Assembly: GCA_030737835.1 (NCBI GenBank)
Contig: CM060850.1
Coordinates: forward strand, 26,199,385-26,263,384
Length of the DNA: 64,000 nt
Source of the DNA: Acorus gramineus
Taxonomy: Eukaryota > Streptophyta > Magnoliopsida > Acorales > Acoraceae
Direction: 5' to 3'
Part shown: positions 1 to 64,000 of the stretch, piece after piece
How the letters are laid out: each line of letters starts with the position of its first letter
Numbering within the stretch: the stretch's first letter is position 1
Made by a program: the position numbers and the translations under genes
Notes under the pieces: generated by a model
Told to the model about the DNA's origin: nothing
Seen by the model: the letters and a program-made list of their open reading frames with translations, nothing else
Databases searched by the model: none

Positions 1-120
1 TTTATTTGATTTATTTTTATTTTTTTGTATTCAATGTATTATATTTTTCAAATTGTTTGATTTGGGATCACTGTATGTAACTAAATGTATGATTTCTTTG
101 TTACAAATATGATTTTCTGT

Positions 121-287
121 TTTTTTTTAACAAAATTCGGGTTCTTTGAGTTGGATTCGGGTTGGGTATTTTTACCACAGGTTGAGTTCGGGTTGGGTCA
201 CCGGGTTGAAAATCGGGTTGGGTCCGGTTAGGGTTGAGTGTTTTGAATTTCGGGTTGGGTTCAACCCGCCCGAGTTGCACCTCTAGG
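121..287. mobile_element. hAT-like element, one terminus only
   Basis: The segment is a run of CGGGTTGGGTT-type subterminal repeats and ends at 'GAGTTGCACCTCTAG'. Read on the other strand the end starts CTAGAGGTGCAACTCGGGCG, a style of terminus (TAGAGGTG plus GGGT/ACCC-rich repeats) seen in plant hAT elements. The other end lies outside the window, so no target duplication can be checked. Confidence 0.45.
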
Positions 288-778
288 CCTAGTTTGACAT
301 GGGGATAAGGAGTTAACATAATGAAAAAATTGGGTTAAATCACTTGTTATCCCATATGACATAAAAAAAGGGGATAAAGTATGGACAATTGTCCACATTT
401 TGAGATAAAAAATGAGGATTGTTTGTTCTGAATAAAAGGTGGAACAGATTTTGTCACAATTTATTATTCCAATTTTGTAAAATTGGGATAATATTTATTA
501 TTACCAATTCCAAGAAAATAGATGAAAAAAAAAAAAGAATGTGTTCCACTAAACAATATTAATGCTCTATTAATAGGAATAATATATTTGATATTTTTTA
601 AAAAAATTTGAAGTTATCCCATATTTGATTCAAATGCAAGATTGAGGATAAGAAAATAAAAAATGAGGATAATAAAAAGCATTACCAAATGCAAATTTGA
701 ATAAAAATAGTGATTTTTTTATTCCTATAAATTAGATTAATTTATTATAAAAATTTATCCATTTACCGAACTAAACTC
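288..778. mobile_element. AT-rich MITE, copy 1
   Basis: This 0.49-kb AT-rich segment begins near 'TAGTTTGACATGGGGATAAG' and ends near a loosely complementary 'ATTTATCCATTTACCGAACTA'. A clear inverted copy lies at 37548-38010, sharing 'CCATATGACATAAAAAAA'-like and 'GAATAAAAATAGTGATTTTTTTAT'-like blocks in the same order. It has no coding capacity. The Harbinger-like element at 779 is inserted exactly at its right edge. Confidence 0.6.
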
Positions 779-2679
779 TAACCCCCCGTTTGCCAACTAA
801 CATAAACAGAGAATAAGGGAGAATAACAGTAGAATAGCCCTTATTCGCTGTTTGTTTGGAGCGGATAAACCCTGATAGCAATGCATGGATAAACTAGCAT
901 AAGGCCTGATAACAATTCCACTAAAAGGTGAGAATAACTTATCAGGGCTTATCTATTCCCTAGAATAAAAATACCCCTAACCATCATTTCTAAAAAATTC
1001 TCTCACCTACTTTATCAAACCCCAATGATGGACCTGCATTTAATCTCCACCATCTGATTGGTGGACCTGTCCACTGAGATTCAATCAAGACCATTGAAAA
1101 TAAATAAATAGTGTTAGACTCATTGTGACCGTCGAAAATACATAACAAAAAAAACCTCGACCCTACACGTGTCACCCAACCCATCCCATCTCATTCACTC
1201 ACCCTCACCACCACCTCCTCCTCCAACCCCAACCACCCACCACCACCACCACCCGCGCCACCGACCCCTCCAACGAAGAAACATCTGCCACCACCTCCCC
1301 ACCACCACCACCATCCGAAGGCGCTTTCGAGAACCGCCTCTCCCAGATCCGCCTCAAGTACCGGAGCGGCACCGGCAAGAAAGCTGAGCTCCGGAAGGCC
1401 AAGAAGTCCTCCTCTTCACCAACCAAGAAAACCAAAGGAGGAGTCTTTCTCCCTCCGGTGGCTCTCAAGGAGCCCGTCTCATCGGATGGTCTAAAGGTGG
1501 ACTTGGGCTTCTCCCCTTACAGCGAGAGGCTCAACGGACGGCTGGCGGCGCTCGGCCTGGCTGCTCTGCTTCTTGTTGAGCTTGGGTCGGGGAAGAGCCT
1601 CCTCAAGTACCACAACCCACCCACTTTGTTTCTGCAGGTGTACACTGTTTCCTCCCTTGGGGCTGTGTTTGTCAAATTTGAGAAGGAGAAGGTCAGTGTC
1701 TGGCCTTCTCAGAAGTGAAAATGCTGTAGTTTTTTTTTTTTGCTCTAACTTTCTTTGAAGTTTGAATTCAATTTATAAAATTTGAAATCTATAATGGGTA
1801 TTCACTATGTTGATTGATCAAGGTGTATTATGTTGTATCAATGTGTAATCGTTTTTTCGGCCTACAGCCTTTTATCTTAAGTTTCGGATTGAACTAATTG
1901 ATTGCGGCAAATATGGATGAAAATTGAGTTCTTTGGAACCTGGAGGATTGATAGGTCGAACAGCTGGTTTTTAAACATAAATGACCTTTCCCTTTATTCG
2001 AAAGAAAATAAAAGAGGATCTGAACAAAATAGATGAAACAGAAGAGATCCGAGTGAATGAAATGGAAGAGATCAGAGTGATTGGTCACTTGTTGATTCAA
2101 ATAAAACATCCATTACTTGTATTTGATTTATTACTTGGGATAAATTAATTAACAATAATTGATGATTGATTTGAACCTATTAGTGGATCATTAGCCCCAT
2201 TGAATGGATGTTTGATTTGAACTAAATAAATCAATAGCATGATCTACATCTTATGTGCGGTACAATAGCTATTGTGTTGTGAGTTTTTGTAGAGTACATT
2301 ATACACATTTGAAGAGATATTGAAGTTAGGTTACACCATTACATATACCTGCAACTTCATTGAAGAGATTTAATTACACTCATGATGGACTGATTTATAT
2401 TCATCAATTACACCAAACAGTGAAATATATTCCAGGGGCAAAGTTGACATTTTAAAAATAATAACTCCCTATCCATCCCTTATCAACCATTTATCCACAG
2501 TTTATTCTAGGTCAACCAAACACCAAAAATCTACATTTTACGTTTCCCAATAAGAATAAATAAGAATAACAAAAACTACAACCAAACACGGATAGGCCTA
2601 TTCTGCCAAACACTAATATTTATCCCCGTATAACTATCAGGGCAGAATAACGCAATTCCACTTCCCAAACGGGGGGTAA
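779..2679. mobile_element. PIF/Harbinger-like element carrying a captured gene fragment
   Basis: A TAA at 779-781 and a TAA at 2677-2679 flank an element whose ends are CCCCCCGTTTG (782-792) and its perfect reverse complement CAAACGGGGGG (2666-2676). A 3-bp TAA/TTA duplication is typical of PIF/Harbinger. About 230 bp at the left end and 270 bp at the right end match, in inverted orientation, the ends of the 3.6-kb element at 20967-24570, so these are family-specific termini. Between them lies unrelated GC-rich sequence with coding character (see 1146-1718). No transposase is visible, so it is non-autonomous and resembles a Pack-type gene-capturing element. Confidence 0.75.
1146..1718 (+). 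pseudogene. captured fragment of a small plastid-type protein gene with an LHC motif
   Basis: An open frame runs from just after a stop at 1143 to TGA at 1716-1718. It reads P/T-rich sequence, then FENRLSQIRLKYRSGTGKK (from 1326), a Lys/Ser linker, GVFLPPVALKEPVSSDG, and SPYSERLNGRLAALGLAALL followed by a hydrophobic stretch and a C-terminus ending VSVWPSQK. The ERLNGRLA segment fits the ExxNGRxA motif of chlorophyll a/b-binding (LHC/ELIP-like) helices, and the proline/serine-rich front looks like a transit peptide. There is no in-frame ATG anywhere in the frame; a Ser/Thr-rich leader appears in another frame nearby. Trailing sequence looks like a 3'UTR. It lies wholly inside the Harbinger-like element, so I read it as a captured gene whose start is lost or shifted. 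The exact family is uncertain. Confidence 0.6.
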
Positions 2680-2683
2680 GATT

Positions 2684-4800
2684 ATTCAGAATATGCTGGG
2701 TACAGTGACAATCCCATTGGAATATAATGTTGACATCCCAATAGTTACTCTTGCTGCAGTGCATGCTGCATACTGCCAACTCTCAGAATGTGACCTAATC
2801 TAGACAACCCAGCAGCCTTTCATCAGGATTTTGTCCCAATCCCCAAACAATAGAGGGGAATTAGGCCACCTCATGTGCATGGGAGACAAGATCAATCATT
2901 TTTCATGCCCAAAACACTCCAAAAAATTCGGCATAACCATTGTAAAAACTTTTAATTAATAGTGGATCGATCTCTGGTGTGCTCCGTGAACATAGACAAG
3001 ATTTATCGGAACCACGTAATTTATTGTGTCTTTTCTTTGATCTGTTTGTTTATTTCTTAGATTGATTGCATCCCAAGATCCAGAATTCTCAACACTAATG
3101 AAGTATATGTTTTGATAAAAAGTATATATCGCTTCATTTCAAGTTGAATAAACCCATTTTGAATAAGTGTAAGAAAAAAAATAACACGATAAATATATCA
3201 TAAATGTTTAACTGGATTTCTAACGAAGTATATAAAACTTGATTTTTAACAAGATATATATATAAAAAAATGTGTATGTTTCACTAGATTTATAACAAAA
3301 TATATAAAATTATATTTTGGACAACATGTTGGGGCCACCGTGCCAAAGCTGTGCCGACAGGGTGTAACAATGTTGGGCCTAGATTGTGTTGGACGGGTCC
3401 TTTTTTCACCTCTAAGTGAAGGTGACATATCACAACAGTCCTTTTCAATCCCAAATTCTCAATATATATCCGATTAGAATTTTTTTCATATTTGTTTTTA
3501 TAAGTATCAATGTAATTCATTAGAATATATATTTTATTTTTATATAAACATATAACTTACCAGATGAGGTATACTTAAAAAAACAAAACATGTATAGCTC
3601 AAAAGAAAATTTAAAAAATGACTGTACTAGTTAGAACAGTTTATTATATACTGGTTATATGTATGATGTCTTTTTTTTTATTTTGGAGTAATTTTCTCCA
3701 AGCCCCTGCAGGGTCCGCTACTATAATAGATTAGTCTAGTATATACTGGTTAGAATAATATATAAAAAAAATTATTCTCATAACAATATATATATATATA
3801 TATATGATACAACACAAATAGGCATTCAGAATATGCTGGGTACAGTGACAATCCCATTAGAATATAATGTTGACATCCTAATAGTTACTCTTGCTGCAGT
3901 GAATGCTGCATACTGCCAACTCAGAATGTGACCTAATCTAGACAACCCAGCAGCCTTTCATCAGGATTTGTCCCAATTCCCAAACAATAGAGGGGAATTA
4001 GGCCACCTCATATGCACGGGAGAGTCCCCACTTCCATGGCATCTCCATCAGTAAAGACAAGAAGAAAAAAAATCAATGATTTCTTCTTCTAATCCACCAT
4101 AAAGACAAACCACACAACCAACCCATACCAGTATGCCCCAAGAGCTAAGATACACCAAACCCCAAAAATCATCTTAAAAATCACTTCCAGATCATATATA
4201 ATTTTGGGGAAAAAAAATTCATCAAAACATATAACTTCAAACAAAAAAAGAGTAACATATATGGATGATTTTTAGAATAATTTTTAAAACAAGATCGATC
4301 ATTTTTCATGCCCAAAACACTCCAAAAAAGATCAATTCAAACCTTACATCCAATCCCAAACTTCTATGCACAAAATAAATCCCCATTATAAAAAAAAACT
4401 ATACCAACTTTCAAAATGACCTGATCTGGTTAACCCAACAGCGTTCAGTAGGATTTGTCCCAGACAACAGAGGAGAATTTAGGCCACCTATAAGATGCAA
4501 GGGAGAGCCCCCCCCACTTGCATCTCTATTCAGTGAAGACAAAAAAGATCAATTATTTCTTCTTCTAATCCAAAAGAAAAAAAACCACACAACTAACCCA
4601 GACAGGTATTCCAAAGAGGTTAGATACATCTAATCCTAAAAAACAAATTACAATCACCTCCGGATCATATAAAAAAAAATCCATCAAAATGTAAATGATA
4701 CAAAAAAAAATTAAAACCCACGACATATTTAAACGATTTTCAAGTCAAAATGTATCATTTTCCATGTCCAAAACACCCAAAAGTAGAAATCAAATCAAAC
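2684..4800. repeat. three degenerate direct copies of a ~250-500 bp segment
   Basis: Copy 1 (about 2684-2935) and copy 2 (about 3823-4330) share near-identical blocks such as 'CAGAATATGCTGGGTACAGT', 'CCAGCAGCCTTTCATCAGGA' and 'TTTTTCATGCCCAAAACACT'. Copy 3 (about 4405-4800) keeps diverged versions, including an 'AGGCCACCTATAAGATGCAAGGGAGA' block and 'CATGTCCAAAACACCC'. All run in the same direction and sit just downstream of the stop codon of the minus-strand DUF641 gene, so they may be repeated duplications of its 3' flank. Copies 1 and 2 are the youngest pair; about 890 bp of unrelated AT-rich DNA separates them. Confidence 0.8.
2950..3070 (+). mobile_element. copia-type LTR fossil fragment
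   Basis: The stretch 'GTGCTCCGTGAACATAGACA' followed by 'GGAACCACGTAATTTATTGTG' and a T-rich tail resembles the 3' part of many plant Ty1/copia LTRs. It is a short, old and incomplete piece. A related piece is at 16311-16762 and an inverted one near 55060. Confidence 0.35.
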
Positions 4801-4892
4801 CTTACTTCCAAATCTCAAACCATTATGCACAAACACAAACAACAACAACAAAAATCCCCATTTCAAAAAAAATAAAAATAAAATTATACCTC

Positions 4893-6791
4893 TCACGCGC
4901 CGATCTCCCTTACAACTGAGCTTTGGGAACCACACAACACCCTACACTTAACCACCCCACCACCCAAATAAAACCCAGGCGCCACCATGATCCTCACCTC
5001 ACTCGCCGCTCCCCTCCTCCCCCTATCCCCCCCAACCACCACATCCTCCATAAAATCCCCTTCGAACCTCCTCCCCTTCTCCACCCTCAACACCCCCACC
5101 GCCGGGTGCACCGACCTACTCAACAGGTGCACCAACCAAACCCACTTCGCCCCCCCAAAGAACGCCTGCAACAACCCCTCCGGCCAGGACTTGTTCCACC
5201 CAAGCGTGCTCGACGCGATCTCGCTCATCTTCCTGTCGCAAAACCTACTGAACCCCTCACTGTAGTGCCTCGTCCCCTTGTTCAGCACCTCATCCCACGT
5301 CAGCCCCTTCAACGCCTCGTACGCCCTCCGATTCGCCTCGCTCTTCCGAACCGGGTCCAGCTCCCCCGCCTCACACCCCCCTCTCTCGAACCCGGGGGCC
5401 TCCATATCCTCATAGAACGCCCTGTTCATAAGTATGCCAATTATCTAAAAAAATGCGTATGCATAACGAATCTGCGTAAAAAAAAATATTTAAATTTAAC
5501 ATATATTATAAATTATATATATTTGTTATATTGTATGATTAATCACATGATATCTTATATATTAGTATTAAAATTTCTATATATAATATCTAAAAATTGA
5601 AAATACCATAAAATCTTATTTTTAATTTCATATTTTTCTACCGTGTTATTTAATTATCTAAATTAATATTTAAAAAATTGGATCAGTTCCAACACGTACT
5701 GAACAATTAAACAAAATGAAAAGATAACAAGCATTGGACCTAATGCAGACCCGTATTTAAACATATTAAAAAAAAAAACATATCTTACAAGATTAGTATC
5801 AAATCCAAATCTCAAAATTAATGTTCGTTTCGAATGATTAACGCATTCGTTCAGTTGACAGACTTACCTGTTCAACAGAGCCTCCAAATAGTACAGGAGG
5901 CTCTTCGGGTTCTTCGTCAGCGACACCTTCACTTCATACGGTTGGAGGTTCCCCGCGATCCGATCCAAAACCTTCCCCCCTCCGCCGCTCTGTCGGAGCT
6001 GAGCCGCCACCGACCGGCTCAGGTGCTTCACCGCCGCCCTCGCCTCCGACACCGCCCGGAGGAACGGCTCCACCACCGTGGGCGGCGGCGGAGACGGATT
6101 CAGTGAGGATCTGAGGCTGTGGCAGTAGGTCTCGAGATTGGAGAGCTTCTTTTCGAGGTCAGACATGGAGGTCTTCAGTCTAGAAACTTCCAGAACCGCC
6201 TCGTCCCTCCTGCGACTCGCCATTAGAAGCTTGTGAGAGAGCTCCGCCACCGCGAGCTTCCACTCCTCCTCCCGATTCGCCGCCGGAGCCGGCGCAGGCG
6301 CCGGCGAGGCGGAGGAGGTGGAGGAGCGGGGGCTCTTTCGGATGGAGGAGAAGATGGATTTGAAGATGGCGGGGCTGAATTTGGCGGCGGAGTCGACGGG
6401 GACGATGGTGATCTTGTCGCAGGAGGATGGACGGCAGAGATTGCAGGAGACGGAGAGGTCGGTGTCATCAGGGCCGTTGGAGCTGTGTCGTTTCTTGGGA
6501 GCCGTCGATGCGGTGGACTCGGGGGTTGGATGGAGTGGGGTTGGGTTGTGCCTGTGAGTGGTCGTCGCCGCTGATTCTATGTTGCTCTCCTCTTCTCCTT
6601 CTCTTTGATGTTCTTGAATCTGTTTTTGTTTTTTTAAAAAAGAAAAAATGAATAAAATAAAAATCATATCCTATAAACGAATGCGAAAATTAAATGTGTG
6701 GGAGACTTACAGGGGTGAAGAGTGGAGAGCGAGAAGGGCGAGGAGAGGTTCTTGAGAGAGGAGAAGAAGAAGAGGAGGAGGAGGAAGCCAT
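4893..6791 (-). CDS. DUF641 family protein, GIL1/IRK-interacting type
   Basis: Three minus-strand exons join in frame: 6791-6711 (27 codons, ATG at 6791-6789), 6619-5868 and 5421-4893 (TGA at 4895-4893), with GT-AG introns of 91 and 446 bp. The product is 453 aa. Residues 78-91 read DDTDLSVSCNLCRP, a block I recall from IRK-interacting protein; residues about 143-200 are a charged coiled-coil (EEEWKLAVAELSHKLLMASR and on), and 319-345 contain TWDEVLNKGTRHYSEGFSRF and CDRKM, the C-terminal signature of the GIL1/DUF641 family; EVRIMVAPGFY closes the domain. The N-terminus is Ser/Pro-rich. Arabidopsis relatives act in gravitropic light responses (GIL1) or bind the receptor kinase IRK. The ATG at 6667 in a longer frame is intronic. 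Which paralog it is remains unsettled. Confidence 0.88.
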
Positions 6792-6853
6792 TGTTGCTTC
6801 CCACCACCACCACCACTACCAACAACAACAGATGTTGTTGCTTTTTGAGTGAT

Positions 6854-6862
6854 TTATATATA
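6854..6862 (-). promoter_or_regulatory. probable TATA box of the DUF641 gene
   Basis: On the minus strand this reads TATATATAA, about 65 bp upstream of the start codon at 6791. A CT-rich and CAACAACA-rich leader lies between. The distance leaves only a short 5'UTR, which is plausible but unverified. Confidence 0.45.
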
Positions 6863-6899
6863 CGTATTTTTTTTAAAAAAGAAAAATTAAATGCGCCGA

Positions 6900-7388
6900 T
6901 TTGGGGTCTGGTCGGGGGAATTAAATGAGGGGGTGGGTTAAATAGTTAATACGGATGCGTCAGCAACAGCAACCGTTCAACGACACATAAGGTGCATGAT
7001 ACGTGATAGGGTTTTTGGTCTGGAGCGTCCGATGCGATGATACTGGTCTTTGAGGGGCATTAAATTTATGGGGTTGGGGTGGTTTGAGAACTTCAAGGAC
7101 TTGGTAGAATGTGAGGAGAAGGAAGTGTTTCTTGTCTCGATTTATTGAGTAGATGATGCGGGTTTGATGAATGGATTTGGATGGGTTTTTGGGTCCGGGT
7201 ACAATGAATGGTGTGTTCTTAATTTAACAAAAAAAAAAAAAAAAAAAATGTCTGTATTTTTACATTTATTACACTCTACAGATATCTTATTTTTGTTTAT
7301 ACCCTTGTCAACTCCCATTATGTAAATCTACCCTCCCAAGACCCGTTTGAATGGTGTTCAGATCCAAAACCACACAAAATTTATACTT
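6900..7388. other. upstream region of the DUF641 gene, non-coding
   Basis: This region holds the presumed promoter side of the minus-strand gene, including a 'TGCGTCAGCA' element near 6956 that resembles a bZIP site, and a poly-A run near 7230. I see no coding frame. Confidence 0.4.
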
Positions 7389-7842
7389 ATGGGTCCGTTT
7401 GGATAGAGGTATAAGCTATTCTGGAACTTATATCTATTCCAGGAATGGTTGACTTTATCAATGGAATAAGAGATTTTGTGTTTGGTTGTGTTTTCAGTTA
7501 TTTTCATTGAGAAACGTAATAATAAATGTTGGAGTATTTGGTTGATGAAGAATAAGATGTAAATAAGGTGTAAAAGTTGATTTGACATGTGGTCCTCATT
7601 AATGTATAAGAGGTGATAACAGGTGATTTGATGTGATGATATGTGATTTGATAAGTGGATCCACTTATACCAGTAGAAGAATAACACAATTCCATGGGTG
7701 GACTTGGAATACAAATATCAGCTTATTCTCTCCTTATTCCGCATAGCTATACCGCCTTATTCCCTCTACCCAAACACTTTTTTTGTCTTATTCTTCTCTA
7801 TTCCTCCCCTTTTCCACCCTTATTCCTTTAGCCAAACAGCCC
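7389..7842. mobile_element. Tourist-like MITE
   Basis: The ends are complementary: left GGGTCCGTTTGGATAGAGG and, read inverted from the right, GGGCTGTTTGGCTAAAGG. Internal 'TTATTC' and 'GGAATAAG' motifs mirror each other and resemble the termini of the Harbinger-like elements in this window. TAT flanks both sides, but a TA or TAA-type duplication cannot be told apart. There is no coding capacity. Confidence 0.6.
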
Positions 7843-8559
7843 TATGAGATTTTGTCAAGCAGATGAAAAAAAATCTTCACAATAAAAAAATATTTTTATT
7901 TTATTTGATATTTATACAAAACTGTGCATAGATAACTTAAATGAAATTATATTATTTTGATAGTATGATCTCATAGGATGCCATGAGAATTCTTTATAGC
8001 TTTTACATAGAGGACTTGGACTTGTTTTAAAATATGTGATTCGAATTTTGACAATATGTTGAAAAACATCACTTTCAAAGAATTTGAAATGTCAAAAATT
8101 TCACATAAAAAAATGTTTGTAATCGGAAATGAAAAACATTGGATCCATGTTTGGTTTTTCCTATTGTTAAATCCGCCCAAATGCGAATCCAGTTGAAGCC
8201 TTTTAGACTTTTAGTATGTTTATGGTTTGTGGTGTGCCGAGCATGTGTTATGATTGGTTGTCCCCCTTCTAAAAGGCTATATGAAGAATAACATGATAAT
8301 TTCTAAATAAACCATTCCATCCATACAGGGATTGACGCCATGTAGATGGTACGAGGAAGCATTTTAATAAAAATGTACTCTAATTGAAACTTTATGCATT
8401 GTCATATTAAACATTTTCACATTATCAACATAATGCTATCTCATGTACCAACATAACGACACTCTAAATCTTCAACAAACCCAACTACGACATTAGTAGC
8501 AATTAATAGAATTTTTTTTCATTTTTATTAATACATTCAATTTGTTTTTAGCTCTACTT

Positions 8560-8872
8560 TAAGCCTCCATTTGGGGGTGAGACATCCTTTTTCAAAATAG
8601 CTTGATATTCTATGATAAATAGCTATAGAGACAATTTTTATTTGGTTATATTTTTTTTATTTAGTTATCAATAGTTTCGTCTTAGTGTTTTTAGAAGTTG
8701 CATAAGACATGAATATGTTATTAAAGCCCCCATTAAAATTACTGTAATAATTTATTATAATTTATCTGAACATAACTATCAGAGTTTATCATTCCTAAAT
8801 CCTAACCAAACATATTTTTGAACTATTCCTGCCTTATTCTAACACATATTCTTTCATGCAAACGTAGGCTTA
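8560..8872. mobile_element. short MITE with TAAGCCT termini
   Basis: The left end reads TAAGCCTCCATTTGGGGG and the right end, inverted, TAAGCCTACGTTTGCATG. The interior is AT-rich with 'TATTCTATGATAAATAGCTA' and 'AACTATTCCTGCCTTATTC' typical of Tourist-like MITEs. The 313-bp element has no gene. Confidence 0.6.
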
Positions 8873-11045
8873 GCTCTCTAGTCATGTTTGTATTTGGAAA
8901 GTAAATATATGGTAATGAATGAATCCCCCATAATGAATCCCATATGAAGTAATAAAAAAGAATTGGGTGTTACAAAATTCCCTGGGTCTTTAACAGAATG
9001 ATTAAGGCACCATTTGGATATGTGATTGGACGAATTCTAAAAAGAAAAATCTCACAAAATAACACCACATATCTAAACATTTTTAACGTCTACATTTGTA
9101 ATATTGACGCTGTGTCCAAAGACTAAATCATCTCACATTTGAGAAGCTCTTTGAAACATACTCTCGCCTTTTCAAACGCAGTGATCCAAAAACAAACTCT
9201 AATTTCAACTAAACATATAATTTGGTTATTAAAAAGACAAAATGAACAAGGTGGAGCTAGCTTTCTGTGAGGGTATGTATGAATGCAAACATTTTCCACT
9301 AGAACAAAAGGAGAATTGAAGTAAACTTTGGGGTGGCCCCACACTAAAAAAATGAAAGGTACTGAGGGTCAATTAGTCAGGGTGGAGGGGGTGAAGGAAG
9401 GGCTTATCTCCTCCAACTGCAGAGTTAATGAAAGGGTGGGGGCCTGGGTTGACAGGGAGACCCCTCTGTCACCACCACCATGTGATGCTCATTTAATGCT
9501 GTCCACATAGACCAATATGTGCTCACACACGTGTGAGACTATGCTGTACGCGTGTGTCGTCATCTGGTCCCCCCCACTGTGTCACGTGTGGACGCCATGG
9601 ATCATATGTTCCTCTGCGGGTCTTCCTTTTCAATCAACCGCATGTGATGCTCGTTGACCCGGTTTGAGTCCATCTGGGCCGTTCAATTTTATATAAACTA
9701 ATTTTACAGATTTTTTAACTTTTATGGGTCAGGATACAAAACTACAAATTGGTGTTAGTTAATTAAAAAAAAAAGTGGTCAGTTGAGAATCATTAGACTT
9801 GCAGACCTTCGGAAGGTATTGTTTAATGATGATAGGTTTATGTGGTTCAAGTTTCAACTGTTTTGGGTTGATCTGATTTTAATTAAAATGTATAGATTTT
9901 TAATGGGTTTTTAATATGGTTGACTATATGGATAGGACAAAGGGGGATTTTCTGGTTGTTATGCTGTTTTTTGTCTGCTAATATGAGGAAAGATTTCATC
10001 AGGCCGGGGTTATATTATACGTGTAAATGTTATATTAACATTAAATGTTAGTAGGTCATTGATGCATCATGTTTTACCTTGTTTTGTTTTTTCGTTCCTT
10101 ATGAATGATAAAATTGAATTTTAATTTTTTAAAAATTTGATAATATTGATAACTAATTATAATATAACTACATAGTTGATAGTGATCATGTTATATCATC
10201 AATTTATTTATTTTTATTGATTAAAATTGGGATAAAAATAGAACAAAAATATCTATGTATTTAAATTAGATAACATCATAGATCCATTTAAAATTCTATA
10301 ATTTATTTTAATTATAACATATTTCTTTCATTTAAATTTTATAACAGATTATTAAGTTTTCTATCACAATCATTATATTAATTATATATAATAATTTAAA
10401 ATATTATGATTCTATTTCAATTGATCACTTTTTTTTTCATTGTAGACAGAGATGGTTGAAGGGGGATTTTTAAAAAATGGGGATATTGGCTTGGGTCTCA
10501 CAGGGGGGTTTTTCTAATTTTTTCATGTACATTTTTATTTAATAAATATATATATTAATATAAAATAAAATTATATTCTTAAATGAATCGAGTGTATACA
10601 TACTCAGTCAGAAAAATCACTTATCAATTAACCCTGTATAAACAAAATTGAGTGGATCAGCTCCGGGCTCGGATTTGCAGTTTCCGCTGGGAACGGGAAA
10701 CGGGAAACCTAACCATCCGCCACCACGTGGGATCTCGAACGGGACACCAAACGGACGTCTAAAAAGTAAAAACACATGTTAAAAGTGCGTTAAGATCCTT
10801 GCATAATAAAACTATCAGAAAAAAGACAATCAGGCATGATAAAACAATCACAAACGAGGAGCATTAACCTGCCATACCCATTGATTTTATTAGAAGAAGC
10901 AACCAGCCATAAAAAAAAAAAAAAAAGTCAAAGATCTTTTGTTTTAAAATGTTATTTTTTTTAAGACTTATTTACGAGACATTTTCTAAAGTTATCAGCA
11001 ACATCAAGATTTTATAGTCTTTAATTAGTAGATATATGTAAGCGA
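8873..11045. other. intergenic, no gene recognised
   Basis: AT-rich DNA with a more GC-rich island at about 9330-9680 (ACACGTGTGAGA and CACGTG motifs) and another at 10640-10760 containing a CACGTGG G-box. Neither island shows a convincing coding frame or splice pattern. They could be decayed element interiors. Confidence 0.4.
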
Positions 11046-12350
11046 AAAGAATAAGGGATTTTTAGTTTTAAATCTCTTTATAATGTCTATTTAGGATCAA
11101 TCTCTTCCTTCTTCGTATTTCGTTTTAGATATCCAAATTCGACCGCCTATTTGGTTTTTAGTCCCTCCGTCAAATGTTCGTTCATACACCGTTAGTTTGT
11201 GAAAAATGATTTTATTTTTAAGTCCCCGTAAACTATGTTATTTAATGATCAGTCCCTCTTTTTTTCATATTTCATTTTAAGTCCTCAATTTCAAACGCTT
11301 TTTTCTTATTAGTCTGAACAAAATGTCTATATAATTTTGTAAGTATTTTGATATTTGAAACTTGTATACAAAATATTTGGTGAAATATATAAATGGATAA
11401 GTATTTTAGTATTTTGATATTGATTTTTTAGTTCATCATATCTTCAACTTCCATTATTTGATATTTTAAATCAATTATAGTGTGCAGTGGTGTAACCAAG
11501 ATACTATAACAATGAGAGAAAATCTCAGACCCTTCATGATTTTTAAATATAAATAAATAAAAACTAAAATAATAGTAGCTTAAATGTTATATATATATAT
11601 ATATATTTCTCGCTAAAATCACTAATCTCTAAATAAATAAAAGTTTAGAACCAAGCAAAATAAATTTTTAATTTACTGCATACAAATTTTTTAATGTATT
11701 TAAAAATTTAAATTAAAATTCTAAACACCCTCAAAATATTTAATTTAATATTTCACAATTTTCAACCAAGAAAAAATCATTTAAATCAAAATTCAATAAT
11801 GAAAAATCCTCAAAATTTACTTATGTAATCATTCTTTTTCTACTTATCTAATCAATTCTAATTAGACAGCTAAGACTATAAGAAAATACAATATTGGATT
11901 TGGTGGGCATATGCATTGTTGAATAATATTGAAATTTGTCACAGAATATCTAACAATGCAAATGCATTTTATGGATTTAGATATTTCACCAAACATTTTA
12001 TATGCAAGTTTCAAATATAAAAATACTTACAAAATCATATAGATATTTTGTTAGGGACTAAATACAGACATTTTGTTCATGGACTAATAAGAAAAGAAAC
12101 GTTTGAAGTTAAAGACTAAAAATGAAATATGAAGAAGGGAGAGACTGATAACTAAATAACATAGTTTACAGGAACTTAAAAATAAAATCACATTTTACAA
12201 ACTAACGGTGTTTGGATGGACGTTTGGCAGATGGACTAAAAACCAAATATGCGGTTGAATTTAGGGACTTAAAAAGAAAGAAGAAATGAGGGATCGATTC
12301 CTAAATAGGCATGTTTACAGGGATTTAAAATTAAAAATCCCAAAGAATAA
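11046..12350. mobile_element. Mutator-like MITE with ~340-bp terminal inverted repeats
   Basis: AAAGAATAA at 11046-11054 and again at 12342-12350 is a perfect 9-bp duplication, the length made by Mutator-like transposases. The element (11055-12341) starts GGGATTTTTAGTTTTAAATC and ends in the complement GATTTAAAATTAAAAATCCC. The inverted repeats extend to about 11395 and from about 11975, with shared blocks such as 'TTTTTAGTCCCTCCGTCAAA' on the left. The 580-bp centre is AT-rich without a gene. The family recurs at 36611-37081. Confidence 0.85.
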
Positions 12351-13600
12351 TGTAATGTAAATCACCTTTTTCAGTCCTAATTCTAGCTTACATGTGTTTT
12401 AAATTTATTAAAAATAATATATCTCATCTAATGAAATACATAATTTTATAAAAAATAAAATATATACTTAAATGAATTGCATAGATACATTTAGAAAAAA
12501 ATGTAAAAAAATTATATCGAATCATATATCTCGTTTATGTGAGTATATGCTTTGATGATTTTTTATCGACGCATATGAGACTGGAATTGGAATTGAAAAA
12601 AAAAAAAAGTATAACAACACAAGTGAAAAATGTCACTAATGTTTTTAGTTGTCATTTTCATTTGTTTGTTATAAAATGACTGACTTAGATGTTATTGATT
12701 AAATTTGATGGTCATTTTAAAATTTAATTTGATTTATAATCAAACAGTGTGGAAGTTTATATCAACTCATACAATTTTTTTTTCAATTTTCCTAACAAAA
12801 TTGATTTTTTATTTAATAAATGGTGAAGCTGGTGGATATGCATGTCCAATAATCCAAATTTTAAAATGATATATCTAGTCCTATCCGCAATCTATACTAG
12901 TTTTCTTTTAAAAATATATCTCTCTTATTTCCGTACATACTATTATTCAGATGACTATATACATTGAAATACACCTGTGCACTTTTTTTCTTTGAAAAAA
13001 TTAAACATTAGTTTTGTTTTTTCAATTCATTCAGTTGGTGATGGTATTTTTGTGTTTTTGTTTGTAAATGAAATAGACTTATGGTAGTTTTTAATAACCT
13101 GCAAAGACCTTACCGCACTTTTTACATCTTTTTTTCTAGAAGGTGTCCCGGTTGAGATCCCATCAGCTCCCTTTTTCATGATGTCGTGAAATCTGAAATT
13201 TTATCACATTAATCAATAAAGATCTCATGTAAATCCCAACTAAACCTACAATTGATAGTGAATGGGAATATAATACAAGCATACACAAAGGGACGTACAT
13301 TATAAGCATAGACAAATTAATTGTGTAAATGCTTTTTTTTTTAAATAATATTATATCAGTCTTGTTACATAGGCCTCAAAGTTTAGGTCCCATTGAAAAG
13401 TCTCAATCAGTGTCATTATCTCATTGGTATGACTTTTTAAAAAGATAAAAAACTACAAAGAAAATACCACCATTTTTTTAAATTTGAATTTTTTATTCCT
13501 AATAAAGCAATCCCTCATTAATTGATAATGTATAACCAACTCCCAATGTAACACTCAATCTTTTGAAAAATTCCTTTTTTACTCTCCTTTGTCATCCATC
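12351..13600. other. intergenic AT-rich DNA, no gene recognised
   Basis: No open frame with coding character, no terminal repeats and no RNA gene could be seen here. Confidence 0.4.
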
Positions 13601-13639
13601 ACTTCAAAAATCCATATCGGCCGACCTCATCTCCAGCGA

Positions 13640-14320
13640 CCGGTGTCAATTTCTCATGTTGCACTCTATTATATGAGAGGTGGATCGACTACATTTCGAG
13701 CCATCCTTCCACCTCCACCTTCTCTAACCTCTACCTCTACATTTTTTCAGATACAGCTACAAATACAGATGAATATATTAAAATTTGATATACCGATAAA
13801 GATACAGATGAATATATTATATATTAGTTTTTTCAAATACAGATAAAACACATCCACCTCCTCCGACCTCTATCTCCACCTCCACATTTTTTAAGTTACA
13901 AATACAAATAAATATATTAGAATTTCAAATACAGATACAGGTGAGTATATTAGTTTTTTCTTATACAGATACAGATTTGGAAACACCTCCACTTCCTTCA
14001 ACTTCTACCTCCATATTTTTTCATATACAACTACAAATATAGATAAATATATTAGAATTTCAGATACAGATACAGATGAGTATATTAGTTTTTTCAGATA
14101 CATATACAGATTTGGAAATAATCCTATATTAGTTTTTTCAGATACAAATGTATTTAAAAAACTTCAGATACAGATACAGATGAATATATTAGTTTTTTCA
14201 TATACAATTACAGATTTAGATACAGTCCTATATTAGTTTTTTCATATACAAATACAAATATAAATACAAATATAGATTTAAATACAGTCCTTATTCACAC
14301 AAATATATATGTATTATTCA
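13640..14320. repeat. degenerate tandem repeat rich in CAGATACA and CTCCACCTCC
   Basis: About 5 imperfect units of roughly 110-130 bp alternate a CCACCTCC/TCTACCTC block, 'ATTTTTTCAGATACA' and 'GAATATATTAGTTTTTTCAG'. Units shorten toward the right. A relative with the same order ('CTATCATATGAGAG', CTCCACCTCCACC, then GATACA) lies at 26730-27700, so this is a dispersed repetitive sequence and not a single-locus minisatellite. Confidence 0.7.
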
Positions 14321-16300
14321 GATATACCTTACATGTATCTAGAGTCAAATTTCAATCTATTCTTTCGTGTTTTAATAACACATGTTGATCAAATGATTGT
14401 GGAAGAACAGTATGTATAAATGATAATATTAAAAACCATAATCAAGAGTTGAAAATATATTAAAAATTAATCCAGTTTTTCATTAACATAATAATATTTC
14501 GTCCAATAAAACTGTATCGATTCCAGAATCAGATTCACGCTTGTTGATAAATACCACCGCAAGACATCAACGAAGTTCTGCGATTTTTAACGGCCATGAT
14601 GATTTGAAAATTGAAGAACAAATAAACAACAAAAAAAACTCTGAAATGCCATTGTAATCAACGTCGTCGTGTCTCTCGCACGACCACATATATGGAAAAA
14701 AAAAAAATAGATATCAGTTATAAAAAAAAAATAAAAATCATACATGGATATAACAAGTATTTAACATATGTTATGGAACCTTAAAATTGAGGTTTAAAAA
14801 TCATTATTTATATTATATTTAATCAAACCCACCTAACATGATTATATTAATTGCCTTAAAGGCATCAACATCATTGAAAAATATCAGATTAGCGTCTATT
14901 ATCAATAAAATTTACCATATACTTCTTCTATTACTCTTTGCTGTGTTGTAAATTTTTATTCTTCTATTAAGAAAAAAATAGAACCATATTTTTCTCCTCT
15001 TTTCATCCTTCATCGTCTCGTGGAGGTCGCCGACGGTCGGTGATGAGAGTGAGATTAACATATGTAGTGTGTGAGTTAATCATTTTCATTTTCATGTATG
15101 TATTGATATGTTATTTTATATGTTATGGATATTGAATCTATGACTAATGAAATATGGGACTCCTACCTCGCATTTCTTTGTTCTCATCGTTCACATACAT
15201 TTGAGTGGTGGGGACAATAAAGAGAGTCCGGGAGGGAAAGAGAAAGGAGGAGAAAGAGGGGGCAGAGGAGACCGACCCCCTCCCCGACCTTTCTTTCTTT
15301 CCCTCCACCCGTTGTAACGCAGCGAAAAACTAAAACAAAGATCCAACAAGCGTTGAGATCCTTCAACAAACCACAATTCTCAAAGAGAATAATAAAACTC
15401 AGAAATATATTATAAAAAACTGCTAACCCTAAATTACAAATATCCCTTTTATACTAAAAAGTTACTAAAAATAGCAAAAACGAAAATTTATTATAACTAA
15501 CTCTAGATAATCTTAGAAGATCTTCGGATTTGATTTCAGTCAAATCCGAATTATTATGAAGGAGATATGCAGAATCTAAAATATTACTAAAAATAGCAAA
15601 AAGGTCATTTTGAGGGCCAAAAAATGAGAAAAATGGAAAAATAAGCGCGTGTTGTAGCATAGCGACAATTTTTGTAGATCTCCTCGATATCTACCTCCAG
15701 TAAAAATTTCAGGCGATTCCGAGTTCGGGGCGCCATATTTCTACTAGCCGGTTTTTCTGTAAATATTTAGAAATCTCAAATGGACCCTTTCGGGTTCATC
15801 GCTCTTGGAACGCGTCCGCCACCCGTTCTGCATCACGTTGTCACCCTCTCTATTACACTCTAGAGAAAGTTATAGCCAGATTCTAGATCTACTGAAGGTT
15901 TGAGAAAAAAAATATAGAAAAAAAAAAAAAATCACATAAAAAGAAATAATTTGCATGGGTTGACAACATTGACTACGTCCACAACAATGATACTGGATTG
16001 ATCCACCCACTTCTGTGTTTGATATTCCAATTATTATGAAGGGGCAACAACTATCATTACTTCATTGCTAAGGAGAGCACCATTGTCCACCCTTGAAGCC
16101 ACAAAATGTAAACAATATTTTTGTATATCATGTAAACGAAGCATATAAACTTCATGCACCGATATGAATCTATTTTTTTTTCCATCAAAGATCACCTAAC
16201 TAGTCCTAACAATTTATTATCTTTGTGTTCTTAATAGAAAATTCGACTGAATTTTGACAGGGTAGATTTTTCATACCTTATTTGTTTATGAATTTGTAAA
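14321..16300. other. intergenic, unclassified repetitive-looking DNA
   Basis: Mostly AT-rich. A purine-rich block at 15190-15300 and a mixed block at 15370-15900 ('AAAAATTTCAGGCGATTCCG', 'TTCTACTAGCCGGTTTTTCT') look like the interior of an old dispersed element, but I found no end repeats or coding frame to classify it. Confidence 0.3.
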
Positions 16301-16310
16301 GTTACGGTAT

Positions 16311-16762
16311 GTTGGGAGATGTCTTACATTCTAAGCATAAATGACCTATTCACTAAGGCATAGAGGTGACCTGAATTTTTATAAGGGTATTTTTGTAATT
16401 TAATTAATTTGTATCACATTTATTTAGTCCCTTCCTTATTATGGTTAATTAAAAGACTTTATTTTCAAATTCTAGGATTTTTTTTTTAGAGAAAATTAAG
16501 GGGTACTGGTGTTGAAGAGAGAGATGTTGAAAAATTTGTAATCTGATTACTTGCTATAGTGAATATTTTTTGCCCTCCTCCGTGCATATAGACATATTTT
16601 ATCGAACCACGTAAATCTATGTATATTCATGTGTGGTATTTTATTCTCTTGATCATTTTATTAGTGTTAAGATCTAATCCTACAAGCATCGCTACGTCGT
16701 ATAGTAGAATAGATTTCTATGGTATTTCTATTATTTGAATCTCAAGTACTTGTTTTTATCAG
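16311..16762 (+). mobile_element. Ty1/copia-type LTR fossil, probably solo
   Basis: The segment begins TGTTGGGAGATGTCTTACAT and ends around TTTTTATCA. It contains 'TACTTGCTATAGTGAATATT', 'CTCCGTGCATATAGACATAT' and 'GAACCACGTAAATCTATG' in the order usual for plant copia LTRs. No internal region flanks it and no target duplication is clear, so it is an old solo LTR or fragment with approximate edges. Confidence 0.5.
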
Positions 16763-17153
16763 TGTTGTATAAAATGTAGGTGTTAATTGAACGGTTGAGA
16801 AAGGATTATGGATTAATGGGCTAAACGAGTTTCTAAGCTCCAAATCACATTGCATCCAGCAATAAAGAAGTTTCTCTCTACAACCCCAATTTCATCAAAC
16901 AGCTGTGTCACGTTATACTTAAATATACAATTATAAAGTCCCCATTAATATCCGCTCTGTCACTATTGATAACCAATCATATCTCCATTCCCCCTAGAAT
17001 TAAGATAAGCTTCTTCCTCTGTGCTCTTCTATGCCTCACCACAGTGCTCACATTCATATCCGACCACACTTAAATTTTTTTTTTTTTTTTTTGAAAGAAC
17101 TGACCACACTTAATTTATCACCAATGAAGCATCATTGACAATAAAAAAAAAAA

Positions 17154-18019
17154 GGGAAAAATCTATCTAGCTCCCTAAAAATTTATGAAAATAAAAAAAA
17201 ATTCATGTAAAATTGATAAATTTTTTCTCAGGTCCCTATCTTATTAGATAATATTTATTTTAGTCTCTATAACTAATCAGATATATTGTTCATCCTAACC
17301 ATGCATGGTAAATTACTGGTATACCCTTTTAAAATTTATTTTCTTTGTTAGAAAAAATATATATAACTCCCTGAAAACTTATGAAAATCGAAAAATGTCC
17401 CTGTGAAATTTAAAAATCGTCTTAACTCCCTGAAATCTTCTAAAAATCATAAAAAAAATCCATGTGATTATCTAAAAATATATGCTGATTTATTTAAATT
17501 TTATTAAACAAATTATAGTTTTATAGTCAAGGTGTTATGCTTTTTATTGCTAATAATTTTAAGTTAAAAATGTATTATAGAATTTTAATTTTATTTTTAA
17601 ATTGTTTTCTCTACTGATTTTGTAATGGAGTTAATGAAGCTGTAATTTTTTTTTTTGTTCAGTCTCTGTAATGAGATTGAGGAGGGAAAAATGTTGAAAA
17701 ATGACTCAATTTTATAGATCAATTGAGGTTCGATGGATATTTTTTTTTTATAGATGAGGATGACATTTCAGGACACGAGGATGTTATAAAATGACGGGGG
17801 TATTTTTGTCTTACAAAATAACTAAATCTGATTTTATAAAGTTTGTAGGGACTTAATCCAATTTTAGTAAGTTTCTGAGACTTATTTCAATATACTCTTG
17901 ACCGGAGGACTAAATTCGTTAACCATATACACTTTATGGGGATCTAGGATAATTTTCTGATTTTAGAAGGACTTTTTGTGATTTCAAGAAGATTTCAGGG
18001 AGTTAAAAAGAATTTTCCC
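17154..18019. mobile_element. Mutator-like MITE with ~85-bp degenerate inverted ends
   Basis: It starts GGGAAAAATCTATCTAGCTC and ends in a complement that reads GGGAAAATTCTTTTTAACTC on the other strand. An A-tract of at least 9 bases flanks each side, compatible with a 9-bp duplication of poly-A. The terminal motif 'AACTCCCTGAAA' recurs internally at 17360-17440, suggesting subterminal repeats or nesting. No gene is present. Confidence 0.6.
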
Positions 18020-18029
18020 AAAAAAAAAA

Positions 18030-18501
18030 GGGTTAAAGACATCTATATTCTTACAAACATGGGTAATCCCATATAAGCCCCTGTGAAAGTTGGGGCAGAC
18101 ACATGAGTCCCTAAAAACTCACAAAAACCTAATTATCAACATCGGATTAAATTTTCATTCAAATTTGACAGAATATTTTATCACCATATAATTGTGTAAA
18201 CATTATAGTCTCCATAAATAATCATAAAAATAAATTAGTCCATGCAAAAATTAAATTATATTTGTAAGACTTTTTATGTTTCTTCATTTTCATTGAGATA
18301 TTGTTTGAAAACGGTTAAAAATTTGAGGATAATTTAATCATTTTCCGGTTATAGGTTAAATTTAAGTAGGATAGGTTAGGTTATGATTAATTTGTGTTGA
18401 AACCAATGATGTATATTTAAGGACTTGTACGTCTACCTCAACTTTGATAAGGACTTATATAGGATTAACTATGTTTGCGAGGATTTAGATGTTTTTAACC
18501 C
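18030..18501. mobile_element. second long-inverted-repeat element sharing the same A-tract
   Basis: The left end GGGTTAAAGACATCTATATT and the right end, read inverted, GGGTTAAAAACATCTAAATC match over about 80 bp, with gaps. It begins immediately after the A-tract that ends the preceding element, and A-rich sequence follows it too. It is likely another Mutator-type MITE. It has no gene. Confidence 0.6.
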
Positions 18502-19675
18502 TAAAAAAAACAGGACAATCGAAACCTCCATCAATTCTTGCCCAAAATCATATTTTCCATCAATGAAAGGCCCATAAACCCTAGTGCATACACATTGGAA
18601 GTTGTCAGTAACATATCTGAACATCAATCAATTGCTTAAGTTTTCTTCCCAGTACTCCAGTTCCTATAATATTGATCGACAAAATGCAGGAAAATCAACC
18701 TTTTAATAAAAAACAAATGCAGGCAAATAAAAAAGATTACAAAATAATAACAAAGTTTTTTTTGCTAGGTAAATAATAACAAAGTAACAGCAAAACAAAA
18801 TTAATTAATAGATATATAATATATAAGGTTACTCAATAGTTTATTAGTTAACTAGGGATTAATCGATAAAGAGGCTAGACGTTAAGCGTTGTAGGCTGGG
18901 CTCGCCGCTTGCCTAGGCCCAAGCAGAGGATTAATCAGGGTCTAGAATGAATTTTTATAACATTGATTTTGACATATATTTTTTAGGTTGGTGTTTATAA
19001 GAGCAACCCTGATTTTTTTGGAGTCCATTAATTGTTTTAAGAGGAACGGAAAAAATAAAAAAAAGTGAATTTAATTTTTGGATCATGAATGCGTGTTTCA
19101 TTTTCTTTTTTTTACCTTTGCGCTTTGCTTTTTTTTTTTTTTTTGTAGGACAATAGTTTGGATTACAACACATTACAACACAACAAATTATAAGTAAACA
19201 TGGCCCAACAAAGCCAGGGAACAATGGGCTAAAATCCAATGATACTCAGCCTTGTGGGCTGTGTGGCCTTTCCTTTTGAGTGCTGTTGCACAAAGTTTTT
19301 TTTACCCCAATTGCAGTCTCATAAAATGCGTCAGTAGAAATTTAACAGAGCATATACTTATATCAACAAGGTATATGTTTTAATATTATTTTTTTATGAA
19401 TAAATTCATGCAATTCATTAAAATATATATTTCATGTTTTATGAAAGCATATATATTATTAGATAAAGTCTGATATTTTTATAAAATTTAAAATATGTAT
19501 AGACTAAAATTAGGACTGAAAAATAAAGTTTACATAACATTATCTTTTTTTTTTTCTTTCCCTGCGACAGGATTGGAGACTTATAACAGTGTTTCAGATA
19601 GTTTGTCAGTTTCACGTGCAATCTTCATGTAATGTATATTTCATGCAATTTTTATAGAGCTGGTCTAATCCTACC
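18502..19675. other. intergenic, no gene recognised
   Basis: AT-rich DNA with homopolymer runs. A small minus-strand frame near 18955-19239 is lysine-rich low complexity and not supported as a gene. Confidence 0.35.
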
Positions 19676-20830
19676 ACACCAATTATTCTTTTCTCCCCCC
19701 CCCCCCCCAAACTAATCAAAAGTTAAAATTACACACTCATCACACTAATCTCGCTTGACACAAACTTTATCATATTGGGATATCTAATATAACCCAAGGT
19801 GTGTCACTTAGAATTTTTCAACTACAATATTTTAAAAGTGACACGACACACTTTGGGTCACCATAAGTTGTTCGATTTGACATACTCGAATCAAACTAGG
19901 ATGTTTACTATGACTTAAGGTGTGTCGCCTACAATTTTTCAATTACGATATTTTAGAAGTGATGTGACACACCTTGAGCCACCATAAGTTATTCGATTTA
20001 ACATACTCCGAGTCAAACTGGAATGTCCACTATGACCCAATGTGTGTCGCCCAATACTATCCAATTGACAATAAAGTAATTTTTTTTATCCATCATAAAT
20101 ATCATAAATAAACAACATTCGGATACATGGTTATATAAGTTAATTCAACATTCACATATCCAACCTGCACATTCACAAATCCAATACATTATTTTTTTCA
20201 CAAATGAAAACTTGCTATTAACATAACAGTCTTCCTTGTTGAACATGTATACATCCAAATTCAATTAATTAACACATCCACATTAGTACATTTTTTACTT
20301 AATACATTGTTCAAAAGCCAAAATATAATGTGGATGTGTTGGTTGGTTGAATTTGGATGTGTGAATGTTGAACAAGGAAGACTGTTATGTCAATAGTATG
20401 TTTTTATTTACGACAAAAGAATGATTAGATTTATGAATGTGCATGATATGTACGTGAATTAACTTATGTGACTATGTACGTGAATTTTGTTTATTTATGA
20501 TATTTATTTGTTATGTATTTATGATATTTAGATAAAAAAATTAAATTATTATCAATTAGATAGTGTTAGACGACACACCTTGGGTCATAGTAGACACTAT
20601 GGTTTGACTCAGAGTGTGTCGAACTGTACAACTTACTTTGATCCAAGGTATGTCGCGTCACTTTTAAAATATTACAATTGAAAAATTTTGAGTGACACAT
20701 CTTGTGTCATATTAGACACTCCAGTATGACTGGGTTTGTGTCAACTGAACTTGGTGGGATGAGTGCCTAATATAAGATATTTTAAATTTTTATTGGGTTG
20801 GGGGGGAGAGCAATTGGGTTGGTGGTGATA
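19676..20830. repeat. 1.15-kb near-palindromic foldback built of GACACACCTTGGGTCA motifs
   Basis: The left arm (19676 to about 20290) and right arm (about 20300-20830) are inverted copies: 'AACAGTCTTCCTTGTTGAAC' on the left pairs with 'GTTGAACAAGGAAGACTGTT' on the right. Inside each arm, versions of ACCCAAGGTGTGTC and its complement GACACACCTTGGGT alternate about every 60-130 bp, at 19790, 19845, 19915, 19970, 20035, 20575, 20640 and 20695, giving hairpins within a hairpin. C- and G-runs lie near the outer ends. No coding frame is present. It could be a foldback transposon. Confidence 0.75.
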
Positions 20831-20966
20831 GACGGGCTCATTTTTATATGTCAACAACGCTTGAGCAACTAGGTAGGCTGGATCTAAATATTTACTGCTT
20901 AATTAAGCTGTGTCACTGTATCAACTAGGGCTCAACATGGGTTGGATCTAAATATTTACTGCTTAA

Positions 20967-23900
20967 TCCCCCTGTATGGGGTGAGATATTGGTTTATTCG
21001 GCCCTGATAACTATATTTGGATAGATAACAATCCATGCAGATTAAACAATTTTCTGTTTGGTTAACTAATATGTTATTCTCATTGGAAAATAAAAAATAA
21101 TTTTTTTTGTTTGGTTCACCCTAGATAAATTAAGGATAAGTAGTAGATAATACGTGAATAAGGAGTTATATAAATTTTAAAATGACAATGTTGCCCCTAG
21201 TATATAAATCTATGTTTGGTATGATTGATGGATTTAAATAAAAAAATGAGTTGTGTGATTAAATCATGGCCGTTGATTTTTGTGTAACTCTACATTGTTG
21301 GCTTTTACATGTATGTAAAAAGGATCATTTGTATTAATGAAAAAATTAGTCTTTGATACCTATTACTTACCCATATTATTGATTACTTAAGATAGAACGA
21401 CTTTGATACCTATTACTTACCCATATTATTTATTAATGATGAATTCATTAGTCTTTGATGCACAGACGCACAGTACTTACCCATATTATGTATTAATGAA
21501 AAATATCAGTCTTTGATGCTCAATACTTATCCATATTATGTATTAATGAAACTAAATAGTCTTTCATGCACAGTACTTGCCCATATTACCCATATCTAGT
21601 CATTGATGCACAAACCTGACCCATATTATTTATTGGGAGGAGAGGAAATGTAGAGGAAATACACCCATCAACATTGCTAGCCTATTTTCACCGGAAAAAA
21701 AAAATCAAAAAAATTGCAACTCAATTATTGGGAGGAAAGGGAATCCTTTTTCATTGCTGGAGATAATCCAGCTTGAGGAGTTTCTCTTCCAGGCTATGGA
21801 AGTTCAGTCAGGCCTAACCAACAAACACATTTCTCTTGTATTGTACACATCAAACTTTGCAAACCATATATATGATCTACATATATATAACATAATTTCT
21901 TGTTGTATACGTCTACAAATACAGGATATACCAATATAGTACCTATTGGTTGTTGTATATGTCATGCTAAATTGACATTATGAATGAATACAAGAAGTAC
22001 CTAATTAAATATACCATTAAAAATAGATCTTACAAGCAACACTAATAATCACATTTACTTGACCCCTATAGTTGAGGTTCTCATATACAAGTGCTTTAAA
22101 AAGCATACTGGCTAAACACATATAAGCAGCACTAATGTCAAGTGTCATCCGGTAATTGAATATTGACATTATTGTCTTCCAAGCAATATTTTGGAAGGTA
22201 CCCTTGTCATAATTTCCCTAATGAAACTGATCAACAAGTAACCCTACCAGACACGCAACCATTGGGTTGGTCCAATTCCCTATCCGATTCTTCCCGGTTG
22301 CAACACGATTATTTGTTTGATTGGACTTTGACATCTATTATAATGCAATATGCAAAAAAAAAAAAAACCCAAAATAAACATTTCAGGTGCATATATGGGG
22401 TCTGTTTAAAAAAATTAAAGAACTCAAAACAAACATACACCAATTTACTATAACAAGAAAAACATAGGAAAAAAACGTCAACATCTTTGAATCATTATAA
22501 ACATTGACAACCTCAAACCAGATTCAGAAAAAAGCACCTATATAACATAAAAAAATACTATAGTATCACGAGTACATATAACCAAAACCAACTAAATTAA
22601 ATAAATGTGACCAACTAGGATCTGATTGTTTGTAATGCACAATAAACCTACCAGATTACTACATAAGATTGGGCTGATGTTGTCTGAACTTTAATACATT
22701 GGATTGCTCGACATTAAATCTATTGACATTAACACGTCCCTATTTCAGCTTCAAGAACATCATGTGCATAACTTGGGATGTTTTATATAAATAAAATGTA
22801 TATTGTTCAATTTGAAAATGTGATTGGATTTGAAAATATTAGGACTAAACTGTTTTGCACTACACATAAATGAGCTCCTTTTGGGTAGGCATCACTATGT
22901 TTTCTTCCAATACATTATTTGCTTAAATAATATGGTACATACAGTGCTGGAATGCTAAGGAATGCAATTGACCACTATGGGCTCTAAAACACAACATTGG
23001 ACTGGTTGGATTTGAAGTGGACTAAACTTAGTTCCACATAGGCAAGGGCTGCTATTGTCACAAGATAATCAGAAGAATGATGCACTATAATATGCAACAT
23101 GCAAAATAAATAAATCAAAATAGCGTTTCATGACACAAGTACACTAATATTATGCAATAAAAAACAAAATATAATTCATAACAGGCAGTCCAATGTCATG
23201 TAAAATTAAAAAAATAAAAATAAATTGACACACTTTCATGAATCATTCAATAAAAAGACATAAACTAACCCTATTTGAGCTGCAATAAAATCATGCGCAT
23301 GACATAAGTTAGTAAACTAAGTAGGATATGTAAGCATCTCACATAATAATCATGATTCATTATTAACCAAATTAGGAAAAAATGTTTCACTTGAGAACAC
23401 TCAAAAACAAGAAAGCACATATAACATATACAGTGACGGAGAAGACTAACAAGAACACCAAAAAAAATTGCTTATGTCTACGATTTTTTTTTTTTTTTTT
23501 TTGAAAACCCAAAAGAGGAACACCTACAAACAATCGTTTAACAAAAGTGAAGGCAAATAAACTCCTCAAGCATGTTCAGTTCCTCTGGTTATCTTTCTTC
23601 AAAAACAGGATATGTGATAGACTCATGAAATCTTTATATCCATGTTTACAACTACCTTACTTCATATCAAAGTACATGCCTACGGTTCCAATAGATAAAA
23701 AAAAATCATCAAACATCCTTACTACACATTCATAAATAACTTTGGATTCAAACAATGTGTCAACCACAACAAGTTAGATCATAAAAAGAATGTCCCATAT
23801 TATCAAATCTACCATGGCTAACCAATATGCATAACCCAACTATGAACAATTAACATCAGGGACTCCAATCGAATGATGACTTAGCTACAACATCATAGAT

Positions 23901-24570
23901 CCAAATATGGAGGTTGCCGAAGCAAACATTTACCTCGGTTGGGATGCGATGAGGCTGATACGGTGATTCGTCGCCTTCCCTAAGAGCCCTGATGAGCAGA
24001 ATCTTCGCTGGCTCGAACTTGAAACGAAGGAGAATGAAAAGGCTACGGTGGAGACATGGTAAGAAGTCGCTGAAACCAACCTAGGGTTTCCCCATCGAAG
24101 AGGCGAAATGCAGAGAGAGGGTTTCTTCGAGTGAAAGAGAGAAAAGAAAAGTGGGTGGGAGAGTCAATGCGATGGGACTGATCAGGGACATGTGTACGCA
24201 GATGGGCTGACTTGCCCGTGAGAATGAACGATGTGGATTGAATACGGAATAAGTTTATTTTGTGTGGTCGAGATTTAATCTTCAACAGTGGATCCATTGA
24301 TCAAACGGTCCTTGTTAAAGATGGGTGTATCATTGGGTTATGTAAAAGGATGTGAGAGAAATTTTTGACAGTGAGGGGTATTTTAATTCCCTGGCATAGA
24401 TAAGCCCTGATAAGTAATTCTGGCATTTCCTTAGAATTGTTATCAAGCCTTATCCTAACTTATCCAGACATAGCTACTGGGGTTTATTCTGCCAAAACAA
24501 ACAGCTTTTTAAGATTATTCTCCTGTATTCTTCCCTATTCTGGACTTATTTCTCACGTCATACGGAGGGA
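20967..24570. mobile_element. 3.6-kb PIF/Harbinger-like element, relative of the one at 779
   Basis: The left end reads TCCCCCTGTATGGGGTGAGA and the right end, inverted, TCCCTCCGTATGACGTGAGA. The first ~250 bp matches the inverted right end of the 779-2679 element ('TTTTAAAATG', 'TTGCCCCT' and 'CTGATAACTAT' in register), and 24360-24545 matches that element's left end. A TAA precedes the left end; the right flank is not TAA, so the duplication is unconfirmed. The interior is AT-rich with only short frames, apart from a GC-richer block at 23930-24250 that reads on the minus strand like a 5'UTR and first exon ending at a GTAAAT donor. Confidence 0.65.
21330..21625. repeat. tandem repeat, ~60-bp unit, about 5-6 copies
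   Basis: Units contain 'TTAGTCTTTGATGC', 'CAGTACTTACCCATATTAT' and 'GTATTAATGAA' in fixed order and diverge slightly from unit to unit. It sits inside the 3.6-kb Harbinger-like element and is not in the 779 copy. Confidence 0.75.
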
Positions 24571-24629
24571 TGTGTAAACAGTCACTAGCCCAAGTTGGAG
24601 ACTAACTTGGGCTTGGTTAATATGTCCCA

Positions 24630-25175
24630 TTTGGATATGGAATAGCTAGGGAATAATTGAGAATAAAATAGAATATGTGTTTTTTGTGTTTGGATACAAA
24701 GAATACTCAGGGATAAACTATGTCAGAATAAACGGGTATAAAGTGGTATATGGATTCCAACCAACCCCTTAAGCCTCTGTTTGGATGAGGAATAAAATGG
24801 AAATACATGTGGATAGGTGGGGATAAAGCAAAAAAATGTGTTTGGATGAGTGGGTATAACGTGGTATAGGTATTCCAGAATAAATTGGTATAAAGTGGTA
24901 TATGGATTCCATCCAACCCCTGGAATTAAAGTTATTCTAGGTTATTTTACCCAAAGAATATGTGGCCCCACTGTCAAATCAACTATCATTATTTTTTTAC
25001 CTTTTATAAATCTTTACCCACACTTTATTTACATTTTAGTCAAACAATAAAAACTTTATTATTATGTTTTCCAACGAGAATAATTCAAAACACAACCAAA
25101 CACAAAATCACTTTATCCTTATTTATATTAGAATAGTCATAAACATCAAAATAACTTAATTCTATATCCAAATGG
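24630..25175. mobile_element. Tourist-like MITE with a nested or duplicated copy
   Basis: The outer ends are CCCATTTGGATATGGAATAG and, inverted from the right, CCCCATTTGGATATAGAATT. An internal second start (CTCTGTTTGGATGAGGAATA at 24775) and the repeated 'GGTATAAAGTGGTATATGGA' at 24750 and 24890 show one element duplicated or inserted into another. There is no coding capacity. Confidence 0.6.
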
Positions 25176-25179
25176 GGGT

Positions 25180-25490
25180 AAAATTAAAGTTATTCCAGGT
25201 TATTCCATCCAAAGAATACGTGGATCCACTGTCAAGTGAACTGTCATTACCTCTAATAAATCACATGTCAAATCAACTATCGTTATTTTTTTACTTTTTA
25301 TAAATCTTTATCCACATTTTATTCACATATTACCCATATAACAAAAAATATATTATTACGTTTCCGAATGAGAATAATTCAAAACATAATCAAATACAAA
25401 ATTATTTTTTTATCTGTATTTATACTCAATACAATCGAAATAATGGTATATCTAGTAATGAGTCATATTCTGTATTCAAACAGTGTAAAC
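25180..25490. mobile_element. partial direct copy of the preceding MITE
   Basis: The sequence repeats the right half of the upstream element: 'AAATTAAAGTTATTCCAGGT', 'CAAATCAACTATCGTTATT' and 'GAGAATAATTCAAAACA' occur in the same order as at 24925-25100. Confidence 0.6.
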
Positions 25491-26700
25491 TGTAACTGGT
25501 TTTGTGGTTGGCCCAATCACATGTTTTTCAAGAGAATAAAACCAGTGGAATCAATCAGCACAAATACACACACACACAACAAATTGTACAAGCTAGACTA
25601 TTATACTCATGATTGGGAAATATGTATACTAGAAAAGGGAAAATATCAGAACAATCATGGTTGCGATCATTTTTTTCAAATATGTTTTTGAGTTTTTGTT
25701 TAATGTGGTGATGGTGCGATACGAAGATTGTCCGTTTGAAATACTTATAGAAAATAAGATTTTGAATAAAGTGGTTTAAATAAAATTGATCCTTGAAAAG
25801 TGGATTTTTTTCATTTTTAAAAAATCAATATTTTTGTGATAAAAGCTAAAAGTAACTTTTTAATTAACCAGCTTTTTAGAATGCGTTTGACATCATTTTT
25901 TAGTTTTTCACTTAATTAAAAGCGGAATCACTTTTATTAAGTGATCCCAAACGGCCCCTTAAGATAGGATCATCGTCATCTTCTAACAAACTTCTTGAAT
26001 CCATGAATCCATTCGGAATATAAATTTTGTTGCTTATGTAGATCTGTCCATACAATTGTGGCCATACCTTTAATTAAGTCTAGAATTAATTAACATTTAA
26101 TGAGGTGATTTTAGAGATGCAAGAGTGTGGGAGATGTTTCACTCACACGTGTGAGATTGGGGTACTTGCACCGTGTCAGCACTTGATATCTACTTTTGGA
26201 ACGGACGTCTTGGCACGACGAGGTAATTTTCCCTTGTTTGGGCATACGTTGGGGTAAGCGCCTCGTTTTCTGAAGAGTGATTGCTCGAGGCGATTTTATT
26301 TTATTTATTTCTTTTATTTATTTATTTTTTTCATTTTAGAATTTGTAGTTCGATCTTTCATAAATGAAATTGAGTAATAAATATCTACCTTTTCTATAAA
26401 AAAATCTTAACTAAAAATTAAAATATTCAAAGATCTTAATATATTTATATAATCTAATTAGATCATAGCCTAACTAAATAATCTAAAAATAAAAAAGAAT
26501 TAAATCTTAAAAAAAAAATCTTAAAATCCAAAATCCAACCCAACCGAATCATGGTGTATTGGGGACAAGTCATCCTATATCAATATATATCTTTACAAAA
26601 ATGATTTTTAAGCCCCAAAGTGGCATATGTAGAAATTAATTCTTGTATGCCCTTCCAAGCCAATCAGCACTTCAAAAAATTATTCCGATCAGTCTACTCA
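25491..26700. other. intergenic, small MITE-like debris
   Basis: A short stretch at 25868-25965 ('GAATGCGTTTGACATCA' and 'GTGATCCCAAACGGCCCC') looks like a small MITE. Nothing else is recognisable. Confidence 0.35.
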
Positions 26701-26719
26701 TTTCTGATGATCTGCGTCA

Positions 26720-27700
26720 CCCGTGAATTCCTTTCGTTGTCCTCTATCATATGAGAGTGGTTTGGCTACCTTGCTTCAACCTTCTCCGACCTCCACCTCC
26801 ACCTCCACCTTTATTTTTGAAATTCAGATACACTTCACATGTATTCGACAAACCAGTTTCATTAGTTTATGTAAGTTTTTCTGTAAACGATTTTGTCATT
26901 TTATGTAACGTTATTTAATGAATAACTATTTTGTTATGTTAGCTATATTATTTTAAGTTATATTTTCTGCTTTGTTTATTTGGTTATTGGTCCTTTTTTA
27001 TGTTTTTTTCCATTAATCTAGTTATATTTTTTTAAAAATCAATATACATTATCTGAAAAATCAAGATCTATTTGAATTTTAACCATGCAATGATCTAATA
27101 TTGTTATTCTATTTCCTAGAAGTGATCCCCGCTATATGCTTCATCTTTTTTTAGTTTAAATTCAGAAAAGTATCAAATAATTTATGCAAGGATCTGTACT
27201 GAGAGTAATAATTTTTGTCTCTCATTTGTTTTGGTTTTTCAATTTTTTTGGAGTCATGAAATAAATTTAAATTGAATGGTTATGCAATGCAAATTAAATC
27301 ATTTACTTTTTCATGTATTAAGGTACATTGTTCAGATACATTGTAATGTAGCTATAAATGAAATGGAGATGCATTGTTCCATATCTAATTACATTTTTAT
27401 GAAAATTAGATATATGTGCATTTTGGAAACTCAGTTATATTCATATTGATTGTTTCATATACATATACATTATAAGAAAACTACATATTGTTATATTCTG
27501 GGAGCTCAATATACAATTTTTCACATTCAGATACATTAAACAGTCTAGATACATTATACAGTCTATGAAATTCAGATACAATCTCCCAAGTTTAGATACA
27601 GTTATATATGAAATTTAGTTATAATTAAAATTCAGATACATTGCTCTAGATCCAATTACATTCAATGAAATTCAGATGCATGTTTAATTTTAAAAACTTA
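26720..27700. repeat. degenerate GATACA-rich repeat related to 13640-14320
   Basis: The left part ('CTATCATATGAGAG', CTCCACCTCCACCTCCACC, 'TTCAGATACA') parallels the block at 13660-13750. The rest is a long run of diverged 'TTCAGATACATT' and 'AGATACATTATA' units. No coding sense can be made of it. Confidence 0.55.
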
Positions 27701-29140
27701 GTGGCCTTATAAATTCAGAAAAAAAATATAATTGGATTGTAAAAAACAACAAAAAAAATATTACAATGGCGGTCGATTTGATTAAAAAAAACATCAAAAA
27801 AATACTGAAGGCTTCAACCTTGATGATTCTGAATTGAAAAATATCAAAAAATATATTTGATGATTCGATTAATCAATGTATAAAGCTTCCACGGAAAAAT
27901 AAAAAATTCCTAAAAAAAAGATGTTTATCCCTTTTAGTAATTGCTATGTATTTTCAACGAGCGAAAACGATCAATTTCGCAATGAAATAGATGTTCAAAA
28001 TCAAATAAATGGTTTTCTTATGGTTTTTTTTTAATTGCATCCGTTAGGGTTCCAAGGAGGAGAGGTTAATCTTTTGTACCTACATGAACCTGGAAAAGTG
28101 AGAGAAAATAAAAAAAAAGGTGCTGTGAAGATAAGATTAAAGCAGCACTAATGCATGCATTTCATGAGCATATTATATATACCGGGTTGTGATTATTATA
28201 TGCTCCAAACCATTGTATATATCGTGTTTCAGGCATGAGACGAACCAAACTATATAATTGAAGGCAACAAATCTACAACAGCGATTATTTAAAAAAAAAA
28301 AAAAGGAATTATCATTTTGGTTTCGCTTTATCGCATTGCGTGCATTAAAATAGAATATTTAACAGAGTAATGACAAGTTTGGATGTAGTGATTATTTGTA
28401 TTTGTTTTTCTGCACGTGCCTCTTATGAACGCTTTCGTCGCACCTTTTCTTTCGACTGATTTGAGTTTCATACTACCTAACTCAAGCCCTACTCTGTCGA
28501 TGAAAATGCAACACTTTGTTTGTACTCTGCAACCTCTCTACATTTTCTACTTCATTCCTTGAATTGCTTATACACTGGTTGCACATGTTTGTCTGTTTTT
28601 ATAATGTGCTGTTATTCACACACGTGTTTCTGTTTGCAGTTGTTTGTCTCACCTATGTGAAACTCTTTGATTTTATAAATTTGAAAAATATTATTTCTCA
28701 TGTATATGCATTAATACCAAATTATGAATATAAAAAATATAATAACAATAAATAGATCAAAATTATTTTCAACGTGCCCTTTGTTTGTTCTATTTATATG
28801 TAATTATTTAAAAAAAATAAAAGTTAAAGAACATTTAAAAAGTTCAAAAAATAACAATATCACCTAAATTTTTTTCCTACATAATAGATAATCTAACCCT
28901 TTTTTTAAATTAAACATATGACCAATTCAAAGTTCACAATTAACCTTATCTAATCAAATCTTAACAATTTTTTCTCCATCAATTTCAACTCAACGTGGCC
29001 TTTCCTATTTTGATTTAGATTATATAAATTTTATTATTTGAGATAAGTTCAAATATCTTATCAAATATTTATTATTTGAAATAACCTTATCACTTGGAAT
29101 AATGTCATACACATAAGATTATTCTATCTTTTTTTTTTTG

Positions 29141-29194
<54 letters not shown>

Positions 29195-30032
29195 CAAATT
29201 CATAGTTCAATATCATCTTTATATTATCAAATCTTTTCAATAAAATATTCATCATGGCATTTGTTTTGCTAATTATCAGATTCATTAAAATCCCTACAAT
29301 CCTTAAAAATTCTATTTTAGTCAATTTTAAATCATATAATATATGTATTTCTTCCAATTAAATATCATGTATAACATAATGGCATGCATTAATAGGATAC
29401 TCAAATTATTAAAAACTATGAATCTAACATTTTAAAAATGAGATCTTTTTTATTATTATTATTATTTTAATTATAACATGAATTCACAAATATAAATTTA
29501 AATTCACACTATATTTGTAAAAAAAAAAAAGGAAATTTTTTTTTTGAAGCACTAACACAAATGGAATAAAAAAAAAATGAGGCAGATAAAAAAGACACAA
29601 ATGAAATCCACGTCTAAAATCACAAAATTAAATTTTAAAAAATAAAAAAATCTAACCTAAAAACAAGACCCAAATAAGGAACAAATAGAAGTAGGATCAA
29701 CCCGCAAAAGAAAATTTTTAAAAAAAGACCCGAATGAGACCTAGATCTAAAATCCCAAAATCAAGAAAAGAAAAATATTAAATCAAACTGCAAAAACAGA
29801 TTATTAAACAGAAAAATAAAGAGAAAGATCATTAGAAGAGGAATACTTGCAAAAGAGATCATGTGAAATGAGATGAGGAGATGGAGAGTAAGGGAAGAGA
29901 GAGACGGATTGATTAACCCCGTGTGCAAATAAATGTTGTTACAAATGAAAACACATGGGTTGGTTGTGATTTTGTTTACCCCATAAAACGGTGTAAATGA
30001 GATCACTGTGCATTTATTTAATACCCCTATTT
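27701..30032. other. intergenic AT-rich DNA
   Basis: No gene recognised. A mixed-composition patch at 28400-28670 (pyrimidine-rich with a TTTGCAG) could be an orphan exon, but shows no conserved protein. An AT dinucleotide tract lies at 29144-29192. Confidence 0.4.
29144..29192. repeat. (AT)n microsatellite
   Basis: About 24 uninterrupted AT dinucleotides. Likely length-polymorphic. Confidence 0.95.
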
Positions 30033-30728
30033 ATCCTAACTAGGCCTGTCAACGGGTCGGGTCTGGGTGGGGTCGGGTCGGGGTGGACTCGGACCCCACC
30101 CGTGGAAAGACCCAGTCCGAGTCCAACTCAGGACCCAGCGGGTCCGGGGAAATGTGGACCCGGACCGGGACCCGGGTCGGGTCCGGGTCCGACCCGACTC
30201 GGATAGTTGGGTAAAAAAAAAAGAAAAAGAGAGAGGAGCTCATGTATTTGTTTGCCTTATCATTCTATTCAAAATTTTTGTAATAAAACATTATTGTTAA
30301 TGAGACTATGTTTGAATATAATTTTATACAATTCAAAAGAAGTAAATGAATTATTAAACAACATCCAAACAATAATCACTAACATAAAAAACATATTAAC
30401 CTAAATAATAAACATAACTAACCTAAACAACATTCAAAACAATATTAACCTAAACAACATTCAAAACAATAAACACTAAGGCTGCGTTTGGTTCGGCTGA
30501 AATTCAGCACTTATTAGACTTAATTCGGAATTTTTCAGCACTTCTGTGTTACAAGTCTGTTTGGTTGAGGCCCAATTAACTGCTGAAATTTATCCTCTTT
30601 TGGTATATAAACCCTGAATTTTTCAGCTCATTCAATGTCACTTTTTTTTTCCGCCTCCGCATTATGTTGTTTCGTCCCGACGTGAAAAGACTATCCTACC
30701 CCCACTACTTTGATTTATTTACAAGTCC

Positions 30729-30736
30729 TATATAAT
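30729..30736 (+). promoter_or_regulatory. TATA box carried by the captured gene
   Basis: TATATAAT is followed about 15 bp on by a CT microsatellite typical of plant leaders. It lies 493 bp before the DUF1685-like start codon at 31229, with the minisatellite in between. A long 5'UTR would be needed. Confidence 0.4.
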
Positions 30737-30839
30737 CCCATTTCACCTCCTCTCTCTCTCTCCTCGGGCATTTTTTTTTTCTCCTCGTCGAAACCAAAGA
30801 CCCCTCACAAACCCTAATCGGCGGACCTCCTCCTCGGTC

Positions 30840-31090
30840 GCGGACAACCACTCCTCGGTCACGGCCCGGCCCCTCCACCTTCACGGCACCTCCTCCCGAC
30901 ACCAAGCAACCCCTCCTCGGTCACGGCCCGGCCCCTCCACCTTCGCGACACCTCCTCCCGACACCAAGCAACCTCCTCGGTCACGGCCCGGCCCCTCCAC
31001 CTTCGCGACACCTCCTCCCGACATCAAACAACCCCTCCTCGGTCACGGACCGGCCTCTCTATCTTCGCGGACCTCCTCCTCGGTCGCGGA
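30840..31090. repeat. minisatellite, 60-62-bp unit, about 3.5-4 copies
   Basis: 'CTCCTCGGTCACGGCCCGG' recurs at 30851, 30913, 30973 and, slightly changed, 31035, each followed by CCCTCCACCTTCGCGACACC-like sequence. It lies in the presumed leader of the DUF1685-like gene. Confidence 0.9.
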
Positions 31091-31228
31091 CCCACCTCCT
31101 CTGTTGCGGACCAGTCCCTCTGACCTCCACCCTCCGACGTTTCGACCTCCAATCTCCGACCAAAAGGTAAAACCAGGTGTGCCTCCCACGCCCTCGACGA
31201 CGAAGAAGAGCTAGAGCAACATCTGACC

Positions 31229-31855
31229 ATGGATTCCTCCGAAGAAGGCGACGACGCCGACGGAGAGCACTCCGACAAGAGGCACGACGATGAAGAAGAC
31301 GACTCCGACGAGGCGGAGGCGCCGGTGACGCCCGGGAGGATCCGGCGGCCCTTGCTCCTCCCGCGGGAGAGGGAGTACTCGAGCGAGACCGATTCGTCGC
31401 GGATTTCGAGGCGGCGGAGGACGACGTACGGTCGGAGGGCGTGGGAGGCGGCGGAGTCGTCGTCTTCGGATTGTCGGGTGGTGGCGCGGCCGAGGCTGAG
31501 GAAGTGCTGCGGCGGCGGCGACGAAGGGGGGAGGTTGTGTATGAACATAGAGGAGGTGAAGGCCTGTCGCGATTTGGGGTTCGAGATCCCCTTTGATTGG
31601 ACGGTCGAGATTGCGGGATCCCCTGTCGCGATTGAGACCAGCAGCGGCGGAGAGAGCTCCCCCATCTCAAATTGGCGGATCTCCAGCCCTGGTGAGCCTC
31701 TCTGAGACCTCTGATTGTTGTGAACCGTTCGATTTCAATCAATACATGAAAAAGTGAGGGTTTTTTTTTTTTCTTGTTTCTTCAATGCAGGGGACGATCC
31801 GAGAGAAGTGAAGGCGCGGCTCAAGGTGTGGGCACAGGCGGTGGCGCTCGCCTAA
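31229..31855 (+). CDS. DUF1685-like protein gene inside the Harbinger-like element
   Basis: Exon 1 is 31229-31691 and exon 2 is 31791-31855, joined across a 99-bp GT-AG intron (GTGAGC donor, CAATGCAG acceptor) within a glycine codon, giving 175 aa. The ATG has a good plant context (ACCATGGA). Residues 2-31 are very acidic (SSEEGDDADGEH...), followed by an Arg-rich part to 73. From about 105 the sequence reads MNIEEVKACRDLGFEIPFDW, then SPISNWRISSPGDDPREVKA and a C-terminus ending KVWAQAVALA. The SPGDDP..VK.RLK.WAQAVA ending is what I recall from plant DUF1685 proteins of unknown function. The frame is unbroken, so capture looks recent or the copy is under selection. It may instead be transcriptionally silent. 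Confidence 0.7.
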
Positions 31856-31859
31856 ACTT

Positions 31860-32660
31860 TGTTGCATCAGATATCTTCATTTGTTGCATCTCTAAATGTG
31901 GTCTTATAGGTCATGGGAGGAGGGGTTGATAAGTAAGAAAAGTTTTGATGGTATGGGTAAAATCTGTGTCTGAAATGCATAAACTTGTTTTTTTTAAGTT
32001 GCAGTTAATTATTCTTCACACTGTTGGATTTATCTGGAAATAACTTGAAATCTCAACATTCTTTTTTGTTTACTTTCAGAACTTTTTCTTGCCTTGTATC
32101 ATTTTAATTTGTCAATATGTTTCTTCAAAATAATTTCTTCTAATGAATGTGAATGCCATGTGTTTATGGAGAATGTAACAAGTTGAAGTTTGTGTTCTCA
32201 TAAAAAGTGAAACTCATGTTGAAGAGATATATTTAAAAAGGGCTCAATCATCATTGTGTCGATTGTAAGCTTTCTCTAATGCTCAATGTAATTGTTATTG
32301 CATGTCTAATGTGCTGCCTCAGATGATGTTTGATTCTAAGAATGGTAACTCAGTTACTGGAGAGGAACAATCTACTGGGAAACTATATGACATTTCACAT
32401 TTCACAAAGTCACTCCTTAAAAAACCGAGATCAGTGATAATTCACCAGGCTTCATTCACTCGAGGCCTCAATTTTCCACATGCGTTCAATGTTTTTGGAA
32501 TGTGTCAAGTTTAAAATGAAATGGAGTTGTAATATTTATTTCACTCTCTTCATGGTCCGCAACAAAGATTTGTGCTTTCATGGTCTCATTTTAATTGTCA
32601 GTATTTCTCATGACTGTTATTGCAATGAATGATCTCATATTCAATTATTTATGTGGGTAG
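31860..32660. other. spacer between captured gene and Myb/SANT fragment
   Basis: AT-rich DNA containing the likely 3'UTR of the DUF1685-like gene and a short plus-strand frame at 32302-32514 that I cannot assign. The sequence just before 32664 ('TTTATGTGGGTAG') could be an acceptor into the Myb/SANT frame. Confidence 0.35.
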
Positions 32661-32663
32661 ATT

Positions 32664-32942
32664 ATGGATGCCAAAGCTGGAAGGGCAGTATGGACCCCCG
32701 AAATGAAAAAAAAGTTCATTGATTTATGTCTAGAACAAATCAAATTAGGTGGTCGGCCTGCCGCCAATCTGAAAACATCAGCATGGGCTAAAGTGAGAGT
32801 GGAATTTAACAAGCATTTTGGGGTTTCATATGATCAAAGAAAGTGCAAGAATTTTTGGGACATGCTGAAGAAACAATGGAATGCCTGGCATAAGTTGATT
32901 TGTTTGAATCAATGTAATAAAACCAATGGTTTTCTGTTCTGA
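32664..32942 (+). pseudogene. Myb/SANT-like (PIF/Harbinger ORF1-type) fragment
   Basis: The 92-codon frame reads RAVWTPEMKKKFIDLCLEQI, then GGRPAANLKTSAWAKV, FNKHFGVSYDQRKCKNFWD and MLKKQWNAWHKL. The spaced tryptophans and the K..KN.WD.LKK.W..W pattern fit the Myb/SANT-like DNA-binding domain (Myb_DNA-bind_3) found in PIF/Harbinger ORF1 proteins and related plant genes. After HKL the frame changes to unrelated residues and stops, and the downstream part usually present is missing, so it is a remnant. Its presence independently supports the PIF/Harbinger call made from the ends. Confidence 0.7.
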
Positions 32943-33494
32943 AACTATCATTTCCTATTGAGGGTGTTTCCATTTTTAACACCATATGAAATAATGTGAT
33001 TCTGATAACATTGATTTTTCTGTTGTGTTTACTCAGGTACTAGCTTTTTAGAGAAGATGATATTCATGGAACACGGCATGATTGATGGATTGCTGCTTAA
33101 ACAATGATTTCTGGCATTACAATGGAAAAGATGATGCCCGTGAGATTAATAAATTTTGCTGTAGCTTTTTGAAATCTTTAGTTCTCTTCTGTTAATGCAA
33201 CTCTTGAACATCAGAAATGATGATAACATGCTACTGTTATTGGAGACACTATTGTTTTGTGATAATTGGGAGACTTTCCAAGTGATTCAATTATGGTGAT
33301 TTATGATTTAGGATATCAAATTCATTGATAGATTTGTAAATTTCATGTTTTCATTATATGGCTTGAATTTTTATTAATGTTTGGATATAATATGGTGAAG
33401 TGTATTTCCATGTTTATCGATAGAAAAAAAAAAAAAAATGATCAGTGCTTGAATTGTAGAATGAAATGATTTGCAGCCATATGATTACTATTGG

Positions 33495-33810
33495 GTTTAA
33501 GTTTGTGTAATATTCACTCTTTAAAGTGGGACATATATTTCGGGGAACAAATCAATATTGTTGAAATAGTTAAAAAATAAGCATGTTTTTTAAATTTTCA
33601 CGTTTGTGAAATATTCACTCTCTAAAGTAGGACATATATTTCGAGGAACAAATATATTTTTCAAATAGTTAAAAAATAAGCACGTTTTTTAAATATTCAA
33701 GTTTATGAAATATTCACTCTCTAAAGTGGGACATATATTTCGAGGAACAAATTCATATTTTTGAAATAGTTCAAAAATAAGCATGTTTTTTAATTATTCA
33801 ATCAAACATC
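33495..33810. repeat. tandem repeat, ~100-bp unit, 3 copies
   Basis: 'TATTCACTCT' followed by 'AAAGTGGGACATATATTTCG' and 'AAAAAATAAGCATGTTTTTT' occurs at 33511, 33612 and 33711. It lies just inside the right end of the Harbinger-like element. Confidence 0.9.
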
Positions 33811-34428
33811 AAAATAACATTCAGTACTTATTAAATAGACCAAAATACCCTTCTAATAAGCACTACTATTAAGTGGTGAACCAAACACACTTATCTGAAT
33901 AAGTACTTATATTTTCCGCTAAACCAAACAGTATTCTGCATAAAACATTCAGCACTTATACAATCAGCACTGAATAATTCAACACTTAAAATTCAGCATT
34001 CAGCCGAACCAAACGCAGCCTAACTTATTCTAAATAATAAACATAAATCATGCAACAAACTAATTAATCATACAAATTCAAAAGCTAATAAGTTAATTGT
34101 CCAAAATAAATCGATTTATAGGCTTGTTATGATTATGATTTATGAACTTGTAGATACAAAAATAAGTTAAGTAAGAAATAAAATTATGTATCAACTAATA
34201 CTAATGGTCTTATAATATATGAGCATATATTAAAAAAAACAGTCGGGTTCAACAGGTCCAACGGGTCGGGGCGGGGTGGACCAGGACCCGACCCGTTTGT
34301 TTGTTCGGGTCCGCTGGGTCGGGTCCAACTCGGGTCGAGTCCAAATCGGGTCGGGTATATTACACGTGTAATCGGGTCCCGGTCGGGTCTGGGTCTAGAC
34401 CCGACCCGTTGACAGGCCTAATTCTAAC

Positions 34429-35152
34429 CAAACATTTATTTTTGTTTGACCCAGTGTAAATGAGAACTTACCCCATTTGCATCTTATCCAAAAAAAAACG
34501 TGGTTAGAAGGATATTTAAGTATTTTATTTTTTTAAAGTCTTCTAAAAATCAAACAACCAACTAATAAAATTACGACACTTAATGGACCTGTAAATGATA
34601 CTTATATTTTGCTGTCCATGTAACAAAACCAATATCTTTATAAAAAAAAGTAAAATATATACTAAAATATGTTTTTAATATGAAAGCTACATACATTTTG
34701 TGTATATATTTTTACGCAAGCTAAATAATTAAATGACTATGATCAAATATATCAAAGTATATATATTTTTTCAAAACTGATAGGTTAAAGTTATCCGGTT
34801 TATATTAATCGAATAACTTTGAATTGAATGAGACATGAGAAGCGGAATGAGATAAAAAGTATATTACTTTTCTAAAAAAAAAGTTGTGAGAAAAAAGTTA
34901 GACGTGGGAGAATCCCGGAATAACTCATTTATGCTCCCACATCATTAGCTAACATGATGAAATGTATTAATGGTTTGGTTGGAATTCAACCAATCGTTTG
35001 AGGAATCCATTCAACGACTTTTAATCAGAATTTAGGTCATGATGGTGAGGTTGGTGTAGTTTTTCATTCGTCTATGACCATTAGTTTTGGTAAATCATAT
35101 TATTATCATTTAAATAGGCATTTGATTGGTTGGAATTTGCTATAGCCACAAA
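34429..35152. other. intergenic, no gene recognised
   Basis: AT-rich, no coding frame and no terminal repeats seen. Confidence 0.4.
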
Positions 35153-35703
35153 AAAAACAAAGGGAATCCATACAAACCCCTTAAATTTGACTGAAATCCA
35201 TATAACCCCCTAACTTTCTTAAAATCCATATAACCTCCTGAAAACACCTACTAAATCTAAATAACCCCCTGAATAAACTTTTTATTAATAGATGATGAAT
35301 ATTTTGTGAATATTTTGTTTGGTTAACCCTGACTGAAAACACAATATACCAAAAAACCACTACAACGTATTAAAAATGCGAAAAATCATATAAAAATGAT
35401 GATTTTACCCTCTGTAGATATATTACAAAACCCTATTCATAGGGATAAAATAGTCATTTATATAAGATTTTTCACATTTTTAACACATTGTAAAGTTTTT
35501 TTGATATGTTGTGTTTTCTATCAGGGCTAACCAAATATAATATTCACAAAATATTCATCATCTGTAAGCGTAAATTTTATTCAGGGAGGTATTTAAATTT
35601 ATTAGGTATTTTCAAGGGGTTAAATGGATTTTAAGAAAAGTTAAGGGGTTATATGGATTTTAGTCAGTTTAGGGGGGTTATATGGATTTTTCCCAAAAAC
35701 AAA
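35153..35703. mobile_element. Mutator-like foldback MITE, 533 bp
   Basis: AAAAACAAA at 35153-35161 and 35695-35703 is a perfect 9-bp duplication. The element begins GGGAATCCATACAAACCCCT and ends in the complement of GGGAAAAATCCATATAACCC. The arms repeat 'ATCCATATAACCCCC' phrases and pair across almost the whole length around about 35430. It has no gene. Confidence 0.8.
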
Positions 35704-36528
35704 ATCTAGTCTCACCTGTATGAGCTAGTATGCAAATATAATCATATAAAATGTATTTTTATATTTTTTTCCATTTTTATATCAAAATACAGGTATGATA
35801 ATACATGAAAAAAAATATCTAGGTAAATGAATGCATATATGAATTGACTGTTATTATGTTAAGGATATTCATATTGATCGATGCGACATTATACCTATCT
35901 AGATTGCATTTTGAAACACGATTTGATTCAAGATTTTTTTTGAAAGTTGTTTTAATTTGAAATGCCATCTATAACTAAAATATTTTAATTTTTAATTAAT
36001 CACTCAAAGTTTTGAGCATTTAAAAACATGTTTACCGTCTTAATTTTTTACAAAAACAGAATCACTCATGTCTGCTCTCTGGCCAAGAGCCCCGTGCTGG
36101 TCTGGGTGCCAAAACCCCATGAGCCAGTCATCACACCTAAATTTCAGCCATCATTTGGATGATTGTCCCATCTTATATGATCTAAATGTAAATCTAGAGG
36201 TATCCTAAACAATCCTTAGTTAGTTATATCAGATCCAATGAAGAACTTCATATGGTCTGAATTTATAAATAAATTCATTTAAACACAGAAAATTGTTGGA
36301 CATCATAGCATGACCCAAACACGTACATTTATAGTCACTGACTCACTGGTGAATCTATGGTCTCAAATGTCAATATAGCTTTTCAAGGGACAAAAGTAAA
36401 ACAAAGATGATCATTTTATAGTGCAAATTTTTCATTTTCTACACGTATCATCAGCTTTGAGAGAGTCGATCAGTACCCTCTTTTCCCGAAGAATGATCAA
36501 TGATCAGATCCTAATGACACCAATCTTT

Positions 36529-36559
<31 letters not shown>

Positions 36560-36610
36560 GGAGCATGTAGCAAGGATGATCCTTGACACCAAAATTCCCA
36601 TCGTCCACCA
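35704..36610. other. intergenic, no gene recognised
   Basis: AT-rich DNA with one more mixed patch at 36060-36180 ('CTCTCTGGCCAAGAGCCCCG'). No coding frame is supported. A poly-A run precedes 36550. Confidence 0.35.
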
Positions 36611-37081
36611 AATAAAGAAGATATTTTTATTTTTAAGTCCATGTAAACATGTCTATTTAAAGATCGGTCCCTCATTTCTTAATATTTTTTTTTTAATCCC
36701 CATATTCAATCTATTTGGTTTTTAGTCCCTCCGTCAACCGTCAAACGTCCGTTCATACACCGTTAATTTATGAAATGTGATTTTATTTTTAAATCCTTAT
36801 AAACTATATTATTTAGTGATCAATCACTGTAAATTATGTTATTTAGTGATTAGTCCTTGTAAAATATGAAGAAGGGAGGGACTAATCACTAAATAACATA
36901 GTTTACAGGGACTTAAAAATAAATCATATTTCACAAATTAACGGTGTATGGACGGACGTTTGACGGAGGGATTAAAAACCAAATAGGCGGTTGAATATGG
37001 AGACTAAAAAAATATATCAAAAAGTGAGGGACGGATCCCACATGTTTACAGGGACTTAAAAATAAAAATCCCAATAAAGAA
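36611..37081. mobile_element. Mutator-like foldback MITE, same family as 11046-12350
   Basis: AATAAAGAA at 36611-36619 and 37073-37081 is a perfect 9-bp duplication. The 453-bp element is almost a pure palindrome. Both arms carry the 'TTTTTAGTCCCTCCGTCAA' and 'CCGTTCATACACCGTTA' blocks that also occur in the long inverted repeats of 11055-12341. It is a shortened derivative that lost the spacer. Confidence 0.85.
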
Positions 37082-37547
37082 ATATATTGGTTTACTAAAG
37101 TTAATTTTTTATAATCATCCAAATTAATATTGAAGGTCTAAAAAATATTATGTATGATTATTACTGTAAAAAATGTGAGAATATGCACAGGTTTTACTTT
37201 AGGATGTGTCTAGTAGCCAAATTAGATTTTTTTTTTTATTTTAGGACGCATTTGACAACACTTAAATAAAGTGATTATATTTTTAATTAAATAAAAAATT
37301 AAAAAGTGTTGTGAAACACATTTTAAAAAATAAACTTTATTTAAAAGTTACTTACATGTTTTAATAACAAAAACTTATTTTTTAAAAAACTCTTAACATG
37401 TAAAATAATTTTATTTAAACTATTTTATTTAAAATCTTATTTTTTTAAACGTACTTCCAAACCAACCTGTCCCATTTGTCTCCCCCCCCCCCCCCCCCCC
37501 GAGAAGCCGCGCATTTAAAATCTCGAGTTCGCTTCCTCGCATCCATA

Positions 37548-38010
37548 GGTTTAGTTTAGTAAAGGGATAAATTTTTAGGATAAATTAATCTAATTTATGG
37601 GGATAAAAAAATCACTATTTTTATTCAAATTTGCATTTGATAATGCTTTTTATTATCTTCATTTTTTATTTTCTTATCCTTAATCTTACATTTAGATTAA
37701 ATATGGGATAATTTCAAATGTTTTTAAAAAATATCAAATCTACCATTCCTATTAATGAGACATTAATATTATTTAGTGGAGCACATTCTTTTTTTTTTTA
37801 GTTTTCATTTATTTTCTTGAAAAGTGTAATAATAAATGTTATCCTAATTTTACAAAATTAGAATAAAAAATTGGGACAAAATCTGTTCTATCTTTTACCA
37901 AAACAAACTATCTCTACTTTTTATCTCAAAACGTGAACAATTGTCTATATTTTATCCTCATTTTAATATTTTTTTTTATGTCATATAGGACAAGTTGCAA
38001 TCGCTCTACC
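37548..38010. mobile_element. AT-rich MITE, copy 2, inverted relative to 288-778
   Basis: Read on the other strand, this matches 300-775 in order: 'CATATGACATAAAAAAA'-like, 'GACAATTGT', 'GTTTGTT', 'CATTAATATTATTTAGTGGA' (as complement), and 'AAAAATAGTGATTTTTTTATCC'. It ends just upstream of the PAT14-like gene and may supply part of its distal promoter. Confidence 0.65.
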
Positions 38011-38179
38011 CCGCCCGTGAAAGCGGACCCACCTCGAAATCCCACCCGTTTACCCTCACCGCCTGCCCACCGCAGGCGGTGGAGTGGTTGGCGACTAGAG
38101 CTTCTCTCCTTTCTCTCCTCTTTTCTTTAAAAAAAAATTAAAAAAAAAAAAACGAACGAGCGACTCGTCAACAAATCCA

Positions 38180-38372
38180 TTCATCTAGAAACCCTTGATC
38201 CCCCTTTTTTTATATCCTGCCAAAACCACTGTTGAACAATCAAGATCACACGGTTTTGGTTTTGAAAGCGTGAACGGGAATCACCTTCAGCAGCGCCGGC
38301 CGCAGCTCCTCCTCCTCCTCCTCCTCCTGTTTGGGTGGATCGATAGATCGGGAGGGATTGCGGGCGCGGGCC
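38180..38372 (+). promoter_or_regulatory. probable 5'UTR of the PAT14-like gene
   Basis: A GC-rich leader with a (CTC)n run at about 38306-38328 directly precedes the start codon. The region upstream (38011-38180) also turns abruptly GC-rich compared with the MITE before it. No clear TATA box is seen. Confidence 0.4.
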
Positions 38373-41300
38373 ATGCACAGATCGGGGGCGGCCATGGCGT
38401 GGAACGTTTTCAAGTTCTGCACGGCCCTCCGCGGCCTCGGCTCGATCATGATCCTCCTCGTCCTCGGCGTCGTCGGCGTCACCTACTACGCCGTCGTCGT
38501 CACCAACTACTTCCCCGCCCTCCAGTTTGGCGCCTCCTTCGAGTCCTCCCTCGTCGCCTTCCTCGTCCTCCTCCTCTTCCACTGCCTCGTAATCCCCCCC
38601 CCCCTCGTGTTTGATTTTGTGGATTTGTTTGGAATGCTTTGATTTTGATGGTGTAATTGTTTTGAAAGCTCAAAAGATGCGATTTTTTAGAAACCCGTTT
38701 GTCCAATTTGAGATGACATGTTTAATTTCTTTCAATTAGATCAAGTTCAGGACAATTATTCAAAAAAAAAAATTGTTTATCTTCTATTGGTTTTGTTGTA
38801 GTTGGCGATGTTGCTATGGAGCTACTTTTCAGTGGTCCTTACAGACCCCGGGAGCGTCCCGCCGAGTTGGAGGCCCTCCGTTGATGAAGAGAGAGGGGAG
38901 ACAGAGCCATTGGCGGGTTCGGAGTACAACGGTGCAGTGATGGGGGTCCAGCAGTCGATGGCCATCGGAGACCCCACAAATATGAGGGTCAGGTATTGCC
39001 GCAAGTGCAACCAGTTGAAACCCCCTCGCTGCCATCACTGCTCTGTCTGTAAGCTATCCTTAAATTTGTTCATTTAGCCATCGTTTATCGTTTGTTGTTC
39101 TGTTTATATATATGTTGAAGTTTTTGTTTTCAAGGTGGGCGTTGCATATTGAAAATGGACCATCACTGCGTTTGGGTTGTTAATTGCGTCGGGGCCTTGA
39201 ATTATAAGTATTTCCTTCTTTTCCTGGTACGTTGGGTCTGTCATTCGATCTAGTTTCTAAATAATTTTCTTGTTTTGCTGATATGTGTATATACTGTGGT
39301 ACGTGCTTGTTTATTGTGGAGATTCGATTTGTCATTTTAGGTTTTGTTTAACATTGCTGATTATGTAGGCGTGATTAATTGAAGTATAATTGACAGTTGG
39401 TGAGGGATGAAGCCTTGAACTGCATTTGATGTCTCACACCTCTTGGGTTATACTCTCAATCTGCGTCTGATCATGATGAAGTGTTTCTATAAGATAAGAT
39501 CTGTAAAATCAATCTACATGGCATAAAAAGTACTTTTCACACTCTCTGATTCATCTATGCACTTTGTAAATTGATAGAACAAAGAGGACTAAAAAATTTG
39601 ATGCATATGGAACAATTCTGATAAAATCACCTCCAACCACAAAATCCGCTGTAGGCAGTCTATTGATGAAGCATTCCAGAGGATTAGGATGCCTGGGTGT
39701 ATTATAGATGCAAAAGGATATGGCATGGGATAACATGAATGCAGAATTCTAATGAATGAAAAAAAATCGTAATCTTATGGATTCAGTACATGACTTTTTT
39801 TAAGCTCATTTATATATCCAGCACAAAATTTGACATTGCCAAAATGAGTGTAGGTGTGCAATTGAACAAATTGGAGCTTTTATATCTAGGCCAGACTAAA
39901 ATGACTCCAAAATCTCACTAAATCTTGAAATATATATCTTGTTTGTTCCCTTGTCCATGCATGGGCATTGAGCCCAATTTTACTTTCCTATTAAAGAATT
40001 GTTTTATGCTTGAGACGGACACTGTCTAACTGTCTACTACTGTGGTGTTACTCCTGTCAAGGTTCTCATTGCACAAGATAGCACTTCCACAACATACTGA
40101 CCTCTCCAAAGTTCACGATTCCCTTGCCTTTATAGCTTTTCAGTCACCAAATGCCATTCAAAATACCTCACAGAACCAAGGAGTAATTTTATATGGTCAA
40201 CTCAAGAAGAAAGATCCAAGTTACTCATTTTGGTGTTGTACATGCAAACCATTTTTTCATATCCCTCCCTGGAGATGATGCTTTGTCAAAATCTACTTCT
40301 GTTGGTGAACAGAGGAAAAATTGACTCCCAAATGTTTCAGATCTGTTCTAACAGAGATCACACCTTAGATGGTTGATTTGACCATGAAATTTTCCACACC
40401 ATCCCATCCATCCTCTCAGAAACCTACACTTTTTCTTAACCGACGTAAACATTGTTATTAGTCATGCGAGGAAGAAATAGTTCCATTATTTATGTCCTTT
40501 TTGGTTGATAATGTGTGTATCATTTTATATTCTTCAAAATTCAATGAACATATGCACAATAGGTGCTAGAAAGTAGCAACAATTCTGATCCACGGCTGGA
40601 GAAGTCCCTAGAGACAACTGAGTGGGCTGGACTGCATCCTCAATTATCCAGAGAGGACAACTCTAAATCCATTAGAATATGATGAGGAATTGTGGGAATT
40701 CTCTCGACTCTTTCATCTGCAACACCCTGCTGATCTTTAATCAAAGCTTGGAAGAATTCTGGTCATGTTTGATGGGGTTGGATTCAGGAACTACCTATTG
40801 TAATCTGCCTTCTCTTTGAATACTGGTTTCTTTCCATTCAGTAAGCAATGAGAGGGACTGCTTAATTGATTAAAATCCTAAATGCCTTCCAGGGTATAGT
40901 ACCTTTGGCATGAAGCCAAACCAAGCTAGTTTTAGAATCTGGTATAATCCATGCCCTTGTGGCTCCAATCTACTGGCACAGTTCCAGTAAGGATACCTGT
41001 AACTTTGATCGACTCAAATTTTGTCATAGCAGCCAGACCAAGCAAGTAATAACTGCCACTGTCAGGACCTTACTTGAACATGATCTTTTCTAAGGGCTTG
41101 TAAATTGCATCCTTTAACAAAGGAGTCAGTCAACAAGGTCTGGTTGATGCATTCAGGACTGTGTGATCTGAGCGTGAGTAACAGCTGTGATTCATAATTG
41201 GGTTATTTGGGTCAACTAGCCATGGAGGATCACTCCCATCCATCTGGGTGGAAGGGTCACATGTTGTCTGACAGACCCCAACACATTTTGTTGCAAATCG

Positions 41301-44300
41301 AGCTTTGGTTAGCCGGCTAGCACCTCCTGGCTCCAAAAAGGAGGTCAAGGGATGATTCTAATTTTGAGAGTGGTCCATTTGAGTTGGATTTGATCCACAT
41401 TAAGGGATGAAGAACCCATTGTACCAGGCTCCTTTTAAAAGGCTTTTCAGAAATATGAATACCCAGCTGCCATCTTTAGAATTTCAGGTATAATAGTATC
41501 CAGTAACTGGACTCATCAGCAACTGACTCGATGCATTGCTAGTATGGGCATAATCATGAAGGTTTTATGGGTCAATCTTCCAGTGAAAATTCTGCTATTC
41601 CTTTGTCAAATATCCCAAATTTTACCAAAAAGAAGAGCCTTTATTACCTGCTCAGGAGAGCCTGAAGGAAAGGTTTGATTCACTCAATTAATCAAAACTG
41701 TGAATGAAGCATTTTACCTTATTTGAACACCAATTTTCATCAAGAGGACATCCCAAATATATGAACAAAGAGGGAACTTAAGTAACAGGTGCGTTTACTG
41801 ATTCTGTGTCCCTGTGCCAGAGCGGGCAGGTGGAGCTGGTTACTAGAGCTTTTATTCGTCATTAGTCCAAAGTGGGTAGCTTATTATGGCTGGCTAGCCA
41901 GAATACTGTGGCGCTTGGTTTTTCTGCCAAATCCATTTGGAGCAAAGGGGAGCAGGGGCCTTTGTTCCAGGTAGTTCCAGGTCCCTCTTGTAGTCAAGAC
42001 TCCTGTGCTAGGTGACCAGATAATCCGATCTTTCCCAGATTATCCACAATTTATGTTACTCTTTAGCGGCCTATGTTTCCTCTACCCGTACACATAAGCA
42101 CATGGTATGTATTGATTTTTTTTTAACTTTGTTGTCTCCCAAACGTGGGAAAAAGTATCTATTAAATTACTAGGGGACTGCCAGTGTGATGCTCACATTT
42201 GCAATTAGTATATAGACATGTTTGTGGGTTTTTTTTTTCATATTTTTATAGTTTTCCCTGTAAAGTTTTATTTGTATGGACTATGGAGGATAAATTATAA
42301 TTGCCCAGGAAAGATGGTTTGACAAAGGGACCGTGCGTTTGGGAATAGTTCACTAATCATAGAGATTAGATCAAAGAATGACTAATTACACAAATATGAT
42401 GCAAATGACCATGCAATAGATTGTTCCACACCTTGAGTCCATGACCGTGGGAGAAGCCATTATACTAGTAGAACATGGATGCACATGGTATGAATTGTAG
42501 AACCCTCTAGACAAACATTCTTTGGATCTACATGGAAATTAATCCTGGGTAATAAACTCATAGTGAATCTATCGGGCTGATAAGGGGGAAGTTCGTTATC
42601 GAGGAGTAGTTTGTTTTTTGGGGTCATTCGGTAGACATTTCCTCTACTGACCTCTCTTTCCTTCTTTTCCTTTCATTTTGAGTGCCTGTCTGGTTAGTGG
42701 AATGGCATGTTTCCGGTTGTAACCTCTTTGCCTTGGTTTTTTTTTTTTGGGGGGGGGCTTTTGCCTTGATCTTAACACAAGTTCCAAGGTGGATGCCTAC
42801 CTTTCTCTCTCTCTCTCAAAAAAAAAAAAAAAAACACACTCACAGTGAAGCTATATTGTATATGGCAATGGAGCATAAATTTTTTTTAGAATTGTAGTAC
42901 CAAATATTTCTACTTTTGACTCCATGTTCTGAATGCATCTAAATACTGTTTTGTTAAACACTTATGCACATCTGAAATCAAGCGATGAATACAAATAATT
43001 TATTTGGTGAAACACTTGAATAATAGTTCAAAATCGTGAAAAACAAAATGTTACATTTACTATTCACAACTTGATAAAGTCACACGATATAATAAAATGG
43101 GACAAAGTAATTAGGCTATCATTATTTAGGAAGGATGTTTGTAAAGTATCTAAGTTTTTTGAAATGTAAAACCAATTGCATTAGGATTATGTGACATACC
43201 GACTTGTTGTATAAGACATTATGTCATGTTGGTGATACATCATGCAATACAGATGTCATATCAGTGTCATTTAATTGAGTATACTTGGTTATGCACTTTA
43301 TAGTTGTACCATATTTTAAAGAGAATTAGTAAATTAATTGTGAATTTTATAGTCAAGTATAGTCAGTGTTGATGTGATGTATGAGACATCATATTGCATG
43401 AGCACGGTAGAATTGCATCATCCTGTTTCTGGGGAGGACCCATAACATTACTTGATTGTGCATTTTTCAGTCAAATGACCATTATTTAGATTGAGTGTTA
43501 ATAAATTATTTGTTAAATGTATAGTCAACTACCCCCTGTGATGTGGTATGTGAAAATTATGCCACATTAGTTGACGGCACTTTATGGTGCATTCAAAATT
43601 TGCTATTCATTAATTTATGAGAAGGTCATGAAGGTTTGTATCTTCTAATTGATTTGTGATTCTAATATTTATAGGGACAATTTTATTATCTAAAATCACT
43701 TATAATTAAATGAAAAACCATGAAGGGAAAAACATCACTTAGCAAATATCACATAAAAAACTCACTCAATAATAAGTCTATTAAAAAATAATTTTCCAAT
43801 TTCATTTATTCAACCCTAGTAGAGAAATAAGTGGTTATCAAACACACCTTAGTGAGACAATTACCTATTCATGTTCAAGAAGTGGTCTTCCAGCAAACTA
43901 GATCTTTCTATTATGAAGTTTATTTTTTGGTGATGGAGAACCCCATTATTATGGAAGATCGCTAGACTCATGATTAGATTATTAGTGTGATAATATATAT
44001 AACTTGCTCTTGTAGTTGAAGTGTGTCATAAGATTGAATTGGCTCAAGTCATATGATTGATACGTTATTTTCATTAATTCTTCCTATACTTATTGGCCAT
44101 CTCCCACCATCATGGCGCTCTGTTATGGAAGTCCTGTAATTGTAAAGCTAAAATGGTGTATTGCTTATGAAAGCCTCCTGATTTTACTGAAAATCAACAA
44201 TATGTTCTTAGGAAACTGTTTTTTTTATTATTATTTTGGTAGGATAGTTATCCTGTTGGTGTCACTTAATTTGACCATACATCACTTCCTATTTTTAAAG

Positions 44301-45779
44301 CAAGGTCTAGAACCATTTCCAATGGAGTTTAGTTTTATATTCTGGGAAAAAGTAATCAATTGTTAGCTTTATTTTTTATAATTTTAAGTGAATCTCATGA
44401 TTTCCTCTATATGGTAACTTGTAAGTCGGTATTCAATTGTATCATTCCGAATGATTGACTGCAAGAAGTTTTTTTCGCTAACTGCTGTCTTATATGTTTG
44501 CCAAAAAAAACCATGCAGTTCTATACATTCCTCGAGACAACTGTGGTCACCCTATCATTGTTACCTCATTTTATTGCATTCTTCACTGATGGTGAGATCC
44601 CTGGGACGCCAGGAAGCCTTGCGACCACGTTTCTTGCATTTGGTAATTTTTTTCTTGATCACATCTGCTGTTGCTTCTATTTCAATTATTCTTTTCAATA
44701 ATTTGTCAAAGTCATCTCCAAATCCCAGGATTAATTGTTGCCTTTTATTTAGTTTTGAATTTGGCATTTGCATTGAGTGTTCTCGGGTTCCTGATCATGC
44801 ATATTTCTTTGGTTGCGGGGAATACCACAACTATTGAGGTATGTACTTCTCTATACCCCTCTCTCTATCTGTGGTAGTTTTTATGTTGAAGGTTCAACCC
44901 TTTTGATCAGGCATACGAGAAGAAAACAACTCCGAAATGGCGTTATGACCTAGGTCGTACAAAGAACTTTGAACAGGTTAGTTTCTCCTACCCCCATATC
45001 CTCTTATTTCTTACACACTATGAACAAGAGATATCTATTTCTCCTACCCCCATATCCTCTTATTTCTTACACACTATGAACAAAAGATGAGATATCTAAT
45101 ATTGTCTACTCTAGGAAGTTCATGAGGCATTAAATAAAATTGCAGTTATTTTAGGACCTGATGCCTATCTAGACCACCTTTTTCCCTCGATAAAAAAAAA
45201 AATTTCTATGACCCCAAAGACTTCTGAATTAATTCAATATGAAAGGGCACCCAATCTGAAACTCGGTCCTTTGACCAATCTTGCTCAATATATGAGCTAA
45301 GTTGAGACACAAATCTGGCCAGGTCTTTCACTGTTTTGAATTTATTGTCTTCTGGTTCCTGAGGGCTGCTGAGTATAAGCTGCTGCAACAAATAAGTTGC
45401 TAATGCCATTGGCCTGTACTTATTATTTCACTAATCATTTTCCATCCAGACCAGGATAATAAAGCTAATGTTGTGGTTCAAAACACCTCAATTATAATCT
45501 AATCATCCAGCTGGATTAAAAGTTAGACAAGAAGAAAATTGTAAACCGAAAGATCCTCCTTTTATTTTTATGTTCTTGTGCACTTCTTTTTGTCTCCACG
45601 AGAAACCTCAAGTTTGTAGCCAGAGCATTTTATTTATTCTGCTGCATAAACAGGTATTTGGAACCGATAAGAAATACTGGTTCATCCCGGGATACTCAGA
45701 AGAAGATCTGAGAAGGATGCCAGCCCTTCAGGGCCTCGAGTATCCATCAAAGCCTGACTTGGATTCCCAAGAATTCTGA
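38373..45779 (+). CDS. PAT14: DHHC protein S-acyltransferase, PAT13/PAT14 type
   Basis: Seven exons join in frame: 38373-38588, 38802-39048, 39135-39226, 44519-44642, 44753-44838, 44911-44976 and 45654-45779 (TGA 45777-45779), giving 318 aa. All introns are GT-AG; the third is 5,292 bp, the rest 72-677 bp. The start [20 protein letters not shown] is what I recall from Arabidopsis PAT14. A cysteine-rich domain ([19 protein letters not shown], about 137-155) leads to the DHHC at 163-166 within [11 protein letters not shown], the S-acylation catalytic motif. Four membrane spans are visible (about 14-39, 58-82, 181-207, 227-250), then the TTxE motif (TTIE, 252-255) and a PaCCT-like N..QVFG at 274-280. 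The enzyme palmitoylates proteins at Golgi/endomembranes; Arabidopsis PAT13/14 affect leaf senescence. Start choice follows the family; the ATG at 38394 is a later alternative. Confidence 0.93.
39227..44518 (+). other. giant third intron of the PAT14-like gene
   Basis: The 5.3-kb intron separates the DHHC exon from the next membrane-span exon. About 39540-41960 has a more balanced base composition than the AT-rich rest; read on the minus strand it contains scattered short coding-like stretches that I could not identify (one at 41130-41348, another near 40640-40770). It may be an old insertion. An imperfect repeat of roughly 150-170 bp with 'GATGT..TATGAGACATCAT' motifs lies at 43190-43570, and a (TC)n/(A)n tract at 42802-42835. 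Confidence 0.5.
44982..45093. repeat. 56-bp tandem duplication in intron 6
   Basis: 'TTTCTCCTACCCCCATATCC' through 'TTACACACTATGAACAA' occurs at 44982 and again at 45038, nearly identical. It begins 5 bases after the intron 6 donor. Confidence 0.9.
45206..45409 (-). pseudogene. unidentified antisense coding-like fragment in intron 6
   Basis: A 67-codon minus-strand frame reads [39 protein letters not shown] and [19 protein letters not shown] before a stop. The mixed, protein-like composition stands out from the AT-rich intron, but I do not recognise the family. It could be a captured or retroposed exon of a host gene, or part of an element. Nothing shows that it is expressed. Confidence 0.35.
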
Positions 45780-48250
45780 TGATCGATGGGAAAAACCCAC
45801 AATTACCCCACGTTAAGGTCAAGGCTTGATAACATTCATGGCTGATCAACCTGTGACTCCAAAATCATCAAGTATTTTGGAGGGATTGCCACGTCGGACA
45901 CTGCGTAGCATCGACAACACAAGGGCATCACATACCTTTCTAATAGTGTGAGACTGCTGTGTAAAAAAGTGTTCATGTGGAGGATGGTTTTCAGGGTTTG
46001 CCTGTGGGCCTTGGTAGGTGCTTTTTTTTTTTTCAATTTTTTTGTTGTTAGTATGATATGTCCATTTAAATCACTGTTGCTGGTTCTTGATTTGAAAACT
46101 ATCGTGCATCCATCAAATCTCTCCGGAAACACTCATCAATCAAATGTTTGCAATAGGGGAGAAACATGAAATTTGTTTCATTAAATATGATCCCCATGAT
46201 ACAGGTAATACTTGCCCCATTTTGTGCACAACCTTGTGAAAAAATTCCTTGCAGTCCTAGTTCTCGCACATTGTGAAATGCTTTCGAGGTGTTTATTTGT
46301 TCAAGTATGTATTCGATTGAATGTGTACTTTTTTTTATATTCTCTTCGATTGAGTATGTACTCATCTAGTCCAGTGATTCATGGAAGTTCTTGGGCCTTG
46401 GGCTTATCCGGGTCTGTGCCGTTCTCTCTTTCTTTTAAGGAAAAGAGCGTTGATATACTTGATACGTTTTATAGTCCTATACGCTATGATAATGTAGTAG
46501 TGTGTGGGGTTATCATAGTGGTGTAAAAGTTTATCATTTTTTTTAATTTGAAAAAAATGCATTAATGTATTTCAGTATATATTTTATTTTATATAATAGC
46601 GTTCATGTCATTTGAAGAGTGTGTAATTTAAAAAGAAAAAAGAAATTAACGTGGATTGCAATTGGAGCTGCAATGGGGGCTTGATGTATCATTTTCTTTT
46701 AAGGAAAAAGCATGATATGTCATGTAGTCTGTCTGTAGTCATCACTAATTTTCTTTTTAAAAAAGAATTATACACAATTGTTATACGAATTGAAGTATAC
46801 ATGGAGATTTACTAGTATAATTTTTCTTTGAAAAAATAAAAAAATTGCTGTCCAATACAATACAAAAGAGCTCATACACTATGATTAAGGTAATATACAT
46901 TGTTATAGCAGTATATGGAGTTGCAGATGAGGTTGCAAATGAATTAAGTGTGCGTTTGTTCTTTTAAATTACAATATATTTTCAAAAATAATTATACGTT
47001 CTTCTATTTGGAATTTGCACACGTTTTGATTTTTTAAAAATATATATTTGGGTTAATTTGGTAATTTTGATTTATAAGAAGAATTTTTCGTTCCCACAAA
47101 TCAAGTTCTAGTACATTATGAAGGTAGAAATTTTGCATGAATATTTAGGAATGAGCACATGAATAAAAAATTCTATTTGTAATTGTCTTGAGTGTTCCAA
47201 TAGAATGAGAATGAATGTTAAATTGACCATCATGTAATGAAATACAATATTTTATAAAAGATAATGTACACATATTTATATTTATTGAATATATATTTTG
47301 TTATATTTTTTATAATGAAATATATATTGAGATAATGGAATATATAGTGTTAGATGATTTCATACATCACATTAGTGATGTAGCAACTGAAAATGGAGTA
47401 TGTATTGCACAATAGACCGAATGTTTCAATGTCTAAGGAAAACTTTCTTTCCACTCCAATTTTCTACCCCGCCCCCATTTTTTTTTTTCCGGGTGGAATG
47501 AAGAACTAAGGGAAAAGAGCGGTAGAAAGAGTGACGAAAGAAAGAAAGAGAAAGAGAAAAAGAAGGAAGGGTTGCCGCTTGCAGTGAACGGAGAGGGGTG
47601 GCAATTGGTGGCGGCGGGTGTAGAATGAGGTGGTATCAAGGGAGAAGGATGGGAGAGAGAAAGATAGAGGGAGCGATGTATCACGAGGAGGCCGGGAGTA
47701 TTGTCATACAATCATAAGTAGAGGGGTGCACATAGAGGGACCCTAGTCCTTGTTTGAATAATAAAAAATAAAAATGAAACAGAGTGGAATATGAGTAGAT
47801 AAGTCTAAAAAATCCTCTTTTTTTTTTTTTATATATAATGAGTTGATATAACAATGTTAGAATATGTGTGAATAAACTGATATAATATTTTAAATACCCC
47901 TGAAATTGTTAACTGGTATAAGATGTATCAATATATCAAATTATATGTCATCATCTTTTATAAATTAAATAGACTAATATATCAAACCATTTTTTCACTT
48001 TTATAATTTTTTATGTACATTATATTTGTTCATCCATAATTCCTTTATGATCAACCTCACAACATGAACTCCTTAATTTTTTAAGAGAATTATAAAACAA
48101 ATAAATAAATAAAATAAAAAATGATTTATTCCGTTGTAATAAGTTGGAACCGCCGACATAACTCCGAATCCGTGTGGTACCCGGCGAGTCGACGCCCCAT
48201 TCCTTCCAAACCACGTTACAAGACTTTCTCGAATCATCTCCTCTCTTTTT
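45780..48250. other. 3' flank of PAT14-like gene and intergenic DNA
   Basis: The first few hundred bases are the likely 3'UTR. A segment at about 46750-46960 shares 'TTATACGAATTGAA' and 'GAAAAAATAAAAAAATTG' with 53250-53460, a dispersed repeat. A purine-rich block lies at 47470-47700. No gene recognised. Confidence 0.4.
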
Positions 48251-48402
48251 TATCCCGTTCACATATTACTTGAACGTTCCAGATCTCCTCTCTTTCTCTC
48301 TGAATAACCTCCCTTGATTAGGCGTTCACTTCATCTCATACTCTTTCCCTTCCACGCGATCGATCTCCCAAGAAACCCAAATTCCGATTTTCTTTTCGCC
48401 AG

Positions 48403-48974
48403 GTGATTTCTTTGTTCTCTCTCTCTCTCTCTCTTTCTCCCTTTAATTTCCTGGAAATCTTCGGTTCGTCTTGTTAGGGTTTTTATTTATGCGAATTTGA
48501 TGTGGCTCTTGTTACGGATGCTCATTCAGTCGTTCTTGTATTCGGAAATCGATTTTCTGATTTGTGCGTTTCATGAATTTTGAGAATTTCTATTTTGTCG
48601 GGTGCGTCTCCCACCTCTAATCGTTCCCTTTAATTTGTTATTATCTGAGTTGGGAATCATGAGGGTTTTAATGTGCTTGATTGATTTGGGCATAGATTTC
48701 TATTATTGGGTTTTCGTTTTGTGTTGTTTGATTGTGCTTGTTGGGACATCTGGCTGAAATTTCGATTATTTTAACTGTTCTTATGGATCTCAAGCTGGAA
48801 TTTGTTGTTCTTATGATGTTACTTTTCTGTGGTGAGGGAATTGGGGTCTGTTCTTAATGGAGGGACCCTTACATGTTGATTGATGAAGGCTTCCGTTGGA
48901 ATTGTTGTTGGGTCACTGGTGTCGTTGTTTTGCAATTGAGGCTCATGTTTCTATACACCCCTTTTAATGTTCAG
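48403..48974 (+). other. probable 5'UTR intron of the MLF1-like gene
   Basis: A CT-rich leader (48270-48402) ends CGCCAG|GTGATT, and the sequence before the start codon ends TTCAG|ATATCA, leaving 21 leader bases before ATG at 48996. The 572-bp T-rich stretch between looks intronic. Long leader introns are common in plant genes and can raise expression; that effect is not shown here. Confidence 0.6.
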
Positions 48975-48995
48975 ATATCATAGCTGCGAAAAATA

Positions 48996-51835
48996 ATGCA
49001 GAGGGGGAACGGTGGAAGGGATGATCTTTTCGGGGGTTTTGGGGACCCTTTCGCTGGATTCGGGGGATTTGGTGCACCGGGGAACTTAATTTCAAACTTC
49101 TTTGGTGGGCGGGATCCATTTGATGACCCATTCTTCACCCGTCCTTTTGGGAGCATGTTAGGTTCGAATATGTTCGGGCCGAGCATGTTAGGTTCAAACA
49201 TGTTTGGGCCGAGCATGTTTGGTAGGAGCATGTTTGGGGAGCAAAACAATTCTGGGTTCATTGAAGCCCAACCTCCACAGGCCAACAGAGGGCCAATTAT
49301 CCAGGAATTATCTTCTGATGATGAAGAGAAGCAAGAAGGGGAGAGTACGGAAGAAGTTAGGGATGCAGAGGGGAAGAAAGGAAGCTCGAGGAAACATGCG
49401 AGGTCGAACAAGGAACCATTTGTTCAGGAACCTGATGAAGAACCTAAAGGTTGCCCTTTTATCCCATTTTTCTTTATTAGTTGCAGCTTATGTTATGGCT
49501 ACTGCAGTTGGTGCTGGAAGAGAGTGATGGATGGATTTCATTGTGCAGAGAGGAGGAGCAGAATTGCGCAGTACGGGATAGGGAATAATGGGGGTGACGG
49601 AGTGCAGAAGCAGGCTCGTACATTCAGCTTCCAGAGCTCTACTGTTACTTATGGTGGAGCTAATGGAGCTTACTACACTTCTTCTACCACTAGGAGGACC
49701 GGCGATGATGGGGTTAGTGAATTTAGTACCGCATGTGATTTCCTGGTTTTGGCTGTTTTTGTATCTTATGCCCCCTTTTTCGGTTTATTAATTATGAAAA
49801 TAGTTGACTTTGGAGGAAAGCAAGGAAGCTGATACAACCACTAGACAAGCGTCACACAGGATTTCTAGGGGTATTCGTGACAAGGTGAGTTGGCTTTGTG
49901 ATAGCTGAGTGTTCTTTTTTCTTCCCATGGTTTCTATCTTCATATAGGTGCATGGATTTATCTGAAGTTAAAATCTGTATGTTGGCTGTGTTCTGTTGTT
50001 TCAACAGGGCCATTCACATACAAGGAAGCTTAATCCAGATGGAAGGGTGGAGACAAATCAGATGTTGCACAATTTGAATGAAGGTATTTGAAGTCATTTT
50101 TTTTTCTTTTCCATTTATGATGTGAAGTTGGATTTGATATGTATTCATGTTTTGTTTGTTATAATGGGTGTCACACATACAAATTTTTTTTCAGATGAAC
50201 TTGCTGGCTTTAATGAGGTTTGGAAGGGAAGTGCACAGAAGAACTTTCCAGGCTGGACCCAGGGTTTTGACATGCTGGATGGTGGGATTATGAGTAAGTC
50301 TCACTCCATTACTTTTGAAGACTAGTCCTTGGGTGGTGAAAAGTTAAGGCACGTGTTTATAATTGCAATTTGGAACTCATGAATCTCCAATTTTTGAACA
50401 TCATATTATTGTAAATTGGTGACCTGTTGTTCCCACAGCAGAGCTCTCTTTTACTGTGGTTTTTTTATTCATTTCCTTTATGCATTGGGAATTTTCTTTC
50501 ATTTAATTTAATAAAATGAGGCTGAATGCCTCCAATTTCATTAAAAAAAACAAAATAAAGAAATAAAAATCAAGGGGATCCCTGATCAATTGAGCACACT
50601 TCATGATTGTATATATATATTTTGAAAAAAATATGAGCCATTGTATCATTAATAATTAATGAACACATACCCCTCGTAAAAAGGAGATTAGGGATCTCTA
50701 TAATCAGTAAAAAAGCACAAAATTAAAAAACAAACAGTATACTTGCCTACCCCTCTCAGTACATATTGTCTTAGGTGCCCTTAAATTTATTTCGGCACCC
50801 TCTTATAACATAAGCAATTTTTTTCAGCTTCCATTATTTTTTTTCCCAATCCCCAAAGTGATATATAATACATGATCACATAATCTCTCAATGTGCTCTC
50901 CCAAAGATACCCCTGTTCTATTCCAAATAGTGAAGTCAAAGCTACATTAGAAGAATAGATTGTAAATAGATTCTTTGTGAGTCTTACATAGTTTGCATAC
51001 TATATTTGTGTCTCTTGTCCACTTGGTCAGGAGCTTATCCAATGTTATTAACCCCGAGACACTGAAACTTTTGCTGGTGTCTTAATTCTCCCAAATTTGT
51101 TAAAAGTTGGTAGCATTCCACAGCCTTTGTTGATTGTCCATTATCTTTCAGTAGAAGCTTTGCACTGGAAACCAATTGTTCTTCACACAATAGTGCATAC
51201 TTCTTCTAAGTCAAGAGAATAATTTTCGGTAGAACCATACCCAAACCAGCCTCCTTTTTCATCAGATCTCTCCTCCATCCTGGGGGGCAAATGAGTTCAT
51301 TGTCCCACAACTAAAAGCATAAAATATTCATTTTCTCTAAACTGTGATTCAAGCATAAAAATCATGATGTTTAGCTGAGTGTACTTATATGGAAATGGTC
51401 TGAGTATTGATGCATATTTCTTGAACAACCATAATCAAACCTCCATATATACTTGAAACAGTGCTCTAAATCCATGATTTTCAACCATGTTTCCTGAATC
51501 TTGGTGTCTTTGAAGTAATCGAAGTTCAGGAAGAACTGTTCTGCCTATAGAGAATACTAGTACTTGGTATACCGATCAATATGGGTTTGTTTGTGTTTTT
51601 TTTTTATTGCTACCCTGCAAGCAATCAGTCGCTGAACAGATGATGCTTACTGATTTATGCAGGTGGTGGTAACACACAGCATGGGCAATCATCACGGGGT
51701 TGGGCGCTTCCTTCGACTGAGCAACAACAAGAACCAGTGAGAGCAAGGTGGGCACCTCCTCCAGCTGGGCAACCACAAGAGAGAGCGAAATCTCATGTGA
51801 ACTCCAGGTCAAGTTCATTTAACCGGAGGGCCTAA
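48996..51835 (+). CDS. myeloid leukemia factor (MLF1-like) family protein
   Basis: Six exons join in frame: 48996-49449, 49549-49712, 49804-49884, 50008-50083, 50195-50293 and 51663-51835 (TAA 51833-51835), giving 348 aa. The Gly/Phe-rich start (MQRGNGGRDDLFGGFGDPF) leads to DPFFTRPFGSMLGSNMFGPS and a decapeptide repeated about three times at residues 52-81. A Ser/Asp/Glu-rich segment (ELSSDDEE, about 104) and SSRKHARSNKEPFVQEPDEE precede TFSFQSSTVTYGGANGAYYT, the core MLF signature, then TRKLNPDGRVETNQ and GFNEVWKGSA. MLF proteins shuttle between cytoplasm and nucleus and bind chaperones or transcription regulators in animals; the plant role is poorly defined. The first coding intron is 99 bp and stop-free in frame, so retention would add 33 residues. 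Intron 5 contains a LINE remnant. Confidence 0.9.
50500..51350 (-). mobile_element. L1-type LINE remnant, antisense in MLF intron 5
   Basis: On the minus strand, about 51280-50900 reads coding-like pieces such as RDLMKKEAGLGMVLPK and, in another frame, LLTKWTRDTNIVCKLCKTHK, which fits the C-terminal zf-RVT zinc-binding region of plant LINE ORF2. The minus-strand 3' end near 50500-50545 is AT-rich with an AATGAAAT and TTTATTAAAT tail. Frame changes show it is decayed. The 5' limit is unclear. Confidence 0.5.
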
Positions 51836-52770
51836 GCAGTGAAATCTGATTGGTTGGAGTGGGAGCTCTGATTGGCTTTGTGCGAATCTGTGATGTAATC
51901 CCTCATGTTTCCCTTTATTTCTTGTCGGATCAACATAGTTTCTCTATGAAATAATTGATCTTAGATTCCTGTATCTGCATCCCACACTTGATATGAAGGG
52001 ATGAAAATGTGAGAATCCGTTCGAATCTGAACATTATATGTTGTTTGTGCACTCGTCGGATATAGTTTTTCTAGCTCATGTTACACCCTGAGATGATGAG
52101 CCCTTGAGCATGATATGGGTTGGACACCTGACGTAATTGTCCTCTTTGAAGCAGTATATTGTGTTGGGGCAGAGAAATTTCTTGGTCCTGTTTTGATTCA
52201 TTAATGTTGTTTCCTATTGTGTGCTTCTGAATTATAAGTCTATTTAGTGGATTAAGTTGTTCTTTTGTAGTTTTTCATGGTATTTTTAGGACATGAATGC
52301 AAGCTTATGATTTATAATCTTGTTCCAGTTGCCTGTGTGTCGCTGGATATACCAGTTTTTCTGGACAGAACTCTCTTACCTTGGAAAACCACTTCATTTC
52401 TTTGTTGTCAAATCTGTTATATAGGATGAGAATTGAGAACGTGTAGTACCTTCCAGGTCGAGCATTCTTGCCTTTCCCTCATCCCTGTTTGTGGAACACA
52501 ATTGACCATGTTAGTACTGCCCTCACCTTCTGAGCAGGTTGTCGTCTTAGAATTCTCTATCTTGAATGTGATACGTTGGCACCTCTCCTGCACACTCTTT
52601 ATGAAGGCTCGCCTTTATCTCAAACACTTGCAAAGCAAAGGAGCCTCCCATGGTTGCCCTGCCCACCTGTATTTTAAGCTTGAGTAGCCCACATAACAAT
52701 GAATGGAGGATCCTGAAGTGGATGGAAGAAACAATAGCTTATTAAAGCATTTCAGAGGATCTCTAGTTGT
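51836..52770. other. 3' flank of the MLF1-like gene
   Basis: Likely 3'UTR followed by intergenic DNA. No further gene recognised. Confidence 0.4.
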
Positions 52771-52771
52771 C

Positions 52772-53020
52772 TAAGGTTGCGTTTGGTTGCGACATTGCAA
52801 GACCGATTTTAATAAAAGCTGGTTTTAAAACTGATGTTGCAGGAAACTACATTTTCACATCTTTTGAAAAATTCAGGTTTTTAATATTTTTTACACGGAA
52901 ATTTGTATATAGTTTTTTACCCCAGTTTTTCTGTTTAGAAATGGGTTTGTGAAAAATAGCTTCCTACAAATACAAAAGCTGTTCATACTCGTTTTCAATA
53001 AGGCTCTAGGATAAAAGGTC
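52772..53020. mobile_element. small MITE, related to 62800-63150
   Basis: It begins AAGGTTGCGTTTGGTTGCGA and ends near 'TCATACTCGTTTTCAATAAGGC'. The block 'AGCTTCCTACAAATACAAAAGCTGTTC' resembles 63100-63130 ('AGCTTCCTGCAAACCCAAGA'). No gene is present. Confidence 0.45.
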
Positions 53021-54984
53021 TCAGCAAAGGTCGTCCATGGTACATAACATATTGGGTGATTGTGTTGATTGTTTGCTCCCAAGAGGAATTTTTTTGACAA
53101 CTGATTTCAATGGCCTCAGTAAACAATTAAGAATCCAGAGTGAACTTAACAAATAAAAATAGAAAAAATGATAAGTCCAACCTATGTGGAGCACGATCCC
53201 TAGTTATCACGGATTTTTTTACACATAAAATATACAATCGCCTGTTGAAATACACACTGTTATACGAATTGAAATATAATAGTATACACTGGAAAACAAT
53301 GGTATATACTTTTTTTGAAAAAAATAAAAAAATTGTTGCCCCATTCATTGGGATAAAGACTATATATTGTGATATAACAATATATTTATATAAATATTTA
53401 ACTTTTTTCCCAAATAATCTCCTAAAAAAATCTGCAACCCTATTTATAGGCGATTTGCATTAATTATTAGCTAATTCTATTAATTGGGTGCACAACTAAT
53501 ACTACTTTATCATAGTCATCCGATATTGATACAACAGATGCATAACCCAACTCCAAACAATCTATGGGCTAATGCCTCAACACTTAACAGATGCTATTCA
53601 TGTGTCAAAATTGAAGTAACTTCATATCTAACCCGGATTACATGATAAGCCTTCAAGGAGAGAGCAATTAACAATGCCTTTATTTGTTCCAACATTTTGA
53701 ATAGCATGGTCTAATGTAAATCTATTGTAAATCAGGTGCTAATCCCCTGACCTTTTGTACCTTCGTAACTAGTTTTGCAGTAATACATTTATTACACAAA
53801 AAATACCTATACAAAGTTTTTTAACAATGCTAGGCTAATCGAATGTTGGGTGCACGTGATTGAAATTTGTACAGACCAATGAAGTCTGAAGTCCAAAACA
53901 TATCACATGAAACGGACAGGAGAATAAACGGGTCTGAATTATGATGGGGGGATGTATTCAGTAGCCTTTCCTTTTTTCTTCTTTTGTTTCTTTTTTCTCC
54001 TCCTCTGGTTCCTAGTTGATGCTTTCTCTGTAATAGGAATTGAATATGTTGGCACAACAGGAGATAAGATTCCACCATCACATGCATTGAGTCACATGTC
54101 ATCCCTCTCTCAAATATCAAAATGTATGTTTGGTTCCATGGAAACATGTCTCTTTGTTGGGTTATGTTGTTCCATCCAGACATTCTATATTTTTATGGTG
54201 CCATACATTGTCCACGTACACTCCATACTCTTCTCCCACCTCTCCCATTTAATCCCTTATTTTCAAATTTTGCCTAAAGATAGGCCTCTTTAACACCCAC
54301 GGTTAACATTTAAGAAATAAAATAATATTAGAGACATATTAGAGAATAATATGTTTTGATGTCTTTAAAATATGTCTATTTTCATAAAAAAAAAAAAAGA
54401 ATTGACATGTTTCATTTAACAAAACATATACTTTGTTAGCAAAATGAGATTGCACATTGAACCATATATAAAAATTGCGACGAAACCACCATGTTCATCA
54501 CATCTTCAAAGCAGACATGCAATTGTATATATTGGGATCCCTACATGCGCAATGGAGACAGTATTAGATAAAACAAAGAAGAGGAGAGACCCATCTCAAA
54601 ATATTCCCACTTGTTGGCAATCCGGGTGGCAAAACTATGCAACTAGGATTCCTTGTAGCGTGGTCGGCCCTCTCTGTATTGCTCTATTGATTGCTTGGTG
54701 TCCCTTCTCATTCATTCTTTTATTTGATCTGTTCTCTCATGCAGTTAGGATGGTTGTTTTGTTTCGAGGATTTATTCTTCTTGGGAGAGGAAAAGCATTG
54801 CAACTTCTGATTTTACATGGTTCAATTTTAAACTTTGCCTATGTTGCTCGCTTATGATAAATTGCATAAAATTGAAGAGACATCAGCTAATGGTTTATGT
54901 GCTGTTGCATCTCTAAACACTCATTGTTCTAACTGAAAACGAAGTTGAGATTTCTCTGGATGCTAAACTTATATACTATAGAAC

Positions 54985-55260
54985 CACATTTTAGCAGGTT
55001 AATTGGTAAATGTATCCCTCTTCATCAAGGGGTCTCAGGTTCGATTGTACTTTAGTATAATATTTAGATCTCAACACTTATTAAATAATAAAGAGAACAA
55101 TACCACACAAGAGCACACATAAATTTACGTGATTTAATAAAATTTATTTACATCTACCGAACAGAGAATGGAACGATTCACCATTATTAAGTGATCAGTT
55201 TATAAAATCTCTTAATCTCTTAGCCTCTCTCCTCGACTCCTGCCCCCTGAGCCTCTCTCT
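54985..55260 (-). mobile_element. copia-type LTR fragment with a tRNA-like flank
   Basis: On the minus strand, 55140-55060 reads 'AATCACGTAAATTTATGTGT' and 'GTGTGGTATTGTTCTCTTTA' followed by 'GTGTTGAGATCTAA', parallel to 16605-16675. It is a short old fragment, inserted into duplication unit 1 but not unit 2. At 54992-55050 'TAGCAGGTTAATTGG' and 'GGTTCGATTGT' resemble RNA polymerase III A and B boxes, so a SINE-like piece may adjoin it. Confidence 0.35.
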
Positions 55261-57217
55261 CCTCGACATCACTCATTTCTCTCAAAGAAATTCCAGTACT
55301 CGATTGTCTCATGCAAAAAAAAAAAAAATCTATAAATCATAACAAGGAAGAGATTAAATAAACTGAGTTAAAATGAGAAAAAATTGTAAAAATACCTCTA
55401 CATCGAGTAAGAGGCGTTGTTTGAAAGTCAGTGCATGACCTGTTCTCTCAAAAAGAATCAACTAGACCTTTGCGAATAGTCTCATTTATGATAGAATGTA
55501 ATACATCTCATATCAATAAACTCAAAATTCCTTGCAAGGGCCAAAACTGGCTAGAATAAGTCAACTCCATAAGTATTAAAAAAAAAAAAAAAAAAAAAAG
55601 CAAACCTCGACCCTTCAGCATCAAAGCAGGCAATGTTTTACCAAACCTCTTCTTGTTATAATCGTAGAGGTATCTTTATTTTGGTGTAGGGATTTAAATT
55701 CGAATCTTGTCGTTCAATAATAAGAAAAGATTTAATTAAAAGAAATATTTAAAAAAAAGAAAAGAAAAGTAGGCACTTTTTTTAATGTTTCATAAACCTT
55801 CGTAATAAAAAACGTGGGTCCTAGCTGTGATGTCTATGTGCAATAACAAAGTATTAATTTTCTCTTAATCCTCACGCAACTGGAATATCTCGTTTGCGGT
55901 GCTCGTGATTAAAATTGAAAAAGTGGACCATCACAGAAGCTCTATTTGCATTATATTAATTATATTTATATTATATTATATATAAAGCCTATATAGCACG
56001 GTTATGTCATGTCTTGTCATCATTGCCACTGGTGTATTCAATTTCAATATAATTATTACAACATTAGTTAAAAAAAATATTCAGAAGTATATAATTAAGC
56101 ATTCACAATTTATGTATATTAGATAAGTTGGAATGTTGGATGGATTTGTACTCTCTGAGACCTATAGATTATAAAGTCCCGTTTAGCAACACAAGTTGAT
56201 TATAAGGAATCCCATGAAAAAATAATTTCTAAAATGCATGCTTTTTATGCTTTTTTTATTTATTTATTTTTGAAGTGACATTTATAAATCAAAAGTTGGG
56301 CTCATTTTTTCCATTAATCATGATCATTTGAAAATAAGTTTTAAATTTTTTTATTACTATAAAAGTAAAATTAGAATTTTCAATTACTGTAAAAACAAAA
56401 TAATTTCAAATGTGTTTCCAAACGTCTTATAAGTCAAATCCATTGCTTTACTAACTACAATGAGTTATATAAATGTTTATTGTACATTGTATATATGTTA
56501 GACAAATTGTGTAGTTATTTAGTACTGTACATATTTCACATATCTTACTATCTAATAATTGCCACAACTAATTTGTGGTTGATTCTATCTCTTCTTTTTA
56601 TTATAAAATAAATATATATCCATGTGATTACATTCCATTCATCTAACATAAACAATAAAATAATAAAAGAAGAACTTACACATGAACAGGCCAGTTATTT
56701 ACATGAGATTTCTAATAAATTTGATTATTAGAATTCCAATACTCTTTGAACCTCAAACCACAGCAGTTTTAAATCAAGATGTGTGTGTGTGTGTTTGTAT
56801 TGAAACACTGCTCTTCCATATATAGTTTTGTGCATAAGATATCTAATCGGTGTACATTTAATGGATATTTAAAATAAATAAGAGTCGTACACGTATTTTG
56901 TGACTACGTGCCCTCCTAAATCTATTCAATTATCAACAAGAAGAAATATGACAATTTTACTATTTGGATTGGGGTGTACATGGAAATATGAAGTTTCTTT
57001 GGCTGTGTTCGCCAACAAAAAAACTCCGAAGTCCATTTTACTTGGGCGATGGTAGATGCCATGGATATTTTATTGGCTACAAATGTCAATATCATCAAAT
57101 ATGATATGCTAAAAAGTGACAATGTCATCAATTAGTGTTGACACCAATAGCCATAATACATAATTAGACCCACTGCACCCAATCTCATTGGATCCCATAA
57201 TTGACGCATCGTGCCCC

Positions 57218-57225
57218 TATAAAAG
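57218..57225 (+). promoter_or_regulatory. TATA box of DUF1442 gene 1
   Basis: TATAAAAG lies 85 bp before the start codon, in the shared context 'GTGCCCCTATAAAA', which is also present ahead of gene 2. Confidence 0.75.
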
Positions 57226-57302
57226 CCACAAGACCTCCCTCTTGTTGAAAGACAACTCAGACACAAGAGAACCTCTTCAAAACATCCAACAAACGAAGAG
57301 AG

Positions 57303-58011
57303 ATGGCATGGTCAGCAGAGAATGCAACGAAAGCCTTCCTCACAACCTTAACAATGGTACATAATGAACCACTGTTACTTTAATCAAGCATGCCCCAATA
57401 TTGGTTTCCTTCATTAGTATTGATTTTCATGATCTGTATCACAACAGGGAAACAAAACCAAGGTCCCCGACGTCGCCGAATACGTATCCGCAATGGCGGC
57501 CGGAAACTCCGCCAAGCTTATGGTGGAGGCCTGCAGTGGCGCCGCGGGCCCCATGACGCTCGCGCTCGTCGCCGCCGCCCGCCAGACAGGCGGGCGCGTC
57601 GCGTGCATCCTCCGCGCGCGTGAGGACCTGCGCGCCTCCAGAGAGGCACTCGGCGCAGAAGCGGATAATGTGGAGTTTGTCTTTGGGGACGCTGCGGGGC
57701 TGTTGTCGGGTGACTACGCGCGCGCGGACTTCGTGCTTGTTGATTGCAAGCTGGAGGGGAACGAGCGCGTGTTCGGGGCGGCGCAGAAGGCGATCGTGGT
57801 TGGGTATAACGCGTTCTGCGATGCGTCGTGGTTGACGAGTGGGCCGAGGTCGGATTTGCTGCCCATTGGAGATGGGTTGAGGGTGTGTCGGGTGGTGCGG
57901 CCGGCGGCGGTGGAGAGGAGGAGGAGGTGGGCTGTGAAGGTGGATGAGTGTACTGGGGAGGAGCATGTGTTTAGGATCATGGCTGCACAGAGGAAGGGAA
58001 TCAGAGCATAG
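57303..58011 (+). CDS. DUF1442 family protein, tandem copy 1
   Basis: Exon 1 is 57303-57356 (18 codons) and exon 2 is 57448-58011 (TAG), with a 91-bp GT-AG intron in phase 0; the product is 205 aa. It starts MAWSAENATKAFLTTLTM, continues KVPDVAEYVSAMAAGNSAKL, and has GPMTLALVAAARQTGGRVAC, ADFVLVDCKLEGNE and AIVVGYNAFCDASW. This matches the plant DUF1442 family, which begins M(V/A)WSPENA and has a Rossmann/methyltransferase-like pattern; no enzyme activity is established to my knowledge. There is no signal peptide. The coding exon is very GC-rich while its surroundings are AT-rich, as in many monocot genes. Copy 2 is nearly identical over the core, so the duplication is fairly recent or gene conversion has acted. 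Confidence 0.9.
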
Positions 58012-58085
58012 TTGATCTCTGTTTTGTTTTTATAATTTTCAACAATTTCTGGGTGTGGTTATGTGCCACATAATTTTATGTCACT

Positions 58086-59399
58086 CTGATTGAGAGTTTC
58101 AAATGTATATATGGTTGATGTAAAGCACAACTGTGTAGCTCAGCAGGGTGTGGTTTATTCAAGGAAAATGTTACGGTGAATTCCGTTTATGGCTACACTT
58201 GCAGTCTGCTCTTGTTTTAATTTTTTTAATAGTATAACTCATCTAACGAGATAAAAGTTAAAAATATATATATTTCAAATAATTGCATAGATTTATTTAT
58301 CTGAGAGTGCAAGTGGTTAATAAGGTATATCATATTACAAATGAAGTTGTACAAATGACTTATGTGTAACAACGCTCTTTATTTAATCATCTACATCATG
58401 ATCTATTGACCTGAATTTTGATCATTTTAATGATCTATGTTAATTTTTGGTAAATAATGATATGAAAAATATTATTTTAAACTAATTTATAAATGTATTT
58501 TGATAATTAACATAAGAAATTAAGCAAAAATTCAATGTTAGCCATTCAATGGACTAGATTTTTGAATTACAAAGAATGAGGTAAACCATTTAATATTGGA
58601 TCTAATGGCACTAATGTAGAATTCAATAAATAAAAGTTTGTTTTCAATAAATAAAAAGGTTGTTTAACGGTTAGTTTTAAGTCCATTTGAAATGTAGGTT
58701 CCAATAACTTTATATAAATTTTTAGTTGAATTTTTATGCACACTCTAAACTCTTAAACATGAACCTTAATTTGAAAATAGGGATTTGTATGATCGCATTT
58801 GAAAAATGTGAATACAGACATATTTGGATGGATTAATTTCATAGTTTCCTATTGTAAACAATCTATAGTATTATTTACAATAGGAAACTATATAGTATTA
58901 CTTACCAAAAATAAAAGAAAAAAACACACTATAGTATTGGGTATCATTGGGTTTTACATATGTAATTAAGGTAATTGTATTATTATATATCCATTTCCAT
59001 CCTACAATATTTCATATGGTTTATATTCACTTATTTTGAAAAAGTGCGTATGAAAATCGAAGCCATTTCAAGTACACAGGTACAGTACTCATCTTCTAGC
59101 ATAATTTGTGTGTCTGTCACTATAGTAAACAATCTTCTTCTTTAGTTTACATCTCTTCGATCTATTTCAAGTGTTGTTTATTTCCAACATGTTCCACATT
59201 GAATGAGAGGCAGAAGGACAGGAACTACACTGGTGGGGGTGGGAACCATTGAGAGAATTGAAATAGCCTATGCATGTATATGTCTATGCTTTTGATAACA
59301 TTTGGTCTGTAAAGGAGTGAGACAGTAATGGATGGTATGGCCCTTCAGTTCAGCGAGTTCAGTTCCTCGAACTAAACTAAAACTGAAGGGATTTTGGAT
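58086..59399. other. spacer between the two duplication units
   Basis: AT-rich DNA without a recognisable gene or element. It contains an inverted 'AGTTTCCTATTGTAAAC' pair at 58848-58890 that could form a small hairpin. Confidence 0.4.
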
Positions 59400-61900
59400 G
59401 CAAGTGATTTAAAATTGTATATATGCATCAATGCTTGTCCAGTCTCCAAAACATGTCACGTGAAACGAACTGGAGAATAAATGGGTGTCAGCTGTTTGTG
59501 ATGGGGGGATGTATTCAGCTGCCTTTTGCAAAAGAAAAAAAAAAACTCTTTCCCTTCTTCCCTGGTTAATGCTCACTCTATAAACAGAATACAATATGTC
59601 CACACAACAGGAAATAAGATTCCATCGTCACATGCATGGAGTCACAAGGCCATCACTCTCTCTCAAAGTCTCCAAATCTTTTATATACCAATATTGTTTG
59701 GTTCCATGGAAACATGTCTCTTGTTGGGTCATGTTGGTCCATCCAAACAAAATCTATGGGGCCATACATTGTCGACGTACGGTCCATGCTCGTCTCCTCC
59801 TCTCCCATGCATGCAGACACTGTATTCACATTTTGTCTAAAGATAGATCACTTACATCCACTAAAACATTTTAAAAAAGGATAATGGGAAGGGACAATTT
59901 TATGTGCAGCCTTGCATGAAGTTCTCACATGCTTTATTTTTTTCAATGTGTATAATTAATGAAATAAAACGTGTTTTTTTTACTAAAAAAATAACTATAT
60001 TACTCTTATGAATTTTATAAATCCATTAATTTATGCAAAAAAAAAAAAGAAAGACATGTAATTTCATCTAATGAAACACATAATTCACTGATGAATTGGG
60101 ACTGCCCGGGGGTTGCATACTGAATGGATTCATTATAATTGAAACCACCACGTTCACCATATCTTCACAAGAGGTAATTTAATTTATTTGGATCCCTATA
60201 AGATTAAATAAAAACAAAGAAGAGGAGACCCATCTCAAAATATTCCCACTTGTTGGTAGCCCGGGTGGCAGATCTATAACAACTAGGATTCCATGTAGCT
60301 TGGTCGGCCCTCTCTATGGCTCTATTGATTGCTTGGTGTCCCTTGTTATTCATTTTATTTTATTTGATCTGCTCTGTGTTCAGTTTGGTTGGATGTGGTG
60401 TTCGGGGAGGAACTGCTTTGCAACTTCTGATCATGCAAAAAATGATACACTTGTCAAAGGAATGCATATAACTCTCCTAGTTAAAATAAAGTAAAAAACT
60501 TAGTTGATCTAGAGATGCCTAAAATTTCACCCAGCTCTGTCAAAATCTCAAAATTCCTTTCACCCAGAGAAATGGCAGGACCTGGTCTGGTCTTGAATGT
60601 GAGAAAATACTTTGGCCTCGATTATCAAAGCAAGTAATTCTGTGATATTGTTTAATAAACCTTCAAAAACTTGGATTCTAGCTTTGCTGTCTTTGAGAAG
60701 GGTTACACGTCTATACACTAATAACAAAGAATTAGTGTTCTCATGAAACTGGAATATCTCGAGTACAGTGCTCAGAATATAAAATTGAGCAAGTGGATCT
60801 TCAAGGAATCTCACTTTACATTATTTGCTATGCTATGTTACTATTGTTTTATGGATACTGTTAAGTACAGTTCTATTTTGCTGATGTGTTACATATTTCT
60901 TTGATTTATATGCATCATTTTTTTTTTTTACATGAGTGTATATATTTAATTTGAGTGTATATAGTTCATTTATGAAAGTATAAAATTCTTTATTATATGA
61001 AACATAAAACTTAGAGAAATCAATAAATGTGCTGATTGCACGTACGCATGACTGCACATGGGATTATATCCTGGTCTAACATGTATTCTCTAAATAAAAC
61101 CATCATAAAATCATGGTTTATTTATTTATATACACTATATATAGTGCATGTTAACGCTGACCATAATACACTATAGAAATGCATGTAATTTTATTGGCTC
61201 TATACACTGGACATATTGTGTATTTGTCGGTTGTATAGTCTGCGTACTAAATTTATGTGATTGATTGAGGAATGAAATAAAATAAATGAATATATATAAG
61301 GATGGCTGAGTTGTTTAACTTAAGATTTGTAATGAAATTGGCTCAAGGGGTATTAATTGCAACTGTTCCTAAATATGAAAATCTATATTAAATTATGTAA
61401 TTTTCTTTTATAATTCCATTCAAATGGCATCAGCATTGCTTCCCATAAATCTTGAATTCTACGTAGAGATTTCTGAGATTTATGTGCAAACAAATTTGTT
61501 TTTACCTCTTGTTGGGATTCTTCGCAGTCCAAAAATATAATCAAAATGTTAGTCCTATTCATTTAGTTGAGGCATATAAATTTGTACGAGAATTCCTTCT
61601 ATACCGTGTGATCCACAGTAAAATACATATGACTTGAAAACTAAAAACGAGATTAATTAAAAACAATGTTGGATGTATCAAAGTCTAAAAAATTTGAGGT
61701 TTTAAAGGTACGTTCATAATATTTTCATACCGGCCTATTCTACTTTGGGTGGCCTAAGGTAGCTGCTATGAAATTTTTCTTGGGTAACACGTTGTTGCAT
61801 ATGATACTAAAAAAAGTCTCATTAGTGGAGACATCTATGACCAATATTTTATCAGACCCACCCAGTCGCGTTGGATCACATAATTGATTCAACGTGCCCC

Positions 61901-61907
61901 TATAAAA
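61901..61907 (+). promoter_or_regulatory. TATA box of DUF1442 gene 2
   Basis: TATAAAA lies 90 bp before the start codon, in the same context as for copy 1 ('GTGCCCCTATAAAA'). Confidence 0.75.
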
Positions 61908-61990
61908 CCACAAGACTTCCCCACCTCACTCACAGCCTCTAATAAGAGTTCCTCTTCAAACATCCAACAAAAACAAAGACAGAGCTCGAG

Positions 61991-62692
61991 ATGGCATGGT
62001 CAGCAGAAAATGCAACAAAAGCCTACCTCACCACCTTAACAATGGTACGTTATTAACCTCTCCAAATCTATACTCCAAAATCATATTCCAATTTTGGTTT
62101 CTCATGATCTGTGTCACAACAGGGAAACAAAGCCAAGGTCCCCGACATCGCCGAATGCGTATCTGCAATGGCGGCCGGCAACTCCGCCAAGCTCATGGTG
62201 GAGATCTGCAGTGGCGCCGCAGGCCCCATGACGCTCGCGCTCGTCGCCGCCGCCCGCCAGACAGGCGGGCGCGTCGCGTGCGTCCTCCGGGCGCGTGAGG
62301 ACCTGCGCGCCTCTAGAGAGGCACTGGGCGGCGCAGAAGCGGATAACGTGGAGTTCGTCTTCGGGGACGCTGCGTGGCTGTTGTCGGATGACTACGCGCG
62401 CGCGGACTTCGTGCTTGTTGATTGCAAGCTGGAGGGGAACGAGCGCGTGTTCGGGGCGGCGCAGAAGGCGATCGTGGTTGGGTATAACGCGTTCTGCGAT
62501 GCGTCGTGGCTGACGAGTGGGCCGAGGTCGGATTTGCTGCCCACTGGAGATGGGTTGAGGGCGTGTCGGGTGGTGCGGACGGCGGCGGTGGAGAGGAGGA
62601 GGAGGAGGTGGGTTGTGAAGGTGGATGAGTGTACTGGGGAGGAGCATGTGTTTAGAGCCAAATCTTCACAACATAATGGAATCATAGCTTAG
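61991..62692 (+). CDS. DUF1442 family protein, tandem copy 2
   Basis: Exon 1 is 61991-62044 and exon 2 is 62123-62692 (TAG), joined in phase 0 across a 78-bp GT-AG intron; the product is 207 aa. It differs from copy 1 at scattered positions: Y for F in exon 1, DIAEC for DVAEY, VEICSG for VEACSG, an extra Gly in EALGGAEADN, DAAWLLSDD for DAAGLLSGD, and an extra Arg in the VERRRRR stretch. The last dozen residues are quite different (RAKSSQHNGIIA against RIMAAQRKGIRA). Both frames are intact, so both genes could be functional. The role is unknown, as for copy 1. Confidence 0.9.
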
Positions 62693-62799
62693 TTAAATCT
62701 CTTTTTGTTTCCATCGATGGCTCCATGTTGCTCCGATGCTCTCCATTTTGGGGTGGATGAATTGTGGCTATGTACTTGTGTGTCATAATTTGTTCAACT

Positions 62800-63150
62800 A
62801 CCGTGTTCGGTGCAGCTTAAATTTATAGATTATAGATTATAACTTATAAATTATATATTATAATTTTTCTGATAAATTGTAGACATATTTTTTATAATTG
62901 TTTAAAAACAGTAAATAAGTAGTAAGTGATGTTTGTTTAATAAGTTATAAAACAATTTTTTACTGTACAATTTATAATTTATAAATATATACACAATTTT
63001 TAGAAAACTCATGTTTTTAATATTTTAAAAAAAAACCCAGATTTCTGCAGCTTTTGTTCTCTTTTTTTTTTTTTTTTTTAGAAACAGTTTGAAAAAAACA
63101 GCTTCCTGCAAACCCAAGAGCTGTCCAAACCTGTTTCCAAACGAGTTGGA
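62800..63150. mobile_element. small MITE, related to 52772-53020
   Basis: The left part 'GTGTTCGGTGCAGCTTAAAT' and a right end that reads, inverted, CTCGTTTGGAAACAGGTTTG are MITE-like, with AT-rich palindromic sequence between. No gene is present. Confidence 0.45.
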
Positions 63151-63814
63151 GTTCAATTTGATTTGTTAGGTTGAGATCCATTTTGTTATGATATTATTTG
63201 ATTTATTATTAATTTGTTAGGTTGATATCTAATTCGTTAGGAATATATTTTATGTATAAAATGAGATTTACATAATATAAAATATAAATATTATAATATA
63301 TATTATCAAGTAATAAAAAAAAATATAAAATCCAGCCAACGTCAGCCTCTGTATAGGACTGAGAATTCACGGGGCGGTTGGATATGCAGTGTACAGACAC
63401 CGGATTTTGCAGTGTTTGCTAAAATTCGTTTAAATCTGACGTTCAGATTGATAAAAAGATCATTTTAATTAAAATGGGATAAGTATTCATACTTTATTTT
63501 GATTATTTGTTATAACAAACCGGATAAATTGCAACCCTTCACTTATTCTCTCATTCCAATATTTATCTCCTTGCCAAATTAGCCAAAGCCTCCATTGAGT
63601 AGTGACAAGTTATTAAGATTTAGATAACTTTTATGTATGTCATTGATAAGGAATAAGTAATTTTATGTTTGACTGTCTTTTTAATTATCATGATTTTTTG
63701 TATTGCTTGATTGATTATGGATAAGTTGTGGATGAAATGAAAATAAAATGTTGATAAAAATTTATAAAAATTAAAAAAATGATTTGATATTTGGGTCCTG
63801 TGACTCTAGCCCCC
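63151..63814. other. intergenic, no gene recognised
   Basis: AT-rich DNA, possibly MITE debris ('CTTATTCTCTCATTCC' near 63541). Confidence 0.35.
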
Positions 63815-64000
63815 GTTTGTTTTTGGAATAAGCCCGTGGATAACATCGGATAAGGGATAAAGGGTGTTTGTTTATCCCGGATAACCCCTGATAAAGTATG
63901 CCAGAATAAACTGGTATAAAGTGGTATATGGATTCCAACAACCCCTGAACTTAAAATTATCCTAGGTTATTTCACTCAAAGAATATGTGGGCCCACTATC
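63815..64000. mobile_element. Tourist/Harbinger-like element, left end only
   Basis: Starts CCCCCGTTTGTTTTTGGAAT and continues with 'CTGGTATAAAGTGGTATATG', which matches 24735-24755 and 24880-24905. The element runs off the window. Confidence 0.6.

Follow-up and report, generated by a model that had tools for sequence, protein, structure and literature searches.

This locus raises the question of whether a plant transposon of the PIF/Harbinger type has picked up a host gene together with its intron and moved it as a single unit. The window, by which we mean the whole stretch of 64,000 nucleotides analysed, looks like plant nuclear DNA, since it holds a plant U3 snoRNA gene (41064-41277) and, elsewhere, GIL1/IRKI and DUF1442 domains, both of which we take to be plant families. 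A sequence-only reading of the window had proposed such a PIF/Harbinger element carrying an intron-bearing gene. What stands of that proposal is a non-autonomous unit with a complete-looking gene, and it is the capture itself that we infer; on balance, the locus is probably a plant PIF/Harbinger element, unable to move by itself, into which a host gene has been taken up (a Pack-PIF, or transduplication).

The unit is real and well bounded, and in its main lines the first reading of it was correct. It measures 3541 bp (30480-34020) and is delimited by terminal inverted repeats at 30480-30501 on the forward strand and 33999-34020 on the reverse strand, which are identical at 22/22 positions, two more than the 20 bp originally reported. 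Outside them stand the TAA duplications that had also been described, at 30477-30479 and 34021-34023; when flank lengths from 1 to 11 bp were compared, 3 bp was the sole length at which the two sides matched. Mutator elements duplicate 9 bp, and a Mutator identity for the ends was rejected given that only 3 bp match. Identities as hAT and CACTA elements, which need duplications of 8 bp and 5 bp (PMC8903248), were rejected for the same reason. A 3-bp duplication of TTA or TAA is the rule for PIF/Harbinger elements in the relevant passages of PMC2528002 and PMC8903248, and the inner unit has it, together with short terminal inverted repeats which, at 22 bp, are slightly short of the 25-50 bp that a passage of PMC2572040 gives as usual for Harbinger.

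Past the 22 bp, the two ends show no convincing similarity to each other: the best local alignment scored 22, equalled by 13/500 shuffles, and a shorter comparison scored 19, equalled by 59/1000 random pairs of stretches from the window. The right part of the unit contains a 101-bp tandem repeat in three copies (33499-33801, forward strand). When the inverted end was searched at the DNA level, allowing one free base, viral_contigs gave no match and genome_contigs a single one; that match, on a planctomycete-labelled contig with 49-53% G+C over 8000 bases and with neither TAA nor TTA on its outer side, was taken as chance. As printed letters, the inverted end matched no paper in the literature searched.

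A second feature of the unit is a Myb/SANT frame of 92 residues (32664-32942, forward strand), a probable remnant of ORF1. Myb/SANT domains are not exclusive to PIF/Harbinger elements, being found in ordinary plant genes as well. The remnant had been recognised from the sequence, and the assignment is borne out by a match to PF12776 (E 4.8e-17; 63.2 bits against a cut-off of 23.6) that stops at position 74 of the 96-position profile; the Myb/SANT-like domain typical of a PIF/Harbinger ORF1 is thus present, in a truncated frame. Comparison of this frame with solved structures gave seven weak matches (best E 0.15), which were uninformative, and six pattern matches in viral_contigs, where plant DNA is not expected, yielded no confirmed relative.

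According to the passages of PMC9921582 that deal with it, transposition of PIF/Harbinger elements requires both ORF1 and a DDE transposase, and the ORF1 of Ping bears a GT1/Myb-like/SANT domain. Among the frames of at least 35 codons overlapping 31860-34020, no Pfam transposase family was found in any (22/22), and the element is therefore non-autonomous. Lack of a DDE transposase bars autonomy and leaves membership among non-autonomous PIF/Harbinger elements intact. The protein that would fix the superfamily is absent from the scanned frames, and this counts against the explanation preferred here. Weak Pfam matches in the element's frames, all of them under the cut-off (VacA2, zf-LITAF-like, TPR_NAA35, Sporozoite_P67 and GOLD_2) were dismissed as chance.

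The cargo lies on the forward strand, to the left of the Myb/SANT frame. Its exon 1 runs from an ATG at 31229 (context ACCATGG) to 31691, and is followed by a 99-bp intron of the GT...AG type (31692-31790) and by exon 2 with the stop codon (31791-31855). A complete, spliceable two-exon gene had been claimed, and indeed a frame of 175 codons plus stop is open across both exons, with the 31691/31791 junction rightly placed. Taken by itself, the openness of exon 1 is weak evidence for a gene, because stop-free sequences arise by chance in 144/5000 Markov resamples (and in 18/2000 simple shuffles) and because two antisense frames, 236 and 240 codons long, run across the exon. The composition of exon 1 is more structured. 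At its third positions G+C reaches 0.818, compared with 0.578 and 0.569 for the two alternative frames, an excess equalled by none of 5000 Markov resamples; this G+C-rich column doubles as the third position of the antisense frame 31024-31734, where its G+C is 0.738, and the three-base pattern therefore speaks for coding DNA and not for a particular strand. Neither long antisense frame found a Pfam family, the one at 31059-31781 up to E 0.01 and the one at 31024-31734 up to E 1. We favour the sense strand for the cargo on account of its in-frame GT-AG splice and of a weak match to DUF1685.

That match bears on the identity of the cargo, which had been called DUF1685-like. DUF1685 (PF07939) scored 11.4 and 12.2 bits over 12 residues (E values 0.29 and 0.16) in two sub-stretches of the protein only, below the gathering score of 21; it was the only family listed for both sub-stretches, and the match does not amount to membership. 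Searched at full length, the protein matched nothing in Pfam up to E 10, and the stop-to-stop frame around exon 1 (31124-31705) found two other families, both far below their cut-offs. Plant DUF1685-type proteins may have a C-terminus similar to that of the cargo. As printed letters, this C-terminus matched no paper, and pattern searches for relatives of the protein gave 27 matches in genome_contigs and six in viral_contigs, none of them confirmed, in collections where plant DNA is not expected. The name DUF1685 is best treated as a lead.

These observations also weigh on the reading under which the cargo is a long-standing accessory frame of the element family, or no sense protein gene at all, so that no host gene was captured. 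The DUF1685 match below cut-off would fit such a reading, as would the three-base pattern that suits the antisense frame equally well, yet the sense frame stays in phase across a GT-AG intron, both long antisense frames lack a Pfam family, and a possible resemblance of the C-terminus to plant DUF1685-type proteins would point to a host gene. Base composition argues in the same direction: in steps of 120 bases, G+C is 0.58-0.72 over 30840-31679 and falls to 0.23-0.40 from 31920 on, as expected of genic DNA set into an AT-rich transposon. We regard an origin without capture as rather improbable. Under the preferred reading, a host gene picked up by a PIF/Harbinger-type element, the presence of the intron points to transfer of the cargo as DNA, not via spliced RNA, and the lack of interruptions in the cargo's frame suggests that the gene is recent or has been kept.

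Whether a promoter came along with the gene is a separate matter. A TATA box had been reported, and the word TATATAA does occur twice on the forward strand, at 30604-30610 and at 30729-30735; both are putative elements, and the case for a captured promoter consists of these two words. The first stands some 125 bp in from the end of the element, in the AT-rich part adjoining it, which we take to be the transposon's own sequence; after the second comes a CT-rich tract. Downstream, a GC-rich 62-bp tandem repeat in 3.8 copies (30845-31079, forward strand), whose period is not a multiple of three, lies in the presumed leader. No ATG occurs at 30740-31228, which is equally so in 1257/2000 resamples and hence uninformative. 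A bacterial promoter scan was set aside as inapplicable to a plant. A captured promoter is possible; we consider it unlikely that the element holds an entire host gene, with promoter, leader and intron of its own, which is transcribed and spliced to this day and remains under selection.

The surroundings of the unit, unnoticed in the first reading, bear on how it arrived. A hAT-like element (30041-34420) encloses the entire inner unit. Its 24-bp ends, at 30041-30064 on the forward strand and 34397-34420 on the reverse strand, are inverted matches at 24/24 positions (blastn), and they are flanked by the 8-bp sequences ATCCTAAC (30033-30040) and ATTCTAAC (34421-34428), identical at 7/8 positions and differing at one; ends and flanks of this kind are those of a hAT-like element. 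With the inner unit removed, it would measure 836 bp. The AT-rich sequences on either side of the inner insertion are alike, with a score of 30 that is equalled by 1/1000 random pairs from the window; Markov resamples of the same flanks equal it in 80/1000 cases, so the likeness is not significant and is only suggestive.

As the unit sits inside the hAT-like element, its 3.5 kb very likely arrived in a single piece, and a resident gene caught between two chance ends appears unlikely for the same reason. The sequence-only reading had named in advance, as one of the cases that would tell against it, ends that occur as solo, separate sequences, and the nesting speaks against that case. It also gives the order of events, with the hAT-like element first and the gene-carrying element second.

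The enclosing element could itself be the carrier, having captured the gene as a Pack-hAT to which the inner TAA-flanked ends are secondary. Pack-hATs are reported in a passage of PMC8903248, and the outer 24-bp ends, with 8-bp flanks alike at 7/8 positions, do surround everything; the genic block, however, lies inside the inner ends, and what is seen beyond them consists of GC-rich end repeats and AT-rich stretches alone, which makes this explanation very unlikely. The notion of a resident gene flanked by two Tourist-like elements that inserted separately, so that the ends never moved as one unit, is consistent with the ends having nothing clear in common past 22 bp, but it is likewise very unlikely, as each end would need a partner end of its own and the window contains no further copy of the 22-bp end at up to three mismatches beyond the two known ones (0 in 100 shuffles), one TAA on each side matches, and the hAT-like ends around the block would go unexplained.

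Returning to capture by the inner PIF/Harbinger-type element, the proposed course of events would be as follows. An ancestral element may have acquired a genomic stretch that held a host gene with its intron. Its ends would have been recognised by the proteins of an autonomous relative, with transposase and ORF1 supplied in trans, and ends, cargo and ORF1 remnant would then have moved as one unit into an existing hAT-like element, duplicating TAA. In the model of capture given in a section of PMC8903248, a pair of adjacent elements is mobilised jointly and takes the intervening DNA along. Internal relics of the ends within the present element reach 13/22 at best, and 60 resamples give 13-15; being no better than chance, they neither support nor exclude the route by fusion of neighbours. 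Pack-TYPE elements, the Pack-PIFs among them, are defined by host coding DNA between their ends and by ends and cargo that recur together in several copies; a complete-looking frame is seen between the ends here, and its host origin we infer.

Gene carriage by PIF/Harbinger elements had been thought much less documented than in other transposons. This was overstated in view of the precedents in PMC2528002 and PMC8903248, though the cargo here is larger than in the examples compared. In grapevine, the account of Pifvine-3 in PMC2528002 (2008) describes a 5' region of up to 3.5 kb holding neither ORF1 nor transposase; these regions mostly match the grapevine genome, exons and introns included, and some are common to several copies. 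Like the present unit, these are PIF elements, with duplications that in grapevine are mostly TAA or TTA; in contrast, as described there, grapevine PIFs keep ORF1 and transposase, whereas in the present unit ORF1 is cut short and none of the scanned frames is recognisable as a transposase.

Pack-PIFs have been annotated in maize and rice (PMC8903248, 2022), and in the relevant part of that paper they resemble the present element in being non-autonomous PIF elements with coding DNA, theirs captured, and with duplications that are mostly TTA or TAA. The maize cluster worked through there comprises 72 elements with a mean length of 535 bp and a 163-bp gene piece, and 4/72 carry an extra piece of 58 bp; by comparison, the present element has 3541 bp and a two-exon frame. 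Turmoil-1 of C. elegans, as portrayed in a passage of PMC2572040, is likewise a Harbinger element with two captured exons and the intron between them, but it comes from an animal, its capture lies within inverted repeats of 760 bp, its transposase is present and its captured 5' splice site is mutated.

The pick-up of genes by PIF-type transposons has therefore already been reported, and the present element is a further example. Rice Pack-MULEs differ from it in belonging to another superfamily, whose 9-bp duplication is absent here. Like it, they hold coding DNA between inverted ends, in their case of host origin (a passage of PMC8903248). As far as the passages on the published examples compared extend, none describes a cargo as large or as complete-looking as the present frame with its intron. 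Among the titles and abstract openings listed from the open-licence literature, we recognised none on a PIF/Harbinger element that carries an entire gene along with that gene's promoter, which is weak evidence of absence.

Transposons that carry whole, intron-bearing genes are a route of gene duplication at the level of DNA. If copies of this element with unbroken frames exist, PIF/Harbinger elements can spread complete genes; and should the cargo be a complete working gene, a PIF/Harbinger transposon would be duplicating whole working genes and not fragments of them.

The PIF/Harbinger-type unit with its two-exon cargo frame (30480-34020) is itself nested in a hAT-like element at 30041-34420, which is bounded by inverted ends of 24 bp (30041-30064 and 34397-34420) and has GC-rich GGGTCGGGTC-type repeats close to each end. 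The right part of the inner transposon contains a 101-bp tandem repeat in three copies (33499-33801). Two MITE-like sequences were also seen in the window: an inverted repeat at 35290-35563 with perfect arms of 25 bp spaced by approximately 225 bp, and a short one at 36835-36900, where perfect inverted arms of 22 bp are spaced by 22 bp.

A plant U3 snoRNA gene is located at 41064-41277, matching RF01847 over the full length of the model (90.1 bits). On the minus strand, the frame at 4893-5444 matches the C-terminal domain of GIL1/IRKI (PF24994) with an E-value of 1.6e-9, and another frame, at 53830-54192, gave a match to PEX11 (PF05648; 14.1 bits, E 0.033) below the cut-off of 23.8 bits.

Two frames encoding DUF1442 (PF07279) lie in direct order at 57433-58008 and 62108-62689; given that they are identical at 174 of 194 positions, the pair probably arose through a recent duplication.
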